Part shown: piece by piece, positions 1 through 64,000 of the stretch
How the letters are laid out: every line of letters starts with the position of its first letter
Position numbering within the stretch: the stretch's first letter is position 1
NCBI GenBank assembly: GCA_903970475.1
Contig: CAJCIQ010000129.1
Span: 1-64,000, forward strand
DNA length: 64,000 nucleotides
Direction: 5' to 3'
Source: Beijerinckiaceae bacterium
GTDB lineage: Bacteria > Bacteroidota > Bacteroidia > Chitinophagales > Chitinophagaceae
The notes under the pieces: generated by a model
What the model was told of the DNA's origin: nothing
Databases searched by the model: none
The model's input: the letters and a program-made list of their open reading frames with translations, nothing else
Program-made: the position numbers and the translations under genes

Positions 1-2
1 GA

Positions 3-392
3 GACCAAAGCCTTTCCCCGGTAAGGGGGCAAATTGCGGTGGTTGATGCCCCTGGAGTGGACGCCATTTATGTGGATTCAGAAAGTCCAACCTATTTGGT
101 ACCAAGGGCTGATGGTTGTGTCGTAGGTGGGACTTATGAAAAGGAAGCCTGGGAAGAAACGACGGATGCCCAAACCATTGCTGCCATTTTGGAAAAAGCA
201 CCCCGGTTACTGGATGGAGATTACAGCCGTGTAATCCGAACTTATGCCGGACTCAGACCTTATAGACCTACCGTTAGATTGGAACTAGATTCCCATAAAC
301 CAAGGTTGATTCATAATTATGGTCATGGCGGAGCGGGATTTACCCTTTCCTGGGGTACTGCCTTGTCGGTGGCCCAGCTTTTGCGTTCTTAA
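3..392 (+). CDS. D-amino-acid oxidase-like flavoprotein, C-terminal part (5' end outside window)
   Basis: The open frame runs in from the window edge, so only the last 129 residues are visible. They match the C-terminal half of FAD-dependent D-amino-acid oxidases, which deaminate D-amino acids oxidatively to 2-oxo acids. Visible family signatures are the strand PVRGQ near the start, the substrate-binding segment TYAGLRPYRPTVRLE, and the FAD-binding end RLIHNYGHGGAGFTLSWG. The Arg in GLRPYRP is the position that usually holds the substrate carboxylate. No signal peptide can be judged. The stop lies four bases before the next gene, so the two are very likely co-transcribed. Another member of the DAO fold family, such as a glycine oxidase, is possible, but HNYGHGG is typical of D-amino-acid oxidase. 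Confidence 0.85.
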   Translation, partial: DQSLSPVRGQIAVVDAPGVDAIYVDSESPTYLVPRADGCVVGGTYEKEAWEETTDAQTIAAILEKAPRLLDGDYSRVIRTYAGLRPYRPTVRLELDSHKPRLIHNYGHGGAGFTLSWGTALSVAQLLRS

Positions 393-396
393 TCCC

Positions 397-1233
397 ATGA
401 GCACCCTACGTATCGCCATATTAGATATGTATGAAGGCAGGCCCAATCAAGGCATGCGCTGCCTCAGGCATCTTCTTTCCTCGTTTGGAGAAAAGATGGG
501 GCTGGATATCCAAATGGTGGAATTTGAAGTAAGGTTGCGCAAAGAAGTTCCTGATAACAGCTTTGATGGCTATATATCAACGGGAGGCCCTGGTTCTCCA
601 CTGGAAAGCCAGGGAAGCGACTGGGAAGCAGCCTATTGGGATTGGCTGTCCAGGATGGAAGCATGGAATGCCAATTCAGCTAACAGAAGAAAGAAATTCA
701 TTTTTTTCATTTGCCATTCTTTCCAGTTGCTTTGCAGACACTATGCCCTGGCGGACGTTTGCCCAAGGAAATCCACAGCCTTTGGTGTATTTCCGGTGCA
801 CTTGCTAGAGCCGGGAAAATCAGAGCCTATCTTTACCAGCCTTTCAGATCCGTTTTATGCAGTTGACAGCAGGGATTTCCAGGTGATTCAACCCAAAACA
901 GATGTCTTGGAAAAGAGAGGAGCCTACCTTTTATGCATTGAAAAGGAAAGGCCTCATGTGCCCTATGAAAGGGCTATCATGGGCATACGATTTTCTCCCT
1001 GGTGGATTGGAACGCAATTTCATCCGGAAGCGGATGCCATGGGGATGCACCAATACCTGCAAATGGAAGATAAGCGCCAGGCCATCATCTCCGAGTATGG
1101 GGAGGACAAATGGAAGAGTATGACCGAACAATTGGAAGATCCGGACAAAATAATGTGGACCTACAACCATATACTCCACAATTTTTTAAAATTGATGACC
1201 GACGATTTGGCTGTTCATGAACTTTATGCCTAA
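397..1233 (+). CDS. class I glutamine amidotransferase-like protein
   Basis: This 278-residue protein has the class I glutamine amidotransferase fold, which releases ammonia from glutamine for a partner synthase. The oxyanion strand is STGGPGSP near residue 61, the nucleophile elbow is FICHSFQLL with Cys106, and the His/Glu pair is FHPEAD at His209 and Glu211, so the triad looks complete. No synthase domain is fused, so the protein stands alone. The ATG at 397 is preferred over an in-frame ATG at 319 because it follows the oxidase stop by four bases and starts the conserved first strand (LRIAILD). The partner is unknown. An ATP-grasp-like protein two genes downstream is an obvious candidate, but that is inference. 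Confidence 0.8.
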   Translation: MSTLRIAILDMYEGRPNQGMRCLRHLLSSFGEKMGLDIQMVEFEVRLRKEVPDNSFDGYISTGGPGSPLESQGSDWEAAYWDWLSRMEAWNANSANRRKKFIFFICHSFQLLCRHYALADVCPRKSTAFGVFPVHLLEPGKSEPIFTSLSDPFYAVDSRDFQVIQPKTDVLEKRGAYLLCIEKERPHVPYERAIMGIRFSPWWIGTQFHPEADAMGMHQYLQMEDKRQAIISEYGEDKWKSMTEQLEDPDKIMWTYNHILHNFLKLMTDDLAVHELYA

Positions 1234-1266
1234 ATTGATCATTCAATCATTAATCACATCCATCTT

Positions 1267-1779
1267 ATGCCCCTTATCATCCAAAAGAAAAGCCTGCTGA
1301 CGGTAGGAGTGATAGTAGCCACCGCTTCTATCATAACTGCTTTTACCTCCAGGGACAACCAGCAACCGCCTCAACACAAGCACAATTTTAAGGTGCTCCC
1401 CCAGGATATCAGCAGGGATAGCCTGGACATGATCATGGATCATTTCAAGGCGGCGTTGGGTGTCAAATGCGGATATTGTCATGCCCAAAGCACAACAAAT
1501 CCGGGACACCTGGACTTCTCCAGTGACGATAAGCCAGAAAAAGAAATTGCACGTAAGATGATGGTGATGACCAATGACATCAACCAGAAGTATATGCGCT
1601 TCAACGAAGATTCTACCAATCAGACCGAAGCCGTATCCTGTATTACCTGCCATAGAGGTGATGCTCATCCTGAGGCTAAGTATCCAGCAGACGACCATCA
1701 CCAGGGACCTCCTCCCGGTGGCGCTCCCCAAGGACCTCCTCCAGGCGGCAACCCCCCTCCAGGAGGGAATGGTAAATGA
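1267..1779 (+). CDS. diheme c-type cytochrome, reaction-centre-cytochrome-like
   Basis: This 170-residue exported protein has an N-terminal hydrophobic segment at about residues 9-26 that acts as signal or anchor. Two heme c sites, CGYCH at 68-72 and CITCH at 125-129, show that it carries two covalent hemes and works outside the cytoplasm. The stretch NFKVLPQDIS followed by a helix with Met before the first CxxCH resembles the photosynthetic reaction-centre cytochrome family (PF02276), whose short relatives are common in non-photosynthetic Bacteroidota. The last 25 residues are a low-complexity Gly-Pro tail with repeats of GPPPGG. Its ATGA stop/start overlap with the next gene suggests translational coupling. 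The electron donor and acceptor are not evident. Confidence 0.85.
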   Translation: MPLIIQKKSLLTVGVIVATASIITAFTSRDNQQPPQHKHNFKVLPQDISRDSLDMIMDHFKAALGVKCGYCHAQSTTNPGHLDFSSDDKPEKEIARKMMVMTNDINQKYMRFNEDSTNQTEAVSCITCHRGDAHPEAKYPADDHHQGPPPGGAPQGPPPGGNPPPGGNGK

Positions 1780-2978
1780 TTGCTTCCGTAAGGAATACGT
1801 ACAACAGCCTTTTTTCAGAGGATAAATACCGGGCCTTTCTACAGGCACTGGATAGGCCCCATCCGGGTGTAATCGAGTTCAGGGTAGCAGAAACCCCGGT
1901 ATTTGTCCCTCAAACACTCCTCCGCCAAATGGAGGAAACTTGTTCTTACCTGCTGGAGTTGATTGAAGATTCCCGTTTTAAGGAAATCACAGAAAGGGCC
2001 ATTCCGGCAAACTATAGGGTACCATCAGAAAATGACCACCCTCATTTCCTATGCTTTGACTTTGCCGTAAGCATGGATGAGCATGGACAACTTCAACCCC
2101 AACTCATAGAACTTCAGGGTTTCCCTTCCTTATTTGCCCTCCAGGTATGGATGCCGGAATGTTACCAGTTCGAATTACCCGTCCCCATTCACTTTTCCTA
2201 CCTATTGGATGGACATACCCAAGAAAGTTACCTGGATCTTTTGAAAGACATCCTCATTGGCCCTTGCCCCAAAGAAGAAGTCATTCTTTTAGAGATAAAG
2301 CCACATGAACAAAAAACCCGGATAGACTTTTACCTGACACAGGATTACCTGGGCATACGGCCCGTATGCATCACCGAAGTATTTGCCGAAGGCAACAGAT
2401 TATACTACATGCGGGATGGCATTAAAACCAGGGTGCAAAGGATTTATAACCGGATGATATTTGATGAGCTACAGGCCAGACAAGTTGAATTAGGTCCCAT
2501 TATTGATCTGACCAGGGACTGGGAGGTTACCTGGATTACGCATCCCAACTGGTTTTACCGGATCAGCAAATTCCTGCTACCCTTATACCATCATCCCCAT
2601 GTTCCCAAATCTTACTATGTCAGTGAGCTCAAACAATTGCCGCCTGACCTGGATCAGTACGTACTAAAACCATTGTTTTCCTTCGCCGGACAAGGTGTAA
2701 TCATAGACGTTACCCCTTCGGATCTGGATGCCATACCCGATCCTGAAAATTGGATACTGCAACGGAAAGTTCCCTATGCAGACATCATCCAAACCCCGGA
2801 TGGGCCCGCCAAGTGTGAGATCAGGTTGATGTATTTCTGGAAAGAGGGAGACCCCAAAGCCAAACCTGCCAACAACCTGGCACGCCTTAGTAAGGGCAAG
2901 ATGATTGGCACCAGGTATAATCAGGATAAAACATGGGTAGGAGGAAGCGCCTGCTTCTTTGAGCCCGGCCGCCGCTAA
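1776..2978 (+). CDS. uncharacterised ATP-grasp-like protein
   Basis: I do not know a function for this 400-residue cytoplasmic protein. Its last third has features expected of an ATP-grasp nucleotide site: a Lys strand and small-residue loop (YVLKPLFSFAGQGV), a hinge strand (WILQRKVPYA), an acidic/basic pair (CEIRLMYFW), and a late metal-ligand Asn followed by KGKMIGTRYN. ATP-grasp enzymes join a carboxylate to an amine or thiol through an acyl phosphate. The N-terminal part holds the segment PQLIELQGFPSLFALQ, which looks conserved but matches nothing I can name. The start overlaps the cytochrome stop by four bases. The substrate cannot be inferred. The ATP-grasp assignment rests on motif reading alone. 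Confidence 0.6.
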   Translation: MIASVRNTYNSLFSEDKYRAFLQALDRPHPGVIEFRVAETPVFVPQTLLRQMEETCSYLLELIEDSRFKEITERAIPANYRVPSENDHPHFLCFDFAVSMDEHGQLQPQLIELQGFPSLFALQVWMPECYQFELPVPIHFSYLLDGHTQESYLDLLKDILIGPCPKEEVILLEIKPHEQKTRIDFYLTQDYLGIRPVCITEVFAEGNRLYYMRDGIKTRVQRIYNRMIFDELQARQVELGPIIDLTRDWEVTWITHPNWFYRISKFLLPLYHHPHVPKSYYVSELKQLPPDLDQYVLKPLFSFAGQGVIIDVTPSDLDAIPDPENWILQRKVPYADIIQTPDGPAKCEIRLMYFWKEGDPKAKPANNLARLSKGKMIGTRYNQDKTWVGGSACFFEPGRR

Positions 2979-2982
2979 GCCC

Positions 2983-3012
2983 CGGCCGCCAGTAAACTTC
3001 GGGCTGCGGCCG
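2983..3012. terminator. GC-rich inverted repeat between convergent genes
   Basis: CGGCCGC at 2983-2989 is repeated inverted as GCGGCCG at 3006-3012, with a 16-base loop, in the 34 bases between two convergent stops. It could end transcription from either side, but there is no clear U tract. Confidence 0.4.
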
Positions 3013-4344
3013 TTAGTGAAACAAAACCATAAACGTATGGATTCCTTCCGAATACAGGTATCGTATATGCATGCCAGACAATTCAACAATTTCCTTGGCT
3101 ATAGTAAGCCCCAGCCCTACCCCTTCAGAAGGGAACTGCTTTTGGAACCTTTGAAATAAACGGTCATTGTCCAGGGGGGCTTCCTGCCCCGAATTACTTA
3201 CCCTTAGGGAGCCGGGTGTAAGCACAATACGGATTTCTCCACCTTTGACATTATGCCTTACGGCATTGCTGAGTAAATTATTGATCAGGCTTTCGGCCAG
3301 GTAAGGATGCATATCGACCCTAACCTCTTCCAATACCAGTGAAACACTAAGGTCAAACTGTGCGATCCATTCTTGGAATAGGTCGATTTTCTCTTCTATC
3401 AATACGCTCAGGTCCAGCGATTCTTTTTCCAGGAACTGGCGGTTTTCAATTCTGGCCAGTAAAAGCAATGACTGGTTAAGCCTGCTGAGTCTGCCGACCG
3501 CAACAAGGAGCTGATTCATTTGTTCCAGCGTAACCTGGTCCAGTCCTGGATGTTGCATCATCAGGTCCAGTTTAGATTTGATCACCGCCAAGGGGGTTTG
3601 CATTTCATGGGCGGCGTGGTCTGTAAACTGCTGTAGCGCCAGGTAATCGCTTTGCATTTTCGCCGTCATGTCTTGTACGGACCGGTTCAACAGGGCAAAT
3701 TCTTCTATTCGGGAAGCTTGAAGGTTATCCGAAGGAGGGTCTGCCAAGCTGAATTTTTTTAGGTAAGCCAGGGTATGATAAAAAGGTTGCCAGATCCTGC
3801 GCAGCAAAAACCTGTTTCCCAGGTATAGTCCCAGGATCAGAATACCCAAGGATCCCACGGTGACCCATAAGATCAACCATAATAAATCCTCTGTTTCTTC
3901 CAATGATTTTGAAATACTGATATTATACCACTGCCCTTTTACCCTAACAGAAAACCTCAACCGCCTGATGACTTCTTCCCCCCTTCCGTGTTCTCTCCTA
4001 CCCGTTGCATTTTCAAAAATCCTTGCATCATGATCTTCATGTTCCGGATGACGTCCATACCCCCTCCCCGCACCATGTGCCTGTTCGGTATCCGTCTTTT
4101 CCTCAACAATGGGGGCCTGGACAGGAGCCCAATTCAACTCCTGATCCCTTACGTGAGAAGGCGCAGGCAGGGAATCATGCAACTGAACAAAATCAAGTAA
4201 CTCCTGACGTTCGATCTTAAGGTCATTGTCTACCTGGTGAATCAGGACGTATCGTATAGTGAGGTAATAGGCAAGGCAGCCCATAGCCAGCAGCAGGCAG
4301 AGCAAAATAATGTAGAAGCGTTGGTAGGTATTGGCTAAAGTCAT
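3013..4344 (-). CDS. sensor histidine kinase with a His-rich periplasmic loop
   Basis: This 443-residue membrane kinase pairs with the response regulator whose stop it overlaps (ATGA). Transmembrane helices lie at about 11-29 and 153-176. The loop between them would be periplasmic and holds a cluster rich in His, Asp, Glu and Arg at about 88-120, with His at 90, 99, 102, 105 and 119. The dimerisation/phosphoacceptor helix carries AAHEMQTPL with His246. The ATPase domain has an N box (NNLLSNAVRHN, 355-365) and a G box (GVGLGL, 408-413). A start 15 bases upstream (4359) is possible; 4344 gives the usual four-base overlap. The His-rich loop suggests sensing of a metal cation, which is inference supported by the metal-related genes upstream. 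Confidence 0.88.
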   Translation of the reverse strand: MTLANTYQRFYIILLCLLLAMGCLAYYLTIRYVLIHQVDNDLKIERQELLDFVQLHDSLPAPSHVRDQELNWAPVQAPIVEEKTDTEQAHGAGRGYGRHPEHEDHDARIFENATGRREHGRGEEVIRRLRFSVRVKGQWYNISISKSLEETEDLLWLILWVTVGSLGILILGLYLGNRFLLRRIWQPFYHTLAYLKKFSLADPPSDNLQASRIEEFALLNRSVQDMTAKMQSDYLALQQFTDHAAHEMQTPLAVIKSKLDLMMQHPGLDQVTLEQMNQLLVAVGRLSRLNQSLLLLARIENRQFLEKESLDLSVLIEEKIDLFQEWIAQFDLSVSLVLEEVRVDMHPYLAESLINNLLSNAVRHNVKGGEIRIVLTPGSLRVSNSGQEAPLDNDRLFQRFQKQFPSEGVGLGLTIAKEIVELSGMHIRYLYSEGIHTFMVLFH

Positions 4345-5021
4345 GGTTGATCCGTCCATTTATATCCTACGCCATAAATCGATTGCAGATAATCCGTGGA
4401 GCCTGCATCTTCCAGCTTTTTGCGAAGATTCTTGATATGGGTATAAATAAAATCATAGTTGTCCACCAGATCCATATCGTCTCCCCATAGGTGTTCTGCC
4501 AGGGCGCTTTTGGGGATAACCTTATGGCGGTTGGAAACCAGGTATAGCAGCAGGGCATATTCCTTTTTTGTAAGTCCCAAAGGTTTTCCGTGCACCGTAA
4601 CCGTCCTACCCTCCGTATCAATGTGAATTTCGTGATACTCTAAAAAAGACTGTCCCCCATATTGTTTCCTTCGTATGATGGCGGCTATCCTTGCACCCAA
4701 CTCAGGTAAATGAAAAGGTTTAGCCAGGTAATCATCTGCTCCCATCTTAAGACCGGTAATCTTGTCTTCCAACCTGTTTTTCGCAGAAATAATCAATACC
4801 CCGTCCGTTTTTCGATTGACCTTGAGCTCCTTTAACAAAGACAATCCATCCCCCCCTGGGAGCATGATGTCCAGCAGGATACAATCGTATTGATAGACTT
4901 CCATCTTATCCAGGGCCTCCTTATAAGTCCTGGCCGCTTCACAGGTATAATCCTCTAAGGAGAGGTACTTTACCATGCTCTCCAGCAATTCGGGTTCATC
5001 TTCCACTATGAGCAGCTTCAT
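4341..5021 (-). CDS. OmpR/PhoB-type response regulator
   Basis: This 226-residue regulator has a receiver domain with acidic pocket Glu7/Asp8, phosphoacceptor Asp51 in CILLDIMLPGGDG and Lys101 in YLAKPF. A winged-helix DNA-binding domain follows, with GLTKKEYALLLYLVSN and IYTHIKNLRKKL as recognisable segments. The ATG at 5021 starts the first receiver strand; an upstream in-frame start at 5069 would add 16 residues that do not look conserved. The gene overlaps the kinase gene, so the pair is one transcription unit. On the strand being read, TTATTTTG ends five bases before the ATG, a one-mismatch fit to the TAnnTTTG -7 box. Targets are unknown; the metal-related run upstream is the natural guess. 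Confidence 0.92.
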   Translation of the reverse strand: MKLLIVEDEPELLESMVKYLSLEDYTCEAARTYKEALDKMEVYQYDCILLDIMLPGGDGLSLLKELKVNRKTDGVLIISAKNRLEDKITGLKMGADDYLAKPFHLPELGARIAAIIRRKQYGGQSFLEYHEIHIDTEGRTVTVHGKPLGLTKKEYALLLYLVSNRHKVIPKSALAEHLWGDDMDLVDNYDFIYTHIKNLRKKLEDAGSTDYLQSIYGVGYKWTDQP

Positions 5022-5107
5022 GGGGGCAAAATAAACCTTAAATCTGTACAAATGCTGAAGACGGCCCACCTAGCCCTGGGTTCCCCAACCGGTCCCCCTT
5101 AAACCGT

Positions 5108-5159
5108 GTCAGGGCTCCACAACCCGGCTGTGAAAAACCAGCCGGTTGTCGACCCTGAC
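5108..5159. repeat. long imperfect inverted repeat (hairpin 1)
   Basis: The arm at 5108-5130 begins GTCAGGG and ends GGCTG. It pairs with 5139-5159 across an eight-base loop, with one bulge and two mismatches. It lies between the response regulator gene and the barrel gene, both on the minus strand. It has no U tract, so a simple intrinsic terminator is not assured. Confidence 0.6.
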
Positions 5160-5198
5160 CCGGCTTGGATATAGCTGGCAGTTTTGATAATGAGAGAG

Positions 5199-5256
5199 GG
5201 GGGTAGGAGCGCTAAATGTGCAGTTTTTTTCCTGCGCATTTAGTGCTCCTACCCCC
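5199..5256. repeat. 25-bp inverted repeat (hairpin 2) downstream of a minus-strand gene
   Basis: Arms of 25 bases (5199-5223 and 5232-5256) begin with GGGGGTAGGAGC and enclose the loop TTTTTTTC. The two differences between the arms would be G-U pairs in a plus-strand RNA but C-A mismatches in a minus-strand RNA. It sits 20 bases beyond the stop of the 5277 barrel gene and may act as that gene's terminator. A separate small RNA cannot be excluded. Confidence 0.65.
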
Positions 5257-5276
5257 AAAAAAGCTTGCAAAAAACC

Positions 5277-6119
5277 CTACCTATAAGCATTCAAAAAATT
5301 ATACTCCAACCGCAGAAAAACCTGATGCGTACTCCACCGATCCATATTCCCCGTGAGCTGAGCACGGTAACCCAGATCCAGCCTGGAGATGGAGTTAAAA
5401 ATGAACTGGATGGCTGGAGCCACATCCACAAAAGCCACAGACTTATCCAGCGCAGTAGAAGCCAACCATTCACACATCAGGTTGATATTGGTCTGATGGT
5501 AGGACCTATAATGCTTAGGCAGCAAGAGCCAACCAGCGGAAGCCGTGTAGTTCAGCGCCTCATTGGACTGTCCGGGTAAGCCATGCACAGTCTGCCCCTG
5601 ATCCCACCGCTGTGTATAAGCCAGGGAACCTGATAGGGCAAGCTTGTGCAGGAGCTGCGTTCCTACCAAACCTGCCAGGTATCCGGAGTTGGACCCGTTC
5701 AAGTCTATTTCATCAGACCGCTCAGAAGCGCCCTCTCCTGCAAGGTTAGGAGGCTGGTTCACCAAGGCCGCCTTAGCAAACGCCGCCAGCCGGAAATGCC
5801 GATGGATCCCATCACCGGCATAGAACCGGTATTTCGCATATATACTCCCACCTTCGGCCTGAAAGCTGGATGGATACATATTGGAAAAGTAACCAGCCAC
5901 ATGAACCATCAGCTTACGGGAAGCACCCACCATGATTTCCGGTTCCAGCCGATAGGAATAAGATCCATCTTCCATGTGGTAAAGGGTGTTATTAACCCTA
6001 AGCCCAATACTGTGGATTGCCATATTAGAAGCGGGCTCTGTGAACACAAATAACTCCTGGGCCCTTACCCCAGAAAAAGCCAATAGCCCTAAAAGGAGTA
6101 CACCTATTTTATAAATCAT
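5277..6119 (-). CDS. outer-membrane beta-barrel protein, uncharacterised
   Basis: This 280-residue protein starts with a clear signal peptide (residues 1-20, ending GVRAQ). Alternating polar and hydrophobic strands follow with many aromatic residues, ending LRLEYNFLNAYR as barrel proteins do. Similar proteins in Bacteroidota are annotated only as putative transporters. The start lies ten bases after the stop of the metal-binding lipoprotein gene, so they share a transcript. It is the last gene before two hairpins. Context suggests an envelope role in metal handling, such as efflux or uptake across the outer membrane, but nothing in the protein itself shows a metal site. Confidence 0.7.
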   Translation of the reverse strand: MIYKIGVLLLGLLAFSGVRAQELFVFTEPASNMAIHSIGLRVNNTLYHMEDGSYSYRLEPEIMVGASRKLMVHVAGYFSNMYPSSFQAEGGSIYAKYRFYAGDGIHRHFRLAAFAKAALVNQPPNLAGEGASERSDEIDLNGSNSGYLAGLVGTQLLHKLALSGSLAYTQRWDQGQTVHGLPGQSNEALNYTASAGWLLLPKHYRSYHQTNINLMCEWLASTALDKSVAFVDVAPAIQFIFNSISRLDLGYRAQLTGNMDRWSTHQVFLRLEYNFLNAYR

Positions 6120-6129
6120 AGGTTCACTT

Positions 6130-6693
6130 TTAAAAGGTTACATGGTATTCTCTTGTACCCTCGGCTACCTGAATAGTACCCATCTGGTAGTTCATAGCTG
6201 CCTTACCTGTTTTATAGCAAGGCAGTTGGATAATGGTACTGTACTTTTTGTATTCGGCGTCCGGGAGGAATCCTTTATCGATAATCCTCAAGGACACTTG
6301 ACCAGTCAAGGTTTTAGTAGGTACATGGACAAAATGTAAGAAGATCCCATCCATAAGCATATGGTCGTTATTGTGAACACCTACCCCATTGAGGTTAAGA
6401 AACAACGTCAAGGTATCCACGGAAAAACCAGCACCCTTCACGGCCTTTTGGAGATCATCCAGTACAATGACACCTGAGCTTTTGAAATTGATCATAAAAG
6501 AAGAATGCTCTACGTCCGGGCTTACCTTGTCAACAAAAGGAAGTTTGGTAAGGGCTTTGAAAATGGCATTGGAACACATAGAGCAGGTCAGACCGCTGGC
6601 AACCAGGTTGGCCCTGGGTATAGTATCGCTATTCTGGGCAGCACAGCTAAACATAACTGTCACTAAGGCCAGCATTAAAAGTAATTGTTTCAC
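6130..6693 (-). CDS. heavy-metal-associated (HMA) domain lipoprotein
   Basis: From a GTG start at 6693 this 187-residue protein begins with a lipoprotein-like signal (MKQLLLMLALVTVMFSC, lipid Cys17). A ferredoxin-like HMA domain follows with GLTCSMCSNAI, the CxxC pair being Cys37 and Cys40, which in this family binds soft metals such as copper. About 90 further residues with no recognised motif follow. An ATG at 6786, one base after the preceding stop, would add 31 residues that do not look like part of a signal peptide; I prefer the GTG but the choice is open. It lies between the HYC-type gene and the barrel gene. A periplasm-facing metal chaperone is likely but not proven. Confidence 0.8.
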   Translation of the reverse strand: MKQLLLMLALVTVMFSCAAQNSDTIPRANLVASGLTCSMCSNAIFKALTKLPFVDKVSPDVEHSSFMINFKSSGVIVLDDLQKAVKGAGFSVDTLTLFLNLNGVGVHNNDHMLMDGIFLHFVHVPTKTLTGQVSLRIIDKGFLPDAEYKKYSTIIQLPCYKTGKAAMNYQMGTIQVAEGTREYHVTF

Positions 6694-6787
6694 GATGAAT
6701 GGATAAATGATATGAAAGAATAGGACACGGGAGGTCCGATCAAAAAAAACACGCAAGGGCGGCAAGCCCTGGCGGACAACTTTCATA

Positions 6788-7177
6788 TCAAACCCGGAAA
6801 TTACCGTATAGCAAGGTCAAAGAGGAAGGAATTTTGGGTGGGGGGCGTGCTACGGAAGCTTCCCTGATTTGCCCATTCCTTAAAGGCGTTTGTAGACAAG
6901 AGAAAGCCAAAGGCACCAATACAGGCATAGGTGCTTCCACAAAATAGGAGCCTGCCCTTTGATGGCCGTCGCTGACCTTAAACACCTTTACTTCCGTGCG
7001 GCAGCAATTAGCGCCGGAAGATTCATGCATGCCGCAAGCTACCATAGGAGAAACACCGGGATGCTCCCATTGAACACAAGCCAGTCTCCCCATGCAGTAA
7101 TGCACATCTATCACCGTAGTGACGGTGGACAGCAGGTACATCCACCCCAGGGCCAAAAGACTAATGCGTTTCAACAT
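6788..7177 (-). CDS. small Cys-rich exported protein (HYC/CC/PP type)
   Basis: This 129-residue protein begins with a hydrophobic signal or anchor (residues 5-22). It then shows His26-Tyr27-Cys28, a CGM motif near 48, a Cys58-Cys59 pair in NCCRTE and a late RPPPKIPS. This order matches the small Bacteroidota family that I recall NCBI naming HYC_CC_PP. Its members sit beside heavy-metal genes, and no function has been assigned as far as I know. The ATG at 7177 is preferred over an in-frame TTG at 7201 that overlaps the porin stop. It follows the porin gene by 20 bases and precedes the HMA gene. The paired cysteines and the neighbour suggest a metal- or thiol-related periplasmic role. Confidence 0.75.
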   Translation of the reverse strand: MLKRISLLALGWMYLLSTVTTVIDVHYCMGRLACVQWEHPGVSPMVACGMHESSGANCCRTEVKVFKVSDGHQRAGSYFVEAPMPVLVPLAFSCLQTPLRNGQIREASVARPPPKIPSSLTLLYGNFRV

Positions 7178-7197
7178 GAACCTAAAAGTACGACAAA

Positions 7198-9267
7198 TCA
7201 ATTCACAAAGCCCCAGATCACCCCAAAATGGAAAAGTAATCCAGGGTCGGCATAACCTAGATAAGGACGATTATTGGCCTTAAAACCAAAGGGGCTAATG
7301 TTAAGGGTATTCAGGTTTTCAAGCCTGGTTACCAGGTAGAAGGTACGTATGCGGAAGTGAACGAAGGCAGCCACGTCCGGGCGGTTGTTGCTATAGGTGA
7401 CTGGGCTGGTCCCGTATGGAGAATCCTTCTGGCCCAATTGGGGAAAGAATTGTCCCAACAAGGGGGAGTAATTATCCACTTTAAAAGGACTGGCATACTT
7501 GACTTCAAAGCCGGTGGCCAGGTTGAGTTTTCGGTATTTGGTCTGATACAGGATTCTATTCCTGGTATAGAAAGCGGGTAAATGTACGGGGGCGTCTCCC
7601 GTTACCTGTTGGACATAAAACTCTCCGTACCAGGTCCAGTGCCTGGTCAACTTGAATTCCTTCACCGCTGAAAACTGGAGCAGGTTGAAAGGAGAAGTAT
7701 ACTGGTCTACCCCCATATAATCCTTGAGGTAGGTGTAGTTGGTCATGAGGTAATAATGGGCGCCCAGGTTCAACTTTAACAATGGCTGGTAGAGATAGCC
7801 AAACAATTGGGTATTGTTTTCATTACTCAAGCTGGAAGGATTGGTCCCAAAATTGAAACTACTGGCCTTCTCAAATACAAACGAAGGGGTCCGGTTGACG
7901 TTTTGGAAGCCGACCTGGAGTAAACCCACGTTTTTCCCCAAATACCTGGTTAAGGCTGCATAAGCCTCATAGTTCCCGACGTTATATCCTTCGAAGTAGA
8001 GTTTGCCATTCAATTCAATATCCCACTTTTTATTACGGGTTTGGTTGCGGTACTCCGCATGACCATAAACGTTATAAAACTCCTGCACACTGCTGGAAAA
8101 TGTCCCCTTCAGGTTTTCCAAGGTGATCCCTTCCGTCAGGTATTGACTGGGGTTTTTGGCCACCGGGTATTGAAACAGGGAAAAATCGTTGAGGATCTGG
8201 GACCACTTGTCTTGAATGAGAAATCCTGGCAATGGGGTACTCAGGAAGTCGTACACATTTTGGTAAAAGTGGGTAGAGGAATCAGGGCTGTTATCTACGT
8301 AGGAATAATTGTACCCATTGAGCTGTATGGTGTACTGCATGCGCAACCGCGCGTAGAACAGGTAATAGGTAGTAGAATCGTTGACCACCACCGAATCCTG
8401 TTGCCCCAGATCATATTGCTGACGAAGCATAATGGAATAATCCTCGTAGTGGGTTCCTGTCGAAAGGGCTGTATTGAATATATTACTCTGGTAAGATGTA
8501 TTACCTCCCAGGTTGGTCGGTATCTGAAAGCGTTGAGGATATTCACTCGTATTGATGATGGAGTCGTTGGTAAACCCTCCGTTTTCCTGGACCTTGAGGT
8601 TATTGAAATAGAAACCTCCGTATAGATGGTAGCGCTTTCGTGGAGATTCGTACCAAGTATACATGCTATAATTATTGTGGTTGGATTTCTGACTTTTAAA
8701 TTGCCCCGGAGCCCCTGTCAGGTGATAATGTAGGGCAAAATTCCAGTGCTGGTTGATGTTCTGCGTATGAAGGACGTTGATATCCTGTTCACTGGCACTC
8801 CCTAAATAGTACATCATTTCCGTATACGGTCGGGTAGTCGTATAGAATCGGGTGCTATCCCAATTAAACCTGTATATATCCAAAGAGTGAAACCCTGCAT
8901 CCCAACCTGCACGCATGTTTGGCGAAAACTCTTCTGGTTTTGCCGCGGTACCCACATTGCCCAAAGATCGGTAGTTGGCAGGGAGGGGATACCACTTGTC
9001 TATGTCCGCTATGGAAGTATCCATTTTGTAAACATGGGTGGAATCCATAAACCGATAGGTAATGGTCAGGGTGTCTTCCAGTCCCGTACGGTGCTTCAGT
9101 GAATCTTTTTTAGGCTTTTGTCCGCTGTTACTACTATTACCCATGCCCCCTCCGTTCATGCCCTGAAGGTTTCCGAAGGGGTTTTGCGCCCTTAGACCCT
9201 GCACACAGCCCAATACCAAACTGAGCACAATCCAAACCCGGGTAATAGATGATAATCTTAACGGCAT
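7198..9267 (-). CDS. putative porin (Porin_10-like)
   Basis: This 689-residue outer-membrane protein begins with a signal peptide ending LRAQ. A short Gly/Asn-rich stretch follows, then a long run of amphipathic strands rich in Tyr, Phe and Asn, ending HFGVIWGFVN. The segment TTTRPYTEMMYYLGSASEQ is typical of the Bacteroidota proteins annotated as putative porin. What passes through the barrel is unknown. The start at 9267 is set by the signal peptide; an earlier frame start at 9333 adds unrelated residues. A TATTTTTG box ends nine bases upstream. The gene follows purine nucleoside phosphorylase by 71 bases, so it may have both its own promoter and readthrough. Confidence 0.85.
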   Translation of the reverse strand: MPLRLSSITRVWIVLSLVLGCVQGLRAQNPFGNLQGMNGGGMGNSSNSGQKPKKDSLKHRTGLEDTLTITYRFMDSTHVYKMDTSIADIDKWYPLPANYRSLGNVGTAAKPEEFSPNMRAGWDAGFHSLDIYRFNWDSTRFYTTTRPYTEMMYYLGSASEQDINVLHTQNINQHWNFALHYHLTGAPGQFKSQKSNHNNYSMYTWYESPRKRYHLYGGFYFNNLKVQENGGFTNDSIINTSEYPQRFQIPTNLGGNTSYQSNIFNTALSTGTHYEDYSIMLRQQYDLGQQDSVVVNDSTTYYLFYARLRMQYTIQLNGYNYSYVDNSPDSSTHFYQNVYDFLSTPLPGFLIQDKWSQILNDFSLFQYPVAKNPSQYLTEGITLENLKGTFSSSVQEFYNVYGHAEYRNQTRNKKWDIELNGKLYFEGYNVGNYEAYAALTRYLGKNVGLLQVGFQNVNRTPSFVFEKASSFNFGTNPSSLSNENNTQLFGYLYQPLLKLNLGAHYYLMTNYTYLKDYMGVDQYTSPFNLLQFSAVKEFKLTRHWTWYGEFYVQQVTGDAPVHLPAFYTRNRILYQTKYRKLNLATGFEVKYASPFKVDNYSPLLGQFFPQLGQKDSPYGTSPVTYSNNRPDVAAFVHFRIRTFYLVTRLENLNTLNISPFGFKANNRPYLGYADPGLLFHFGVIWGFVN

Positions 9268-9276
9268 ATGTTCGGG

Positions 9277-9284
9277 CAAAAATA
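9277..9284 (-). promoter_or_regulatory. -7 box TATTTTTG upstream of the putative porin gene
   Basis: On the minus strand the sequence reads TATTTTTG, a full match to the Bacteroidota -7 consensus TAnnTTTG, ending nine bases before the porin start. No convincing -33 TTG is seen at the usual distance. Confidence 0.55.
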
Positions 9285-9338
9285 GTCGGATTTTTGGGCC
9301 AAGGTGGTAAAATAATGTGAAGGTTATGAGCAAGTTGG

Positions 9339-10163
9339 CTAAAGGGCCTGGAGGACCCCTACAAACAATGCCGTCAGTTTTGGCTCAGCCTCGGCAGCCG
9401 CTTGGAGCACCTCCTGGTGGGTGATGGTATTTTCTTCCTCCCGGATGCCCATATCCGTAATCACGCTCATGGCCATAACCCGCATACCGACGTGTACGGC
9501 GGCTATGACTTCCTGGACGGTACTCATTCCCACGGCATCTCCTCCCAACAGGTGGAGTAACTTATATTCAGCCCTGGTTTCGAAGGTCGGCCCCGTTACC
9601 CCGCAATAAACACCTTCCTTGAGGGAAATGCCTTTCTCACGGGCAATCGAATGAACGAGGCGTTGCAGGTCTTTATCATACGGTTGACTCATATCAGGGA
9701 ATCGGGTTCCTAAATCGGAATCATTAGGGCCTATAAGGGGATTTACGATAAAAAAGCTGATATGATCCCGTATAAGCATCAGGTCCCCCACCCTGAAACC
9801 GGCGTTCATTCCTCCGGCAGCGTTAGAAATAAGGAGGGTCCCTACACCCAGTTTCCGTAAAACCCGGATGGGGAAAACGACCTGCCCGGGCGTATAGCCT
9901 TCATAATAATGGAAACGCCCGGAAAGCACCGCTACCCGTTTGCCTCCCATTTTTCCCAACAGTAGCGCTCCGCTATGCCCCGCTACGGTAGAAATAGGAA
10001 AATGAGGAATGTCAGCATAGGGGATGGAAACCACCTCTTCCATGTCTTTGGTAAAATGACCCAACCCACTGCCCAGTACCACCCCCGTTTCTACCTGGTA
10101 TGGATAGCGTGTACGAATAAAAGATGCTGCCTCGGATAATTGTTGGGCCAGACTTAAGCTCAT
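9339..10163 (-). CDS. purine nucleoside phosphorylase (trimeric type)
   Basis: This 274-residue cytoplasmic enzyme splits purine nucleosides with phosphate to base and pentose-1-phosphate in purine salvage. Family marks are the phosphate-binding GSGLGHF, the AGHSGALL and SGRFHYYEGY segments, LLISNAAGGMNAGF, the purine-pocket YCGVTGPTFETRAEY with the key Glu, DAVGMSTVQEVIAA, and SVITDMGI, where many members have TNxA. Length and motifs fit the low-molecular-mass trimeric class. The ATG at 10163 follows a TATCTTTG box by 22 bases; an in-frame TTG at 10178 is less likely. The gene is divergent from sucC across a 72-base spacer holding promoters for both. Confidence 0.92.
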   Translation of the reverse strand: MSLSLAQQLSEAASFIRTRYPYQVETGVVLGSGLGHFTKDMEEVVSIPYADIPHFPISTVAGHSGALLLGKMGGKRVAVLSGRFHYYEGYTPGQVVFPIRVLRKLGVGTLLISNAAGGMNAGFRVGDLMLIRDHISFFIVNPLIGPNDSDLGTRFPDMSQPYDKDLQRLVHSIAREKGISLKEGVYCGVTGPTFETRAEYKLLHLLGGDAVGMSTVQEVIAAVHVGMRVMAMSVITDMGIREEENTITHQEVLQAAAEAEPKLTALFVGVLQAL

Positions 10164-10185
10164 AAGAGATGATTTCAAATAGCGG

Positions 10186-10193
10186 CAAAGATA
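10186..10193 (-). promoter_or_regulatory. -7 box TATCTTTG for the purine nucleoside phosphorylase gene
   Basis: On the minus strand TATCTTTG matches TAnnTTTG exactly, 22 bases before the ATG, giving a leader of roughly 15-20 bases. A sister box for sucC lies 20 bases away on the other strand. Confidence 0.6.
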
Positions 10194-10212
10194 ATGGAAG
10201 TGAGGATTTTCC

Positions 10213-10220
10213 TATCTTCG
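10213..10220 (+). promoter_or_regulatory. -7-like box TATCTTCG for sucC
   Basis: TATCTTCG differs from TAnnTTTG at one base and ends 15 bases before the sucC ATG. The same eight bases occur 22 bases before the small gene at 40383. Confidence 0.45.
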
Positions 10221-10235
10221 CCAAAATTTTTTCGT

Positions 10236-11447
10236 ATGAACCTACATGAATACCAGGCGAAAGAGTTACTTAAAAAGTATTCTGTCCCTGTTCAGGAAGG
10301 CATTGCGTGTAGCACACCCCAAGAGGCTGAGGAAGCCTATCGTCAAATTAAGACTTTATATGGAAGCAATTTCGCGGTAGTCAAAGCCCAGATCCACGCA
10401 GGTGGTAGGGGAAAAGGAAAGATTGTTGGAAGCGAGCAAAGAGGCGTTCAGGTAGGGAAATCGGCTGAAGACATCAAGAACATCGCCCAGAATATATTAG
10501 GTGGCACCCTGGTTACGATCCAAACCGGACCTGCGGGCAAGTTGGTCAATAAGGTTTTTGTGGCTCAGGACGTTTATTACGAAGGCCCCAACCCCATTAA
10601 GGAATTCTACCTTTCCGTCCTGCTGGACCGTACCAAGAAGCAGAATGTGATCATGTACTCTACCGAAGGAGGCATGGACATTGAAGAAGTAGCCCATAAA
10701 ACCCCTGAAAAGATTTTTAAGGAATGGATCCACCCAGCGGGTGGTCTACTTCCCTTTCAAGCCAGGAAGATTGCCTTCAACCTGGGACTCAGCGGAGAAG
10801 CTTTTAAAAACTGTGTGAAATTCGTCACCAACCTCTATACAGCCTACACAGGCCTGGATTGCGCCATGCTGGAGATCAACCCCCTGTTCAAAACCAGTGA
10901 CGAAAAAATCATTGCCGTAGACTGTAAGATGAACCTGGATGACAATGCCCTCATGCGTCACCCTGACCTTTCTTCCCTCCGCGATATCACTGAAGAAGAC
11001 CCAACCGAAGTAGAGGCTGGCAAATACAACCTGAACTTCGTTAAACTAGATGGCAACGTAGGTTGTATGGTGAACGGAGCCGGTCTGGCCATGGCCACCA
11101 TGGACATGATCAAGCTCAGTGGTGGAGAACCCGCTAACTTCCTGGACGTCGGTGGTTCCGCCAATGCCCAGACAGTGGAAGCAGGATTCCGCATCATCCT
11201 GAAAGATCCCAAAGTAAAAGCCATCCTGATCAATATCTTTGGAGGTATCGTCCGTTGCGACCGTGTTGCCCAAGGTGTTATTGACGCATATAAAAAACTG
11301 GGCGATATTAAAATCCCCATCATTGTACGCTTACAGGGCACCAATGCTGAGGAAGCCAAGAAGCTCATTGACGAGAGCGGCCTGAAGGTGGAATCCGCCA
11401 TCCTGCTTAGTGAGGCTGCTGATCTGGTAAGTAAAGCCGTAGCTTAA
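10236..11447 (+). CDS. sucC: succinyl-CoA ligase (ADP-forming) beta subunit
   Basis: This 403-residue subunit of the TCA-cycle succinyl-CoA ligase couples succinyl-CoA cleavage to nucleotide phosphorylation. The start MNLHEYQAKELL is the family's usual N-terminus, and it fixes the ATG at 10236. The ATP-grasp domain shows VVKAQIHAGGRGKGKIVG and AMLEINPLF. The ligase domain ends with FLDVGGSANAQTVEAGF, ILINIFGGIVRCD and IIVRLQGTNAEEAKKL. It is full length. The alpha subunit gene sucD is not next to it, unlike in many bacteria; the gene is followed directly by its own terminator and then an acetyltransferase gene. It is divergent from the phosphorylase gene. Confidence 0.96.
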   Translation: MNLHEYQAKELLKKYSVPVQEGIACSTPQEAEEAYRQIKTLYGSNFAVVKAQIHAGGRGKGKIVGSEQRGVQVGKSAEDIKNIAQNILGGTLVTIQTGPAGKLVNKVFVAQDVYYEGPNPIKEFYLSVLLDRTKKQNVIMYSTEGGMDIEEVAHKTPEKIFKEWIHPAGGLLPFQARKIAFNLGLSGEAFKNCVKFVTNLYTAYTGLDCAMLEINPLFKTSDEKIIAVDCKMNLDDNALMRHPDLSSLRDITEEDPTEVEAGKYNLNFVKLDGNVGCMVNGAGLAMATMDMIKLSGGEPANFLDVGGSANAQTVEAGFRIILKDPKVKAILINIFGGIVRCDRVAQGVIDAYKKLGDIKIPIIVRLQGTNAEEAKKLIDESGLKVESAILLSEAADLVSKAVA

Positions 11448-11470
11448 TAAACCAAGTCGAATATATTTGA

Positions 11471-11503
11471 AACGTCTCCTGGTAAAACGGGAGGCGTTTT
11501 TTT
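11471..11503 (+). terminator. intrinsic terminator of sucC
   Basis: AACGTCTCC at 11471-11479 pairs with GGAGGCGTT at 11490-11498, with one G-U pair, and seven T residues follow from 11497. It lies 23 bases beyond the sucC stop. Confidence 0.85.
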
Positions 11504-11509
11504 ACACCC

Positions 11510-11517
11510 TAATTTTG
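11510..11517 (+). promoter_or_regulatory. -7 box TAATTTTG four bases before a start codon
   Basis: TAATTTTG matches TAnnTTTG and ends at 11517, while the ATG is at 11522. With the usual spacing, transcription would begin at or within a base or two of the ATG, making the acetyltransferase mRNA leaderless. Confidence 0.55.
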
Positions 11518-11521
11518 TGGC

Positions 11522-12028
11522 ATGAGTGAATTTCTGATACGGCCCATTCAACCCAAAGACAATGAAGCCTTAGCCAAAATTGTGCGCAATGCACTGGCGG
11601 AATTTGGGGCCAATAAGCCAGGTACTGTCTATTTTGATCCTACGACGGACCAGCTATACGAACTATTCCAGCAACCTGGCGCCTTCTATTGGGTAGCTAC
11701 AACCCATTCCACGGCCGACCACCCGGACGGAACCCTGCTGGGGGGCGCTGGCATTTTCCCCTCCGAAGGATTGCCGGAAGGTACCTGTGAACTGGTAAAG
11801 ATGTATTTGAAGCCCGAAACCAGGGGACTGGGACTCGGGGGAGCCCTGATCAGGCGCACTATGGAAGCAGCAAAATCCCAGGGCTATCAGCAGATGTATC
11901 TGGAAACATTACCTGAATTACACCAGGCAGTAAAAGTGTATGAAAAATACGGATTCCACTATTTGCCTGGTCCCTTGGGCAATACCGGACACTTCGGATG
12001 TGATCTCTGGATGCTCAAAGTGCTCTGA
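11522..12028 (+). CDS. GNAT-family N-acetyltransferase
   Basis: This 168-residue cytoplasmic protein has the GNAT fold, which moves an acetyl group from acetyl-CoA to an amine. The acetyl-CoA pyrophosphate loop is in the stretch LKPETRGLGLGGALIRR (Q/RxxGxG/A type, about residues 98-114). It is followed by MYLETLPELHQAVKVYEKYGFHYL, the usual late helix and strand. The N-terminal half has IRPIQPKDNEALAKIVR, the typical first strand and helix. The substrate is not evident. It stands between the sucC terminator and a convergent SprT-like gene. No ribosome-binding site is visible because a -7 box sits immediately before the ATG. Confidence 0.88.
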   Translation: MSEFLIRPIQPKDNEALAKIVRNALAEFGANKPGTVYFDPTTDQLYELFQQPGAFYWVATTHSTADHPDGTLLGGAGIFPSEGLPEGTCELVKMYLKPETRGLGLGGALIRRTMEAAKSQGYQQMYLETLPELHQAVKVYEKYGFHYLPGPLGNTGHFGCDLWMLKVL

Positions 12029-12047
12029 TCCCAGTGCGCAAAATGGG

Positions 12048-12668
12048 CTAAGAGGCTTTCCAGACTTCGTAAATCGGACTGAACAAATAGACCTTCTGGG
12101 AAGGGATCTCCATACAACGGATGCGCTTACGGACCAGCTTTTCTCTTTTAAACAACCGCCCGTCATTGGTTTTAAACAGCGCACCTTCCGGCACCTCCTC
12201 TACCAGGCAACGCCTTTCATCTTTAGGGTCGTATTTGCGGAGCACCCGCATCAGATCATCATCGGCGCAGCTACTGGCAGCCGGGTTGTGCAAGGTCTTT
12301 TGCAGGGCCAGTCGTATATCTTCGGGAAAAACATGGTGTTGAAGAAATTGGGCTAACAATGACCCAAATAAGGTTTTCCATTCTTTTCCATGGGCTTGTA
12401 CTTTATGACCGTACTTATCGAAGGTAAGCAGGTGAGCCAACTCATGGAGCAAGGTAATCAGGAATGCATAAGTATTCAGATTCCCGTTCACACTGATGCG
12501 ATGATGCCTGTCCTGGGTTGCATTCCGATAATCACCCAATACAGAAGCCCTTTCTTTAGATACGGTAAGGTGAACTTTATATTGATGCAAGTACTTCACT
12601 ACATGCGGATAAGTTCCTGGAGGCAGATACTCAGCCAAAGCCTCCAGAGGAGCTTCTATTCTGGCCAT
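12048..12668 (-). CDS. SprT-like zinc metallopeptidase domain protein
   Basis: This 206-residue protein has the SprT-type zinc site HELAH, with a third ligand probably in the following QAHGKEW. Eukaryotic relatives (Spartan) cleave proteins crosslinked to DNA; bacterial ones are poorly known. A late segment, PEGALFKTNDGRLFKREKLVRKRIRCMEI, resembles the small basic C-terminal part of these proteins. I see no full zinc ribbon with four cysteines. The ATG at 12668 is chosen because the longer frame overlaps the upstream gene. The start follows the upstream stop by only two bases, so it belongs to the bactofilin-AtpZ transcript. The product should be cytoplasmic. Confidence 0.8.
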   Translation of the reverse strand: MARIEAPLEALAEYLPPGTYPHVVKYLHQYKVHLTVSKERASVLGDYRNATQDRHHRISVNGNLNTYAFLITLLHELAHLLTFDKYGHKVQAHGKEWKTLFGSLLAQFLQHHVFPEDIRLALQKTLHNPAASSCADDDLMRVLRKYDPKDERRCLVEEVPEGALFKTNDGRLFKREKLVRKRIRCMEIPSQKVYLFSPIYEVWKAS

Positions 12669-12670
12669 TC

Positions 12671-13054
12671 CTACTCCGGTTTTTTGCCTGCCCTGACAAG
12701 GGTCCCTACTTCCACGGCAGTATATATAAGATAAAACAACAACCAAATAAATACCAATCCCCTGGACAGCCCTTCCTTATCTACAAATACAAAGATTAGG
12801 AAAGCCGCTACAGAAAGAAAGAATTTGAGCAGCATACCCATGTAGACATACCTGAAAAAAGCATGGGAATTAGCCTGATTCACCCCTTTGATTTCCAGGA
12901 AAAAGGCAAGGAAAGTGACCCCAAACAGGAAGATATTTCCATAGATCACTAAAGAAGGAACGATGTTCCATCCTGACAAAGTGGACTTCAACCCAAATGC
13001 AATCAGGCAGATGACCACGAACAAACCAATCCCGATTTTCAAGAAGGATTTCAT
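12671..13054 (-). CDS. AtpI-like small membrane protein of the ATP synthase type
   Basis: This 127-residue protein has four predicted membrane helices (about 4-20, 31-52, 65-88 and 93-115) and little else. Proteins of this size and pattern, with ANSHAFFRYVYMGMLLKF, usually follow AtpZ and precede atpB in Bacteroidota. They take the place of AtpI, which helps assemble the c-ring and supply Mg2+. Here atpB does not follow; an SprT-like gene does. The ATG at 13054 lies 16 bases after the AtpZ stop; a start at 13093 would overlap AtpZ. The function is inferred from pattern and neighbour only. Confidence 0.65.
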   Translation of the reverse strand: MKSFLKIGIGLFVVICLIAFGLKSTLSGWNIVPSLVIYGNIFLFGVTFLAFFLEIKGVNQANSHAFFRYVYMGMLLKFFLSVAAFLIFVFVDKEGLSRGLVFIWLLFYLIYTAVEVGTLVRAGKKPE

Positions 13055-13070
13055 AAGCTGCAAGATGCAA

Positions 13071-13280
13071 CTATTTTCCCGTTCCTGTATCACGTACGAT
13101 CTGGTACAGATACCAAACCAGGATCAGTAAAGGCAATAGCCAGGCCGCCAAAGGTATGCGGAGGTGTACCCAATGGTCAAATTTTATTCCTGCATAGGTG
13201 CCCAATCCCAACATGATAAACATTTGGGTGGCCAGGCTCAGATATTGTGAAAAGGATTTATTCGGCTTCTGCTTCTGCAT
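13071..13280 (-). CDS. atpZ: AtpZ/AtpI-family protein
   Basis: This 69-residue protein has two membrane helices (about 14-30 and 43-62) joined by GTYAGIKFDHWV, the usual short loop of AtpZ. AtpZ proteins are reported to form a Mg2+/Ca2+ channel with AtpI and help F1Fo ATP synthase assembly. The start codon lies inside the bactofilin gene: 23 bases are read in both frames through a repeated GCAGAAGC tract, giving QKQKP here and AEAEAE there. That strongly couples the two genes. The main ATP synthase genes are not present in this window. Confidence 0.8.
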   Translation of the reverse strand: MQKQKPNKSFSQYLSLATQMFIMLGLGTYAGIKFDHWVHLRIPLAAWLLPLLILVWYLYQIVRDTGTGK

Positions 13281-13707
13281 ATTCAGGTTCTTCTTCAGCA
13301 GGTATTTCTACTGCCACAGAAGCTGATATTGCACTGCCGTTGGATCCCATATGACAGTTACCATTAAAGCTGGCAGACGGTTCCACCTGTAGCTTACCGG
13401 TATGGAGATCACCCTTAACATAGGCTTTACCACGAAGATTCAGCAGGTCTTTCACTACGATCTTACCATGGACTTTGCCTAGAATATCGGCGTGTAAGCA
13501 ATGGATATCACCTTCTACGTATCCATCATTTCCAATAAATACTTTGCTGGTGGCGTGTACGTTTCCTTTGAGGGTACCATCGATACGAATGTCGCCGGAG
13601 CATTCAATGTCGCCTTTAATAACGGTGCCTGAGGCGATAATAGAGGCACCCACTTTTTGAGGGGCAGTTTCCGGTAGGGAGTTTTCTTTGGATTTGGATG
13701 TAAACAT
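13258..13707 (-). CDS. bactofilin (polymer-forming cytoskeletal protein)
   Basis: This 149-residue protein has the bactofilin core at about residues 20-125, a right-handed beta-helix of short repeats such as GDIECSGDIRIDGTLKGNV and VEGDIHCLHADILGKV. Bactofilins polymerise without nucleotide at the inner membrane and help shape the cell or place cell-wall enzymes. The N-terminus is polar and the tail is acidic (EEEPEYAEAEAE). Gene order is M23-like membrane protein, bactofilin, AtpZ. Bactofilin beside an M23 peptidase gene is seen in several bacteria, but here the peptidase domain is missing from the neighbour. The stop overlaps atpZ by 23 bases. Confidence 0.93.
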   Translation of the reverse strand: MFTSKSKENSLPETAPQKVGASIIASGTVIKGDIECSGDIRIDGTLKGNVHATSKVFIGNDGYVEGDIHCLHADILGKVHGKIVVKDLLNLRGKAYVKGDLHTGKLQVEPSASFNGNCHMGSNGSAISASVAVEIPAEEEPEYAEAEAE

Positions 13708-13728
13708 ATAATTGGGTCGTTTTGAACG

Positions 13729-14124
13729 CTAGTCATTGGATTCGCCTTCTGAAGGCGTCTTAAGTACCGCTGTATCCTTTTTCACAACTACGTCTCCCGT
13801 CAACACTTTCTTTATGGACTCCAGGTACTGGTCTTTCATTTGCATTTCCCTTTCCAGGGAATCCGTCCTATACTTTAATTGTATGTATTCCCTCCTTTGG
13901 CTCTGGTTTCCATACCCTGGAAGATAATACTTTAAGTTGGTAAATGAAACCAAGGCCACCGTTAGTCCGATCAGCACAACAAAAATCGTGCTCAAAGCCA
14001 CATAAACGCTCATACGGGTCAACTTGAAGGTAATCACCTCTTCATAGGTATCGTCATTCATGATCACCAGCCGATAGCGGTTCTGCAACCGTTTCAGCGT
14101 CTTACTACCGTCAAAAAGGGCCAT
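13729..14124 (-). CDS. membrane protein resembling the N-terminus of M23 peptidases, peptidase domain absent
   Basis: This 131-residue protein has one membrane helix at about 38-60. The segment YRLVIMNDDTYEEVITFKLT comes before it and LKYYLPGYGN after it, followed by a short coiled coil (about 80-112). That start is, as far as I recall, typical of Bacteroidota M23 (LytM) cell-wall peptidases of about 300 residues. Here the frame stops after the coiled coil, and only 21 bases separate it from bactofilin, so no peptidase remnant exists downstream. It may be a natural short form that anchors bactofilin, or a truncation. The start is fixed by the ATG at 14124. Confidence 0.6.
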   Translation of the reverse strand: MALFDGSKTLKRLQNRYRLVIMNDDTYEEVITFKLTRMSVYVALSTIFVVLIGLTVALVSFTNLKYYLPGYGNQSQRREYIQLKYRTDSLEREMQMKDQYLESIKKVLTGDVVVKKDTAVLKTPSEGESND

Positions 14125-14250
14125 AATACTATTTTACCGACACAAAATAAGAATATAATGGCCTCCCCGGCTGATTTGTGGTAAAAAAAGCATGTATCTT
14201 CAAAATAATTTCAGTTGATTGCAGTTAAATACCACGTAACTGAGCGCTCA

Positions 14251-17200
14251 ATGTCGGTTTTATTTGAATATAGGGGTCTTCGGCTGGTACTGGGGATCAT
14301 TTATTGCTTTCTTTTGATCCACCCGCTTAACTCTCTGGCACAGGAGGGTTATCAGATTGACCTGAAAAAGCCGCCCAAATTCGAGGACAAAGTCCTGGGA
14401 TCAGAAAAATCAACTACCACCAAAAACACGGTAATCAGGAAATTCTTTCAGAGCACCACTACCCACTATAACTACTATTTCAATGCCAACCAGAAACTAA
14501 TCATGGTGTTGAATAATGCCCGCACTTCCCAAAAAGATGACCTCACGTCCCTGATTCCTTTCTATGGATATTCCCTGGCCAATACCAAAAGCCAGCGCAA
14601 GGAACTGGATTCCGTCATCTACAAATCCACTGCCGGCATTGTACTACATGATCTACGCAATGGTTGGATTGATAACCTTTACCTGCTGATAGGGCAAGCC
14701 TATTTTTTCGAAACCAAATTCGATTCTGCCGACCATATGCTCCAATTCCTGAATTACCAATTTTATATAAAGGAAAAGGGAGACTATCATATACCCATTG
14801 GTACCCGGGATCAGTCCCAAAATGGACAACTTAGCATTTTCAATCCAGAGAACGATAAAATCTATCACAGGGCTTTCAATCGCCCTCCCAGTAGAAATGA
14901 CGGATTACTATGGCAAGTCAGGAGTTATACCGAACAAGGCAAGTATGCCCAGGCCGCTGGTTTGATCAGTTTACTCAGAGCCGATCCTATACTTCCCTCA
15001 CGCCTTAAACCCTTTTTGGCAGAACAGGAAGCTTATTGGTTTTATCGCCAGGAAATGTGGGATTCCACTGCCGTATACTTGCAACAAGCCCTTTCGAATT
15101 CCTGGAATATGGCAGACCAGGCTCGTTGGGAATACTTACTTGCCCAGCTCAGTGAACGCACCCATAAGGATACGAGCGCCATTAGCTGGTACACCAAATC
15201 CATAGATCATACGACTGATCCAAGGTTAGATATTTATGCGCACCTGTACCGGGCTTTGTTGAGCCACGCGTCTTCTAAAGATGCTATTCCATCCACCATA
15301 GCGGCCTTGGAAAGGTTGGCTAAAAAAGACAGGTACGCCCCATTCAGGGACATCTTATACTTAGCCGCAGCAAAACTGGCACTCCAGACACCAGACACAG
15401 CACAAGCCATGCATTTTCTCAACCAGAGTGTCAAAACGTTTGGAAAAGGAGAGGTCAAAAACCAATCCTGGTTACTGATCGCTGACCTGGCCAGGGCTCA
15501 AGGGAATTATAAAGTCGTAGCCAAAGCCTATGACAGCTTGCAATTGAGCGATACAGCCCTGAAGCCCCGGGTGCAGGAGCTAACTAAGGACAGGGTCGTG
15601 TACGACAAGCTACTGGCTTCTATTGTAGCCGTGGAAAGGGAAGACAGTCTCCAACGCATAGCCGCCCTTCCAAGCGAAGCAAGAATGGCCTACGTAAAAG
15701 ATTTATTGCGCAAGCTCCTGAGAGCACAGGGGCTGAAGGATGCCGAATCAAACTATGGAACGGGGCTTTTAAGCAGGGATTCAACGAGCACTAATATATT
15801 TACCAACTCAGGAGGATCAGGTAATACGGATTGGTATTTCTACAACACCAACACCAGAGCCCAAGGGGCAGCCGATTTCCAAAACCAATGGGGAAGCAGG
15901 CCCAATGTGGATAACTGGAGAAGAGAATCGGCCATCACGGCTATGAATGTGCTCAAAACCCAAACCCAGGAAGATGTTACCGGAACGGGAAAGAAAACCG
16001 TCACTAAAGGACCTGATCTGACCATAGCAGGCCTTTTGGCGGGGCTTCCCCTCACGCCCAAAACATTGGAAGCCTCCAATGATACCGTAGCCAAAGAATT
16101 ATATAAACAGGGAGATATTTTTAAAAACCAGGTCGGAGATTACAAGGCTGCCGTCAAGGTTTTGGAAGAACTCTATCAGCGTTACCCAACATATAAAACG
16201 GAGCCAACCCTATTTAACCTCTATTTCTGCTGGCATCAATTGGGTAATGAACCAAAAGCCCAATACTATTATGACCTCCTGCATCAAAAATTCCCCAACG
16301 GAACCTATATAGGCAAACTCAATCAGCCGGCCACTCCCGAGCAAGATCCCGCAGAGGTAGCCGCCACCAGCAAGTACAAAGAGATTTACGATCAATTTAT
16401 AGGGGGCAACTATGACACTGCCCTTCAAATGAAAAAGGCGGCTGATTCCTTGTTTGGGAACAAATTTTGGACACCTCAATTGCTCTATATCCAGGCAGTC
16501 TACTATGCTCACGAAAAGCAAGACACACAGGCCATAAGAACTTTGTCCTCTTTGATTGCCCAGTTCCCTAAGGACCCGATGACGCCTAAGGCAACCAAAC
16601 TTAAGGATGTCTTGGGCAGGCGTAAGGAAATTGAATTATACCTGAACAATCTTCACGTAGTCCGGGATAAGGAAGATTCGCTGCATATCGATACTGGTCA
16701 GGTTATAGCCCAGGCTCCTGCCGCAGTCACGCCGCCACCTCCTTACAACTTAAGAAGACAGCGATCCAGCGCTTCCGATTCTACGGCATTCCAACCTGGA
16801 AATGTGGGCGCCCTCAAACCCGGAGCCTCCAGCCTGATACCGAACGCGGGTTTGAGCACGGGCATACATAGCGATAATTATATATACGATCCAACCAGCA
16901 ATCATTATGTATTGGTGATCACTTCTGGGGTTGCAGGCGTCTTCTTCAATGAAGCCAAAACAGCATTCGCGAGGTACAATCAGGCTACCCATTACAACGA
17001 CACGATAAATACGGACACCCTGTCTATAATACCAGGAATACGCATCATACGCTTTGGGACCTTCCGCAACATCATAGATGCCCTGGCCTATGAATTTGAA
17101 TTGCAAAAAAATGCGGCGAAAGAAATTGTGCCCTGGCTGGCTAAAGACAAGTACCAACTCATCGTGATCTCTGATAATAACCTGGCCGTCCTATTACAGA

Positions 17201-17268
17201 AAAAAGACCTGCAAGCCTATAATACCTTTATCAGCTCGTACTTGAAAAACCTACCTCCCGTCAAATGA
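14251..17268 (+). CDS. porW: type IX secretion system lipoprotein/TPR protein PorW/SprE
   Basis: This 1005-residue exported protein has an N-terminal hydrophobic signal (about 8-28) and many TPR-like helix pairs. Features shared with PorW/SprE are THYNYYFNANQKL, a conserved ELDSVIYKSTAGIVLHDLRNGWIDNLYLLIGQAYFF region early on, and TPR motifs such as DYKAAVKVLEELYQRYPTY later. The C-terminus holds a domain beginning NHYVLVITSGV. PorW/SprE is needed for type IX secretion and gliding in Bacteroidota and is thought to bridge the motor and the outer-membrane parts. The ATG at 14251 is preferred to an in-frame TTG at 14215. No lipobox Cys is visible at the signal end, so membrane anchoring by lipid is uncertain. 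Confidence 0.85.
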   Translation: MSVLFEYRGLRLVLGIIYCFLLIHPLNSLAQEGYQIDLKKPPKFEDKVLGSEKSTTTKNTVIRKFFQSTTTHYNYYFNANQKLIMVLNNARTSQKDDLTSLIPFYGYSLANTKSQRKELDSVIYKSTAGIVLHDLRNGWIDNLYLLIGQAYFFETKFDSADHMLQFLNYQFYIKEKGDYHIPIGTRDQSQNGQLSIFNPENDKIYHRAFNRPPSRNDGLLWQVRSYTEQGKYAQAAGLISLLRADPILPSRLKPFLAEQEAYWFYRQEMWDSTAVYLQQALSNSWNMADQARWEYLLAQLSERTHKDTSAISWYTKSIDHTTDPRLDIYAHLYRALLSHASSKDAIPSTIAALERLAKKDRYAPFRDILYLAAAKLALQTPDTAQAMHFLNQSVKTFGKGEVKNQSWLLIADLARAQGNYKVVAKAYDSLQLSDTALKPRVQELTKDRVVYDKLLASIVAVEREDSLQRIAALPSEARMAYVKDLLRKLLRAQGLKDAESNYGTGLLSRDSTSTNIFTNSGGSGNTDWYFYNTNTRAQGAADFQNQWGSRPNVDNWRRESAITAMNVLKTQTQEDVTGTGKKTVTKGPDLTIAGLLAGLPLTPKTLEASNDTVAKELYKQGDIFKNQVGDYKAAVKVLEELYQRYPTYKTEPTLFNLYFCWHQLGNEPKAQYYYDLLHQKFPNGTYIGKLNQPATPEQDPAEVAATSKYKEIYDQFIGGNYDTALQMKKAADSLFGNKFWTPQLLYIQAVYYAHEKQDTQAIRTLSSLIAQFPKDPMTPKATKLKDVLGRRKEIELYLNNLHVVRDKEDSLHIDTGQVIAQAPAAVTPPPPYNLRRQRSSASDSTAFQPGNVGALKPGASSLIPNAGLSTGIHSDNYIYDPTSNHYVLVITSGVAGVFFNEAKTAFARYNQATHYNDTINTDTLSIIPGIRIIRFGTFRNIIDALAYEFELQKNAAKEIVPWLAKDKYQLIVISDNNLAVLLQKKDLQAYNTFISSYLKNLPPVK

Positions 17269-17286
17269 GTGGTGTCATTTTTGCAG

Positions 17287-17294
17287 TAGTTTTG
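17287..17294 (+). promoter_or_regulatory. -7 box TAGTTTTG before the penicillin-binding protein gene
   Basis: TAGTTTTG matches TAnnTTTG, lies 18 bases after the PorW stop and ends 23 bases before the next ATG. It suggests that the penicillin-binding protein gene has its own promoter. Confidence 0.45.
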
Positions 17295-17317
17295 AAGCCA
17301 TTATAACCATATCCTTT

Positions 17318-19699
17318 ATGTCCACTCCCGTTCGCCTGCTTTGGCGTGTTTTTTGTATCGGCCTTGCCGTTTTTTTCCTGATCATCCTTCTGGCCGGTTG
17401 GGGTGTTTTTGGTCACATGCCTTCCCTGTCCGAATTGGAAAATCCTTCCGCCAGCCTGGCTTCGGAAGTGATAGCCGTGGACGGTACCCCTATGGGAAAA
17501 TACTTTGTACAGGATAGGACCAACGTAGAGTTCAAAGACATTTCGCCTAACGTCATTAATGCCTTAATAGCCACAGAAGATAAACGCTTTTATAGCCACT
17601 CCGGCATAGATTTCCGTCGTTTGATGTCTGCTTTTGCCTCTTTGGGCCGGGAAGGAGGTGGATCTACCATTACCCAACAGTTGGCCAAGAACCTGTTTAC
17701 CGAAAACTGGAGCACTAAAAACTTCCTGCTTCGTTCCCTTCAAAAAACAAAAGAATGGATCATTGCCGTCCGCCTGGAAAGGAATTTTACCAAAAACGAA
17801 ATCATTGCCCTTTACCTCAACACCGTAAGCTTCGGGGATAATATCTATGGGATCCGCAACGCAGCCAGGACCTTCTTCCAAAAGGAACCCTCCGAGTTAA
17901 ATGTGGATGAAGCCGCCCTGCTCATAGGCATACTAAGGGGTAACACCATTTATAATCCCAGACACAACGTTCAAAAAGCATTCAACAGGCGCAACACCGT
18001 CATCAACAATATGGAGGAAGCCGGATACATCACGCCTCAGGCAGCGGATGAAGCCAAGCACACCCCCATCAGCATGAATTACATGAAGCTCGACGAAAAC
18101 AATGGATATGCCCCCTATTTCAGGAGTGTATTGGAAGACGAGCTAAAAGACTGGTGTAAGACCCATAAAAAAAGCAATGGCCAACCCTATGACCTGCTCA
18201 GGGACGGTTTGAAAATTTATACTACCATAAACGTCCGCATGCAAATGGCCGCCGAAGAGGCGGTGGGACGTCAGCTCAATTACCTTCAGAAGGAGTTCTT
18301 TGCCCTACCCTCCGTAAAGAGCGGGACCATATGGAAAGGCCACGAAAATATACTGGAGGCTGCCATGAAGCAAAGTGACCGGTGGAACAACCTCAAGGAC
18401 GATGGATTGCCTGACGAAGAGATCCGCAAATCATTCTTTGAGCCCACGCCTATGAAGGTCTTTGCCTGGAACGACAAGCGGGAAAAGGATACCATCATGA
18501 CTCCTTACGACTCCATTAAGTACCATAAGGAAATCATTCAGGCTTCCTTTATGGTGATGGATCCTATAACAGGGGAAGTCAGGGCCTGGGTAGGCGGAGC
18601 GGGATTCAAACGCTTTAAGTACGACCACGTTAATGAGAACACCAAAAGGCAGGTAGGTTCTACCTTCAAGCCTATACTCTATACTTATGCAGTAGAAAAC
18701 GGATATACGCCGGAAACCGTTCTTCCAGGCGGTCCTATCAGCATGGGCAACAAAGAGATCGATGGATCTGGTGGTCCCATGGAAGTATGCCTGGCGCATT
18801 CCTATGATCCCCCGGCGGTATACCTGATCAATCAATTCTCCCCGCAGCCCATCGTCAATTTTGCCCATCAGTGCGGCATTGACGCGAAGCTGCCCCCCTA
18901 CCCCTCCCTGGCCCTGGGTGCGGGTGACATTTCCATGTATGAGATGATGCGGGCCTATACGATGTTTCCTGGTTACGGCGTCAACGTCAAACCCATCTAC
19001 TTATCCAGGATTGAGGACCGTAACGGTAACGTCCTGGCTACGTTTACGCCGGAGCGGAAGCAGGTGATCTCAGAAGCCGCCGCCTTTACCATGATCCGCA
19101 TGATGCAGGCTGTGGTAGACCACGGCACCGCCTACCACCTCCGCACCGATATGGACCTGGAAGGAGAAATGGCAGGCAAAACCGGAACCATGGGTAAGAC
19201 AGGATCCGCCTATGGCAATACAGACCTTTGGTATTTAGGGTATACCCCCCAGCTCCTGGCCGGCGCCTGGGTAGGACTGGAAGACCCCTTCATGAAAATC
19301 CAGGGTGAAGGTAATGTCATCGCCCTTCCGATTTGGGGTTATTTCTTCCAGAAAATATATGCGGACCATACCCTGGGAATTGATCCGGACGCCCGATTCA
19401 ATATCCCCGCCTCTTTGAAAAACGATATCCAGTACGCCAACCCCAACATAACCGACTTCGGCAATAATGACGATGAGGATAAGAGCGGAAATGGCAATGC
19501 CGCTGATTACAACCAGGTAGCCCCGGGCAAAGGAACAGAGTATATAGCGCCTGAATCTAAACTGGATCCGGAGGAGCAAAAAGTGCTCAACGAAGCTACC
19601 CATCAGAATAAATCTGGAAATGGGCATGACACCTCACATTCAAAGAAACAAGGCTTTTTAAAGCGGCTTTTGGCGCCATTTAAAAACAACGATAATTAA
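17318..19699 (+). CDS. class A penicillin-binding protein (PBP1A type) with altered motifs
   Basis: This 793-residue bifunctional enzyme is anchored by one N-terminal helix (about 8-30). The glycosyltransferase domain carries ATEDKRFYSHSGID (catalytic Glu87), GGSTITQQLAKN and the second-acid region ALYLNTVSFG. The transpeptidase domain has the nucleophile in GSTFKP (Ser448, Lys451). Two motifs are odd. The SxN position reads Ser495-Tyr-Asp497, so Asn is replaced by Asp. The KTG motif appears twice, at Lys621 and Lys627 (AGKTGTMGKTGS), as if six residues were inserted. It acts at the outer face of the inner membrane to build peptidoglycan. The tail is polar and low-complexity. It follows PorW by 49 bases. 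Confidence 0.93.
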   Translation: MSTPVRLLWRVFCIGLAVFFLIILLAGWGVFGHMPSLSELENPSASLASEVIAVDGTPMGKYFVQDRTNVEFKDISPNVINALIATEDKRFYSHSGIDFRRLMSAFASLGREGGGSTITQQLAKNLFTENWSTKNFLLRSLQKTKEWIIAVRLERNFTKNEIIALYLNTVSFGDNIYGIRNAARTFFQKEPSELNVDEAALLIGILRGNTIYNPRHNVQKAFNRRNTVINNMEEAGYITPQAADEAKHTPISMNYMKLDENNGYAPYFRSVLEDELKDWCKTHKKSNGQPYDLLRDGLKIYTTINVRMQMAAEEAVGRQLNYLQKEFFALPSVKSGTIWKGHENILEAAMKQSDRWNNLKDDGLPDEEIRKSFFEPTPMKVFAWNDKREKDTIMTPYDSIKYHKEIIQASFMVMDPITGEVRAWVGGAGFKRFKYDHVNENTKRQVGSTFKPILYTYAVENGYTPETVLPGGPISMGNKEIDGSGGPMEVCLAHSYDPPAVYLINQFSPQPIVNFAHQCGIDAKLPPYPSLALGAGDISMYEMMRAYTMFPGYGVNVKPIYLSRIEDRNGNVLATFTPERKQVISEAAAFTMIRMMQAVVDHGTAYHLRTDMDLEGEMAGKTGTMGKTGSAYGNTDLWYLGYTPQLLAGAWVGLEDPFMKIQGEGNVIALPIWGYFFQKIYADHTLGIDPDARFNIPASLKNDIQYANPNITDFGNNDDEDKSGNGNAADYNQVAPGKGTEYIAPESKLDPEEQKVLNEATHQNKSGNGHDTSHSKKQGFLKRLLAPFKNNDN

Positions 19700-19731
19700 A
19701 ATCAAATCAAATCTAAACACCCCCATCAAGT

Positions 19732-20283
19732 ATGAAAAAATTCGTGTTGCTTGCACTTGCATGCGCTGTCGTAGGTAGCTCTGTACTCGCTCAGGATGGT
19801 CCTGAGGACAAGTCCAAACGCCCCAGCCCTCCGGCCACTGTCACTCAGACGACCAAAGATGGCATCACCATCACCATTGATTACAGCCAGCCTTCTGTGA
19901 AAGGACGCACCATTGGAAAAGAAATTGCTCCCTTCGGTCAGGTATGGCGTACCGGCGCCAATGAGGCCACTACCTTCACGGTAGACAAGGCCGTTTCCTT
20001 CCAGGGTAAAATGCTGCCCGCCGGCAAGTATTGCCTGTTCACTATTCCTACGGAAAGCACCTGGACAGTGATCCTGAATAAGGACTTGAAAACACCAGAT
20101 GGCAAAGGGCCCACCTGGGGAGCTTACACTTACCAACAGTCTTCGGACGTCCTCCGGGTAGATGTACCGTCCGGCAAGTCTCCTTCCTGGACCGAAAAGA
20201 TGACCTTCACCGTTGACAAGAGCGGCAAAGTTGCCTTGCTCTGGGGTGATAAGGAAGTGGACTTCACGGTTTCTAAAGGATAA
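19732..20283 (+). CDS. DUF2911 family exported protein
   Basis: This 183-residue protein has a signal peptide (residues 1-20, ending VLAQ) and the DUF2911 core: ITIDYSQPSVKGRTIG, PFGQVWRTGANEATTFTVDK, GKMLPAGKYCLFTIP and STWTVILNKD. The family is common in Bacteroidota and lacks a known function. The fold is probably all beta and periplasmic. It follows the penicillin-binding protein gene by 32 bases, so co-transcription is possible. A hairpin lies just beyond its stop, before a convergent gene. Confidence 0.88.
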   Translation: MKKFVLLALACAVVGSSVLAQDGPEDKSKRPSPPATVTQTTKDGITITIDYSQPSVKGRTIGKEIAPFGQVWRTGANEATTFTVDKAVSFQGKMLPAGKYCLFTIPTESTWTVILNKDLKTPDGKGPTWGAYTYQQSSDVLRVDVPSGKSPSWTEKMTFTVDKSGKVALLWGDKEVDFTVSKG

Positions 20284-20309
20284 AACAATCGCCGCATGGC
20301 GGGGATTCC

Positions 20310-20347
20310 AGCGCGGCGGACTACCTTAACAAATAGTCTGCCGCGCT
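20310..20347. terminator. hairpin between convergent genes
   Basis: AGCGCGGCGGACTA at 20310-20323 pairs with 20334-20347 with a single G-U, ten-base loop. T residues at 20354-20359 follow a short distance later. It likely ends transcription of the DUF2911 gene and perhaps of the opposing gene. Confidence 0.65.
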
Positions 20348-20351
20348 ACAT

Positions 20352-20975
20352 CTATTTTTTCTTGGGCGTGCCCAAACTACAAGCCAGTCCTATGCTGTAG
20401 AAAAAAGCCGGAGCGGCATTTTCTGAAACACCTATCTGATACTGGGCATTGAATAACATGTAGGCTGCGTCGTAGAAATTGACCTGAAATCCTAGACCCA
20501 AGGGCATATAAGCTCCTATTACCCCTTTATAATCAAAAGCACCTACACCTCCGGAGAGGAAGGGGCTGACCCAATATTGGTCACTCAGGAATTTGAAATG
20601 AACAGAAGCATCCAGTGCACTCAAGAGGTGCTCATCCAAATCTGAGAGGGGGGGGTACCGGGCAGGATTGGTTTCGGGATATTGGGTGAAGCAACCCGTG
20701 TAACGGATAACATAGTCCAGGTGATCCGTCATCCCATTAATATAACTCAAGGATAGTCCAGGTTGCATGTCCCCTATGTTGGTGAGGGAGCCATTTTTAA
20801 CCGTTTGCCAAAACCCAATTTTATTGGATAAAAAAGCGCTCTTAAAATCATAGAGGGAAAAATGTATCCCCAGAGCCGGCTGCTTTTTATGTGGGTATAG
20901 TTCCTCCTGTGCCCTCCCTTTTAAGGAGCAGACCAGTAGGCAACCTATCCTTACAAAAAAGATTACTTTTTGCAT
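20352..20975 (-). CDS. outer-membrane beta-barrel protein (barrel part of an OmpA-like family)
   Basis: This 207-residue protein has a signal peptide ending GRAQ and about eight amphipathic strands: GIHFSLYDF, GLSLSYINGMTDHLDYVIRY, LDASVHFKFLSDQYWVSPFLSGGVGAF and others. Related Bacteroidota proteins carry a peptidoglycan-binding OmpA domain after the barrel. Here the chain ends at GTPKKK right after the last strand, so that domain is absent. The role is probably structural or unknown. The start codon lies 28 bases downstream of the RlpA-like gene stop. Confidence 0.72.
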   Translation of the reverse strand: MQKVIFFVRIGCLLVCSLKGRAQEELYPHKKQPALGIHFSLYDFKSAFLSNKIGFWQTVKNGSLTNIGDMQPGLSLSYINGMTDHLDYVIRYTGCFTQYPETNPARYPPLSDLDEHLLSALDASVHFKFLSDQYWVSPFLSGGVGAFDYKGVIGAYMPLGLGFQVNFYDAAYMLFNAQYQIGVSENAAPAFFYSIGLACSLGTPKKK

Positions 20976-21003
20976 ACAGCCGTTATCCTAGTTATTGATC
21001 CTG

Positions 21004-21462
21004 TCAACCGGACTTTTTTACACCGGTGGAATCGGTGGGAGGCATTTTGGGTTTGGGAACTACCTCCACCCGTACTTTAGTCAGCCCCCTGGCATAAAAT
21101 TTCAGTTCTCTGGCCGCTTTGGCGCTCACATCAATCAATCTTTTATTCTTGGGGTGCATTCTATCATTGATCCACAGCGTCACCGTACGTTTGTTACGCA
21201 GGTTGGTGACTTTGACCCATGTTTTAAGGGGTAATATGTTACAAGCTGCCGTTAGTTTGTCAGGGTCGAATACCTCATCAGTATGTGTCTTTTTGCCCCT
21301 AAATTCTTCCCCGTAAAAACTGGCTATCCCTTCGTATTGTGTACCAATCAGGCCTTTTTTCTTATTCTTTTTGACCAGGTGCACAGTATCTGCTGTCTGA
21401 GAGACCCCTTTCAGAGATATGCACAGTCCTAGTGTCAGTATAAGTGACCAGACTACCTTCAT
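21004..21462 (-). CDS. RlpA-like double-psi beta-barrel protein
   Basis: This 152-residue exported protein has a signal peptide (1-21) and an RlpA-type double-psi barrel at about 45-135: GIASFYGEEFRGKKTHTDEVFD, LPLKTWVKVTNLRNKRTV, and INDRMHPKNKRLIDVSAKAA with the conserved Asp. RlpA proteins in other bacteria cut naked glycan strands at the septum or bind them. The usual His before the LP strand is replaced: the segment reads AACNILPL instead of AAHxxLP, so activity is uncertain. It has no SPOR domain. It lies between a barrel gene and an L,D-transpeptidase gene on the same strand. Confidence 0.8.
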   Translation of the reverse strand: MKVVWSLILTLGLCISLKGVSQTADTVHLVKKNKKKGLIGTQYEGIASFYGEEFRGKKTHTDEVFDPDKLTAACNILPLKTWVKVTNLRNKRTVTLWINDRMHPKNKRLIDVSAKAARELKFYARGLTKVRVEVVPKPKMPPTDSTGVKKSG

Positions 21463-21498
21463 ATTAGCAAATTGTTTTCGGGCGGTATCGGATTGATA

Positions 21499-23193
21499 TT
21501 AACGAATGGTATTACGGAAATATTTGTCTAATAAGTGCTTATCGTCTCCATAAATATCATCATAAAAAACCAATTTCCCGTCTTTTCCATCGACCGTATA
21601 ATACCGGAGGAAAAGGGCAACCCTATCCTTGAAATACACGGTATGACGAACCGAACGGGCTATCCAGGCTTTAATAGTATCTACCGGGTATCGTACACTG
21701 TCGTTACGGATCAGGTAATTGGCCAGCTTTTGCCAGCTTTGCACCCTAACACAACCATGGCTGAGGTCCCTGGAATTATTAGAGAAAAGGTCCCGTTGAT
21801 TCGTATCATGCAGGTAGACACTGTACTTATTTTCGAAATTGAACTTAATCACCCCCAAAGAATTATCGTTGCCTTCCAACTGCCTGATCCGGTAGGGGAA
21901 GTTGTTCTTACCATAGCGGTACCAGGGTAGCTTTTTGGGATCCAATACACTGTCCCTGTCGTTGACCACTACCAGGTTTTGTTCATCCAGGTAATCAGTG
22001 GACCTTTTTATTTTGGGCAACATTTCTTTGAAAATGATGCTCTCAGGAACGGTCCATACCGGATAGGTAATAAAATTACTGAGCCTGGAAGTCAACACCG
22101 GGGTGCGGGTTGCCGCATGGCCGACGATCACTTTGGACTGGAACTGAAGGCTATCATTCCTCCAGACCTGCAAATAAAATCCTGGCAAATTTACCCACAC
22201 GTATTCTTTGGGCATCGCCGCAGAATCAGGCAACAATTTGTACCGATCCAAATTAAGGGCTACTATTCTGAATCGTTCTTCATCGGTCTGATTGAGGGTC
22301 TTGACCAATTGAGGCCCAGGCCTTCCATCTACTTTTAAGCCCTTGGCCTTTTGGACCACTTTGACAATTTTGGCCCAGGACAGGGAATCATCCGGAACCT
22401 GAACCGTATCTGGTTGGAGTCCTTCTTCCTTAAAACGGGTCATCAACTGCCGGAGAAAATCCAGGGAGTCTGTATTAGGATAGTCTACGTGCGTGAAAGT
22501 CTTGAATTGAGCCGAGTCAAGGAAAGATCCCAGGGCTTCTTTCAAACTCCTATACCCCCGGAGGGCTGGCTCCAGGGAAGAAAATTGCTCCCTTACAGGA
22601 ACGCCCTGACTTACTACCTTCTTGAGCATACCCAGGTATTGCTCGTGAGTGAAGGCTGAATCCTTTCTCAAGGTGGTGCTATCCCTGGGAAGCCGACCGA
22701 AAGAAAGATCCCCTGACAATCCAATAAAGGCATCGGTCAACATAAGGTCTTCCAAAGACCACAGCACGGCGTCTTTCTGGTCAAAATTATTCCTTTGAAT
22801 GCGGTCCCTGATAGCCGCCAACTGTTTATAATGGTAATCTGCAGGAAATAATCCCTCCTGCATACATTTCTGTATGTAGTCATAGAGGCTGTCTGCCAAA
22901 GGCGATAGAGCCGGGGGATGGACCCAGGTAGAGGAATCCAAACGCCCTTCATACCAGAGCTTCAACACATCCAGGTGTACCAGGCGGATGCTGTCGTTAA
23001 TCTTTCCCTGATTTTCGGCTGCATATGAGAGTGCTTCGCTAAGGTTGTCCAAAATCCGTACTGAAAGCTCTTTGGGTTGTTCTACAATTTCTCTTCTTTT
23101 CGGAGCCTCATGTCGCTTTCCAGGGCAAGCCCAAAGACAGATACAAACTGCTACCAATAAACATTTTGCCAATCCATTTTGTGATAATCCCAT
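21499..23193 (-). CDS. L,D-transpeptidase (YcbB-like, YkuD domain)
   Basis: This 564-residue envelope enzyme begins with a hydrophobic signal ending CLWAC, which could be a lipoprotein site. A helical region follows, then a peptidoglycan-binding-like stretch (VVQKAKGLKVDGRPGPQLVKTLN). The YkuD domain starts near YVWVNLPGFYLQVWRND. The catalytic motif is YLHDTNQRDLFSNNSRDLSHGCVRV, with His and Cys of SHGCVR. Such enzymes make 3-3 crosslinks between peptidoglycan stems or attach proteins. The ATG at 23193 is chosen over an in-frame TTG at 23199. The gene precedes the RlpA-like gene by 36 bases. Confidence 0.92.
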   Translation of the reverse strand: MGLSQNGLAKCLLVAVCICLWACPGKRHEAPKRREIVEQPKELSVRILDNLSEALSYAAENQGKINDSIRLVHLDVLKLWYEGRLDSSTWVHPPALSPLADSLYDYIQKCMQEGLFPADYHYKQLAAIRDRIQRNNFDQKDAVLWSLEDLMLTDAFIGLSGDLSFGRLPRDSTTLRKDSAFTHEQYLGMLKKVVSQGVPVREQFSSLEPALRGYRSLKEALGSFLDSAQFKTFTHVDYPNTDSLDFLRQLMTRFKEEGLQPDTVQVPDDSLSWAKIVKVVQKAKGLKVDGRPGPQLVKTLNQTDEERFRIVALNLDRYKLLPDSAAMPKEYVWVNLPGFYLQVWRNDSLQFQSKVIVGHAATRTPVLTSRLSNFITYPVWTVPESIIFKEMLPKIKRSTDYLDEQNLVVVNDRDSVLDPKKLPWYRYGKNNFPYRIRQLEGNDNSLGVIKFNFENKYSVYLHDTNQRDLFSNNSRDLSHGCVRVQSWQKLANYLIRNDSVRYPVDTIKAWIARSVRHTVYFKDRVALFLRYYTVDGKDGKLVFYDDIYGDDKHLLDKYFRNTIR

Positions 23194-23235
23194 ATTCAAT
23201 ATAAAATTCCAGCGGTCAATATATCAATTTTTTGC

Positions 23236-25248
23236 CTATTTCAGGACAATAGCCCCTAAAGGGGGTAAATGAACGGTAAGCTCATATAATTTTGAATCAT
23301 AAGGTGTAACGTGTACGGGGATGCTGGGATTAAAGGTATCTCCGGTTCCCCAAAAGGAGCGTATATCGCTGTTAAACACTTCCTTCCACTGGGTTTTACC
23401 ATAGGTAACCACCTTCCAGTCCATCCGGACCACAGGGGTCATATTTAAAATAATAACCATGTCATCTTCTGGCTTATTTCCCTTGCGTCTATAGGATATT
23501 ACCGACTCCTCCCGATGGCCCAGGTCCACCCACTCAAATCCTCCGGGTTGAAATTGTAGCTCATAGAGGGCAGGTTCAGACTGGTAAAGATGGCTCAGGG
23601 CTTTAACGCAATCTTTAATACCCCTGTGGGATTCAAAACCCAGGAGCTCCCAGGGTAGTTCTGATTTATAATCCCACTCTTTGGTGGCGCCAAACTCATC
23701 CCCCATGAACAACAGTTTGGCTCCCGGATGGGTATACATATAACTGTATAGTAGCCTTAGGTTGGCGCTTTTCTGCCAATCATCCCCCGGCATTTTGTAG
23801 ATCATCGGACTTTTTCCATGCACAACTTCATCGTGACTAAGGGGAAGCATGAAGTTTTCGTCATAGAAATACATCATGCTGAAGGCAAAGGCATCCTGCC
23901 GGCTGCCCCTATTGATCGGATCCAACTTAAAATAAGAAAGGGTATCGTGCATCCAGCCCATCATCCATTTCATACCAAAACCCAGTCCCCCTTCAAAGGT
24001 AGGTTTGGAAATCTTCGGCCAATCCGTCGCTTCCTCCGCTATGGTTTGCACATCCGGAAAGTCCCTGTAAACGGTCTCATTGAGGTCTTTAATGAATCCA
24101 ATGGCTTCCATATTTCCATCGCCCCCATATTCATTGGGCTCCCATTCCCCTTCCTTGCGGGAATAGTTCAGCTTAAGCATAGACGAAACGGCGTCCACCC
24201 TCATGCCATCCACGTGGTAATGCCGGAACCAGAAGTGGGCGCTGCTGATCAGAAACGATTTAACCTCTCCCCTCCTGTAATTAAATACATAGCTGCTCCA
24301 ATCGGGATGGTATCCCTTGCGCATATCCGCATATTCATAGGTATGCGCGCCATCAAACAAAAACAACCCGTGCGCATCGTATGGAAAATGAGAAGGGACC
24401 CAGTCCAAAACCACTCCTATGCCTGCTTGATGAAAGGCATCAATCAGCTCCATAAATTGTTCGGGTGTACCAAACCGGGAGGTTGGGGCAAAATAACCCG
24501 TCCCCTGATAACCCCAACTACCGTCAAATGGATGTTCCATGATGGGCATAAACTCCACATGGGTAAAACCCATATCCTTTACGTAGGGAACCAATAGTTC
24601 CCTCATCTGCTCATAAGTATTGTAAAGCTCTTCATTAAACTTATCAGGTCTCATCCAAGACCCCAGGTGCACTTCATATACATTCCAGGGCGCTGACAAT
24701 GCGTTGTGTGCCATTCTGGTGCTCATCCAGGTTTGGTCTTCCCATTGGTACTTTAGTTCTGTACTGATGGAAGCTGTTCCAGGCCTGAGTTCACAATATT
24801 GTGCAAAGGGATCTCCTTTATCCAGTGCTACGCCTTGAAATCCATTGATATGATACTTATATTGTACACCTGGGGGGAAGTCTGGAATAAACCCCTCCCA
24901 TATCCCTGAACGATCCTCCCTTACCCGTAAAGCGTGAGATAAAGTATTCCAGTTATTAAATGGACTAATGACAGATACGTAAGTAGCGTTAGGCGCCCAA
25001 ACAGAAAAATAGTACCCCTTACGATTGAGCACCTCCAGGTGATGCGCACCAAAATGCTCATACAGCCTGTAATGCGTACCATGCTGGAAATTACGCACGT
25101 CTTCATCATTAAATAAAGAGTAATTCCAGACAGGTTGGGTACTGTCTATGAAATATTGTTCTTCGTAACGCAAAGCGATACGTTCATCACTTTTTGCGTT
25201 GGTTACAGCATTTTCACGTTTACTTTCAATATGGTTAGGGCCTTGCAT
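23236..25248 (-). CDS. glgB: 1,4-alpha-glucan branching enzyme
   Basis: This 670-residue GH13 enzyme makes alpha-1,6 branches in glycogen by cutting an alpha-1,4 chain and transferring it. An N-terminal CBM48 domain (about 60-170: GYYFSVWAPNATYVSVI) precedes the catalytic barrel with MEHPFDGSWGYQGTGYFAPTSRFG, the nucleophile in DGMRVDAVSSML, the acid in TIAEEATDWP and the stabiliser in LPLSHDEVVHGK. The all-beta C-terminal domain ends LPPLGAIVLK. It is full length. It stands apart from glgA and glgC, 7 kb away on the same strand, with an outer-membrane pair on the opposite strand and an amylase gene between. Confidence 0.95.
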   Translation of the reverse strand: MQGPNHIESKRENAVTNAKSDERIALRYEEQYFIDSTQPVWNYSLFNDEDVRNFQHGTHYRLYEHFGAHHLEVLNRKGYYFSVWAPNATYVSVISPFNNWNTLSHALRVREDRSGIWEGFIPDFPPGVQYKYHINGFQGVALDKGDPFAQYCELRPGTASISTELKYQWEDQTWMSTRMAHNALSAPWNVYEVHLGSWMRPDKFNEELYNTYEQMRELLVPYVKDMGFTHVEFMPIMEHPFDGSWGYQGTGYFAPTSRFGTPEQFMELIDAFHQAGIGVVLDWVPSHFPYDAHGLFLFDGAHTYEYADMRKGYHPDWSSYVFNYRRGEVKSFLISSAHFWFRHYHVDGMRVDAVSSMLKLNYSRKEGEWEPNEYGGDGNMEAIGFIKDLNETVYRDFPDVQTIAEEATDWPKISKPTFEGGLGFGMKWMMGWMHDTLSYFKLDPINRGSRQDAFAFSMMYFYDENFMLPLSHDEVVHGKSPMIYKMPGDDWQKSANLRLLYSYMYTHPGAKLLFMGDEFGATKEWDYKSELPWELLGFESHRGIKDCVKALSHLYQSEPALYELQFQPGGFEWVDLGHREESVISYRRKGNKPEDDMVIILNMTPVVRMDWKVVTYGKTQWKEVFNSDIRSFWGTGDTFNPSIPVHVTPYDSKLYELTVHLPPLGAIVLK

Positions 25249-25374
25249 ACGAATTACACTTTAACATAAAATTAAACCATTGTCATAGCATTAAATTTCT
25301 CGCATTCAAAAAAAAACAGTTTTTTTATATCACTAAATAATTAGTTGAAAAATCTTACCGCCTAAACCTCCCTT

Positions 25375-28194
25375 ATGAGATTCCTTGCGCCTACGCTGTT
25401 TATACTGTATTGTATGTGCCTCACGGCTCATGCACAGGATACCACTAAGCCTAAAACACCTATTTCTCCCCCAGCCCAGGTCAAGGGATCGGTGAAAGAC
25501 ACCATGAATCAAACAACCGCCGCTCATACCGTAATCCTGTTCCTCAGACCAAAGGATTCGGTTATGTTGGGCTATACCAGGGCTGATGCAGAAGGCAGGT
25601 TTTCCCTATCTACCATTCCATCCGGAGACTACCTATTGTGGGTGACCCATCCTGCTTTTGCGGCTTACCGGGATTCGATACATCTTAACCCAGGCGCCAA
25701 CGACCTGGGTAATATTTTCCTCACCCTCCGATCCCAGATCCTGAAAGAGGTCATCATTAAAGGGATAAACCCTGTTCGCATGAAGGGAGATACGGTTGAA
25801 TATGCTGCCGACAGCTTTGCTGTAAAACCCAACGCCTCCGTCGAGGACCTATTGAAACGTTTACCCGGTATACAAGTTGACAAAAATGGGACCATTACTG
25901 CTCAGGGACAGACCGTGCAGAAAGTCTTGGTGGATGGAGAAGAATTTTTTAGTGACGACCCAACGATAGCTACCCGTAACCTCCCCGCCAACGCTGTAGA
26001 TAAAGTGCAGGTATTCGACAAAAAGAGTGACCAGGCAACCTTCACAGGGATCGATGATGGCCAAACTACCAAAACCATTAACCTCAAGCTGAAGAAGGGC
26101 ATGAAGCACGGCTACTTCGGAAAGATAAGTGGTGGAGTAGGCACAGATGGCTATTACGAAAACACGGCTGCCCTCAACCTATTTCAGGATAAGCGGAAAA
26201 TCGCCGTATTTGGCATAGCCGCCAATACGGGGAGGACGGGGATGAACTGGAGTGAAAACAGCAACTATGGCACCTCCAATGTAAATGTAGCCCAGGGGGA
26301 CGGGGGAGATATGGTGGCCTTCTCTGTGAACAACAGTAATGACTTTACCAATATCTGGAACGGTACCTATTCAGGAGAAGGTATACCCACCGCCTGGTAT
26401 GGGGGGGCTCACTATTCCAATAAATGGGATGATGATAAGATTTCCCTGTCTGGTGATTACACGTTTAACCAGGTGAAAGTAGCGGTAACCAATAATACGA
26501 TTACCCAGACCAAACTCAACGACTCTACCACCAACCTGACCAACGACAATACCAAAAGCAACGCCACCGACAGACAACATAGCCTGGCAGGCAAATATGA
26601 GGTCCAGTTGGATTCCCTGACTTTTATGCGCCTTACGGTTCAAGGCAAGGTCAGGCATAAGGAAACCTGGTCGGAAGATACCAGTTATACCACCGATCAG
26701 AACAACAATTTGCTCAACAATTACCTCAACCATACCAGCACCAGCGGAGACAACAACACGTTCAACAGCACCCTTTTGGTTCAGCACAAATTTGCCAAGA
26801 AGGGAAGGACCCTTAGCCTGAATGTTCAGGAGAACTATACGGAATCCAATACAACCGGCTTCCAGGATTATCAGTACAATTATTACTCCGACGGCATATT
26901 CCAAAGCACAGACACCACCAATCAATACAAAACCAACTACTCAAGGGACCTGACCCTTCAATCCAAACTAACCTACACAGAACCCCTGTTTCCCAATACC
27001 TACCTGGTGTTGGATTATGGGTTCAACCTGCTCAGTGGTACCAGCGATCTGAACGCCTATAACCGGAATAATTATGGCAAATATGAAATCCTGGATTCCA
27101 CCTACAGCAATTTCTACAAGGCCAATATCACAACCAACCTGGGGGGTGCTTACTTTAAAAAATCAACCAAGAAGTACAATTATTCCTTTGGAACAGATGT
27201 AGGATATACCAATTATACCCAGAATGATATCTATCAGGATTCCACCCAAAAAAGGAACTATGTGAACTGGTATCCTAAAGCTTCTTATGGCTATAACTTC
27301 GATGCTCAAACCCACCTCAGGTTTAACTATTATGGTAACACTACTCAACCCAGCCTGTCCCAGTTACAGCCAGTGGCCTCCAATTCCAACCCAAACAATA
27401 TTGTGATGGGCAACCCATATCTGAAGCCCAGTTATACCAGCCGGTTTTCCACGAGCTACAACCATTTCGACATGCTCAAGGACCGCGGCATCTTCATGAA
27501 CCTTAATTATACCTGGGATTACAACGCCTTCAGCCAGAAAGATTCTGTTGACGCCTATGGCACCAATTACTCCCAGACCATAAACGTGAAAAATTCCCAA
27601 AGCTTCAACGGGTGGATCAACTATAATTTCAAGTGGAAGAAACCCGACATCCAGCTGGACATATCCCCAGACTTTAATTACAGCAAGAATACCACCTTTG
27701 TCAATGGGCAGGAGAATACAACCCACTCAGGCAACTACAGTGTTGGCTTTGGCATCAACAAAAACAAGGAAAAAAATTACGGGATCTGGCTCCGCTTCAG
27801 CCCTACCTACAACACCAGCGTATCATCGATTCAAAGCAACACCAGCATCAACTATTGGTCCTACGCCGTCAACGGGTCCTTCAACAAAACCCTGCCTCAC
27901 AGGTTTGGCGTTGAAGTCGATCCAGATATGAATTTCTATCAGCAGACGTCTGCCTTCACCAATAAAAACATCGCCTTGGTCAATGCCAACATCACCAAGA
28001 ACTTCTTAAAGGATGATGCGCTCGAACTCAAACTGGCGGTCAACGACCTGTTCAATCAGAACACCGGATTCAACCGCAATATCAGTACCAACATTATTAC
28101 CCAGAGTTCCTACACGGCTATTCACCGTTTCTTTATGTTTAGCGTCACCTGGAATTTTTCTAAAAACGGCAAACCCAGTAGCGGCTGGAATTAA
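25375..28194 (+). CDS. outer-membrane beta-barrel protein with carboxypeptidase-like and plug domains
   Basis: This 939-residue protein has a signal peptide (1-21), then a carboxypeptidase-regulatory-like beta domain (about 35-120), a TonB-plug-like domain (VEDLLKRLPGIQVDKNGTITAQG, KVLVDGEEFFSDDP) and a long barrel rich in Asn, Tyr and Thr, ending FFMFSVTWNFSKNG. It resembles the outer membrane beta-barrel family (PF14905) that is often encoded beside a GLPGLI protein, as here 22 bases downstream. No classic TonB box is obvious. The substrate is unknown. Divergent glgB starts 126 bases away; any functional tie is speculative. Confidence 0.85.
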   Translation: MRFLAPTLFILYCMCLTAHAQDTTKPKTPISPPAQVKGSVKDTMNQTTAAHTVILFLRPKDSVMLGYTRADAEGRFSLSTIPSGDYLLWVTHPAFAAYRDSIHLNPGANDLGNIFLTLRSQILKEVIIKGINPVRMKGDTVEYAADSFAVKPNASVEDLLKRLPGIQVDKNGTITAQGQTVQKVLVDGEEFFSDDPTIATRNLPANAVDKVQVFDKKSDQATFTGIDDGQTTKTINLKLKKGMKHGYFGKISGGVGTDGYYENTAALNLFQDKRKIAVFGIAANTGRTGMNWSENSNYGTSNVNVAQGDGGDMVAFSVNNSNDFTNIWNGTYSGEGIPTAWYGGAHYSNKWDDDKISLSGDYTFNQVKVAVTNNTITQTKLNDSTTNLTNDNTKSNATDRQHSLAGKYEVQLDSLTFMRLTVQGKVRHKETWSEDTSYTTDQNNNLLNNYLNHTSTSGDNNTFNSTLLVQHKFAKKGRTLSLNVQENYTESNTTGFQDYQYNYYSDGIFQSTDTTNQYKTNYSRDLTLQSKLTYTEPLFPNTYLVLDYGFNLLSGTSDLNAYNRNNYGKYEILDSTYSNFYKANITTNLGGAYFKKSTKKYNYSFGTDVGYTNYTQNDIYQDSTQKRNYVNWYPKASYGYNFDAQTHLRFNYYGNTTQPSLSQLQPVASNSNPNNIVMGNPYLKPSYTSRFSTSYNHFDMLKDRGIFMNLNYTWDYNAFSQKDSVDAYGTNYSQTINVKNSQSFNGWINYNFKWKKPDIQLDISPDFNYSKNTTFVNGQENTTHSGNYSVGFGINKNKEKNYGIWLRFSPTYNTSVSSIQSNTSINYWSYAVNGSFNKTLPHRFGVEVDPDMNFYQQTSAFTNKNIALVNANITKNFLKDDALELKLAVNDLFNQNTGFNRNISTNIITQSSYTAIHRFFMFSVTWNFSKNGKPSSGWN

Positions 28195-28206
28195 TTCGAC
28201 CTAAAT

Positions 28207-28214
28207 TAACTTTG
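28207..28214 (+). promoter_or_regulatory. -7-like box TAACTTTG two bases before a start codon
   Basis: TAACTTTG matches TAnnTTTG and ends at 28214, with the ATG at 28217. If used, it would give a leaderless GLPGLI mRNA. Alternatively the gene is only read through from the barrel gene. Confidence 0.4.
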
Positions 28215-28216
28215 AC

Positions 28217-28960
28217 ATGAAACGTTTTTTCTATACAGTACTCATCATACTGGCTTGGTCCAGGATCAATGCCCAGGATACCGGAACCGTACGCTTTATC
28301 CATGCCGGTGTCATTGAATACGAGCAAAAGGAAGACTTGAAAAATTTGATGAAAGGCGATGGAGACTTTTCCGAAGCCTACAGGAAATTGTTGCCTGAAT
28401 ATAAGCTCAGTTATTACAACCTGACCTTCAACGGCCGCAAATCCTTGTTTGCTGCCGGAAAGGACAACCCAGACAACCTTAAGTTACCGGACTTTCCAGG
28501 GAGCACCAATACGGTCTACAGTGATCGCAGCACCAACCAGCATATTACCCAAAGGGTCTTTTGGGGATCCAGTATCCTTGAATCAGATACCATCCGCACC
28601 CTTCACTGGAGGATTACCGGAGATGTCCGGACCATAGCCGGTTTTGAATGCCATAGGGCTACCACTGTTATCATGGACAGTGTGTTTGTGGTAGCCTTCT
28701 ATTGTGACGAAATCCTTCCAGACGGAGGCCCGGAGGGCTTCGGAGGTTTGCCCGGCACCATTTTAGGCCTGGTCATCCCTAAGTTGCATACCAGTTGGTA
28801 CGCCACCAAACTAATCGTAAAAGAGCCAGTGGATAAAGACATGCTTCCCCCCAAAAAAGGGCAAAAGATGACTACCCCCGAGTTGAAGGCTTTAATTCAG
28901 AGTAAGGCAGATGAGTACGGGGATTTCTTCCTGGATATGCGCATGCATTTGGAGTATTAG
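28217..28960 (+). CDS. GLPGLI family protein
   Basis: This 247-residue protein has a signal peptide ending INAQ and the family motif in GFGGLPGTILGLVIP, about residues 174-188. Here Leu of the fifth position is replaced by Thr (GLPGTI). GLPGLI proteins occur only in Bacteroidota beside outer-membrane barrel proteins and are likely periplasmic or surface partners; their activity is not known. The segment TIAGFECHRATT and the AFYCDEILP strand before the motif are typical, and each contributes a cysteine, so a disulfide is possible. The gene follows its barrel partner by 22 bases. Confidence 0.92.
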   Translation: MKRFFYTVLIILAWSRINAQDTGTVRFIHAGVIEYEQKEDLKNLMKGDGDFSEAYRKLLPEYKLSYYNLTFNGRKSLFAAGKDNPDNLKLPDFPGSTNTVYSDRSTNQHITQRVFWGSSILESDTIRTLHWRITGDVRTIAGFECHRATTVIMDSVFVVAFYCDEILPDGGPEGFGGLPGTILGLVIPKLHTSWYATKLIVKEPVDKDMLPPKKGQKMTTPELKALIQSKADEYGDFFLDMRMHLEY

Positions 28961-29033
28961 GGTTCCCGTCGCACACACGCACAGCCGCCGCGAGTTCGCT
29001 TGGCAACGCAAATCTTCACGGAGCCGCCAGGGG

Positions 29034-29091
29034 GTGTGGGACCCATTCGAAAATTGTGATGAAAAAAACAATTTTCGAACGGATCCCACAC
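29034..29091. repeat. 24-bp inverted repeat (hairpin 3)
   Basis: Arms at 29034-29057 (starting GTGTGGGA) and 29068-29091 enclose the loop GATGAAAAAA. The two differences between arms become G-U pairs in RNA made from the minus strand, so the stem would be unbroken in a transcript coming from the amylase operon. Confidence 0.65.
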
Positions 29092-29179
29092 TCCTCTATA
29101 ATTCTGGCCATTGGGCGTACTGGTCCATCTTATGTGATCAATAAAATACCAGGATCCTCAAGAATGACTGAACTATAGC

Positions 29180-29239
29180 GGAGAAGGGACCCCGTTTAAC
29201 ATTGTATTTTTTCACAATGTTACACGGGGTCCCTTCTCC
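29180..29239. repeat. 26-bp inverted repeat (hairpin 4)
   Basis: Arms at 29180-29205 (starting GGAGAAGGGACCCC) and 29214-29239 differ at one position and enclose the loop ATTTTTTC. It lies 75 bases beyond the amylase stop and may end both converging transcripts. Confidence 0.65.
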
Positions 29240-29314
29240 CGGCATGTCCGCTCCCTGAGTGGCCGCAAACTTCAGGGCGTATAACCGCTCCCAGCGTGGA
29301 AGCATCCAGAGCGT

Positions 29315-31225
29315 CTAAGGCTCAAGCTCCAGCACGCGACTAGTATAAACTCCCAGGGGCAACCCATCGAGCGTAACCGTCTCGCCCGTGATGACATCCC
29401 GCCCATGGCGGAAGGAGGGCGCCCTTTCCGAATAGCGATCCATATGAAGTGTCTGATCCTCGCGGCCTGCATTGGATACCACCATGATGGTATGGTGATC
29501 GTCGTAACGGAAGTATACGTATACACCGCGTTGGGGCGTGTATTGCATGAGTTTACCTGTCGTAAGGGCAGGCGTCTGACTTCTATACCTGGCTAACGTT
29601 TGTACAAACCGGTAGGCACTGTCCTCCCTGGCTGTTCTGCCGGCGGCATTAAATTTATTGGTTGTATCAGAAGGCCAGCCCCCTGGGAAATCCTCTCTTA
29701 GTGCTCCATCACCATTTGATTTTGCCCCGCTCATCAGGATTTCTGTTCCGTAGTATAACTGAGGTATTCCCCTTAAAGTCAGTAACCAGGTGATACCCAT
29801 TTTGTATTTGTTGAAGTCGGCTCCCACTACGGAAAAGATTCTATCCATATCATGGTTATCCAACATAATGCAATTGCGCTTCGGATTCTTATACAAAAAA
29901 TCCTGAGCCAGGGTGGTATACAGTTTTTCCGCCCCATTACTGTCTCTGAGCGCACTTTGCATCGCGAAGCATACATTGAAGTCTACTACTCCCTGAAGAT
30001 TGGGTTTATAAGGAACATTCAAGTTGTTTTGGCAGAAATAAGCAGCCTCCACTACGTTCCCCACCCAAACCTCTCCAAACATAGTGAGGTGAGGAAATTC
30101 TCTTTCCAGCGCTGCATTGATCATGTTCAGGAAATCCTTGTCGGAGTAAAACCATGTATCCACCCTCCATCCATCTACCCCATACGTTTCGGTGGCCCAA
30201 ATGGCATACTGAATCAGGAAGTGACGCACAAACGGGTTCTTCTGATTGAGATCAGGCATGGATTTGACAAACCAACCATCCACCGTTGTCCTTCTGTCTA
30301 TCTGGGAAGAATAAGGATCCACCAACGGGTCTACCTTATAGTTGGTATTGGTGTATTCAGGCCATTGATTTACCCAGTCCTTCATGGGCATATCGAGCAT
30401 GGTCCAGTGGTAGGAGCCAATATGATTGTAGACAGCATCCTGAATCAGTTTCATTCCCTTTTTATGGACGGCTTTGGCCAGGGATGCATAGGCTGTGTTG
30501 CCTCCGAAGCGGGGGTCAACCTCATATTGATCGGTCATGGCATACCCATGGTAAGTGGAGTATTTGACACGTCCCCCGCCTAAAGGCATATCATTGGTAT
30601 TGACAGGTGTCAGCCAAACGGTTGTTGCACCCAGGTCCCTGATATAATCCAGGTGTTGCTCCACCCCCTTCAAATCTCCCCCATGCCTGTAATTCGGGGA
30701 ATCACACACTACAGTAGTATCCCTCATCCCCTTCACCACATCATTGGTTGGATCTCCATTAACAAAGCGATCAGGCATGAGCATGTAAACAAAATCCTTA
30801 TCCGTTACGCCCTGAATCCTGGAAGAACCGTCCTCTGGATTTTTCTCGCGCAATACATAGTCCAGGCTGTACATTTTCCCACCCCCCTCAAATCCAATAT
30901 GCAACATTCCAGGTTTTGCCGTTTTTTCAATGGTCAGGTCCACAAAGAGGTAATTCAAATTTTCTACCTTATGCACTCCATCAATAGAAACGCCTGGATA
31001 TTGTTTCAAAACGGGTGTCGTCTGGCCTATGCCTTTTGCGTAGACCATCAACTCTACATTGGAATCCTGCATGCCCGTGAACCAATTCACGGGATTTACC
31101 TTGATAGTGGGTTTGGGTTGATCTACGTTCAGCATAAGCGTTTGTTGCTGGGCCTTTGCTAAAAAAGGCCGCATAACCGAAAAAAGCAACATACCTGCCA
31201 ATAGTACTTTAGAGATGATTCGCAT
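29315..31225 (-). CDS. secreted GH13 alpha-amylase/neopullulanase-like (SusA-like)
   Basis: This 636-residue enzyme has a signal peptide (1-25, MRIISKVLL to AKAQ), so it acts in the periplasm or outside. An N-terminal beta domain (about 30-130) precedes the GH13 barrel with the start LMPDRFVNGDP, DAVYNHIG, nucleophile in GVDGWRVDTW, acid in TMFGEVWVG and MLDNHDMDR. Family relatives such as Bacteroides SusA and neopullulanases cut starch, pullulan or cyclodextrins to maltose-type sugars. The start overlaps the end of the transporter gene by 17 bases, so translation is coupled. This supports a pathway from periplasmic hydrolysis to uptake by that transporter. Confidence 0.92.
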   Translation of the reverse strand: MRIISKVLLAGMLLFSVMRPFLAKAQQQTLMLNVDQPKPTIKVNPVNWFTGMQDSNVELMVYAKGIGQTTPVLKQYPGVSIDGVHKVENLNYLFVDLTIEKTAKPGMLHIGFEGGGKMYSLDYVLREKNPEDGSSRIQGVTDKDFVYMLMPDRFVNGDPTNDVVKGMRDTTVVCDSPNYRHGGDLKGVEQHLDYIRDLGATTVWLTPVNTNDMPLGGGRVKYSTYHGYAMTDQYEVDPRFGGNTAYASLAKAVHKKGMKLIQDAVYNHIGSYHWTMLDMPMKDWVNQWPEYTNTNYKVDPLVDPYSSQIDRRTTVDGWFVKSMPDLNQKNPFVRHFLIQYAIWATETYGVDGWRVDTWFYSDKDFLNMINAALEREFPHLTMFGEVWVGNVVEAAYFCQNNLNVPYKPNLQGVVDFNVCFAMQSALRDSNGAEKLYTTLAQDFLYKNPKRNCIMLDNHDMDRIFSVVGADFNKYKMGITWLLTLRGIPQLYYGTEILMSGAKSNGDGALREDFPGGWPSDTTNKFNAAGRTAREDSAYRFVQTLARYRSQTPALTTGKLMQYTPQRGVYVYFRYDDHHTIMVVSNAGREDQTLHMDRYSERAPSFRHGRDVITGETVTLDGLPLGVYTSRVLELEP

Positions 31226-32594
31226 AAGCCTTCCTTTTCTTTTTTTCACTAATAACGATACCCGAAGGGTCATATACGTAAATGACGCATAATGCCGCAC
31301 AAAGCATGAATATGCCGGCCAAAACAATGGCGTATACCGGTTGATTATGATATACATATTTGACCATGGGGCCCCCAACTACCCCATTGATGATCTGGGG
31401 TATGGTGATAAAGAAATTAAACAAACCCATATAGATACCTATTTTCCCCGCCGGAATAGAGCTGGATAAAATGACATAAGGCATCACCAAAATAGAAGCC
31501 CACGCTATACCAACACAAACCATGGATAGGATCAGGAATTCTTTATTGGGGGCAAAAAAAACAGAAATCAACCCTATCCCCCCTATGAGCAGGCTACAGG
31601 CATGCGTTTGCTTGCGGCCCAACACACGGGTGATGGAAGGGAGCAGCAAAGCGAATACCGTGCTGACCCCATTGTAAGTCGCAAAGATGACCCCGGTCCA
31701 GGTCTGCGCCTCCCGGTACCGGGCAGAACTTTTATCAGAAATGGGTAGATGAAAAATATGAGTGGCAATGGTATCTGTGGTAAATACCCACATGCCAAAT
31801 AAGGCAAACCAGGAAAAGAATTGAACCAATCCAAGTTGCCTCATGGTTTTGGGCATTTTGGCGAAATCCTTAAAGATGGCTCCCAAACCATGTTGTTGAT
31901 CAACCGGCTTTCCGTGGTAGGATTCGTATTCGGCAGGGGGATACTCCTTGGTCGTACATACCGTCCAAATGATCGCCAGGATGAAAACTGCTGCTCCAAT
32001 ATAGAAAGCCAGCTTTACATTGGTAGCCACTACTCCCGCCGGCGCTTCACCGGATACACCCATTTTACCCAATAAAAAGGGTAACAAGGATCCAAGTACA
32101 GCTCCAAACCCTATCAGCGCCGTCTGGACGGAAAAACCAAGGGTGCGCTGGGTGTCGGGCAGATTATCCGCCACCAGGGCCCTGAAAGGCTCCATGGCCA
32201 GGTTGAAGCAGGCATCCATAATCATCAGAAACCCCGCCCCTATCAATACCAGCGAGGCGCCTGCCCCTAACCAGCCGGCATTGGGCATGAGTAACAGAGC
32301 ACCTGCCGATAGCATAGAACCGACTAAAAAGAAAGGTCGCCTCCTGCCTAACCTGGTCCAGGTCCGGTCGCTGTAGTGCCCGACGATGGGCTGAATGATC
32401 ATGCCGATTAAGGGAGCGGCTATCCAGAACCAGGAAAGGTGCTCTACATCCGCTCCATAGTTCCTGAGGATGCCGCTGGCATTGGAGTTCTGGAGGGCGA
32501 ATCCAAACTGGATACCCATAAATCCAAAACTCATATTCCAAATCTGCCAGAAGGTAAGCCTGGGTTTGGCAATTAATTTGTGATCCGTAATCAT
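31209..32594 (-). CDS. MFS sugar transporter, SLC45/maltose type
   Basis: This 461-residue inner-membrane protein has about twelve helices. The SLC45-like sugar-proton symporter mark is the loop WTRLGRRRPFFLVG between helices 2 and 3, and the start FWQIWNMSFGFMGIQFGFALQ is typical of maltose/sucrose transporters of this group in Bacteroidota. It would carry maltose or maltodextrin inward with protons. It lies between glgC and the secreted amylase in one run and overlaps the latter by 17 bases. The ATG at 32594 is chosen over 32633, which lies inside glgC. The substrate is inferred from family and context. Confidence 0.9.
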   Translation of the reverse strand: MITDHKLIAKPRLTFWQIWNMSFGFMGIQFGFALQNSNASGILRNYGADVEHLSWFWIAAPLIGMIIQPIVGHYSDRTWTRLGRRRPFFLVGSMLSAGALLLMPNAGWLGAGASLVLIGAGFLMIMDACFNLAMEPFRALVADNLPDTQRTLGFSVQTALIGFGAVLGSLLPFLLGKMGVSGEAPAGVVATNVKLAFYIGAAVFILAIIWTVCTTKEYPPAEYESYHGKPVDQQHGLGAIFKDFAKMPKTMRQLGLVQFFSWFALFGMWVFTTDTIATHIFHLPISDKSSARYREAQTWTGVIFATYNGVSTVFALLLPSITRVLGRKQTHACSLLIGGIGLISVFFAPNKEFLILSMVCVGIAWASILVMPYVILSSSIPAGKIGIYMGLFNFFITIPQIINGVVGGPMVKYVYHNQPVYAIVLAGIFMLCAALCVIYVYDPSGIVISEKKKRKAYANHL

Positions 32595-32616
32595 ATAGCA
32601 AGCCTCGTAAGTGTAA

Positions 32617-33900
32617 TTACACCACAAATCCATCGGGAAGGATGGATCCCTTCTTCACCACTACAATACCATCCTTGATGGTAAATAGCGGATGATCCGT
32701 ATCCTTCAGGTGGGGGCCACCATTAATACGCACATCGTTTCCAATGCGACAGTTCTTATCAATGATGGTGTTTTTGATATAACAGCGTTCACCAATGCCT
32801 ATTTTAGGGAGTCCTTTTTCTTCAGAACGCTTCATCTCTTCTATGGTTTCATAGAAGTCCCCTCCCATGATATAGCAATTGACAATGGTGGTTCCCAATC
32901 CTATCCTGGTCCGTATGCCCACCAGGCTCTGTTCAATGCGGGATGCGTTGATGATACACCCGTCAGAGATCAGGGTCTTCTCCAACATGGTACCACTGAT
33001 TTTTGCAGGAGGCAGCATGCGTGCCCTGCTGAATATGGTCTTAACGTTGTCGTAGAGGTTAAAAGGTGGGATATCTTCCGTCAGTGCAATGTTGGCTTCG
33101 AAGAAAGAATAAATATGTCCGATATCCGTCCAATAGCCATCGTATTGATAACTGACGACCTTATGTTTTCCAATAGAGGAAGGAATCACTTCTTTACCGA
33201 AATCCGTCACCTCTGGCTGGTCTTCCATCAACAAGTCAAACAACAATTTCCTGTTGAAAATATAGATACCCATGGAAGCCAGGTATACCCTTCCGTTTGA
33301 TTGCATTTCTGCGCCGGTATCACTGACCCATTCAGGCAACAATTCCTTTTTGGGCTTTTCTATGAAGGAAGTGATTAACTGATCTTCGTCGGCCTTCAGG
33401 ATACCAAACTCGGTGGCTTCCTTTTCCACTACCGGTATGGTAGCAATGGAAATATCCGCTTCACTATCGAGGTGGTGTTTGAGCATTTCCTCAAAGTCCA
33501 TTTGATAGAGCTGGTCACCGGAAAGGATCAGCACATAATCAAATTCATGTTGTTGCAGATGTCTCAGGGATTGACGCACGGCATCAGCGGTGCCCTGAAA
33601 CCAGGACCTGTTGTCGGGGGTTTGTTCAGCAGCCAGTATGTCCACAAAAGAGTTGTTGAACATACTGAAGTGATAAGTATTTTTAATATGCTTGTTGAGC
33701 GAGGCTGAGTTGAACTGGGTCAGTACAAATATCCGGCTTATATCCGAATTGATACAGTTGGAAATGGGAATGTCAACCAATCTGTATTTACCAGCTATGG
33801 GAACGGCAGGTTTAGAACGGGAAGAGGTAAGCGGATACAAACGGGTTCCAGCTCCCCCGCCTAAAATTACAGCAACAACCGATTTAGAAATATTGAACAT
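32617..33900 (-). CDS. glgC: glucose-1-phosphate adenylyltransferase (ADP-glucose pyrophosphorylase)
   Basis: This 427-residue enzyme makes ADP-glucose from glucose-1-phosphate and ATP, the committed step in bacterial glycogen synthesis. The nucleotide motif is ILGGGAGTRLYPLT (13-26), followed by KPAVPIAGKYRLVDIPISNCINS. FQGTADAVRQS, LILSGDQLYQMDF and FIEKPK are catalytic-domain marks. The C-terminal left-handed beta-helix starts near IFSRARMLPPAKI. It is full length and should be a tetramer under metabolite control. It follows glgA by 69 bases and precedes the MFS gene by 22, so the four genes glgA-glgC-MFS-amylase form one run. Confidence 0.96.
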   Translation of the reverse strand: MFNISKSVVAVILGGGAGTRLYPLTSSRSKPAVPIAGKYRLVDIPISNCINSDISRIFVLTQFNSASLNKHIKNTYHFSMFNNSFVDILAAEQTPDNRSWFQGTADAVRQSLRHLQQHEFDYVLILSGDQLYQMDFEEMLKHHLDSEADISIATIPVVEKEATEFGILKADEDQLITSFIEKPKKELLPEWVSDTGAEMQSNGRVYLASMGIYIFNRKLLFDLLMEDQPEVTDFGKEVIPSSIGKHKVVSYQYDGYWTDIGHIYSFFEANIALTEDIPPFNLYDNVKTIFSRARMLPPAKISGTMLEKTLISDGCIINASRIEQSLVGIRTRIGLGTTIVNCYIMGGDFYETIEEMKRSEEKGLPKIGIGERCYIKNTIIDKNCRIGNDVRINGGPHLKDTDHPLFTIKDGIVVVKKGSILPDGFVV

Positions 33901-33969
33901 AGTACGATATATGATTGATAGGTGAAAGGTAATAATGAAAATTCGATTTGCGGTGGGGGTACGGTGCGG

Positions 33970-35379
33970 CTATGAAAGATATAATGCAATGTATTCCGAA
34001 GCGCTATTTTCCCATGAATGGTCAATATGCATGATGCGCTGGCGGATTTCGTCGAAACGCACCTTATCCTGGTACAATTCCAGTGCACGGTAAATACCAT
34101 GGGTAATATCCCCCACATTAGCATGTTCAAACCTAACACCAAATCCTTGCCAATCCCCATAATCGATCACCGTATCCTTCAATCCCCCGGTACTTCGTAC
34201 AATGGGCACCGTTCCATACCTTAAGGCATACATCTGATTGAGGCCACAGGGTTCAACCCTGGATGGCATAAGCAAAAAGTCTGCCCCGGCATACATCTGG
34301 TGGCTCAATTGCTCATTATAACCTATAAACGCGTGATAATCCTGGGCTACCATGGATTGCAGGTTGGCCAGACGGCCTTCCACATTGGGGTCTCCACTAC
34401 CCAATATAAGGAAATTCATGGTACGGCCTATGTAGTGGAACGCGTCACCTATTACCGTGGGGAGTAAGTCAGCAGCCTTCTCCAGGGCAAACCTTCCGAT
34501 AAAAATGATCAGGGGTTTGGAGGGATCCAGGTGGAAACGTTTGCACAGTTCCAATTTGTGGGCAGATTTCCCCGCTTCTACCGTATCGGAATTGTAGTGC
34601 GTCCCTAAATAGGGATCTGTTTCCGTATCCCATACCTGGGTATCAATCCCATTGAGGATACCTATACATTTTCCTTTTTCATACTCAAACAAGGGTTCCA
34701 GGCCGTTAGCTGAATAACGGAGTTCCTCCATGTAGCTGGGAGAAACGGTGGTGACCTTCCAGGCGCAACGAATGGCGCAGGCCAGCGGATTGATGGTTCC
34801 ATTCCAATCCAGCAAACCGGATTTCCACATATCGTAACGGGGAAGATAGGTTCCTTTGCCCCAACCCATCCATCCCTGGTACTGGGCATTATGTATGGTA
34901 AGGATCGTTTTGATGCCCTTCAGGTGACCATAGTCAGCAGAATATTGCATCATGAAAGGAATCAAACCCGTATGATGATCGTGGACATGTACTATATCGG
35001 GACGGTGATTCCACCCCCCCAGCCAATCCACAAACGCCACCTGGAATGCCGTAAACCGTTCGGAGTCATCGGCATAACCATAGATGCCTTCCCTATCCAG
35101 CAATCCATAAATATCAATCAGGTAGAGATCAAAACCGAGCTCGTTATCGTGTTCTTTGATCACAGTGTACTCATACCACCAATTACCCATATGGGTTCTA
35201 CCCTTATGCACTACGTCCCACTCATGCCTGTATAAAAAGGCCGTCCTATACATGGGCATCACTACCTTCGCTGTGTGCCCTAAATTTTGTTGATACTTGG
35301 GTAATGCACCCACTACATCGGCCAGTCCGCCTACTTTGGCGACGGGATAACATTCCGCGCTTACATGTATGATTTCCAT
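33970..35379 (-). CDS. glgA: glycogen synthase (ADP-glucose, GT5)
   Basis: This 469-residue GT5 enzyme adds glucose from ADP-glucose to glycogen chains. The nucleotide-binding KVGGLADVVGALP at Lys15 is intact. The C-terminal Rossmann domain shows FIGRFALEKAADLL, LILGSGDP, MPSRVEPCGLNQMYALRYGT and STGGLKDTV. The ATG at 35379 begins the conserved MEIIHVSAECYPVAK; an in-frame start at 35412 is less likely. It is first in the run with glgC. Divergent glucokinase starts 137 bases upstream, so both may share a control region, although I see no clear -7 box there. Confidence 0.96.
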   Translation of the reverse strand: MEIIHVSAECYPVAKVGGLADVVGALPKYQQNLGHTAKVVMPMYRTAFLYRHEWDVVHKGRTHMGNWWYEYTVIKEHDNELGFDLYLIDIYGLLDREGIYGYADDSERFTAFQVAFVDWLGGWNHRPDIVHVHDHHTGLIPFMMQYSADYGHLKGIKTILTIHNAQYQGWMGWGKGTYLPRYDMWKSGLLDWNGTINPLACAIRCAWKVTTVSPSYMEELRYSANGLEPLFEYEKGKCIGILNGIDTQVWDTETDPYLGTHYNSDTVEAGKSAHKLELCKRFHLDPSKPLIIFIGRFALEKAADLLPTVIGDAFHYIGRTMNFLILGSGDPNVEGRLANLQSMVAQDYHAFIGYNEQLSHQMYAGADFLLMPSRVEPCGLNQMYALRYGTVPIVRSTGGLKDTVIDYGDWQGFGVRFEHANVGDITHGIYRALELYQDKVRFDEIRQRIMHIDHSWENSASEYIALYLS

Positions 35380-35516
35380 GGGATGATTACAAAAACGATG
35401 AATAAGGAACAATTTAGGGACAAATTCACAGACGCGTTTTTTTATCTTTTCCTAATGAAATTTAAACGTTTTAGCAAATACTTTAAAAAAAGGGCTTAAT
35501 TTTCGGCCCGCATTTC

Positions 35517-36533
35517 ATGCAAAAGACAGCAATCAAACGGCCCAAGACCAATATGGAAAAAAAAGGCAGCAGAAAAGACTATGCCATAGGCATTGACATA
35601 GGTGGAACCAACACGGTATTCGGAATGGTTGACCATAGGGGAGAAATTCGCTATCGGGGAGCTATTTCCTCCAGGAAGCATGACGACATCGTCTCCTATA
35701 TCGACGAGCTCTATGAAGCATTGACTCCTGCCATTGAACACGTAGGTGGTCATTCCAATATCAGGGGTATTGGTGTGGGCGCGCCAAATGGAAACTATTA
35801 CAATGGGACGATTGAATATGCCCCGAATCTGAAATGGCAAGGCATCATTCCCCTGGCCGATATGATGCAAAAGAAATTCGACCTGCCAACCGCCCTGACC
35901 AACGATGCCAATGCCGCAGCCGTCGGTGAAATGCAGTACGGGGTTGCCGTAGGACTGAAGGATTTCATCATGATCACCCTGGGCACGGGCGTTGGAAGCG
36001 GTATAGTAGCCAATGGCCAGCTCATTTACGGCCACGATGGTTTTGCGGGTGAACTCGGGCATACTATCATCATTCCAGGCGGAAGGTTCCATCCGGGCAC
36101 CGGGGCCCATGGCTCCCTGGAAGCCTATGCTTCCGCTACCGGTGTTACGCGTACAGCCCTGGAATTTTTGGATAAAGATCCAAACCAGCCCTCTTTGCTG
36201 AGGGATTATCCAAGAGAAGATCTGGACAGCCGCATGGTATTTGATTGCGCCATGAAAGGGGATGCTATTGCCAATGAAGTATATCGATATACCGGAGAAA
36301 TACTGGGCATGTCCCTGGCCAATTTCGTAATGTTCTCCTCACCGGAGGCCATCGTATTGTTTGGAGGACTAACAAAAGCTGGAGACCTCCTGCTGAAACC
36401 CACTAAAGCCAGCATGGAGAAAAACCTGTTACCGATCTTCCAGAACAAAGTGAAACTCGTTTTCAGTGAATTGAAGGAAGCTGATGCAGCCATCCTTGGC
36501 GCTTCCGCCCTGGTATGGGAATTGAAGAAATAA
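35517..36533 (+). CDS. ROK-family glucokinase-like sugar kinase, zinc motif altered
   Basis: This 338-residue protein has the ROK fold: IGIDIGGTNTVFGMVD for phosphate binding, TNDANAAAVGE with the catalytic Asp130, ITLGTGVGSGIVANG, and ELGH before the usual zinc site. ROK glucokinases normally hold zinc with CxCGxxGC; here the segment GRFHPGTGAHGSLEAYAS has no cysteine at all. Glucose from maltodextrin breakdown would be phosphorylated in the cytoplasm. Starting at 35517 adds 12 residues before an alternative ATG at 35553. TAATTTTC, one base off the -7 consensus, lies upstream. The gene ends one base before the convergent epimerase stop. Confidence 0.87.
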   Translation: MQKTAIKRPKTNMEKKGSRKDYAIGIDIGGTNTVFGMVDHRGEIRYRGAISSRKHDDIVSYIDELYEALTPAIEHVGGHSNIRGIGVGAPNGNYYNGTIEYAPNLKWQGIIPLADMMQKKFDLPTALTNDANAAAVGEMQYGVAVGLKDFIMITLGTGVGSGIVANGQLIYGHDGFAGELGHTIIIPGGRFHPGTGAHGSLEAYASATGVTRTALEFLDKDPNQPSLLRDYPREDLDSRMVFDCAMKGDAIANEVYRYTGEILGMSLANFVMFSSPEAIVLFGGLTKAGDLLLKPTKASMEKNLLPIFQNKVKLVFSELKEADAAILGASALVWELKK

Positions 36534-36534
36534 A

Positions 36535-37611
36535 CTATATATGGGAGGAAGGATGATCAAATATACCTTCCCTCATTTTTATACCCAATCCAGGTTCTCC
36601 TGAAGGTATCACTCTTCCATCCACAAAGGTCAGTCCATCGGCCACGTCTCCATCCAGGAGTAAAGGTCCATCGAAATCTGCATAGTCGAACAGGGGCCCT
36701 AACGCAGCCAGCGCGGCTGTACCCACCGACGTCTCATTCATGCTTCCACCCATGATCTTCATTCCCAGTGACCTGGCTGCTTTCACCATCCTAAGAGCTG
36801 GCGTAATGCCTGTACATTTGGTAAGCTTGATATTGATTCCGTGAAAATGACCGGCGCACTTCTCCACATCAGCTTCAAACACACAACTCTCATCCGCAAT
36901 TATGGGCAATGGAGAGGCCTCGAAAAGTCGACGGGCGCCCTCCCAGTTATCCTTAGCCAGGGGTTGCTCTATGAGCTCCACCCCCAGATCCGCCAATAAA
37001 GGAATTTTCTCCAGGGCTTCCTCCGTGGACCAGGCGGCATTGGCATCTACGCGGAAAGGCGCAATGGTATGAGCTCTGAGCGCTTTAATGATCGCCAGGT
37101 CATCCGGAAGGCAACCGGACCCCAACGCAGTTTGATGGGAGCCGCCCAATTTGATTTTGTAAAAAGGCCAGGGATGAGCAAGCAGTTTATCCACCATGCG
37201 GTCTATTGAATCCAGGCCTATGGTGTAATCCGAAACCGGGCCAGTACCCTGATCAAGGCCCCACAACGCGCTCAGGGATTTACCCTTGAGCTTTCCGAAC
37301 AGGTCCCAGGAAGCCATATCCAAAGCACACACTAAAAAGGGTGCGCCGGGTAACAAGTGGTGTAGGTAATGCCAGTAACGTTCCGGTTCCGTATAAGCGA
37401 ACTTCTCAATAAACAGCTTTTTCGCTTTGACCACAGAAAGCAATTGCTCCGTAGTCACATTATAATAACTGATGGCCGGCGCTTCTCCATAACCTAAGCG
37501 TCCAAACATTTCCAGTTCTACCAGTAAGGATGATTGATGTGTTTTTGTCCCTTTGGAGATCGTGAAAGGATACTGAAAAGGGAGATTGGATTGGGCTGTA
37601 CGCAACTTCAT
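36535..37611 (-). CDS. dipeptide epimerase (L-Ala-D/L-Glu type, enolase superfamily)
   Basis: This 358-residue enzyme of the muconate-lactonising subgroup probably epimerises L-Ala-D-Glu from recycled peptidoglycan. The catalytic Lys is in FYKIKLGG. Metal ligands are in RVDANAAW, LIEQPL and IADESC. The second Lys is in INIKLTKCTG, and the late strand has the SMNE segment that resembles the family's substrate loop. It is full length. It follows malQ on the same strand by two bases, so they are likely co-transcribed although their tasks differ. Other dipeptide specificities occur in this family, so the exact substrate is not fixed. Confidence 0.88.
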   Translation of the reverse strand: MKLRTAQSNLPFQYPFTISKGTKTHQSSLLVELEMFGRLGYGEAPAISYYNVTTEQLLSVVKAKKLFIEKFAYTEPERYWHYLHHLLPGAPFLVCALDMASWDLFGKLKGKSLSALWGLDQGTGPVSDYTIGLDSIDRMVDKLLAHPWPFYKIKLGGSHQTALGSGCLPDDLAIIKALRAHTIAPFRVDANAAWSTEEALEKIPLLADLGVELIEQPLAKDNWEGARRLFEASPLPIIADESCVFEADVEKCAGHFHGINIKLTKCTGITPALRMVKAARSLGMKIMGGSMNETSVGTAALAALGPLFDYADFDGPLLLDGDVADGLTFVDGRVIPSGEPGLGIKMREGIFDHPSSHI

Positions 37612-37613
37612 GA

Positions 37614-40310
37614 TTATACCCTCCCTGCTCTATGGATACTGCCTTTAAAGTTGTCGTTGAAGGCGCTTTCCATCAGCAATTGTTCCAGGCCTACATTCAT
37701 CCTGTATCTCCAGTAATGTTTGGGATTGGCAGGGACATTAATGCGCTCGGCCCCTGGGTTTTCCCGGCGGAGCCTCCCATCGGAGCCCAGGATATCCTGT
37801 AGCAGGAATATGGCCCACATAGCCGGAGAATTCAAATGCTGATCTACGATCATTTGATTAATGGCGGGTTCGCAATAAAAGGGAGCGCCTCCCGGTTGTT
37901 CCAATATGGAATTGAAAAAACGCTGGGTCCTGGCCCTGTCTTCTTCCCACCAACCCCTGATCGTACTCATATCGTGGGTGGAAGGCGTGACTACGCTGAG
38001 ATAGGGCGCCGATCCAGGCGATTCAAATTCCATCCCCAATTGTTTGGGCATACGTTGTACTTCCAGGCTGAGGATACCCAACTCCCTCATCACCACGGGC
38101 ACACAGGCCGGCACCAGTCCAAGATCCTCTCCGCATACCAGCATATTGGTGGAGCGTTTGAGGGCCGGAAGTTTTTCCATGGCATCCCTACCCCAGAAAT
38201 CATCCTGCCGGCGGAAGAAATAATCCACATATAAATCCCTGATCGCATCCTGGACATGGGGTTCCAGGTGCCTGAAAGAAGTCGTTTGATCAACCGAAAA
38301 ACGGAAATGGAATCCATCCACCTCTTCATCATCCAGGAAGCAGATCACATTACTGATCAGGTCATACAAACCCTGTCTGAGGTAGGCCGTTTCCTCATTG
38401 CCTATGACATCGGCAAAATGCTTCTCCACCTGGCGTTGGGTGGCGAATTCAGGACGGAGTTGGTATACCCCAACCGTCCCGGAGGATTGAAGAAATTCGT
38501 GAAAATGATCCTTTTGGGATCCAAACATTTCCCATAAGACTTCTTCAGTGATGTAAGGAAGGCAATAACGGCCCAGGTCAAATGCAATGCCCCTGGCCTG
38601 GAATTCCTCTTCGCGTACCGGCAAGGCGGGCACAAAGCGCCCCAGAATGCCCTCCACCGCGTGCATGGGTATGCTCCAGATCCTGAAAAAACCCAGGATA
38701 TGGTCAATCCGGAAAGCGTCGAAGTAGTGGCTCATTTGTTCAAACCTGCTCTTCCACCATTCATAACCATCCTCCTGCATCCGCTTCCAGTTATAAGTGG
38801 GAAATCCCCAGTTCTGTCCTTTAGTGGCGAAGGCATCCGGTGGCGCCCCGGCCTGCATTTCCATATTGTAGAGACTGGGCGCGACCCAGGCATCACAGCT
38901 ATAACGATAGATGCCAATGGGGATATCACCCTTCAAAATGATGCCCTGTTGATGTGCATAGTGCACCGCTTCCGTCAATTGCAGGTGCAGGTGGTATTGC
39001 AGGAAATAATAAAAAGCAATTTCAGGATAATGGGGCTGGGATGGTTTGGCAAACTCGGCAATGGCCGCCTCATTATAAACGGCGTGGTCCTTCCATAAGT
39101 TGAAATCCACCGTACCATTAAGGTCTCTTAAATAACAGAAGGCAGCATAGGGCAAAAGCCAGTGCTTGTTTTTTTCAAAATACAAAGCATAGTCTGCATC
39201 CTGTTCAAACCGGTCTCCGGCCTGGGCGTAAATTTTACGAAGCAACTTCAGTTTTGCATCCATGACCTTTTCGTAATCCAGATCTGGAAGGTCATTCAAT
39301 GCGGACTGTTGCTTTTTCGTATTCTTCAGTACGCCTGCAAACTCCTTTCCCGCAACCTTGCTGAGGTTTAGGTAGATCGGGTGTAGTGCAAAAGCGGAAA
39401 TGGCTGCATAAGGATATGAGTCCACCCAGGTGCCGGTAGCACTGGTATCATTGACAGGCAGCACTTGGATCAACTTCATGGAAGTGACCTTAGCCCAATC
39501 CACCAATAAAGCGATATCAGAAAACTCACCCACGCCGAAGCTACTGTCGCTCTTTAAGCTGAAAACGGGAATAGCCACGCCTGTCCCTTTCCAGGTATTG
39601 TTGGCCAGGCGCACGAATCCATCGTGAAAGATGCGGATTTTGTCTTCTTCACCTCCTTCGTAGAGCAGACGGTTATCCCCGCCTTCGTATTGAAGAAAAA
39701 CACCTTTCTCCAGATCGTACACACCATACTTATAAGCCACCGGAAATGATTCTCCGCTTAGATCCAAACGGAAGACCCACCAGTTATTTTCACGCTTACC
39801 TAAATGCAGATTTTCTGTATTCCAGGAACCCATACCAGGGCAACTGCCTACCAGGCATAATATCTCATCCCCTTTGAGGAGGGGCGCTTTTACCCTGAAC
39901 TCATGCGTATAGGTATCCGGCCACTTTATTTTACGGCTGGTACCTTTGGTCTCCAGGAGTAAGGTCTGTTGAAAAGGCTGGGTGTAAAAGGCATTTTCAT
40001 ACTCTCCCGCCCAGTCCCAGGTATCAATCAGCCTGATTTCACTGACACCAAGCCTGGAGGCTGGAGCTACCACCCGGTCATTTCCCCACTCTTCCGTAAC
40101 CAACCCATCGGTTCCAATCAGCAAATACTTGTATTTAATAGGATCCTCCCAATCCTTGACCTCTATGGTTACCTGCCAGAACTGTTCGTTCAGGTAGTGC
40201 ATAGGTAAGGCCTTTAAGAGATCGTCTGAACCAAGTGAGGGGTGATTGCCGCTGATGGAGAGGGATTGTCCGAAATAAGTATGAAAACGTATATAAAAAT
40301 GCACTTGCAT
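37614..40310 (-). CDS. malQ: 4-alpha-glucanotransferase with two N-terminal CBM20 domains (DPE2-like)
   Basis: This 898-residue GH77 enzyme starts with two starch-binding CBM20 domains (about 1-115 and 130-250; the second has LVGSCPGMGSWN), then the disproportionating catalytic barrel from SLKSDSSFGVGEFSD. The nucleophile is in FRIDHILGFFRIW, the acid in VCGEDLGLVP and the third acid in STHDMSTIRGW. A long insertion between nucleophile and acid and the tandem CBM20 pair match the plant cytosolic DPE2 type, which uses maltose and branched glucan. It should let the cell use maltose and recycle glycogen ends. The ATG at 40310 is chosen; a GTG at 40316 is possible. Confidence 0.93.
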   Translation of the reverse strand: MQVHFYIRFHTYFGQSLSISGNHPSLGSDDLLKALPMHYLNEQFWQVTIEVKDWEDPIKYKYLLIGTDGLVTEEWGNDRVVAPASRLGVSEIRLIDTWDWAGEYENAFYTQPFQQTLLLETKGTSRKIKWPDTYTHEFRVKAPLLKGDEILCLVGSCPGMGSWNTENLHLGKRENNWWVFRLDLSGESFPVAYKYGVYDLEKGVFLQYEGGDNRLLYEGGEEDKIRIFHDGFVRLANNTWKGTGVAIPVFSLKSDSSFGVGEFSDIALLVDWAKVTSMKLIQVLPVNDTSATGTWVDSYPYAAISAFALHPIYLNLSKVAGKEFAGVLKNTKKQQSALNDLPDLDYEKVMDAKLKLLRKIYAQAGDRFEQDADYALYFEKNKHWLLPYAAFCYLRDLNGTVDFNLWKDHAVYNEAAIAEFAKPSQPHYPEIAFYYFLQYHLHLQLTEAVHYAHQQGIILKGDIPIGIYRYSCDAWVAPSLYNMEMQAGAPPDAFATKGQNWGFPTYNWKRMQEDGYEWWKSRFEQMSHYFDAFRIDHILGFFRIWSIPMHAVEGILGRFVPALPVREEEFQARGIAFDLGRYCLPYITEEVLWEMFGSQKDHFHEFLQSSGTVGVYQLRPEFATQRQVEKHFADVIGNEETAYLRQGLYDLISNVICFLDDEEVDGFHFRFSVDQTTSFRHLEPHVQDAIRDLYVDYFFRRQDDFWGRDAMEKLPALKRSTNMLVCGEDLGLVPACVPVVMRELGILSLEVQRMPKQLGMEFESPGSAPYLSVVTPSTHDMSTIRGWWEEDRARTQRFFNSILEQPGGAPFYCEPAINQMIVDQHLNSPAMWAIFLLQDILGSDGRLRRENPGAERINVPANPKHYWRYRMNVGLEQLLMESAFNDNFKGSIHRAGRV

Positions 40311-40352
40311 CAGCACCCTTTCTTTTTGAAACTGAAAAATAAGGAAAACCTG

Positions 40353-40360
40353 TATCTTCG
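40353..40360 (+). promoter_or_regulatory. -7-like box TATCTTCG before a small membrane protein gene
   Basis: TATCTTCG is identical to the box before sucC and one base off TAnnTTTG. It ends 22 bases before the ATG at 40383. Confidence 0.4.
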
Positions 40361-40382
40361 TGGCGATAAAACCGGAAATACA

Positions 40383-40538
40383 ATGGAAACCAAAAAGAAA
40401 TCAACCCTTGGCTGGTGGGCCGCATTTGTCCTGGCAACCCCTGTTTACATCTATTTAGCTATGGAAGTAGGATTTACCAACGTGTACCTGATTCCGTTCT
40501 ATTGTTATTTCCTGGTAAAAGCGCTGGACATCATTTAA
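40383..40538 (+). CDS. small membrane protein of 51 residues
   Basis: This 51-residue protein begins METKKKS and has two hydrophobic stretches (about 10-30 and 34-51) joined by a short turn, so it probably lies in the inner membrane as a hairpin. I do not recognise it. Support for a real gene is a promoter-like TATCTTCG box, an ATG with upstream purines, a clean intrinsic terminator 20 bases after its stop, and its position as the only gene between divergent malQ and a convergent gene. A longer frame start at 40242 overlaps malQ and is unlikely. Confidence 0.6.
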   Translation: METKKKSTLGWWAAFVLATPVYIYLAMEVGFTNVYLIPFYCYFLVKALDII

Positions 40539-40557
40539 GCACTAATGCTTTTTATAC

Positions 40558-40598
40558 AAAACCCTTGTTTCCTCCTTTATGGGTGAGACAAGGGTTTT
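40558..40598 (+). terminator. intrinsic terminator, probably serving both strands
   Basis: AAAACCCTTGTTTC at 40558-40571 pairs with GAGACAAGGGTTTT at 40585-40598 with one mismatch, and T residues run on to 40600. It also lies directly at the stop of the convergent gene and reads as A-rich/T-rich on both strands. Confidence 0.8.
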
Positions 40599-41267
40599 TT
40601 AGTGTTTAATCCTTAACCCTGACCAGGAAACCCCAGTAAGACTTCCGTCCCATAAGCCCAGCATGCTCCCCTTCAAATCCTGAATAGAGGTAACGGTCAG
40701 GGATGGGGTATCAGCTCCGTTCACATACACAGAGATTTCTTTTCCCTTAACGGTAATGCGTACATGAAACCAATCCTCGGGTCCGGGTATAGGATGGACA
40801 GGCTTCTCATATTGCCCTGGAAAATCCCTTCTCAGTATCCACCACGGATAGGTTGGCTCACAGATATATTCTACCATATGCAATTTCTTCAGGGAGTCTG
40901 TAGCATGAAAATTAAAAGGCCTGAAGTAAACGCCCTCATAAGTACTGTCGTTTACCCCATGAAATGCGATCCCGACAAAACAACTATTGGGTACATTTTT
41001 CCCCTGAACATCGAAGTTGATTTCACCCTCCCGGAAGGGAACGTCCTTTAACCACAACAAGCCATTGGAGCCGTCTTTGGAACCCAGCACCCGGACGCCG
41101 TTAGAATCTGCCCCCAAAGGTTCCGCTATTCTGCCCACTACCCTGATCTTTCCGGATTGCAACATTTCCTTTAGATCGATGGGCCGGGCGCCCGATCCGG
41201 TCTGAGCAAAGCCCGGAGCGCTGAGTATCCAACTCAGAAGGAGCGGGGGAAGGTATGGCAGGCGCAT
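40599..41267 (-). CDS. exported DUF1080/LamG-like protein
   Basis: This 222-residue protein has a signal peptide (1-21, ending GFAQ) and a single jelly-roll domain with FREGEINFDVQGKNVPNSCFVGIAFHG, EGVYFRPFNFH and EDWFHVRITVKGKEISVYVNG. That pattern fits the DUF1080/concanavalin-like family, whose larger members include 3-keto-disaccharide hydrolases. A substrate or catalytic residues cannot be named. The role could be sugar binding or hydrolysis in the periplasm or at the cell surface. The start lies about 55 bases beyond a hairpin that follows dnaK. Confidence 0.7.
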   Translation of the reverse strand: MRLPYLPPLLLSWILSAPGFAQTGSGARPIDLKEMLQSGKIRVVGRIAEPLGADSNGVRVLGSKDGSNGLLWLKDVPFREGEINFDVQGKNVPNSCFVGIAFHGVNDSTYEGVYFRPFNFHATDSLKKLHMVEYICEPTYPWWILRRDFPGQYEKPVHPIPGPEDWFHVRITVKGKEISVYVNGADTPSLTVTSIQDLKGSMLGLWDGSLTGVSWSGLRIKH

Positions 41268-41321
41268 GGCTGTAGTTTTCTATAAGATAAGCAAAAAGCG
41301 TGACGCTTAGTCCCCGTCCGT

Positions 41322-41367
41322 ATAATCGAAAAGCGACCAGCCCTTTCGGGTGGTCGCCTTCGATTAT
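41322..41367 (-). terminator. hairpin downstream of dnaK
   Basis: ATAATCGAA at 41322 pairs with TTCGATTAT ending at 41367, extended inward by GCGACCA/TGGTCGC and CCC/GGG around the loop TTTC. It is 18 bases beyond the dnaK stop. There is no strong U tract after it on the minus strand. Confidence 0.7.
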
Positions 41368-41384
41368 GAAAACCGTTCCACGTT

Positions 41385-43307
41385 TTATTTTACTTCTTCG
41401 TACTCTGCATCCGTTACCGTATCACCTTGCGCTCCGCTCGCGCCCTGGTGGGCGTGTTCTTCATGAGCGCCGGCTCCGGCTCCTGGCTGAGGTCCGCCGG
41501 CACCCTGGGCGCTGTTGTACATTTGTTCGGAAGCAGCCGTCCAGGCTTTGTTCACTTCTTCCACAGCGGAGTCAATGGCGGACAGATCCTGGTTCTTATG
41601 TGCTTCTTTAAGGCGATTGAGGGCGCTTTCGATGGGGGCTTTTTTATCAGCAGGCACCTTGTCTCCGAATTCCTTCAGTTGTTTTTCTGTTTGGAAAATC
41701 AGCGAGTCGGCCTGGTTGATCTTTTCCACCTTCTCTTTAGCGGCTTTGTCCGTAGCCTCATTGGCTTTGGCCTCTGCCTTCATTTTTTCTACTTCTTCTT
41801 TGCTCAAACCGCTACCGGCTTCTATGCGGATCTTTTGTTCCTTACCAGTGCCCTTGTCCTTTGCACTTACGTGTAGGATACCATTGGCGTCAATGTCGAA
41901 GGTTACTTCGATCTGAGGTACACCTCTGGGGGCCGGGGGGATACCATCGAGATTGAAGGTACCGAGGCTCTTATTGTCTTTAGACAAGGAGCGTTCCCCT
42001 TGGAGAATATGGATCTGAACACCGGGCTGGTTATCAGAAGCTGTAGAGAAAGTTTCCGATTTCTTGGTAGGAATGGTCGTGTTGGAAGGAATCAGGGGAG
42101 TCATGACACCACCCATGGTTTCTATACCCAGGCTTAACGGGGTAACGTCCAAAAGCAATACATCCTTTACTTCTCCGGTGAGTACCCCACCCTGGATAGC
42201 AGCGCCTACGGCTACTACCTCATCCGGGTTTACACCCTTGTTTGGTTTCCTACCGAAGAATTTTTCTACAATTTCCTGCACTTTGGGGATACGGGTAGAA
42301 CCACCTACCAGGATCACCTCATCAATATTGGAAGCCGAATATCCGGCGTCTTTCAGTGCTTGTTCGCAGGGTTTCAAACAACGTTCGAAAAGAGAATCGG
42401 ACAATTGTTCGAATTTAGCCCTGGTCAGCTTCTTCACCAGGTGTTTGGGAGCCCCATCCACGGCAGTAATATAAGGCAGGTTAATTTCTGTTTCTGAAGA
42501 AGAGGACAATTCCACCTTTGCTTTTTCAGCCGCTTCCTTCAGACGCTGCCATGCCATAGGATCTTTACGGAGGTCAACTGCTTCGTCCCTCTTGAACTCA
42601 TCAGAGAGCCAATCCATGATCACCTTATCAAAGTCATCCCCACCCAGGTGCGTGTCCCCATTGGTAGATTTTACTTCAAATACACCATCACCCAATTCGA
42701 GTACGGAGATATCGAAGGTACCACCACCCAAGTCAAACACCGCGATTTTCATATCCTGGTGTTTCTTATCCATTCCATATGCCAAGGCCGCAGCCGTAGG
42801 TTCGTTGATGATACGGCGTACGTTCAGACCGGCGATTTCACCGGCTTCTTTGGTAGCCTGACGTTGAGCGTCATTAAAGTAAGCCGGAACGGTGATAACA
42901 GCTTCGTTTACTTCCTGACCCAAATAGTCTTCCGCTGTTTTTTTCATTTTTTGCAGGATCATGGCTGAAATCTCCTGCGGCGTGTAGAGGCGACCGTCAA
43001 TGTCAATACGAACGGTTTGATTGGGACCTTCTACCACCTTATAACTGACGTGTTTAATCTCTTCGACCACTTCAGGGTACTTTCTACCCATGAAACGTTT
43101 CACCGACATAATGGTGTTAATAGGGTTGGTGATGGCCTGGCGTTTTGCAGGATCACCGACCTTACGTTCCCCATTCTTGAGGAATGCCACCACCGAAGGT
43201 GTAGTACGGCGGCCTTCATCATTAGCGATCACCACTGGTTCGTTGCCTTCCATAACGGCAACGCAACTGTTGGTTGTTCCGAGGTCTATACCGATAATTT
43301 TACCCAT
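41385..43307 (-). CDS. dnaK: molecular chaperone DnaK (Hsp70)
   Basis: This 640-residue Hsp70 binds unfolded peptides in an ATP-driven cycle with DnaJ and GrpE. The ATPase domain opens with [17 protein letters not shown] and has [15 protein letters not shown] and the [11 protein letters not shown] strand. The linker [15 protein letters not shown] leads to the substrate domain. The C-terminal lid ends in a Gly/Ala/Gln-rich tail and EYEEVK, as in other bacterial DnaK. The ATG at 43307 is certain from the conserved start; a longer frame to 43769 would run into the MFS gene. dnaJ and grpE are not adjacent here. A possible sigma-54-like promoter lies 44 bases upstream. Confidence 0.98.
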
Positions 43308-43350
43308 AGATACTGCTTTAGATCTTTGTATTAAATCTCCATCTGAAGCG

Positions 43351-43366
43351 ACAATCATTATGCCAA
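43351..43366 (-). promoter_or_regulatory. sigma-54-like -24/-12 element upstream of dnaK
   Basis: On the minus strand the sequence reads TTGGCATAATGATTGT, which has GG and TTG at the spacing of the TGGCACG-N4-TTGC consensus, with T in place of the last C. A near-palindrome TGACAAATTTTCA (43378-43390) lies 11 bases further upstream and could bind a regulator. Assignment is by motif only. Confidence 0.4.
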
Positions 43367-43414
43367 GGCAGGAAAGGTGAAAATTTGTCAGACTTATGTC
43401 TAAGGCCCTCCTGA

Positions 43415-44716
43415 TCAGGCGCCCATAGGTTCCTCCGGTATAAGGCCCGAAGCGCCTTCCTCCGTAAGCACTGGCAGCTCCGGGGCCGCCTGTACGCCCT
43501 GTTCCGGTTTCCCCCGGAGGGTCAGCCAGGCAATGACAACACTGCATACCAGGAATAAGCTTCCTGCCAAAAAGGGAGCTCCCGGGAAATGGACGGATCC
43601 ATTGGGCCGGGTGCCCCAGGCAAATAAGCCAGTCATAAGGAGGGGGCCGAAAATGGAGGTCAGGCTCATAATAGAGGTCATCATGCCCTGTAGTTCCCCC
43701 TGCTCCTTGGCAGATACAGACCCTGACATAATGCTTTGTATGGAGGGGCCGGCTATACCACCCAGGCAATAAGGAATCAGGATCACATAAATCATCCAGC
43801 TCTGGCTGGCAAATGCAAACAAGCAGCAGCCTAACGCATAGAGAATCAATCCAATATATAAACTTTTCCGGTTACCCAGCCAGGGTATAAGGGGCCGTAT
43901 CAGAACGCCCTGGACCAGTCCGATCAACAGTCCGACAAAGGCAAGGGAATATCCCACCTGCGCCTCCGTCCATGAGAATCTGTATTTCGTAAAATAAGCC
44001 CAGGTAGTCTGAACGGAGTGAGCCGCCAGGTAAATGAAGAAAAGGCAAAAAAACATGCCCGAGAGAGCGGGATACTTCGTCAGGCTTACGATCGCCCCAA
44101 AGGGATTGGCTCTGCTCCACTCAAACTTCCTGCGTCTTTCAGCAGGAAGGGATTCGGGAAGTATGAAAAAACCCAACATTGCATTGAGGATGCTGAATCC
44201 GGCGGCGACAAAAAAGGGTACTCTAAGCCCGAATTTGGCCAGTAACCCACCCAGTAAGGGGCCGAGAATAAATCCAACCCCAAAGGCCACCCCTACCATC
44301 CCGAAATTCTGGGTCCGGTTTTCCGGCGTACTAATGTCAGCTATATAGGCAGAGGCCGTGGTGAAGGATGCCCCGGTAATTCCCGCAATAGCTCTTCCTA
44401 CAAATAACCAACCTAAGGTAGGTGCAAATCCCAGGAATATATAGTCTACTCCAAAACCCAGCAATGAAATCAATATCACAGGTCTGCGGCCAAAACGGTC
44501 ACTGAGGTTCCCCAATAAGGGCGCACAAAAGAATTGCATAATCGCATAGGCGGTTAGTAACCAACCCCCGTATTGAGCAGCTTTGCTCAGGTCGGAATGC
44601 GTTAGCTTTTGAATCAGGGAGGGTAGCACTGGAATAACCAATCCAAACCCCATCGTATCAATCAACAGGGTCGTAAAGATAAAGCCCAAGGCAGCCGACT
44701 TGCTGTGTACTGGCAT
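43415..44716 (-). CDS. MFS transporter, TetA-like (drug:H+ antiporter type)
   Basis: This 433-residue inner-membrane protein has twelve helices. The motif A loop [14 protein letters not shown] after helix 2 and [14 protein letters not shown] at helix 1 are close to the TetA/TCR group of proton-driven exporters; [22 protein letters not shown] is another group mark. TetA exports tetracycline-Mg2+, but many chromosomal members have other or unknown substrates, so resistance should not be assumed. The gene is divergent from the dioxygenase gene. The 63-base spacer holds ATTGT-CA-ACAAT at 44726-44737, a small dyad that might be an operator. No TetR-type regulator gene is nearby. Confidence 0.88.
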
Positions 44717-44767
44717 ATAGATAGTATTGTCAACAATTTACGCAATAATACCTGCCGTACTCCTCCG

Positions 44768-44775
44768 TACCTTTG
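44768..44775 (+). promoter_or_regulatory. -7 box TACCTTTG four bases before a start codon
   Basis: TACCTTTG matches TAnnTTTG and ends at 44775, with the ATG at 44780. The spacing equals that at the acetyltransferase gene and would give a leaderless mRNA. Confidence 0.5.
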
Positions 44776-44779
44776 CCTC

Positions 44780-45601
44780 ATGAATACTTTATCTGAATTT
44801 CGGTCGTTCACAGATCGTCTGGAAGAAACCCCAAGCATGCCCGTGCTGTTTATGGGACATGGCTCTCCTATGAATGGCATAGAAGATAATATGTTCAGTG
44901 AGCGCTGGGAACAAAAGGGGAAAGAAATCCCCAAACCGGCGGCCGTATTGTGTATTTCAGCCCACTGGTATACCAAAGGTACCCGGATTACCGCCATGGA
45001 CTTCCCCGTTACCATCCATGACTTCTACGGTTTCCCTCAGGCCCTTTTTGACGTTCAATATCCCGCGCCCGGAGATCCCGCCCTGGCTCAGGCGACGGCT
45101 GGCCTGCTCGGGTCTGCTCAACCTACCTTAGACCACGATTGGGGTTTGGACCATGGCGCCTGGAGTGTAGTGAGAAGAATGTATCCCCAGGCCAATATTC
45201 CTGTCCTTCAGTTAAGTATTGATTATACACAACCTCCCTCAAGGCACCTGGAATTGGGCAGGGAGTTGATGGCCCTGCGCAAGAAGGGCGTGCTCATCAT
45301 CGGCAGTGGGAACATGGTTCATAACCTGCGGATGATGAACTGGCAATTACAAACGTCCGGTTTCGACTGGGCTACAGAAGCCGATACCCTGTTCAAAACT
45401 CAGATTGCCTCCGGCGACTTTACGCCCCTTACCCGGTATGAATCCCTGGGTTCAGCCGTAAAACTGGCCGTCCCCACCCCAGAACATTATTTGCCCCTGC
45501 TATATACACTGGGCCTGCAAAATAAGGGAGAACATCCCATCTTCTTCAACGACCAAACCGTCATGGGCTCTATCTCCATGACTTCTTTTCAATTGGGATG
45601 A
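44780..45601 (+). CDS. ygiD: 4,5-DOPA extradiol dioxygenase-like (YgiD/LigB family)
   Basis: This 273-residue class III extradiol dioxygenase-like protein has the expected metal and active-site histidines in FMGHGSPMNG (His27), ISAHWY (His62) and IHDFYGFP (His80). Later segments YPAPGDP, DHDWGLDHGAWSV and GSGNMVHNL are also family marks. Relatives cleave the ring of DOPA or other catechols with O2, using Zn or Fe; the natural substrate in bacteria is unclear. The ATG at 44780 begins the protein; a longer frame from 44705 is unlikely because the promoter box lies inside it. It is divergent from the MFS exporter gene. Confidence 0.9.
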   Translation: MNTLSEFRSFTDRLEETPSMPVLFMGHGSPMNGIEDNMFSERWEQKGKEIPKPAAVLCISAHWYTKGTRITAMDFPVTIHDFYGFPQALFDVQYPAPGDPALAQATAGLLGSAQPTLDHDWGLDHGAWSVVRRMYPQANIPVLQLSIDYTQPPSRHLELGRELMALRKKGVLIIGSGNMVHNLRMMNWQLQTSGFDWATEADTLFKTQIASGDFTPLTRYESLGSAVKLAVPTPEHYLPLLYTLGLQNKGEHPIFFNDQTVMGSISMTSFQLG

Positions 45602-45613
45602 GCCGGCCGGTAG

Positions 45614-45640
45614 CCGGTTCCCTTACCACTGGGTAACCGG
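45614..45640. terminator. inverted repeat at a convergent gene end
   Basis: CCGGTTCCC at 45614-45622 pairs with GGGTAACCGG at 45631-45640 with one mismatch. It overlaps the last codons of the minus-strand gene. No U tract is seen. Confidence 0.4.
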
Positions 45641-46888
45641 TTTCCTACCGCCCGGACTGCCCTGCCTTGCCAGCACCAGGTACTCCAGCAACAACACGTC
45701 ATTGTAAGCCGGTGAATAGAACCGGTAAATGCAAACCGGGCTGTGCAGGAACATCCGGCGTATCCAATGCGGGAACAAGCTGGATATGTTGGCTATGTAA
45801 AATTTGTATCGCTCTCTTTCCACCTTATCGGCAGAGAATATAGCAAGCTCTGGACGCTCACTGACGGTATCCCCTAAGCGCATCAGTGACGTTTTTAGTA
45901 CAATGCGCTCCATGATAGAAGTAGAGGACGCCAGGAGTTTCCTTGCATCCTGGCATAACTGAGGCCGCATTGAGGTCAACGAATCCAGGGGAAACTTATC
46001 CAAAAAACGGGCATAATGATAGATCAATACTGCCCGGGTGGGATAATAAGGGGAGACAAATGCAGGGTCAGTCCAGTAGGCTTTCATCCGGAGCACATAT
46101 TGCAGGAACTGAATCGTCGCTGAGTCATGCTGATTAAGTGGCAAACCGGCGGTAAGCACAAAGGTCATCATGTTGCAAAAAACACCTGCATCGAACTCCA
46201 CGGGTGTCTTTGCGCCCAGCCAGGAAGAATAGGCGGGAAGATCCCTGAATTGTTTATAGGTATTCATGGCTCTTCTGGTCTTGCCGTCCGGCCCAAGGCT
46301 GCCGCAAGCATAGGCATCCATCAGGGTTTTGAGCCGGGCCACCGCCGTATCCCCTTTCTTCCACTCCTTACCCAGGTACAGGATACCCGTATCATCCATA
46401 TCATCCGCTATTTGTTTGGAATCCTTAAATTTATCCAATACTAAGGATTGGGGGAAAAACACGGGTTTATCCGTAGGCCAGAAATTATAGGAAGGGCCGC
46501 CCTTACGGTTGCGATAATGTATGTAGCTGCGTACCCCCCTTGCGATGATGCTGTCGCAACGAATTTTATCTTCGCCTTGAAGTTGGGGCTCCAACTTTTG
46601 TAGGGTCCATACCACCAGACCCGTGTAAAATATGGAATTGTCACCCTTCAGGGTAGCGGGAGTGGCAGCCCAGGCCCTAAGGGTAGGAAAAGTCCCTTGA
46701 TAATAAAACCCATCAACTTTTACCTGCTGGGTTTCCAGGCGCCCGATCAACAAGTGGATCAGAGAATCCGGACCGGGCCGCCCGTTTTGGCTACAGGCCG
46801 TGTGTCCGCCCCCGCCGGCATAGGCCCTTGCGGCCAGGGTCACGCATCCCCAAAGTAAAATGATCCCTATTTTTTTAGGTGCTGGCAA
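45623..46888 (-). CDS. secreted protein of unknown function with an ADDMDDT motif
   Basis: I do not recognise this 421-residue protein. It has an N-terminal signal peptide (about 5-24) followed by GGGGHTAC. It is rich in helices and aromatic residues and holds an acidic motif ADDMDDTG at 161-168, GGPSYNFWP near 130, and TPVEFDAGVFCNMM later. The helical pattern recalls alpha/alpha-barrel proteins such as terpene-cyclase-like or glycoside-processing folds, but no family can be given. The only workable start is TTG at 46888, since in-frame ATGs come much later. It is divergent from the DUF4403 gene across 34 bases. Confidence 0.6.
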   Translation of the reverse strand: MPAPKKIGIILLWGCVTLAARAYAGGGGHTACSQNGRPGPDSLIHLLIGRLETQQVKVDGFYYQGTFPTLRAWAATPATLKGDNSIFYTGLVVWTLQKLEPQLQGEDKIRCDSIIARGVRSYIHYRNRKGGPSYNFWPTDKPVFFPQSLVLDKFKDSKQIADDMDDTGILYLGKEWKKGDTAVARLKTLMDAYACGSLGPDGKTRRAMNTYKQFRDLPAYSSWLGAKTPVEFDAGVFCNMMTFVLTAGLPLNQHDSATIQFLQYVLRMKAYWTDPAFVSPYYPTRAVLIYHYARFLDKFPLDSLTSMRPQLCQDARKLLASSTSIMERIVLKTSLMRLGDTVSERPELAIFSADKVERERYKFYIANISSLFPHWIRRMFLHSPVCIYRFYSPAYNDVLLLEYLVLARQGSPGGRKPVTQW

Positions 46889-46922
46889 GGCTCTAATTTA
46901 AATCCATTATTTTACATCCGTC

Positions 46923-48335
46923 ATGAAACCTCTTTTTTCCTTTCTGGCCCTTTTCCTTTTCATTAACCTCCACGCCAGTGCCCAACAAGTAACGGCAACG
47001 GCATTGGATACCAGCATGCGGCCTTCTGTCGATACCCTACCCATGAGCGATATTGACATCCCGGTAAAAATCAACCTCAAAGCCCTTTACAGGATAGCGG
47101 AATCCAAGGTGGATACCATATTCCATTCTACCGGTTGGCCGGTAGACTATTACCAGCCAGCCTGCGATACCCGTTACATGTATCGGTTGCGGAGGGGGCG
47201 CCTCCGCATCAATGCCCTGGGCAACAACATGGATTTGAAGTTTACGGGATATTACCAGATCAAGGCTTCCACCCGGCTTTGCACAGGCACCGTAGGCTAT
47301 TCCCCCTGGACACCTCCCTGTAGTTGTGGCGCCGGAGCGGAAGGAGCCAGAAGGGTGGATATGGGATTTAGCATGCGTTTTTCCCTAAAACCAAATTACA
47401 CGGTTCAATCTAAAATTATCCGTCAGCCGAGCGTAGCCCTGGATCAATGTAATGTATGCTTCTGGGGTCAGAACGTCACCTCCCAGGTAATCAGCGCCAT
47501 TAATTCCCAAATGGACACTGCGGGCTGGGCCCTCCAGCGTGCATTGGACAAGTTAGATCTACGCCCTCAGTTCCAACAAATCTGGAATAAGCTATGGGCA
47601 ACTTACCATCTATACAACGCCGGGTATTTTCAATTGCAACCTGTCCGGCTAAGGGTATCCGAACTATACGCACACAATGATACGTTATACCTATCCGTTG
47701 GCGTATCGGGTCGGCCCCTGATAAGCCTGCGCCCCTTGAAGGATACCCTTGTTCCCGTTCCAAATCTTTCTGACTTCACACCCCGCCATGGTTTTCGCGT
47801 ATACCTGGATGCGCGCCTGGACTACGATTCACTGGCAGCCATCATGAATGCCCAGTTGGATCACCATACCTTTACAGTAGACAACAAGAACATCACCATT
47901 GAAAAATGTTCTTTAGCCCATCTCGATAAGGGGCTATTGCAAATCGGCCTCCAATTCAGCGGATACCAATCCGGCACCTTTTACCTGAGCGGGTTGCCTA
48001 CCCTGGATACGGCTACAGGCCTACTGGATATCTCTGAGCTGGATTATCACCTACAGACCAATAATTTGCTGATCAAAACAGCCTCTTGGATATTCAGTAA
48101 AAAAATCCTGAAAGAATTGAAGGAATACACCCGCTTCCCTATTGCCCAATACCTGGAGCAAATCCGTAAACAAGCCAGCACCCAACTCAACCAACCCTTT
48201 ATGAAGGGTATCCATTCCGAGGGCCAGTTGGATAATATATCCATTATTCAACTGAGTGCCGGACCTTCAGAAATGAATGTGCGCTGTCAGGCTTCCGGAG
48301 AACTGGCTGTATTCGTGAGTGACCTTACCTGGTAA
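46923..48335 (+). CDS. DUF4403 family exported protein
   Basis: This 470-residue protein has a signal peptide (1-20, ending ASAQ) and the layout of DUF4403: an early DIPVKINLKALYRIAESKVD strand-helix, a middle part with LQRALDKLDLRPQFQQIWNKLW, and YFQLQPVRLRVSELYAHNDTLYLSVGVSG. It ends with a lipid-binding-like amphipathic helix pair and a beta strand (RCQASGELAVFVSDLTW). Related domains are lipid-binding, but no role is established for this family. It may sit at the periplasmic face of a membrane. The final codons form the first unit of a 13-base tandem repeat. Confidence 0.82.
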   Translation: MKPLFSFLALFLFINLHASAQQVTATALDTSMRPSVDTLPMSDIDIPVKINLKALYRIAESKVDTIFHSTGWPVDYYQPACDTRYMYRLRRGRLRINALGNNMDLKFTGYYQIKASTRLCTGTVGYSPWTPPCSCGAGAEGARRVDMGFSMRFSLKPNYTVQSKIIRQPSVALDQCNVCFWGQNVTSQVISAINSQMDTAGWALQRALDKLDLRPQFQQIWNKLWATYHLYNAGYFQLQPVRLRVSELYAHNDTLYLSVGVSGRPLISLRPLKDTLVPVPNLSDFTPRHGFRVYLDARLDYDSLAAIMNAQLDHHTFTVDNKNITIEKCSLAHLDKGLLQIGLQFSGYQSGTFYLSGLPTLDTATGLLDISELDYHLQTNNLLIKTASWIFSKKILKELKEYTRFPIAQYLEQIRKQASTQLNQPFMKGIHSEGQLDNISIIQLSAGPSEMNVRCQASGELAVFVSDLTW

Positions 48336-48417
48336 ACTCACCTGTTTGTCTTACCTGTTTGCCTCACCTGTTTGTCTTACCTGGTTGCCTCACCACCTGT
48401 TTGTCTTACCCGTTGAG
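48324..48417. repeat. 13-bp tandem repeat, seven units, at a convergent junction
   Basis: Units are CTTACCTGGTAAA, CTCACCTGTTTGT, CTTACCTGTTTGC, CTCACCTGTTTGT, CTTACCTGGTTGC, a CTCACC-ACC-TGTTTGT unit with three extra bases, and CTTACCCGTTGAG. Odd and even units alternate, as if a 26-bp pair was copied. The array covers the end of the DUF4403 gene, the spacer and the last codons of the GtrA gene on the other strand. Confidence 0.85.
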
Positions 48418-48953
48418 GTGGCCTCTTGTTCCTGTATGGCCGGATCCTGCGGGGCTGTCTCCTGGCCCCTGACGCGGAAAGTAAAATGCCTTTGCGCCAG
48501 GAAGGAAAAGGTTACTACGATGAAAGTGGTGATGATTTTGGCTAAGGTGGGCCATATATGCAAGACATCTACGAGGAACACCTTACATATATAATAGTTC
48601 AGGGCTATGCAAAGCAATACCTGAACCAGATACCTGAACAACTGTACCCTGCCCTTTAGATTGGATTCGGGGTATACCAGGTAGCGCATCAGTGCAAAGC
48701 CGGTGGGAAAACTCACGCAAAAAGCCAAGATCAAAGAAGCCGTTACCGGATCTAAGGCATTTATACCCAATATGGAAAAGGGTAAGCCAACTGGCTTTTG
48801 ATGGAAGATATAATTATAACTTATGGTAAAAAGGAAGATGTCCAATAGGGTATTCCCTCCTCCACAGGCCGCATAACGGAAAGTTTGGAGAGGCATGATC
48901 TTTTGAAAGGGCGGATAGAACCAATCGATAATGGATAATAGCAACTTTTTCAT
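48390..48953 (-). CDS. GtrA-family membrane protein
   Basis: This 187-residue protein has four membrane helices (about 28-48, 62-86, 103-122 and 131-155) with RYAACGGGNTLLDIFLF at the first and FLAQRHFTFR after the last, both marks of GtrA. GtrA proteins are thought to flip undecaprenyl-linked sugars or similar lipids across the inner membrane and usually sit next to glycosyltransferases; none is adjacent here. The tail after residue 160 is polar, and its last codons come from the 13-bp tandem repeat. The ATG at 48953 is chosen to begin MKKLLLSIIDWF. Confidence 0.85.
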   Translation of the reverse strand: MKKLLLSIIDWFYPPFQKIMPLQTFRYAACGGGNTLLDIFLFTISYNYIFHQKPVGLPFSILGINALDPVTASLILAFCVSFPTGFALMRYLVYPESNLKGRVQLFRYLVQVLLCIALNYYICKVFLVDVLHIWPTLAKIITTFIVVTFSFLAQRHFTFRVRGQETAPQDPAIQEQEATSTGKTNRW

Positions 48954-49022
48954 GCCTCGCGAAAATAGGACAAAGGCCTCAGCCTTCAAAAAGCAAAGCG
49001 CAGCCCCAGATCCCGTCAAACC

Positions 49023-49511
49023 TCAGAAAGCGAAGCGCACCCCCAGGCCCCCCCAAACACTGATATAGCCTCCCGGCACGTCAAACCGGGGCTGAACGTC
49101 AAAGCTTAACGCTATGGGGGCTCCTGTCAACTTATAATCTACCCCCAGGATGGCATCCGGTCCCAGATAAGTTCCAGAATGGCTTTTAGGCACTTCTTTG
49201 GCCCAATCCGTATTGTATACGCCGAAGTGGCCACCCCCACCTACATACCATTTGAGACCAGAAACCGAAGAAATGGCTCCGTGGTATTCATATAACCCAC
49301 ATCCCTCACCTCCATATTGCCAGAAATAAAGCAAGCCCTCAATGGCTGTATTGTCTTTTATAAAATGCTTGACCGATAAAGAAGCGCTCTCCCACCAGCC
49401 GAATTTTACCCCCACGGCGGTTTTGTAATCAGAATCCAGGCTTTGGGCGGAAAGCTTTGTGGACAGGGCGCTGCATACCAGCACTCCCATTAGGAAGACG
49501 CGTTTGTTCAT
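49023..49511 (-). CDS. small outer-membrane beta-barrel protein
   Basis: This 162-residue protein has a signal peptide (1-22, ending LSAQ). About eight amphipathic strands follow, including AVGVKFGWWESASLSVKHF and GLKWYVGGGGHFGVY, and it ends SVWGGLGVRFAF, the aromatic last strand of small barrels. It resembles eight-stranded barrels common in Bacteroidota with no known role. It is followed by the GtrA gene 69 bases away, on the same strand. Upstream lie two hairpins that separate it from the ABC-F gene, so it probably has its own promoter, although I cannot point to one. Confidence 0.75.
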   Translation of the reverse strand: MNKRVFLMGVLVCSALSTKLSAQSLDSDYKTAVGVKFGWWESASLSVKHFIKDNTAIEGLLYFWQYGGEGCGLYEYHGAISSVSGLKWYVGGGGHFGVYNTDWAKEVPKSHSGTYLGPDAILGVDYKLTGAPIALSFDVQPRFDVPGGYISVWGGLGVRFAF

Positions 49512-49531
49512 GGCGTATACTTTCCATAATC

Positions 49532-49552
49532 AAACGGACCTGAGTGCCGTTT
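49532..49552. repeat. short inverted repeat
   Basis: AAACGG at 49532-49537 pairs with CCGTTT at 49547-49552 around a nine-base loop, just upstream of the small barrel gene. Confidence 0.35.
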
Positions 49553-49559
49553 ATTGCTT

Positions 49560-49624
49560 GGCGGTAAGTGTGCACTTTGATTTCACGTGGGGAAAAAGCA
49601 AAATCGAGGTACACACTTACCGCC
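49560..49624. repeat. 24-bp inverted repeat (hairpin 5) between ABC-F and barrel genes
   Basis: Arms at 49560-49583 (starting GGCGGTAAGTGTG) and 49601-49624 differ at three positions, all transitions, around a 17-base loop. It lies beyond the ABC-F stop on the minus strand and could end that transcript. Confidence 0.6.
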
Positions 49625-49741
49625 CAAAACGTGGAAACGGCAAAAGTGGCTTTTCCAAGTGTCGGTATAACTAAGAAGAGTTGACGAAAAAGGGCTTCCA
49701 ACAAAGTGAAGCCCCTCCCTGTAAAGCAAGAGGAAGAGAAG

Positions 49742-51382
<1,641 letters not shown>

Positions 51383-51398
51383 TTATATTTATCGGGCG

Positions 51399-51406
51399 CA
51401 AAGATA
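51399..51406 (-). promoter_or_regulatory. -7 box TATCTTTG for the ABC-F gene
   Basis: On the minus strand TATCTTTG matches TAnnTTTG exactly and ends 28 bases before the ATG at 51370. It is identical to the box before purine nucleoside phosphorylase. Confidence 0.55.
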
Positions 51407-51481
51407 AACCTTTTTTTTCAGGGCACATCAGACCCTAATTGGGCTAATTTTACCCTGAATAATTGCAAACTGGCTAAGATT

Positions 51482-54115
51482 ATGAACGAGGAGCAAAGCC
51501 GATTGACCGATAAAGCCTGGAAAAAATGGGGAACCTATGTTTCCTGCCGCCAGTGGGGGACCGTCAGAGAAGATTACAGTGCCACGGGAGAGGCCTGGAC
51601 CAGTAGCACCCACGATATGGCCAGAAGTAAGGCCTACCGTTGGGGAGAAGAAGCCATAGCCGGCTTTTGCGATGAACAGCAGCTCCTTTGCCTGGCTCCA
51701 GTATTCTGGAACGAAAAGGATACCTTACTAAAAGAGATCTTTTACGGACTTTCCAATAAAGAAGGGAATCACGGAGAAGACGTAAAGGAAATATACTACT
51801 ATCTGGATGGGTCCCCTACCCATTCCTACATGAAGATGCTGTATAAGTATCCCCAGAAACCTTATCCTTATGCAGGTCTTTTGAATGAAAACATACGCCG
51901 CACCAGAAAGGATCCGGAATATGAGCTCATGGACACAGGCATATTTGATGCTGATGAGTACTTTGATGTATTTGTAGAGTATGCCAAGGTGGACCAGGAG
52001 GATATACTCATGCGCATAACCGCATATAACCGGGGGCCTGCCTCCGCCCCTTTACGCATTATGCCTACCTGCTGGTTCCGCAATACCTGGTCCTGGGGTA
52101 TTGACCCCTATAAACCCCAAATGCGTTATAACGGGGAAGAATCCCTGCAAATTGAACACCGGGACCTGGGTAATTTTAAGTTGTATGCCCAATCTCCTGA
52201 TGGGTGGCTGTTTTGCGAAAATGAAACCAATTCCCGTAGGCTCTATCGGTTCGATGACCATAATCCCTACTGTAAGGATGGTATCAATGACCACCTGGTG
52301 GTGGGACTGCCTACCGTCAATCCAGCCCTGTCTGGAACGAAGGCCTGCGCCACCTATTCTTTTGTGATTGAACCGGGGGCCTCCGTAACGGTAAAAGTGC
52401 GCTTGTCCAAAAAGGATATGCCAACTCCTTTTTCAGCATTTGACCAGTGGATTGATACCCGCAAGGCAGAAACGGATGCTTTCTATCAATCCCTTCAAAA
52501 GGATATTCACGACGAAGACCAAAAGCTAATACACCGCCAGGCCCTGGCTGGTATGGTCTGGAATAAACAGTTTTACTATTACGACGTACAACACTGGCTG
52601 GAAGGAGACCCAGCTCAGCCCACTCCGCCCCCCACCCGTAAAAAAGGGCGGAATGCAGAATGGAAACACCTCAAAGCCTTCAACATTATTTCCATGCCGG
52701 ACAATTGGGAGTATCCCTGGTTTGCGGCCTGGGATCTGGCCTTCCACGCCGTCATTTTCACCACCATTGATCCTGCCTTCGCCAAACGCCAGATGGTTAT
52801 GCTGACCAGGGAATGGTTCATGCATCCTTCCGGGAAGCTGCCGGCCTATGAATGGAATTTCAGTGATACCAATCCTCCGGTCCACGCCTGGGCTACCTGG
52901 AGGATATACCAGTTGGAAGCCAAACAAAACGACGGGAAGGGAGACCGGTTCTTCCTGGAAACCGTGTTCCATAAACTACTCATCAACTTTACCTGGTGGG
53001 TTAACCGAAAAGACGCAGAAGGGAATAACATATTTGAAGGGGGCTTCCTGGGATTGGATAATATAGGGGTATTTGACAGGGATGCAGGTCTGCCCACAGG
53101 TGAACTCGTGGAACAGGCCGATGGAACAGCCTGGATGGCCATGTTTTGTCTGAACATGCTTCGCATTGCACTGGAACTATCCAAAACCAATAAGACCTAT
53201 GTAGAAATGGCCAATAAATTCTTTGCCCATTTTCTATATATAGCGGCCGCATTGGATAGTCTGGGAGATCAGAATATAGGCTTATGGGACGAGCAGGATC
53301 AGTTTTTCTATGACCAGATCAGGGCCACGGATGGAAGCACCCGGCGCTTGAAAATACGCAGCCTGGTAGGAATGATTCCGCTGTTGGCTGTGGAAATCCT
53401 TGATGACAAGATACTCAAAGACCAACCGGAGTTCCAGAACAGGATGAACTGGTTTTTGGAAAACCGGCCTGACCTGGCTGCCCTGGTTTCCCGGTTCAAT
53501 GATAAAGGCGATAACGAAAAACGTCTCCTGGGTTTGGTCAGGGCCCACCGTATGAAGGCGGTCTTGCAGTACCTCCTGGATGAAACCGAGTTCCTTAGTC
53601 CTTACGGCATCCGGTCTTTATCCAAATACCATTTGGCACATCCTTACCAATTTCCTGTGGATGGGCAAATCCTGGAGGTTAAATACCTACCCGCAGAAAG
53701 CGATTCTTCTTTATTCGGAGGCAACTCCAACTGGAGAGGCCCCATTTGGATGCCTATGAATGGCTTGCTCATTGAAGCCCTGCAACGCTATTATTACTAT
53801 TACGGAGATAGTTTTACCATGGAATATCCGACGGGTTCAGGCAATTTCCTGAACCTCAACCAGATTGCCGACGCTTTGTGCAACCGTCTGCTGGGCCTGT
53901 TTCTAAAAGATGAAAAGGGCCATAGGGTCGTATTCGGGGATAATGAGAAAATGCAAACCGATCCCCACTTTAAAGACTATATCCTGTTTCATGAATATTT
54001 CAATGGGGACACGGGCAAAGGATTGGGGGCTTCCCACCAAACCGGATGGACAGGACTGATTGCAAGAGTCATTCAAAATCGCTTCAGGTCAGGCAAAGAC
54101 GATTTAAAACCCTGA
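51482..54115 (+). CDS. GH63-like (MGH1-type) glucosidase
   Basis: This 877-residue protein has no signal peptide, so it is probably cytoplasmic. It resembles bacterial relatives of GH63 processing glucosidases: an N-terminal beta domain with RKDPEYELMDTGIFDADEYFDVFVEYAK, then an (alpha/alpha)6 barrel with NWEYPWFAAWDLAFHAVIF, PAYEWNFSDTNPPVHAWAT and a late GGNSNWRGPIWMPMNGLLIEAL. The Asp of PWFAAWD and a later Glu are likely catalytic by family comparison. GH63 enzymes hydrolyse alpha-glucosidic bonds by inversion; the bacterial substrate could be a glucosylated metabolite or short maltodextrin. It precedes a methyltransferase gene by 41 bases. Confidence 0.85.
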   Translation: MNEEQSRLTDKAWKKWGTYVSCRQWGTVREDYSATGEAWTSSTHDMARSKAYRWGEEAIAGFCDEQQLLCLAPVFWNEKDTLLKEIFYGLSNKEGNHGEDVKEIYYYLDGSPTHSYMKMLYKYPQKPYPYAGLLNENIRRTRKDPEYELMDTGIFDADEYFDVFVEYAKVDQEDILMRITAYNRGPASAPLRIMPTCWFRNTWSWGIDPYKPQMRYNGEESLQIEHRDLGNFKLYAQSPDGWLFCENETNSRRLYRFDDHNPYCKDGINDHLVVGLPTVNPALSGTKACATYSFVIEPGASVTVKVRLSKKDMPTPFSAFDQWIDTRKAETDAFYQSLQKDIHDEDQKLIHRQALAGMVWNKQFYYYDVQHWLEGDPAQPTPPPTRKKGRNAEWKHLKAFNIISMPDNWEYPWFAAWDLAFHAVIFTTIDPAFAKRQMVMLTREWFMHPSGKLPAYEWNFSDTNPPVHAWATWRIYQLEAKQNDGKGDRFFLETVFHKLLINFTWWVNRKDAEGNNIFEGGFLGLDNIGVFDRDAGLPTGELVEQADGTAWMAMFCLNMLRIALELSKTNKTYVEMANKFFAHFLYIAAALDSLGDQNIGLWDEQDQFFYDQIRATDGSTRRLKIRSLVGMIPLLAVEILDDKILKDQPEFQNRMNWFLENRPDLAALVSRFNDKGDNEKRLLGLVRAHRMKAVLQYLLDETEFLSPYGIRSLSKYHLAHPYQFPVDGQILEVKYLPAESDSSLFGGNSNWRGPIWMPMNGLLIEALQRYYYYYGDSFTMEYPTGSGNFLNLNQIADALCNRLLGLFLKDEKGHRVVFGDNEKMQTDPHFKDYILFHEYFNGDTGKGLGASHQTGWTGLIARVIQNRFRSGKDDLKP

Positions 54116-54156
54116 TACATGCATATTACATTTATAACCATAAATGCATTGGTACT

Positions 54157-54906
54157 ATGAGCGCCCAACCCTGGTTTAAGGACTGGTTTAATTCTCCTTA
54201 TTATCACCGTCTTTACGCCAACAGAGATGAAAAAGAGGCAGCCGGATTCATAGACGGATTGCTGGAGTATCTGCAACCTGGTCCAGGAAGCAGAATGGTG
54301 GACGTTGCATGTGGAAGAGGCAGGCATAGCGTCTACCTCAATGCCAAAGGGTTTGATGTCACAGGCATTGACCTCTCTCCGGACAGCATTTCCTTTGCAA
54401 AGAATTTCGAAAACGACCACCTCCACTTTTACCAGCATGATATGCGCCAGCCCTTCTGGACCAGGTATTTCGGATATGCTTTTAACTTCTTCACCAGCTT
54501 TGGCTATTTCAATTCCTGGAGGGAGCATCAGAACGCCATTCGTACAATGACCCGATGTCTGGTACCCGACGGATGGCTGGTGATTGATTACCTCAATACG
54601 CCTTATTGGGAAGATCATTTTGTGCCCAAAATGGAAAGGGAACAGGACGGTATCTTATTCCATGTGCATAAACGCATGGATCGGGGACATTTCTACAAAA
54701 AGATTGTCATTGAAGACGGTAAGGTTCCCCATCCTATCGTATTCAGAGAGCAGGTAGCCAAGTTCAGCCTTGAGGACTTTGAGAAAATGTTAAGCCTACA
54801 GCAAATGCAGATCAGGGAGGTATTCGGTGATTATCAGTTAGGGTCCTATCAACCCAAAGAATCCCCCCGCATGGTGATCATCGCCGAAAACATGGCCAAT
54901 AAATAA
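54157..54906 (+). CDS. class I SAM-dependent methyltransferase
   Basis: This 249-residue cytoplasmic protein has the Rossmann methyltransferase motif I as MVDVACGRGRHSVYLNAKG, the acidic strand-2 end VTGIDLS, and a later CLVPDGWLVIDYL strand. The start MSAQPWFKDWFNSPYYHRLY is common in Bacteroidota members of this group. The methyl acceptor is unknown. The ATG at 54157 is chosen because the longer frame from 54046 lies over the glucosidase end. The gene is probably read together with the glucosidase gene, but a joint pathway is not evident. Confidence 0.88.
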   Translation: MSAQPWFKDWFNSPYYHRLYANRDEKEAAGFIDGLLEYLQPGPGSRMVDVACGRGRHSVYLNAKGFDVTGIDLSPDSISFAKNFENDHLHFYQHDMRQPFWTRYFGYAFNFFTSFGYFNSWREHQNAIRTMTRCLVPDGWLVIDYLNTPYWEDHFVPKMEREQDGILFHVHKRMDRGHFYKKIVIEDGKVPHPIVFREQVAKFSLEDFEKMLSLQQMQIREVFGDYQLGSYQPKESPRMVIIAENMANK

Positions 54907-54960
54907 ACCAATCAGCGCCTTAACCACTACGTGCAAAAAACTACTGCGGACCCATGCGCA

Positions 54961-55512
54961 TTAAAGAGGTATATAAAACGTTCCGTTTGTCAGTTTCAGA
55001 CTGTCTAGTCCGGCAGGCCAAACATTCCCGTTGACACTATCCGGCGCCAATCCTGCCTGGAAAGTACCTGTAAAGCTGTACGTGTTGTTGCTGGCGATAT
55101 TGATAATAGAGGGATAATAAGAAGGGTGGTTAATCCAGGCAAATTGAGCCCCTGGTGTGGCTGCGATACTTCCAGATAAACTAACTTCCACCGTTTGGGA
55201 AGGATAAGCAGAATCGGCAAAAGTACCCAGGGCAAGGGCAGCAGGCACACTGGGCGTTCTCATGAAATGTGCTACAAAATGGGCTGTATCGACCATACCA
55301 GGCAACACCGTCTCTCCATAGATAAAAATGGAATTTCTTACGGTTGTTGTATCCACGCTCAAGCTGCTGAGGGGCACCACCGTGTTATTCAATGAAAATT
55401 CGAAATAGGGGAGCTGAGGTAAATCGGAGGCGCTTTTGGAGCAGGAAAGGGCCAGAAATGAAAGGGCCGTTAGTATAACTCCGTAAAAACCAATTGAATT
55501 GGTCGATTTCAT
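54961..55512 (-). CDS. lipoprotein of unknown function (related to the next one)
   Basis: This 183-residue protein has a lipoprotein signal with lipobox LALSC (Cys about 24), so it is anchored in a membrane. The mature part is beta-rich and ends SVNGNVWPAGLDSLKLTNGTFYIPL. Its tail SFTGTFQ....LDSLKLTNGTF recalls the tail of the 55627 lipoprotein, so the two appear to be distant paralogs in tandem. No known domain is recognised. A spacer of 114 bases separates the two genes, so the pair may be read together from the LTA-synthase-like gene or separately. Confidence 0.65.
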   Translation of the reverse strand: MKSTNSIGFYGVILTALSFLALSCSKSASDLPQLPYFEFSLNNTVVPLSSLSVDTTTVRNSIFIYGETVLPGMVDTAHFVAHFMRTPSVPAALALGTFADSAYPSQTVEVSLSGSIAATPGAQFAWINHPSYYPSIINIASNNTYSFTGTFQAGLAPDSVNGNVWPAGLDSLKLTNGTFYIPL

Positions 55513-55626
55513 GGGAACTGGATTTTCCTAAAAGTACAAAAAAATAATTTGCTAACGGCCCCGGTCCACCGAAAAATTCCCACCCTGCTACGGTTGCTCA
55601 TCCGACACAAAGGGTCTGGTATAGTC

Positions 55627-56106
55627 CTAATAAGAGACCGTGAGTGTTCCGTTGGTTATCGCAAGAGAGTCGACTGTGGAAGGGCCATAGTTCAGGTATA
55701 TTTCCCCCTGGAAGGTCCCTTCCAGCAATTGGCCATTGTTAGAAGTGATTTGCGCTTTAAAATTACCGGTACCACTCTGGTAATCAACAGCGGTTTTAAT
55801 ATCCAACAGATCAAAGCTGACGTTCTGTTTAGCAGAAGTATCGTAGAAATATCCCTGATAGGTGGAGGGCGCTGCATTAGCGATCAGAAAGTTGAGTACC
55901 ACCGATGCAGAATCACCGGAGCCCGGAAGGACCCCACTGACGTCGGCAGCGATCCCATTGGTTGTATCAACGGTACCCGTAAAGGTAACCTGCTGACCGT
56001 TCACACTAAAAGTCAGGGTAGAACTATAAGACGGAGACGGGCCATTAGATTTCGAACAGGAGACCACTAACCAACTAAAGGCGATCGCCAGACAAATCCT
56101 TTTCAT
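55627..56106 (-). CDS. lipoprotein of unknown function (paralog of the 54961 gene)
   Basis: This 159-residue protein has a short lipoprotein signal with lipobox WLVVSC (Cys17) and a beta-rich mature part with TLTFSVNGQQVTFTGTVDTTNG. It ends STVDSLAITNGTLTVSY. The start ATG lies one base after the LTA-synthase-like stop, so translation of the two is almost certainly coupled. The family is unknown to me; lipoproteins of this build are common in Bacteroidota. It shares its tail pattern (GTFQG...VDSLAITNGT) with the downstream lipoprotein. Confidence 0.68.
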   Translation of the reverse strand: MKRICLAIAFSWLVVSCSKSNGPSPSYSSTLTFSVNGQQVTFTGTVDTTNGIAADVSGVLPGSGDSASVVLNFLIANAAPSTYQGYFYDTSAKQNVSFDLLDIKTAVDYQSGTGNFKAQITSNNGQLLEGTFQGEIYLNYGPSTVDSLAITNGTLTVSY

Positions 56107-56107
56107 T

Positions 56108-58096
56108 TTATGGTTGCTTTTTTTTGTTGTTCACCAGCATATACCTGGCGGTTTCATAAAAGCCGCTGGTATAATTTCTTAGTATGTTGCGCACGCTGTC
56201 TGATACAGGCCCTGGAGCTATAGGGTCGTTATTGTATAAATGTACAAACCTTTCCTTACCACCGTTAATCTGCCGTAGGAAATAATATCCGTTGCGTACC
56301 ACTCCAATTTCTCTGGCATCGTGGTCCATAATGAAGGAAATATTGGTGGTGGTATCGCTAAGGTGGAAAAGGTCCCTGCCCAGGGTAGTATTGGTATAGG
56401 CCCCCTTTGACAATCCTGCCAGGGTGGGCATAATATCCGTCTGGGAACAGTTCATGGTATGTCGAACAGGCGAAAGCCTGGCGGGCGAATAGAACAACAG
56501 GGGTACGTGAAAGCAGGTTAGTGCATCATCCGTCCAGGCCCTGGGCAGCATATTTCCAGCATCGCCCCGGATACCATGGTCTCCCACAAATACAAAGATG
56601 GTGTTCTTGAAGTAACCTTCCTTCCTGGCCGTTTCAATAAAGTATTGATAGGAAAAATCAGTATAACGGAAGGCATTCAATTCCTCATTGGTTTGGAATC
56701 CATATTTCTTTAAAGAATCCGGAGGATAGGAAACCAGTTTGAAGGCAGCCCTGTCTTCTGGAGGGATGGTATAAGGACGGTGGTTATCTGAGGTCTGAAT
56801 AATGGCAAAGAAGGGCTTGGTTTGGGTCTTCAGTACTTTATTGGATTCCATGAACAAGTTCTTATCACTGATGCCCCACACATCCAATTTAGGCGAGGTG
56901 TAGTCATTTTCTTCATAAAGGTGCAAATCACTCAGGTTATTTTGCAGTACGCCCCGGATGTTGGCCCAGCTGGTGGACCCACCTATGAAATAGAATTTCT
57001 CATAGCCACTCAGGTCATTCATGATAGAATGCTGATCTACCGCATCGGGGTTACGGCTGGAAGTATTATCAATGGCTACATCGGGAATACCGGTGATGAC
57101 ATTCCAAACACCCCTGGCCGTGCCATAGTGGGGTGTAAAACAATGGTCATAAAATACGCCCTGCTCACAAAGGCTCTTAAAGTAAGGCGTGGTATTGAGG
57201 GGATTGCCCCACATGGAGCTTTTATACCCACTGAAGCTTTCGCAAATAACCAATACAATATTGGGGCGTGTAGTGGTAGTATCACCTGCCGCTATCTCCC
57301 GGGTATAATTGAGGTTAACACTATCCGGGTGGTCTACACCCAGATAGGTTGCCATAAGGGGATAATATTTTTGAACATCCTTTTTGGTAAAAGTCTGGGT
57401 CCTGAATTTCAGGGAACTGAAAAAGCTTTGGAACGGATTGAGGGCTAATTGAGCCTGCCTGTCATCGCCCAGGGAAAAAGCATCACTCCAACGCAAAGGA
57501 TACTGCCCTATATGACCAAAGATTCCTCCTCCCAACAACACGAATATAACGATGCCCCATATCCACTGATGCGATGTTTTCACCTTCGCCTTTACAGGAG
57601 AAATACGCCGGTAGCCCCAGCTCAAAATGGCCATAATCAGGAGTACAATGCCAATCAGGGTCATCACTATCCAGACTACGTGGTAGGTTTGCCATACCAT
57701 GGAAACGCTCGTTTCAGAATCACCCATGTAATTGATCAGGCTGGCATTGAGTCGTTGAGACAAGTAAGCGTAGTGGGCAAAGTCGACTGTATAGACCGCT
57801 ACAAATAATATGGCTACGATCCACAGTAAGGTAAACCAAACGATTTTCCCTACCTGGCTTTGAAAAGGATTCAAAAACGGAATGGCTCCAATGATCAACA
57901 GAAACACCGACAATATGCCCACGTCTCTCAAATCATAACGCACCCCCATCCAAAAAGCAGGGAGCATGTGGGATATATGTTGTAGTGGGCTTTTAAAGGC
58001 GAAATACAATGCGAAACGATCAATGCTCATCAAAACGAGGAAAACGATGGCTATTAACAACAGCCAACGCATGTACCTCGGCAGAAACTTCAGCAT
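56108..58096 (-). CDS. LTA-synthase-like sulfatase-fold membrane protein
   Basis: This 662-residue protein has five N-terminal membrane helices (about 11-30, 58-75, 85-104, 138-158 and 180-197) and a large sulfatase-fold domain outside the membrane. Metal and active-site marks are ICESFSG (Glu286), the nucleophile Thr326 in HYGTARGVW, and FVGDHG later, the arrangement of lipoteichoic acid synthases and related phosphoglycerol or phosphoethanolamine transferases. Gram-negative bacteria lack lipoteichoic acid, so the target is probably a membrane lipid, glycan or lipoprotein. Its stop is one base before a lipoprotein gene that may be its partner or substrate. Confidence 0.88.
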   Translation of the reverse strand: MLKFLPRYMRWLLLIAIVFLVLMSIDRFALYFAFKSPLQHISHMLPAFWMGVRYDLRDVGILSVFLLIIGAIPFLNPFQSQVGKIVWFTLLWIVAILFVAVYTVDFAHYAYLSQRLNASLINYMGDSETSVSMVWQTYHVVWIVMTLIGIVLLIMAILSWGYRRISPVKAKVKTSHQWIWGIVIFVLLGGGIFGHIGQYPLRWSDAFSLGDDRQAQLALNPFQSFFSSLKFRTQTFTKKDVQKYYPLMATYLGVDHPDSVNLNYTREIAAGDTTTTRPNIVLVICESFSGYKSSMWGNPLNTTPYFKSLCEQGVFYDHCFTPHYGTARGVWNVITGIPDVAIDNTSSRNPDAVDQHSIMNDLSGYEKFYFIGGSTSWANIRGVLQNNLSDLHLYEENDYTSPKLDVWGISDKNLFMESNKVLKTQTKPFFAIIQTSDNHRPYTIPPEDRAAFKLVSYPPDSLKKYGFQTNEELNAFRYTDFSYQYFIETARKEGYFKNTIFVFVGDHGIRGDAGNMLPRAWTDDALTCFHVPLLFYSPARLSPVRHTMNCSQTDIMPTLAGLSKGAYTNTTLGRDLFHLSDTTTNISFIMDHDAREIGVVRNGYYFLRQINGGKERFVHLYNNDPIAPGPVSDSVRNILRNYTSGFYETARYMLVNNKKKQP

Positions 58097-58205
58097 AACA
58101 AATAGATAATAATTATATAATTAGACCGGAGGCAAAATTCAGTAAACTCTTTTATATTATGCGCCCATTCCTCATTTAATTATTTTTTCGGATTTTTATA
58201 CCGAG

Positions 58206-58799
58206 ATGGACCTATTGCAACACATGATACGTTGGGATTATTACCTGTTTGAGCATATCAACGGTCAATGGACGAGTGACTTTTCAGATCATTTTTTCCT
58301 TTTTATCCGTCAGGCGGTAGTCTGGGCCCCTCTGTACGTCTTCTTATTGGTTTACATATTGGTGAACTTCAAGTGGAAAGGTTGTTGGTGGGCCTGCTTC
58401 TACGTCGCCCTGGTTGGTTTTACCGATACCATCAGTAGCCAGGTCCTTAAAAATGTAGTTGGCAGGCTGCGTCCCTGTATGGATCCCCTTTTGGGAGACC
58501 AGGTCCGGTTTATTGCCAATTATTGCCCCCACAGTGGATCCTTTACCTCCTCCCACGCTGCTAATCACTTCGGGATGGCCGCCTTCATCGTTGGCACCCT
58601 CGGAAAGAGAAGCAAACAATGGCGTTGGATGTACCTGTGGGCCGGAAGTATTTCCTATGCCCAGATATACGTTGGGGTTCATTTCCCTTTCGACGTGTTG
58701 GGAGGCGCCCTGTTAGGGTTAGCCTCAGGCACGTTGTTTGCCCGTTTCTACAATAGGAAAATAGGGCTCCTTTCCTCACCAATCCCCCCTCTTCAATGA
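58206..58799 (+). CDS. PAP2-family phosphatase-like membrane protein, motif 3 altered
   Basis: This 197-residue protein has about six membrane helices and the three PAP2 motifs: KNVVGRLRP (82-90), a motif 2 of SFTSSHAAN (112-120), and YAQIYVGVHFPFD (151-163). The catalytic His and Asp of motif 3 are kept (159 and 163), but the usual SR before it is Ala152-Gln153, so the phosphate-binding Arg is missing. PAP2 proteins remove phosphate from lipids such as undecaprenyl diphosphate. The stop overlaps the next start (ATGA). It is divergent from the LTA-synthase-like gene across 109 bases. Confidence 0.87.
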   Translation: MDLLQHMIRWDYYLFEHINGQWTSDFSDHFFLFIRQAVVWAPLYVFLLVYILVNFKWKGCWWACFYVALVGFTDTISSQVLKNVVGRLRPCMDPLLGDQVRFIANYCPHSGSFTSSHAANHFGMAAFIVGTLGKRSKQWRWMYLWAGSISYAQIYVGVHFPFDVLGGALLGLASGTLFARFYNRKIGLLSSPIPPLQ

Positions 58800-60106
58800 G
58801 TGACATCCTGATTATTTTTGGATTGATCCTCCTCAATGGATTTTTTTCTCTTGCTGAAATTGCGCTGGTGTCTGCCCGAAAAGCCAGACTGGAAGCCCAG
58901 GCGGCTAAAGGTGATCCTGCGGCAAAAAAGGCCCTGGATCTGGCCAACCAGCCCGCACGCCTGTTATCTACTGTTCAGATTGGGTTGTCCCTTATCGGCA
59001 TTCTGATTGGTAACCTTTCCGGTAAATCCATGGAGGAAGACCTGGAAAAATGGCTAACCAGGTTTCCCTGGATGGGGCATTATACCGGTGATATCGCCAT
59101 TGGCATTATCGTATTGCTCACCTCCTATTTCCTGTTGGTATTGGGGGAATTGGTCCCCAAACGGGTAGGCCTATCCGCCCCCGAGGCCTTTTCCAAAGCC
59201 CTGGCCCCCGTCATGGATGTGATATCCAAGGTCATGTACCCCTTCACCTGGATGCTTACCAAGTCCTCCAATATTCTCTACCGGGTCTTCCGCATAGACA
59301 ACAGGGACAACCAGGTAACAGAAGATGAGATCAAAGCCATGATCAATGAAGGCACAGAGCACGGAACTATTGAAGAGGCGGAGCAGGAAATCATTGAACG
59401 TGTTTTTCACCTGGGGGATAGGAATATCACCTCCCTGATGACCCATAGGTCTGATATCATCTGGTTTCAGCTAAAGGATAAGGTAGGAGACATCAAACCC
59501 ATTGTGCAACAGTCTACCCACTTCACCTATCCTATTTGCGAGGGAGACATTGACAATATCAAAGGCATTGTGTCGCTTAAGGAGCTGTTCAGAGCCGAGC
59601 CACAAACACGTCTGGAGGAAATTTTGAAACCAGCCCTCTATGTACCGGAAAACAATTCCGCCTATCAGGTGCTGGAAAAATTCAAACAAAGCAAAACCCA
59701 ATCCTGTTTTATAGTAGATGAATACGGAACCTTGCAAGGCATGGTCACCTTCAACGATATACTCGAAGCCATTGTGGGAGATATGCCTCAATTAGACCAG
59801 GAGGATGACTATGAAATTATCCGGCGCCAGGACGGTTCCTTCCTGGTAGATGGACAACTTCCATTTTACGACTTCATGCAATATTTTGATAAATTGGAGT
59901 GGATAGATACGGAAGAAATGGAATACGACACCTTGGCTGGTTTCATCCTGCACCAATTGGAAAGGATACCCAAGGCCGGCGAAATGCTCCAGTGGAAAAA
60001 CTTCACTTTTGAGGTGGTAGACATGGATGGACACCGCATTGATAAGGTGCTGGTGACCGTTGGACCAGACATGCAGGAAGGAGAACCAACCCAAACCGAA
60101 GAGTAG
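58796..60106 (+). CDS. hemolysin-type CNNM/CBS/CorC_HlyC membrane protein
   Basis: This 436-residue protein begins with a CNNM transmembrane domain (about 1-190; FGLILLNGFFSLAEIALVSARKARLE), then a CBS pair (THRSDIIWFQLKDKV and onward to GMVTFNDILEAIVGDMPQ), and ends with a CorC_HlyC domain. Members of this group are implicated in Mg2+ or Co2+ transport and ion homeostasis; the hemolysin name is historical. The start overlaps the PAP2 stop by four bases. A linked task with PAP2 cannot be stated. The next gene begins nine bases after its stop. Confidence 0.9.
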   Translation: MSDILIIFGLILLNGFFSLAEIALVSARKARLEAQAAKGDPAAKKALDLANQPARLLSTVQIGLSLIGILIGNLSGKSMEEDLEKWLTRFPWMGHYTGDIAIGIIVLLTSYFLLVLGELVPKRVGLSAPEAFSKALAPVMDVISKVMYPFTWMLTKSSNILYRVFRIDNRDNQVTEDEIKAMINEGTEHGTIEEAEQEIIERVFHLGDRNITSLMTHRSDIIWFQLKDKVGDIKPIVQQSTHFTYPICEGDIDNIKGIVSLKELFRAEPQTRLEEILKPALYVPENNSAYQVLEKFKQSKTQSCFIVDEYGTLQGMVTFNDILEAIVGDMPQLDQEDDYEIIRRQDGSFLVDGQLPFYDFMQYFDKLEWIDTEEMEYDTLAGFILHQLERIPKAGEMLQWKNFTFEVVDMDGHRIDKVLVTVGPDMQEGEPTQTEE

Positions 60107-60115
60107 TCGTCAAAG

Positions 60116-60961
60116 ATGTTGTCCTACTTCAAATATCTGGTCAAACGCAGGGCTTATCCCTTCCTGCTCAGCAGCAGGGTAGACCCAACCCTTCAGGTGC
60201 AGATCCGTTTGCTACAGGCTGCTTTCCGCGATCAGGACTACAGGCATCCCGAGGAGGTTTCCTGCAACGTATTCACCTATCATGGGGAAGACGGTCTATT
60301 GCTCTACCTCATTACCCACCTTCGGCAAATCCCGCCCTTATTTGTAGACATAGGGTCAGGAGATTGCGTAAAGAGTAATTGCGCCCTCCCGGCCATACAC
60401 CTGGGCTGGAAAGGGTTGTTTATTGATGCCGATCCACGGAACATTTCAATTGGAAAAAGCTTTTATGCTAAAATTGACCTGACCAAATTTGACCCGCCCT
60501 CCTTCCTTTGCACCAAAGTGAGTCCGGATAATATCAACGAATTACTGGAGGGTCAAGGCATCAGGGGTGATATAGGACTCCTGTCTATAGACATTGACGG
60601 GGACGATTATTGGATATGGAAAGCCATAGCCTCCCTAAAACCCTGGATCGTCATCATTGAAGCCAGGATTGAATTTGGAGGCAGGTCCCTGGCTACAGCG
60701 CCAGGAACCCATCACCCACACCCTGGAGCCTCCGTACAAGCCATGTGTCGCTTGGGCCTTGAGAAAGGCTATGAACTTTGTGCGCATAACCGCCAGGGCT
60801 ATAACCTCATTTTCGTTCGAAAAGACCTGCTACAGCCAGGAGGGGCCTCCGGAGAAAGGATACGTGTCCTTCAACCTGAGGTCCTCCTTTCAGATGCGGC
60901 AGTTCGTAAGGGCTTCTTTCCAGATGAATACTTTGAAGGGAAGGACTTTATCCAATGCTAA
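60116..60961 (+). CDS. FkbM-like methyltransferase-fold protein
   Basis: This 281-residue protein has a Rossmann methyltransferase core: FVDIGSGDCVKSNCALPAIHLGWKGLFIDADP is motif I and the next acidic strand, and LLSIDIDGDDYWIWKAI is the later Asp-rich strand. These match the FkbM-like group, which O-methylates sugars or other acceptors. The N-terminal 90 residues have no clear motif. The stop codon overlaps that of the convergent Arc-type gene by three bases. The acceptor is unknown. Confidence 0.75.
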   Translation: MLSYFKYLVKRRAYPFLLSSRVDPTLQVQIRLLQAAFRDQDYRHPEEVSCNVFTYHGEDGLLLYLITHLRQIPPLFVDIGSGDCVKSNCALPAIHLGWKGLFIDADPRNISIGKSFYAKIDLTKFDPPSFLCTKVSPDNINELLEGQGIRGDIGLLSIDIDGDDYWIWKAIASLKPWIVIIEARIEFGGRSLATAPGTHHPHPGASVQAMCRLGLEKGYELCAHNRQGYNLIFVRKDLLQPGGASGERIRVLQPEVLLSDAAVRKGFFPDEYFEGKDFIQC

Positions 60962-61161
60962 TCGGAACCTGATTTTTCCTCTTCCCGTTTTTGATCGTTG
61001 TTTTCAACCGGAACCTTCCACCTTCCCACTGCCTTCATTTGCTGATGCAAGGCCCATTCAATCTGGCCATTTACGCTTCGAAACTCTTCCTGGGCCCACT
61101 TTTCCAGGGCCTCATACAAAGCAGCATCCAAGCGCAGGGCAAAACTTTTCTTCTGACTCAC
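60958..61161 (-). CDS. Arc-family ribbon-helix-helix DNA-binding protein
   Basis: This 67-residue protein has a ribbon-helix-helix domain: the strand KKSFALRLDAALYEALEKW, then EEFRSVNGQIEWALHQQM. These small dimers bind DNA with a beta ribbon. The start is GTG at 61161; no ATG is available in frame. It lies 25 bases after the SPFH stop on the same strand. Pairing of this small protein with an SPFH gene is, as far as I recall, widespread in Bacteroidota and other phyla and has no clear explanation. Its polar tail (ENNDQKREEEKSGSD) may be disordered. It is probably a regulator of its own operon or a partner of the SPFH protein. Confidence 0.82.
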   Translation of the reverse strand: MSQKKSFALRLDAALYEALEKWAQEEFRSVNGQIEWALHQQMKAVGRWKVPVENNDQKREEEKSGSD

Positions 61162-61186
61162 CAGGCATAAATTAGTAGGACATCAA

Positions 61187-62050
61187 TTATTGGTACAAGG
61201 TTCCTGTATTGAGGATGGGTTGAGCTCCGCGCTCACCACAAAGCACCACCATCAGGTTAGAAACCATAGCGGCTTTACGTTCATCATCCAGTTCCACAAT
61301 ATGTCTTTTGGACAACTGATCCAAGGCCAATTCCACCATACCCACAGCGCCTTCGACGATTTTAGTCCTGGCAGCTACTATAGCCGTGGCTTGCTGACGT
61401 TGCAACATGGCCCCTGCAATCTCCTGGGCATAAGCCAAATGACTGATCCTGGCCTCCTTGATGATCAGACCGGCAGGAGCCAATCGATCATTAAGCTCAG
61501 ACTCCAGCATTTCATTGACTTTGGAACCTCCCTCCCTAAGGGTAACTTCCGCCCCTTCCGCCTCCATATTATCGTATGGGCAAGTGGTTGCCAGGTGACG
61601 TACTGCGGCCTCACTTTGGATATTTACATATTGCTTATAATCTGCTACTTCAAAACTGGACTTATAGGTGTCACTGACCTGCCATACAATGACTGCGGCA
61701 ATTTCAACGGGATTACCCATCTTATCATTGACCTTCAGGGTTTGTCCGTTCAGGTTCTGGGCCCTGAGCGAAATACTGGTAACCGTGTAGAAGGGATTGA
61801 CCCAAAGCAATCCATTTTCTTTTACCGTTCCCACATATTTTCCAAAAAACAAGCAAACACGAGCTTGGTTGGGGGATACAATCATGGTTCCCTTGGCCAG
61901 GAAAATAAAGGCCAGTTCCAGCATAATCCCTAAAACGACAGCTCCTGGATTTCCCTGAAAAATGGCAAAAGTGGCGATACCTCCGAAGAAGCAAACAAAA
62001 GCCCCCACCAGGGCCAAGTATCCCGAAATGGGACGCATAATCTTTTCCAT
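61187..62050 (-). CDS. SPFH/Band 7 domain membrane protein
   Basis: This 287-residue protein has an N-terminal hydrophobic hairpin (about 8-50), then the SPFH domain with VSPNQARVCLFFGKYVGTV, GLLWVNPFYTVTSISLRAQN and NGQTLKVNDKMGNPVEIAAVIVWQV, and a coiled-coil-rich end. SPFH proteins (stomatin, flotillin, HflK/C) form ring-like membrane scaffolds that help order membranes or control proteases. It lacks a protease partner gene nearby and is followed by the Arc-type gene. A TACTTTTG box lies 31 bases before the start. It is divergent from the CE2 esterase gene. Confidence 0.88.
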   Translation of the reverse strand: MEKIMRPISGYLALVGAFVCFFGGIATFAIFQGNPGAVVLGIMLELAFIFLAKGTMIVSPNQARVCLFFGKYVGTVKENGLLWVNPFYTVTSISLRAQNLNGQTLKVNDKMGNPVEIAAVIVWQVSDTYKSSFEVADYKQYVNIQSEAAVRHLATTCPYDNMEAEGAEVTLREGGSKVNEMLESELNDRLAPAGLIIKEARISHLAYAQEIAGAMLQRQQATAIVAARTKIVEGAVGMVELALDQLSKRHIVELDDERKAAMVSNLMVVLCGERGAQPILNTGTLYQ

Positions 62051-62081
62051 AAAGAAATTCTTTTTGATATTATTATGATAT

Positions 62082-62089
62082 CAAAAGTA
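62082..62089 (-). promoter_or_regulatory. -7 box TACTTTTG for the SPFH gene
   Basis: On the minus strand TACTTTTG matches TAnnTTTG and ends 31 bases before the ATG at 62050. A small dyad GATAT/ATATC (62065-62081) lies between it and the start and might be an operator for the Arc-type protein. Confidence 0.45.
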
Positions 62090-62131
62090 ACACTTTTTTC
62101 TTCCCTATCTTTATTTTTAAAATATTTTCAG

Positions 62132-63241
62132 ATGATTCAGGCTCAATGGACTAGTATTCAACTACTTGCAATAGGATTTATGGCCCTTTCTGTTGCCGCC
62201 CCGGCCAGCGCCCATGCGGGTTCTGGCGCCGCCCATTCGGGTTCTGGAAACTTTTATCCCGCTGCTGACGCTCATATCCGGTACGGAGGCAGAGCCGATC
62301 AGTCCATTCCAGGTGAAATCAGGTTCTGGGGCGCCGGCGCCTACATGCAAATACATTTTGAAGGATCATCCTGCCTGATATATCTGAAAGACCAACAATT
62401 CGGAGGAAGACATAACTGGATCCAGATAGCGGTAGACGGTGAAACCCCTTACCGGCTCCAAACCCGCAGCGGATCTGACACGTTGAATATAGAGGCCAGG
62501 CTTAAAGGCAGCTCTCATGTGTTGGTCATTTGTAAAAACACAGAAACCCAGGTAGGATACCTCGGCTTTGCGGGTGTTCGCTGTAAAAAGCTACTGGATC
62601 TACCTGTAGCTCCCGCACATAAAATAGAATTTATCGGCAATTCCATTACCTGTGGCGCATTAAGTGATATGTCTTTACACCCATGTGGCCAGGGCGATTA
62701 TTACGACCAGTCAAACGCTTATTATAGTTATGGGTCTTTGACTGCCAAATCCCTGAATGCAGATTACATCCTGACTTCTGTTTCCGGCATTGGGCTTATG
62801 CACAGTTGCTGTAGCATGAAGATCAACATGCCGCAGGTATTCGACAAAATCAACCTGGCAGGCGATTCCATTACCTGGGACTTCAACAAATATCAACCAG
62901 ATGTGGTGACCATATGCCTGGGTCAAAACGATGGCTTGCAGGATTCAGCCACCTTTTGCGGGGCTTATATCTCCTTTTTGTATACGCTGAGGGGACATTA
63001 TCCAAAGGCCGATTTAATATGCCTTACTTCTCCGATGGCAGATGCCAAACTCACTGCCTTTATGCAGAAATGTTTAACGGCTATTTCCGATGCTGTACAA
63101 AAGGAAGGGGACCATAAGGTATATACCTATTTCTATCAGAAATGGTATCACCATGGATGCGCAGGACATCCGGATCTGCAAGAGCATAAAGCCATCGCCA
63201 CTGAATTAACGGCCTTTATCCAGAAAACAGAGGGTTGGTAA
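62132..63241 (+). CDS. CE2-type carbohydrate esterase (SGNH hydrolase)
   Basis: This 369-residue secreted enzyme has a signal peptide (about 1-28), an N-terminal jelly roll (40-155: GEIRFWGAGAYMQIHFEG) and an SGNH domain. The nucleophile is Ser171 in EFIGNSITCG, the oxyanion Asn is in LGQNDG (266), and the His lies in HGCAGHPDLQEH (346 or 352). The Asp two residues before His of common SGNH enzymes is missing, as in CE2 enzymes that use a Ser-His dyad. CE2 esterases remove acetyl groups from xylan or other glycans. The Ser/His-rich AHAGSGAAHSGSG linker follows the signal. It is divergent from SPFH. Confidence 0.85.
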   Translation: MIQAQWTSIQLLAIGFMALSVAAPASAHAGSGAAHSGSGNFYPAADAHIRYGGRADQSIPGEIRFWGAGAYMQIHFEGSSCLIYLKDQQFGGRHNWIQIAVDGETPYRLQTRSGSDTLNIEARLKGSSHVLVICKNTETQVGYLGFAGVRCKKLLDLPVAPAHKIEFIGNSITCGALSDMSLHPCGQGDYYDQSNAYYSYGSLTAKSLNADYILTSVSGIGLMHSCCSMKINMPQVFDKINLAGDSITWDFNKYQPDVVTICLGQNDGLQDSATFCGAYISFLYTLRGHYPKADLICLTSPMADAKLTAFMQKCLTAISDAVQKEGDHKVYTYFYQKWYHHGCAGHPDLQEHKAIATELTAFIQKTEGW

Positions 63242-63279
63242 TACAGGACGTCTGGGTCCTTTGGGGCGCCGCTCAGATC

Positions 63280-63954
63280 CTACTGCCCCCCGGTTTCGCC
63301 GGTGCGCACATTGTATTTTTTCTTGCCCGCGTTCTTCTTATTGTAATCCTGCACCTCTTTTGGGACTGTGTTGAGAGAGGTATCTACAATGGACTTTGCC
63401 CCGTGGGAGGATGCCCCGAAATCATCCTGGAGCTTGTCCAGGACATAACGCTCAGTTTTGGCAACAGTGCCTGTGGAGGGATCATAATAGCTCCAGGTGC
63501 CGTGCTTGACCGTGGAAGCTTCTAGTTTAACAACCTTACGGTGGGAAACGAAAGGATTATGTGGATCATCATAGACCGTAACGGTATCGTATGGATTTTG
63601 GGGATCGACGGCCATCCAGCTTTCTTCCCTGAGCCGGTTTCCGGAGGCCGTGAAATATTCCTGTAAGCCGTCCATGCTGCCCCAGCGGTAATTTTCTACG
63701 CCAACCAGATCTCCCTGTAACGTATATTTTCTCCACTTTCCATCCTTAACATCATCTTTGTACAAGCCTTCTTCCTCATACCCGGGTTCTCCCCTCAAGG
63801 GATCTATATGTATGACCCAAGGTCCTTGCTTGTGCTTTTTCTGATCCACACAATTGAGGGTATCTCCTTTTTCTCCAATGATATAGGTGGCGCATTGTGC
63901 CTTGGCCCCCCATCCGATCAGGAGGGAAACCACAAGGAAGGATATCGTTTTCAT
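63280..63954 (-). CDS. exported protein with MORN-like repeats
   Basis: This 224-residue protein has a signal peptide (1-19, ending AKAQ). Repeated MORN-like units follow: EEEGLYKDDVKDGKWRKY, LQGDLVGVENYRWGSMDGLQEYF, and later KHGTWSYYDPSTG. Two Cys (in AQCATY and LNCVD) may form a disulfide. Such repeats form beta hairpins and bind proteins or lipids; the function is unknown. The ATG at 63954 gives a good signal peptide, and a TATATTTG box at 63987-63994 leaves a leader of about 30 bases. An in-frame ATG at 63984 is less likely. Confidence 0.75.
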   Translation of the reverse strand: MKTISFLVVSLLIGWGAKAQCATYIIGEKGDTLNCVDQKKHKQGPWVIHIDPLRGEPGYEEEGLYKDDVKDGKWRKYTLQGDLVGVENYRWGSMDGLQEYFTASGNRLREESWMAVDPQNPYDTVTVYDDPHNPFVSHRKVVKLEASTVKHGTWSYYDPSTGTVAKTERYVLDKLQDDFGASSHGAKSIVDTSLNTVPKEVQDYNKKNAGKKKYNVRTGETGGQ

Positions 63955-63986
63955 TCGGATAATGGGCATGGTTGACAACTTCATTA

Positions 63987-63994
63987 CAAATATA
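63987..63994 (-). promoter_or_regulatory. -7 box TATATTTG for the MORN-like gene
   Basis: On the minus strand TATATTTG matches TAnnTTTG and lies 32 bases before the ATG at 63954. It ends only two bases before another in-frame ATG at 63984, which would then be leaderless. Confidence 0.45.
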
Positions 63995-64000
63995 ACGACC

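Follow-up and report, generated by a model that had tools for sequence, protein, structure and literature searches.

The window, that is, the whole stretch of 64,000 nucleotides analysed here (C129:1-64000), starts at a contig end. There, four plus-strand genes follow one another, spaced by 4 and 33 bases and once overlapping at an ATGA (1776-1779), as the first-pass annotation had described:

3-392, plus strand: C-terminal part of a D-amino-acid-oxidase-like FAD enzyme (DAO; PF01266, E 8.5e-22)
397-1233, plus strand: class-I glutamine-amidotransferase-fold protein of 278 aa (GAT; PF00117, 29.3 bits)
1267-1779, plus strand: cytochrome c with two CXXCH motifs (NF033196, c_type_nonphoto)
1776-2978, plus strand: LIG400, 400 aa, predicted acid-amine ligase with the ATP-grasp fold of glutathionylspermidine synthetase (structure model)

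The matches to PF01266, PF00117 and NF033196 confirmed the oxidase, amidotransferase and diheme cytochrome c identities originally proposed. The cytochrome scored 124.7 bits against NF033196 (cut-off 70, E 1.2e-36) and is probably exported, judging from its hydrophobic N-terminus. DAO is truncated at the contig end. Its N-terminal part is encoded by the final gene of contig C113, and the terminal 12 bases of that contig are identical to the first 12 of the window, so the gene cluster extends upstream, outside the window. The continuation on C113 carries an esterase gene and two further ligase genes, GRASP2 (RimK-like ATP-grasp ligase) and GCS2 (YbdK-type carboxylate-amine ligase), both lying off the window and missed by the first-pass annotation.

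Sequence searches gave no or weak matches for LIG400, so its identification needed a structure model. No Pfam or NCBIfam model matched it at E 1, and the window's protein (P0003) had no match to Pfam GSP_synth at E 1, a model weakly matched by 42 of 81 LIG400 homologs (best E 0.0042). Searching the PDB by sequence returned weak matches to YgiC (E 0.13 and 0.47), and hhalign against the YgiC/Gss profiles was likewise weak (probability 5.4, E 0.007). The AlphaFold2 model (pLDDT 92.1), compared by VIA-align, matched YjfC (Z 26.1, 344 aligned, 3.5 Å), YgiC (Z 25.4) and GspSA (Z 24.5, 344 aligned, 3.8 Å), followed at a distance by 3k1t, a putative gamma-glutamylcysteine synthetase (Z 12.4), and LysX (Z 8.3). 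The modelled fold thus bears out the earlier suggestion that the 400-residue protein is an ATP-grasp enzyme, and LIG400 is predicted to be a ligase of the glutathionylspermidine-synthetase type.

K298 and G307 of LIG400 were present in all 155 alignment rows. K298 corresponds to the ATP-binding lysine, lining up with YgiC's KP in that weak hhalign alignment, and LIG400 also has the glycine-rich loop. D95, E112 and Q114 were also found in 155/155 rows; at position 93, 150 of the 155 had A, V, Q or C. Both YgiC and Gss carry the R, D, E and N of an R-x-D ... E-x-N motif; in LIG400, with positions matched by eye, E-x-Q replaces E-x-N and the arginine of R-x-D is missing, so its substrate may differ from that of YgiC. 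For GAT, the PF00117 (GATase) score of 29.3 bits exceeded the cut-off of 22.8, and the triad C106, H209 and E211 had a frequency of 1.00 (rounded) in a 145-row alignment. The usual class-I amidotransferase elbow is C-x-G-x-Q, whereas that of GAT is C-H-S-x-Q, with S108 also at 1.00 (rounded) in the 145 rows.

The proposal that the amidotransferase and the 400-residue protein belong together was supported by both co-occurrence and proximity. Of the two outcomes named beforehand as speaking against it, LIG400 homologs never located near an amidotransferase and a predicted fold other than ATP-grasp, neither was observed. Among 195 genomes sampled from the family, 137 carried both GAT and LIG400, 50 neither, and eight one alone. 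By tblastn, GAT lay within 6 kb of LIG400 in 74/80 loci, and in 67/80 it was directly upstream in the same orientation, its match separated from that of LIG400 by no more than 250 bases. Greedy gene calling had placed GAT near LIG400 in 66/80 loci, antisense frames masking GAT; match coordinates were used for L230, L231 and L233, where GAT was masked in the same way. Across the phylum, 380 genomes comprised 57 with both genes, 45 with LIG400 only, 17 with GAT only, and 261 with neither; this table leaves out 15 sample genomes belonging to the window's own family (handles below G195) and sets aside three weak GAT matches (G425, G534 and G463), with which the numbers become 57, 45, 20, and 258. 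As the sampled genomes are related to one another, p-values for co-occurrence overstate its strength. GAT and LIG400 are a pair conserved across Bacteroidota.

GRASP2 and GCS2 accompany this pair. In the family sample, LIG400 was found in 142, GAT in 140, GCS2 in 143 and GRASP2 in 134 of the 195 genomes; 121 had all four core genes, 47 none, and 27 some, and a recount from complete lists gave identical numbers. GRASP2 was absent from 14 of the 142 family genomes carrying LIG400, and three of its 134 matches (G014, G113 and G183) were just 36-37% identical and may be paralogs. We also chose 80 genomes across the phylum: 20 with both LIG400 and GAT, 20 with LIG400 only, 10 with GAT only, and 30 with neither. 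Of the 50 genomes carrying at least one of LIG400 and GAT, 48 had GRASP2 and 40 had GCS2; among those with neither, 0/30 had GRASP2 and 0/30 had GCS2. GCS2 was absent from three of the 20 genomes with both genes (G228, G255 and G365) and from six of the 10 with GAT only, where the remaining four matches were 39-45% identical. In the 20 genomes with both genes, the four genes were contiguous in nine and the three ligases in 13; in some genomes (G436 and G399), the cluster genes were dispersed.

The two additional ligases could be assigned to different depths. A GCS2 homolog (from L103) scored 511 bits against NF010039, above the cut-off of 371, and the copy in the window genome is 74% identical to that of L139. 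The GRASP2 homolog from L103 scored 26.9 bits against TIGR00768 (rimK_fam), under the cut-off of 143.4 (E 2.7e-6), and its structure model (pLDDT 75.5) matched RimK with Z 16.7. Because the model confidence was middling and D-Ala ligase, ArgX/LysX and RimK ranked close together in Foldseek, GRASP2 can safely be called a RimK/LysX/Ddl-like ATP-grasp protein by its predicted fold, and no more. Membership of R2K was considered (E 0.0094, below cut-off) and set aside for the RimK-like assignment.

The other two genes of the window behaved differently. The order DAO-GAT-cytochrome-LIG400 was kept in L180, the one other genome of the window's genus sampled, while neither the DAO part nor the cytochrome had a tblastn match at E 1e-6 in 80 further loci. 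The two look like local neighbours added in one genus (two genomes), outside the conserved unit, and the cytochrome is a genus-restricted insertion between GAT and LIG400. The first-pass annotation had tentatively placed the oxidase and cytochrome on the redox side of one pathway, for which conservation of all four genes across genera would speak; in the loci sampled, conservation of the four ends at the genus, and a four-gene pathway including both is accordingly weakened or rejected.

Variation in the remaining operon slots was informative about their roles. A close Peptidase_M29 (identity at least 59%) was found in six of the 20 genomes with LIG400 only, and in 0/20 with both genes, 0/10 with GAT only, and 0/30 with neither. 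In five of these six genomes, all lacking GAT, the M29 gene occupies the slot of GAT, flanked by GCS2 and LIG400. Weaker M29-like matches (about 27-36%) occurred in 21 further genomes (nine with both genes, four with GAT only, and eight with neither). GAT is dispensable: of the 20 genomes with LIG400 only, 14 lacked a close M29 as well as GAT, and the GRASP2-GCS2-LIG400 clusters of G195 and G200 contain no hydrolase. Conversely, a close circularly permuted (CP) ATP-grasp (identity at least 54%) was present in nine of the 10 genomes with GAT only, adjoining GRASP2 in 9/9, and in 0/20, 0/20, and 0/30 of those with both genes, LIG400 only, and neither, respectively; weaker matches were seen in G325 (36%) and six others (22-26%). 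This protein, standing in for LIG400, matches CP_ATPgrasp_2. Because M29 takes the slot of GAT and CP-ATP-grasp replaces LIG400, GAT is more likely a putative hydrolase of the ligated product than an ammonia feeder. Such swaps, of GAT for a metallopeptidase and of LIG400 for another ATP-grasp in the same slots, give each part a direct, testable reading.

Gene order, co-occurrence, folds and the slot replacement of GAT and LIG400 are observations; the cluster chemistry, the order of its reactions and a small peptide as product are what we infer. Taken as a whole, our best explanation, which we consider likely, is that GAT and LIG400 form the 3ʹ half of a Bacteroidota amidoligase cluster, (esterase)-GRASP2-GCS2-GAT-LIG400, that builds a small peptide or peptide-amine, probably a gamma-glutamyl one, independently of ribosomes and trims it. 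GCS2 would couple glutamate, probably via its gamma-carboxyl, onto an amino compound, GRASP2 would attach another residue, LIG400 would cap the carboxyl end of the peptide with an amine or amino acid, and GAT, or Peptidase_M29 instead, would hydrolyse or trim the product. Counting against this scheme are the dispensability of GAT, the genomes that lack GCS2 or GRASP2, the dispersed genes of G436 and G399, the weak sequence-profile match and the motif differences of LIG400. Four genes, of which family or fold assigns three to the amide-bond ligases, co-occur tightly in the family and recur phylum-wide as operons, which points to a shared metabolite. More tentatively, and with considerable doubt, the product could be a new gamma-glutamyl peptide-amine of low molecular weight that plays the part of glutathionylspermidine in Bacteroidota; ligases of the YbdK, RimK-like and GSP-synthetase types would make it, and a cysteine or metal-dependent hydrolase would turn it over. 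No paper recognised as describing this gene set came up in searches of an open-licence library; were the product a peptide cofactor or signal, its presence in a phylum this common would be of wide interest.

Glutathione itself may be the product. GshB (PF02955) matches above cut-off were found in 16/40 genomes with LIG400, 4/10 with GAT only, and 15/30 with neither. A threshold of E below 1e-40, chosen once the results had been seen, left very strong matches in 1/40 (G318), 0/10, and 4/30, respectively. Metal-efflux genes, which we take to be RND-type, or an HMA block lay near LIG400 in 28/80 loci, and none were recognised in the distant loci; a metal chelator as product is a lead from these neighbours.

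That GAT is a true glutaminase feeding ammonia to LIG400, which would then make a primary amide, was close to the original proposal of an amidotransferase acting with an ATP-grasp partner. The GATase score, the conserved Cys-His-Glu triad and the position of GAT directly 5ʹ of LIG400 in most loci fit this scheme, but we consider it improbable: a metallopeptidase fills the GAT slot in five genomes, nine genomes pair GAT with CP-ATP-grasp without LIG400, the elbow is C-H-S-x-Q, and in four genomes (G223, G226, G261 and G305) GAT lies on a different contig from the three contiguous ligases. Furthermore, the substrates of the closest characterised relatives with the LIG400 fold are amines or amino acids rather than ammonia (available text of PMC12568646).

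It is similarly unlikely that the ligases tag proteins with a peptide that GAT or M29 strips off. GRASP2 resembles RimK, which lengthens a protein C-terminus (available text of PMC4431377), and for Anbu a tagging role has been proposed for operons that combine a ligase with a hydrolase (available text of PMC6376114). However, the cluster is without a recognised target-protein gene, and LIG400 and GCS2 resemble small-molecule enzymes. The putrescine-utilisation (Puu) pathway is a gamma-glutamyl protecting-group scheme, and its PuuB and PuuD have the same broad folds as DAO and GAT. A pathway of this kind, in which GCS2 adds glutamate to an amine, DAO oxidises it and GAT removes the glutamate, is compatible with DAO standing immediately before GAT in the two genomes sampled from the genus; we regard it as highly improbable, since it loses its oxidase in the 80 other loci and leaves two ATP-grasp ligases unexplained.

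Synthesis and trimming of a small peptide, the preferred reading, resembles several known systems in part. GCS2 of L103 scores over the cut-off of the YbdK family (PRK13515/NF010039), here alongside two ATP-grasp ligases and a hydrolase. Iyer et al. 2009 reportedly predicted multi-ligase amidoligase neighbourhoods that combine unrelated peptide ligases with peptidases in each operon. Such neighbourhoods are cited in the available text of PMC4431377 and PMC6376114, and the likeness, going by this description, is one in kind of system only. The Anbu operon consists of ATP-grasp, alphaE, transglutaminase-like and Ntn hydrolase genes (available text of PMC6376114). Like the present cluster, it joins an ATP-grasp ligase to a hydrolase, and the LIG400 stand-in matches CP_ATPgrasp_2; on inspection of the listings, none of its alphaE, transglutaminase and Anbu genes was recognised in the listed clusters.

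The eukaryotic glutathione and homoglutathione synthetases and fungal Cp1B of E-64 biosynthesis, in the closed forms listed, share the LIG400 fold (Z 22.7-23.8), but belong to other organisms and other gene clusters and are 11-14% identical to LIG400 in structural alignments. With Cp1B, a fold of the LIG400 type makes NRPS-independent pseudopeptides (available text of PMC12568646). E. coli Gss, YgiC and YjfC have the same fold as LIG400 from end to end (Z 24-26), with the ATP lysine and glycine-rich loop in common, although identity is 10-16% and LIG400 differs in E-x-Q and the R-x-D arginine. YgiC and YjfC have been reported as peptide-spermidine ligases (Pederick 2023, as cited in the available text of PMC12568646), and the E. 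coli record gives YgiC this name. In Gss, as here, a ligase is paired with an amide hydrolase; in the Bacteroidota cluster, the hydrolase is of the GATase or M29 type, and GCS2 and a RimK-like ligase are clustered alongside.

The genes for LIG400 (a 400-aa ATP-grasp ligase) and GAT (a class-I glutamine-amidotransferase-fold protein) were counted across genomes together with those of two cluster ligases on contig C113, GRASP2 (ATP-grasp) and GCS2 (carboxylate-amine ligase). Among 195 family genomes, LIG400 was found in 142, GAT in 140, GRASP2 in 134 and GCS2 in 143. LIG400 and GAT were both present in 137 and both absent from 50, and one occurred alone in 8 (LIG400 in 5, GAT in 3), which bears out the proposal that the two belong together; Fisher p-values for co-occurrence serve as a guide only, because genomes share ancestry. 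All four core genes were present in 121 of the 195, none in 47 and some in 27. Across 380 further genomes of the phylum, leaving out three weak GAT matches, 57 had both genes, 45 LIG400 only, 17 GAT only and 261 neither.

When partner genes were sought by tblastn in 80 loci surrounding LIG400 homologs, GAT was present in 74. It shared the strand of LIG400 in 71 loci, in 67 of which it lay no more than 250 bases upstream of LIG400. Of the 80 loci, 27 held GCS2 and 25 held GRASP2; one esterase occurred in 19 and a second in 11. The called order esterase-GRASP2-GCS2-GAT-LIG400 occurred in 7 of 11 loci from Chitinophaga records. The oxidase and the cytochrome, which the first-pass annotation had placed in the same operon, do not appear to be part of the conserved unit, as neither gave a match at E 1e-6 in the 80 loci, some of them short and weak as evidence of absence (L082 has only 684 bases upstream). 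A homolog of a small cupin-domain protein, whose L072 copy matched Cupin_2 at E 2.4e-16, was seen in 31 of the loci, following LIG400 in a number of them (within L062-L141). Genes that we take to be RND-type efflux genes lay nearby in 19 loci and an HMA-type block in 9, one or the other in 28.

The four plus-strand genes of the window were present as described. The oxidase gene (DAO) is truncated because the window begins at the start of contig C129, in an assembly of 263 contigs. At the end of C113 a DAO gene breaks off within its N-terminal part (PF01266, E 6.8e-14), and the final 12 bases of that contig (locus L179) are identical to window positions 1-12, within the oxidase gene; the two contigs are therefore probably neighbours. 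Upstream of DAO on C113, in the same direction, lie an esterase (EST18 homolog), GRASP2, GCS2, a sigma-70-family factor and a beta-barrel-like protein (Pfam score below cut-off). Another genome of the genus (G065, locus L180) carries homologs of this series on one contig, in the order EST18, GRASP2, GCS2, then DAO, GAT, cytochrome and LIG400 as on the window side, with identities of 60% (DAO, window part), 71% (GAT), 75% (cytochrome) and 67% (LIG400), which supports the adjacency without proving it. Flanking features were as follows.
L179:6970-8807: sigma-70-family factor and beta-barrel-like protein, between GCS2 and DAO; similar-looking frames in the same position in L180
Window 3013-7201, minus strand, downstream of LIG400: sensor kinase, response regulator, unassigned protein, HMA-domain protein, small protein

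The assignment of the 400-residue protein to ATP-grasp held. Its AlphaFold2 model (81 sequences; pLDDT 92.1, pTM 0.91) folds like YjfC, YgiC and E. coli GspSA (Gss), with VIA-align Z of 26.1, 25.4 and 24.5, followed by human glutathione synthetase (23.6) and Cp1B (22.8); next came a putative gamma-glutamylcysteine synthetase (3k1t, 12.4), LysX (8.3) and GshB (7.8). All 19 Foldseek matches at E ≤0.001 were members of the same group. YgiC and YjfC are reported to be peptide-spermidine ligases and Cp1B to form the first amide of E-64 (PMC12568646). GCS2 matched the YbdK-type equivalog NF010039, and GRASP2 appears to be RimK/LysX/Ddl-like (model pLDDT 75.5; RimK family-model score below cut-off).

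Gene order was inspected in twenty regions, and occurrence in a chosen subset of 80 of the 380 phylum genomes. Among the 20 LIG+GAT+ genomes of this subset, coordinates place all four genes side by side in 9; the three ligases adjoin one another in 13.
Four genes: G205, G240, G263, G271, G289, G318, G320, G328, G514
Three ligases: these nine and G223, G226, G261, G305

Genomes with each gene in the chosen subset (LIG+GAT+, n = 20; LIG+GAT-, n = 20; GAT-only, n = 10; neither, n = 30)
GRASP2: 19, 20, 9, 0
GCS2: 17, 19, 4, 0
Close M29: 0, 6, 0, 0
Close CP-ATP-grasp: 0, 0, 9, 0

Eight of the regions came from LIG+GAT- genomes. In five (L220-L224) a 339-342-aa protein occupied GAT's slot between GCS2 and LIG400, two (L225, L226) had GRASP2-GCS2-LIG400 without a hydrolase, and one (L239) had LIG400 alone. 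The slot protein was Peptidase_M29 in its L222 representative (E 2.1e-17), and E196, E268, H294, H314 and D316, presumably the metal ligands, were conserved in 7 aligned rows. GAT-only genomes had a protein of roughly 450-480 aa following GRASP2; the L232 representative of this protein scored 32.5 bits for CP_ATPgrasp_2, barely over the cut-off of 32, and an R-x-D ... E-x-N motif (R115, D117, E129, N131) was conserved in 10 rows. It adjoined GRASP2 in all nine genomes having it and GAT in eight. An esterase-like gene followed GAT in L227-L229, from GAT-only genomes; elsewhere esterases flank the cluster.

GAT had been proposed to supply ammonia. It belongs to the GATase family by Pfam, with C106-H209-E211 conserved and C-H-S-x-Q as the nucleophile region, and also resembles homoserine O-succinyltransferase at a score below the cut-off of the latter family. 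A metallopeptidase in its slot fits an ammonia donor poorly, and because of this replacement we read GAT as a hydrolase.

With three amide ligases of known kinds and a hydrolase in one operon, the simplest reading is that they produce a small peptide-like compound and trim it. In this scheme a gamma-glutamyl bond would come from GCS2, GRASP2 would extend the gamma-glutamyl compound, LIG400 would add an amine or amino acid, closing the carboxyl end, and GAT would hydrolyse or trim the product; we infer the step order and the substrates. Since GAT and GCS2 are each absent from some genomes with the cluster, the product may vary between genomes, or parts may come from elsewhere.

Multi-ligase amidoligase clusters, reportedly predicted by Iyer et al. 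in 2009, are a known kind of system; no description of the Bacteroidota GRASP2-GCS2-GAT-LIG400 set was recognised in searches of open-licence literature, which is weak evidence of absence. The proposed pathway parallels glutathionylspermidine metabolism, but with other enzymes.
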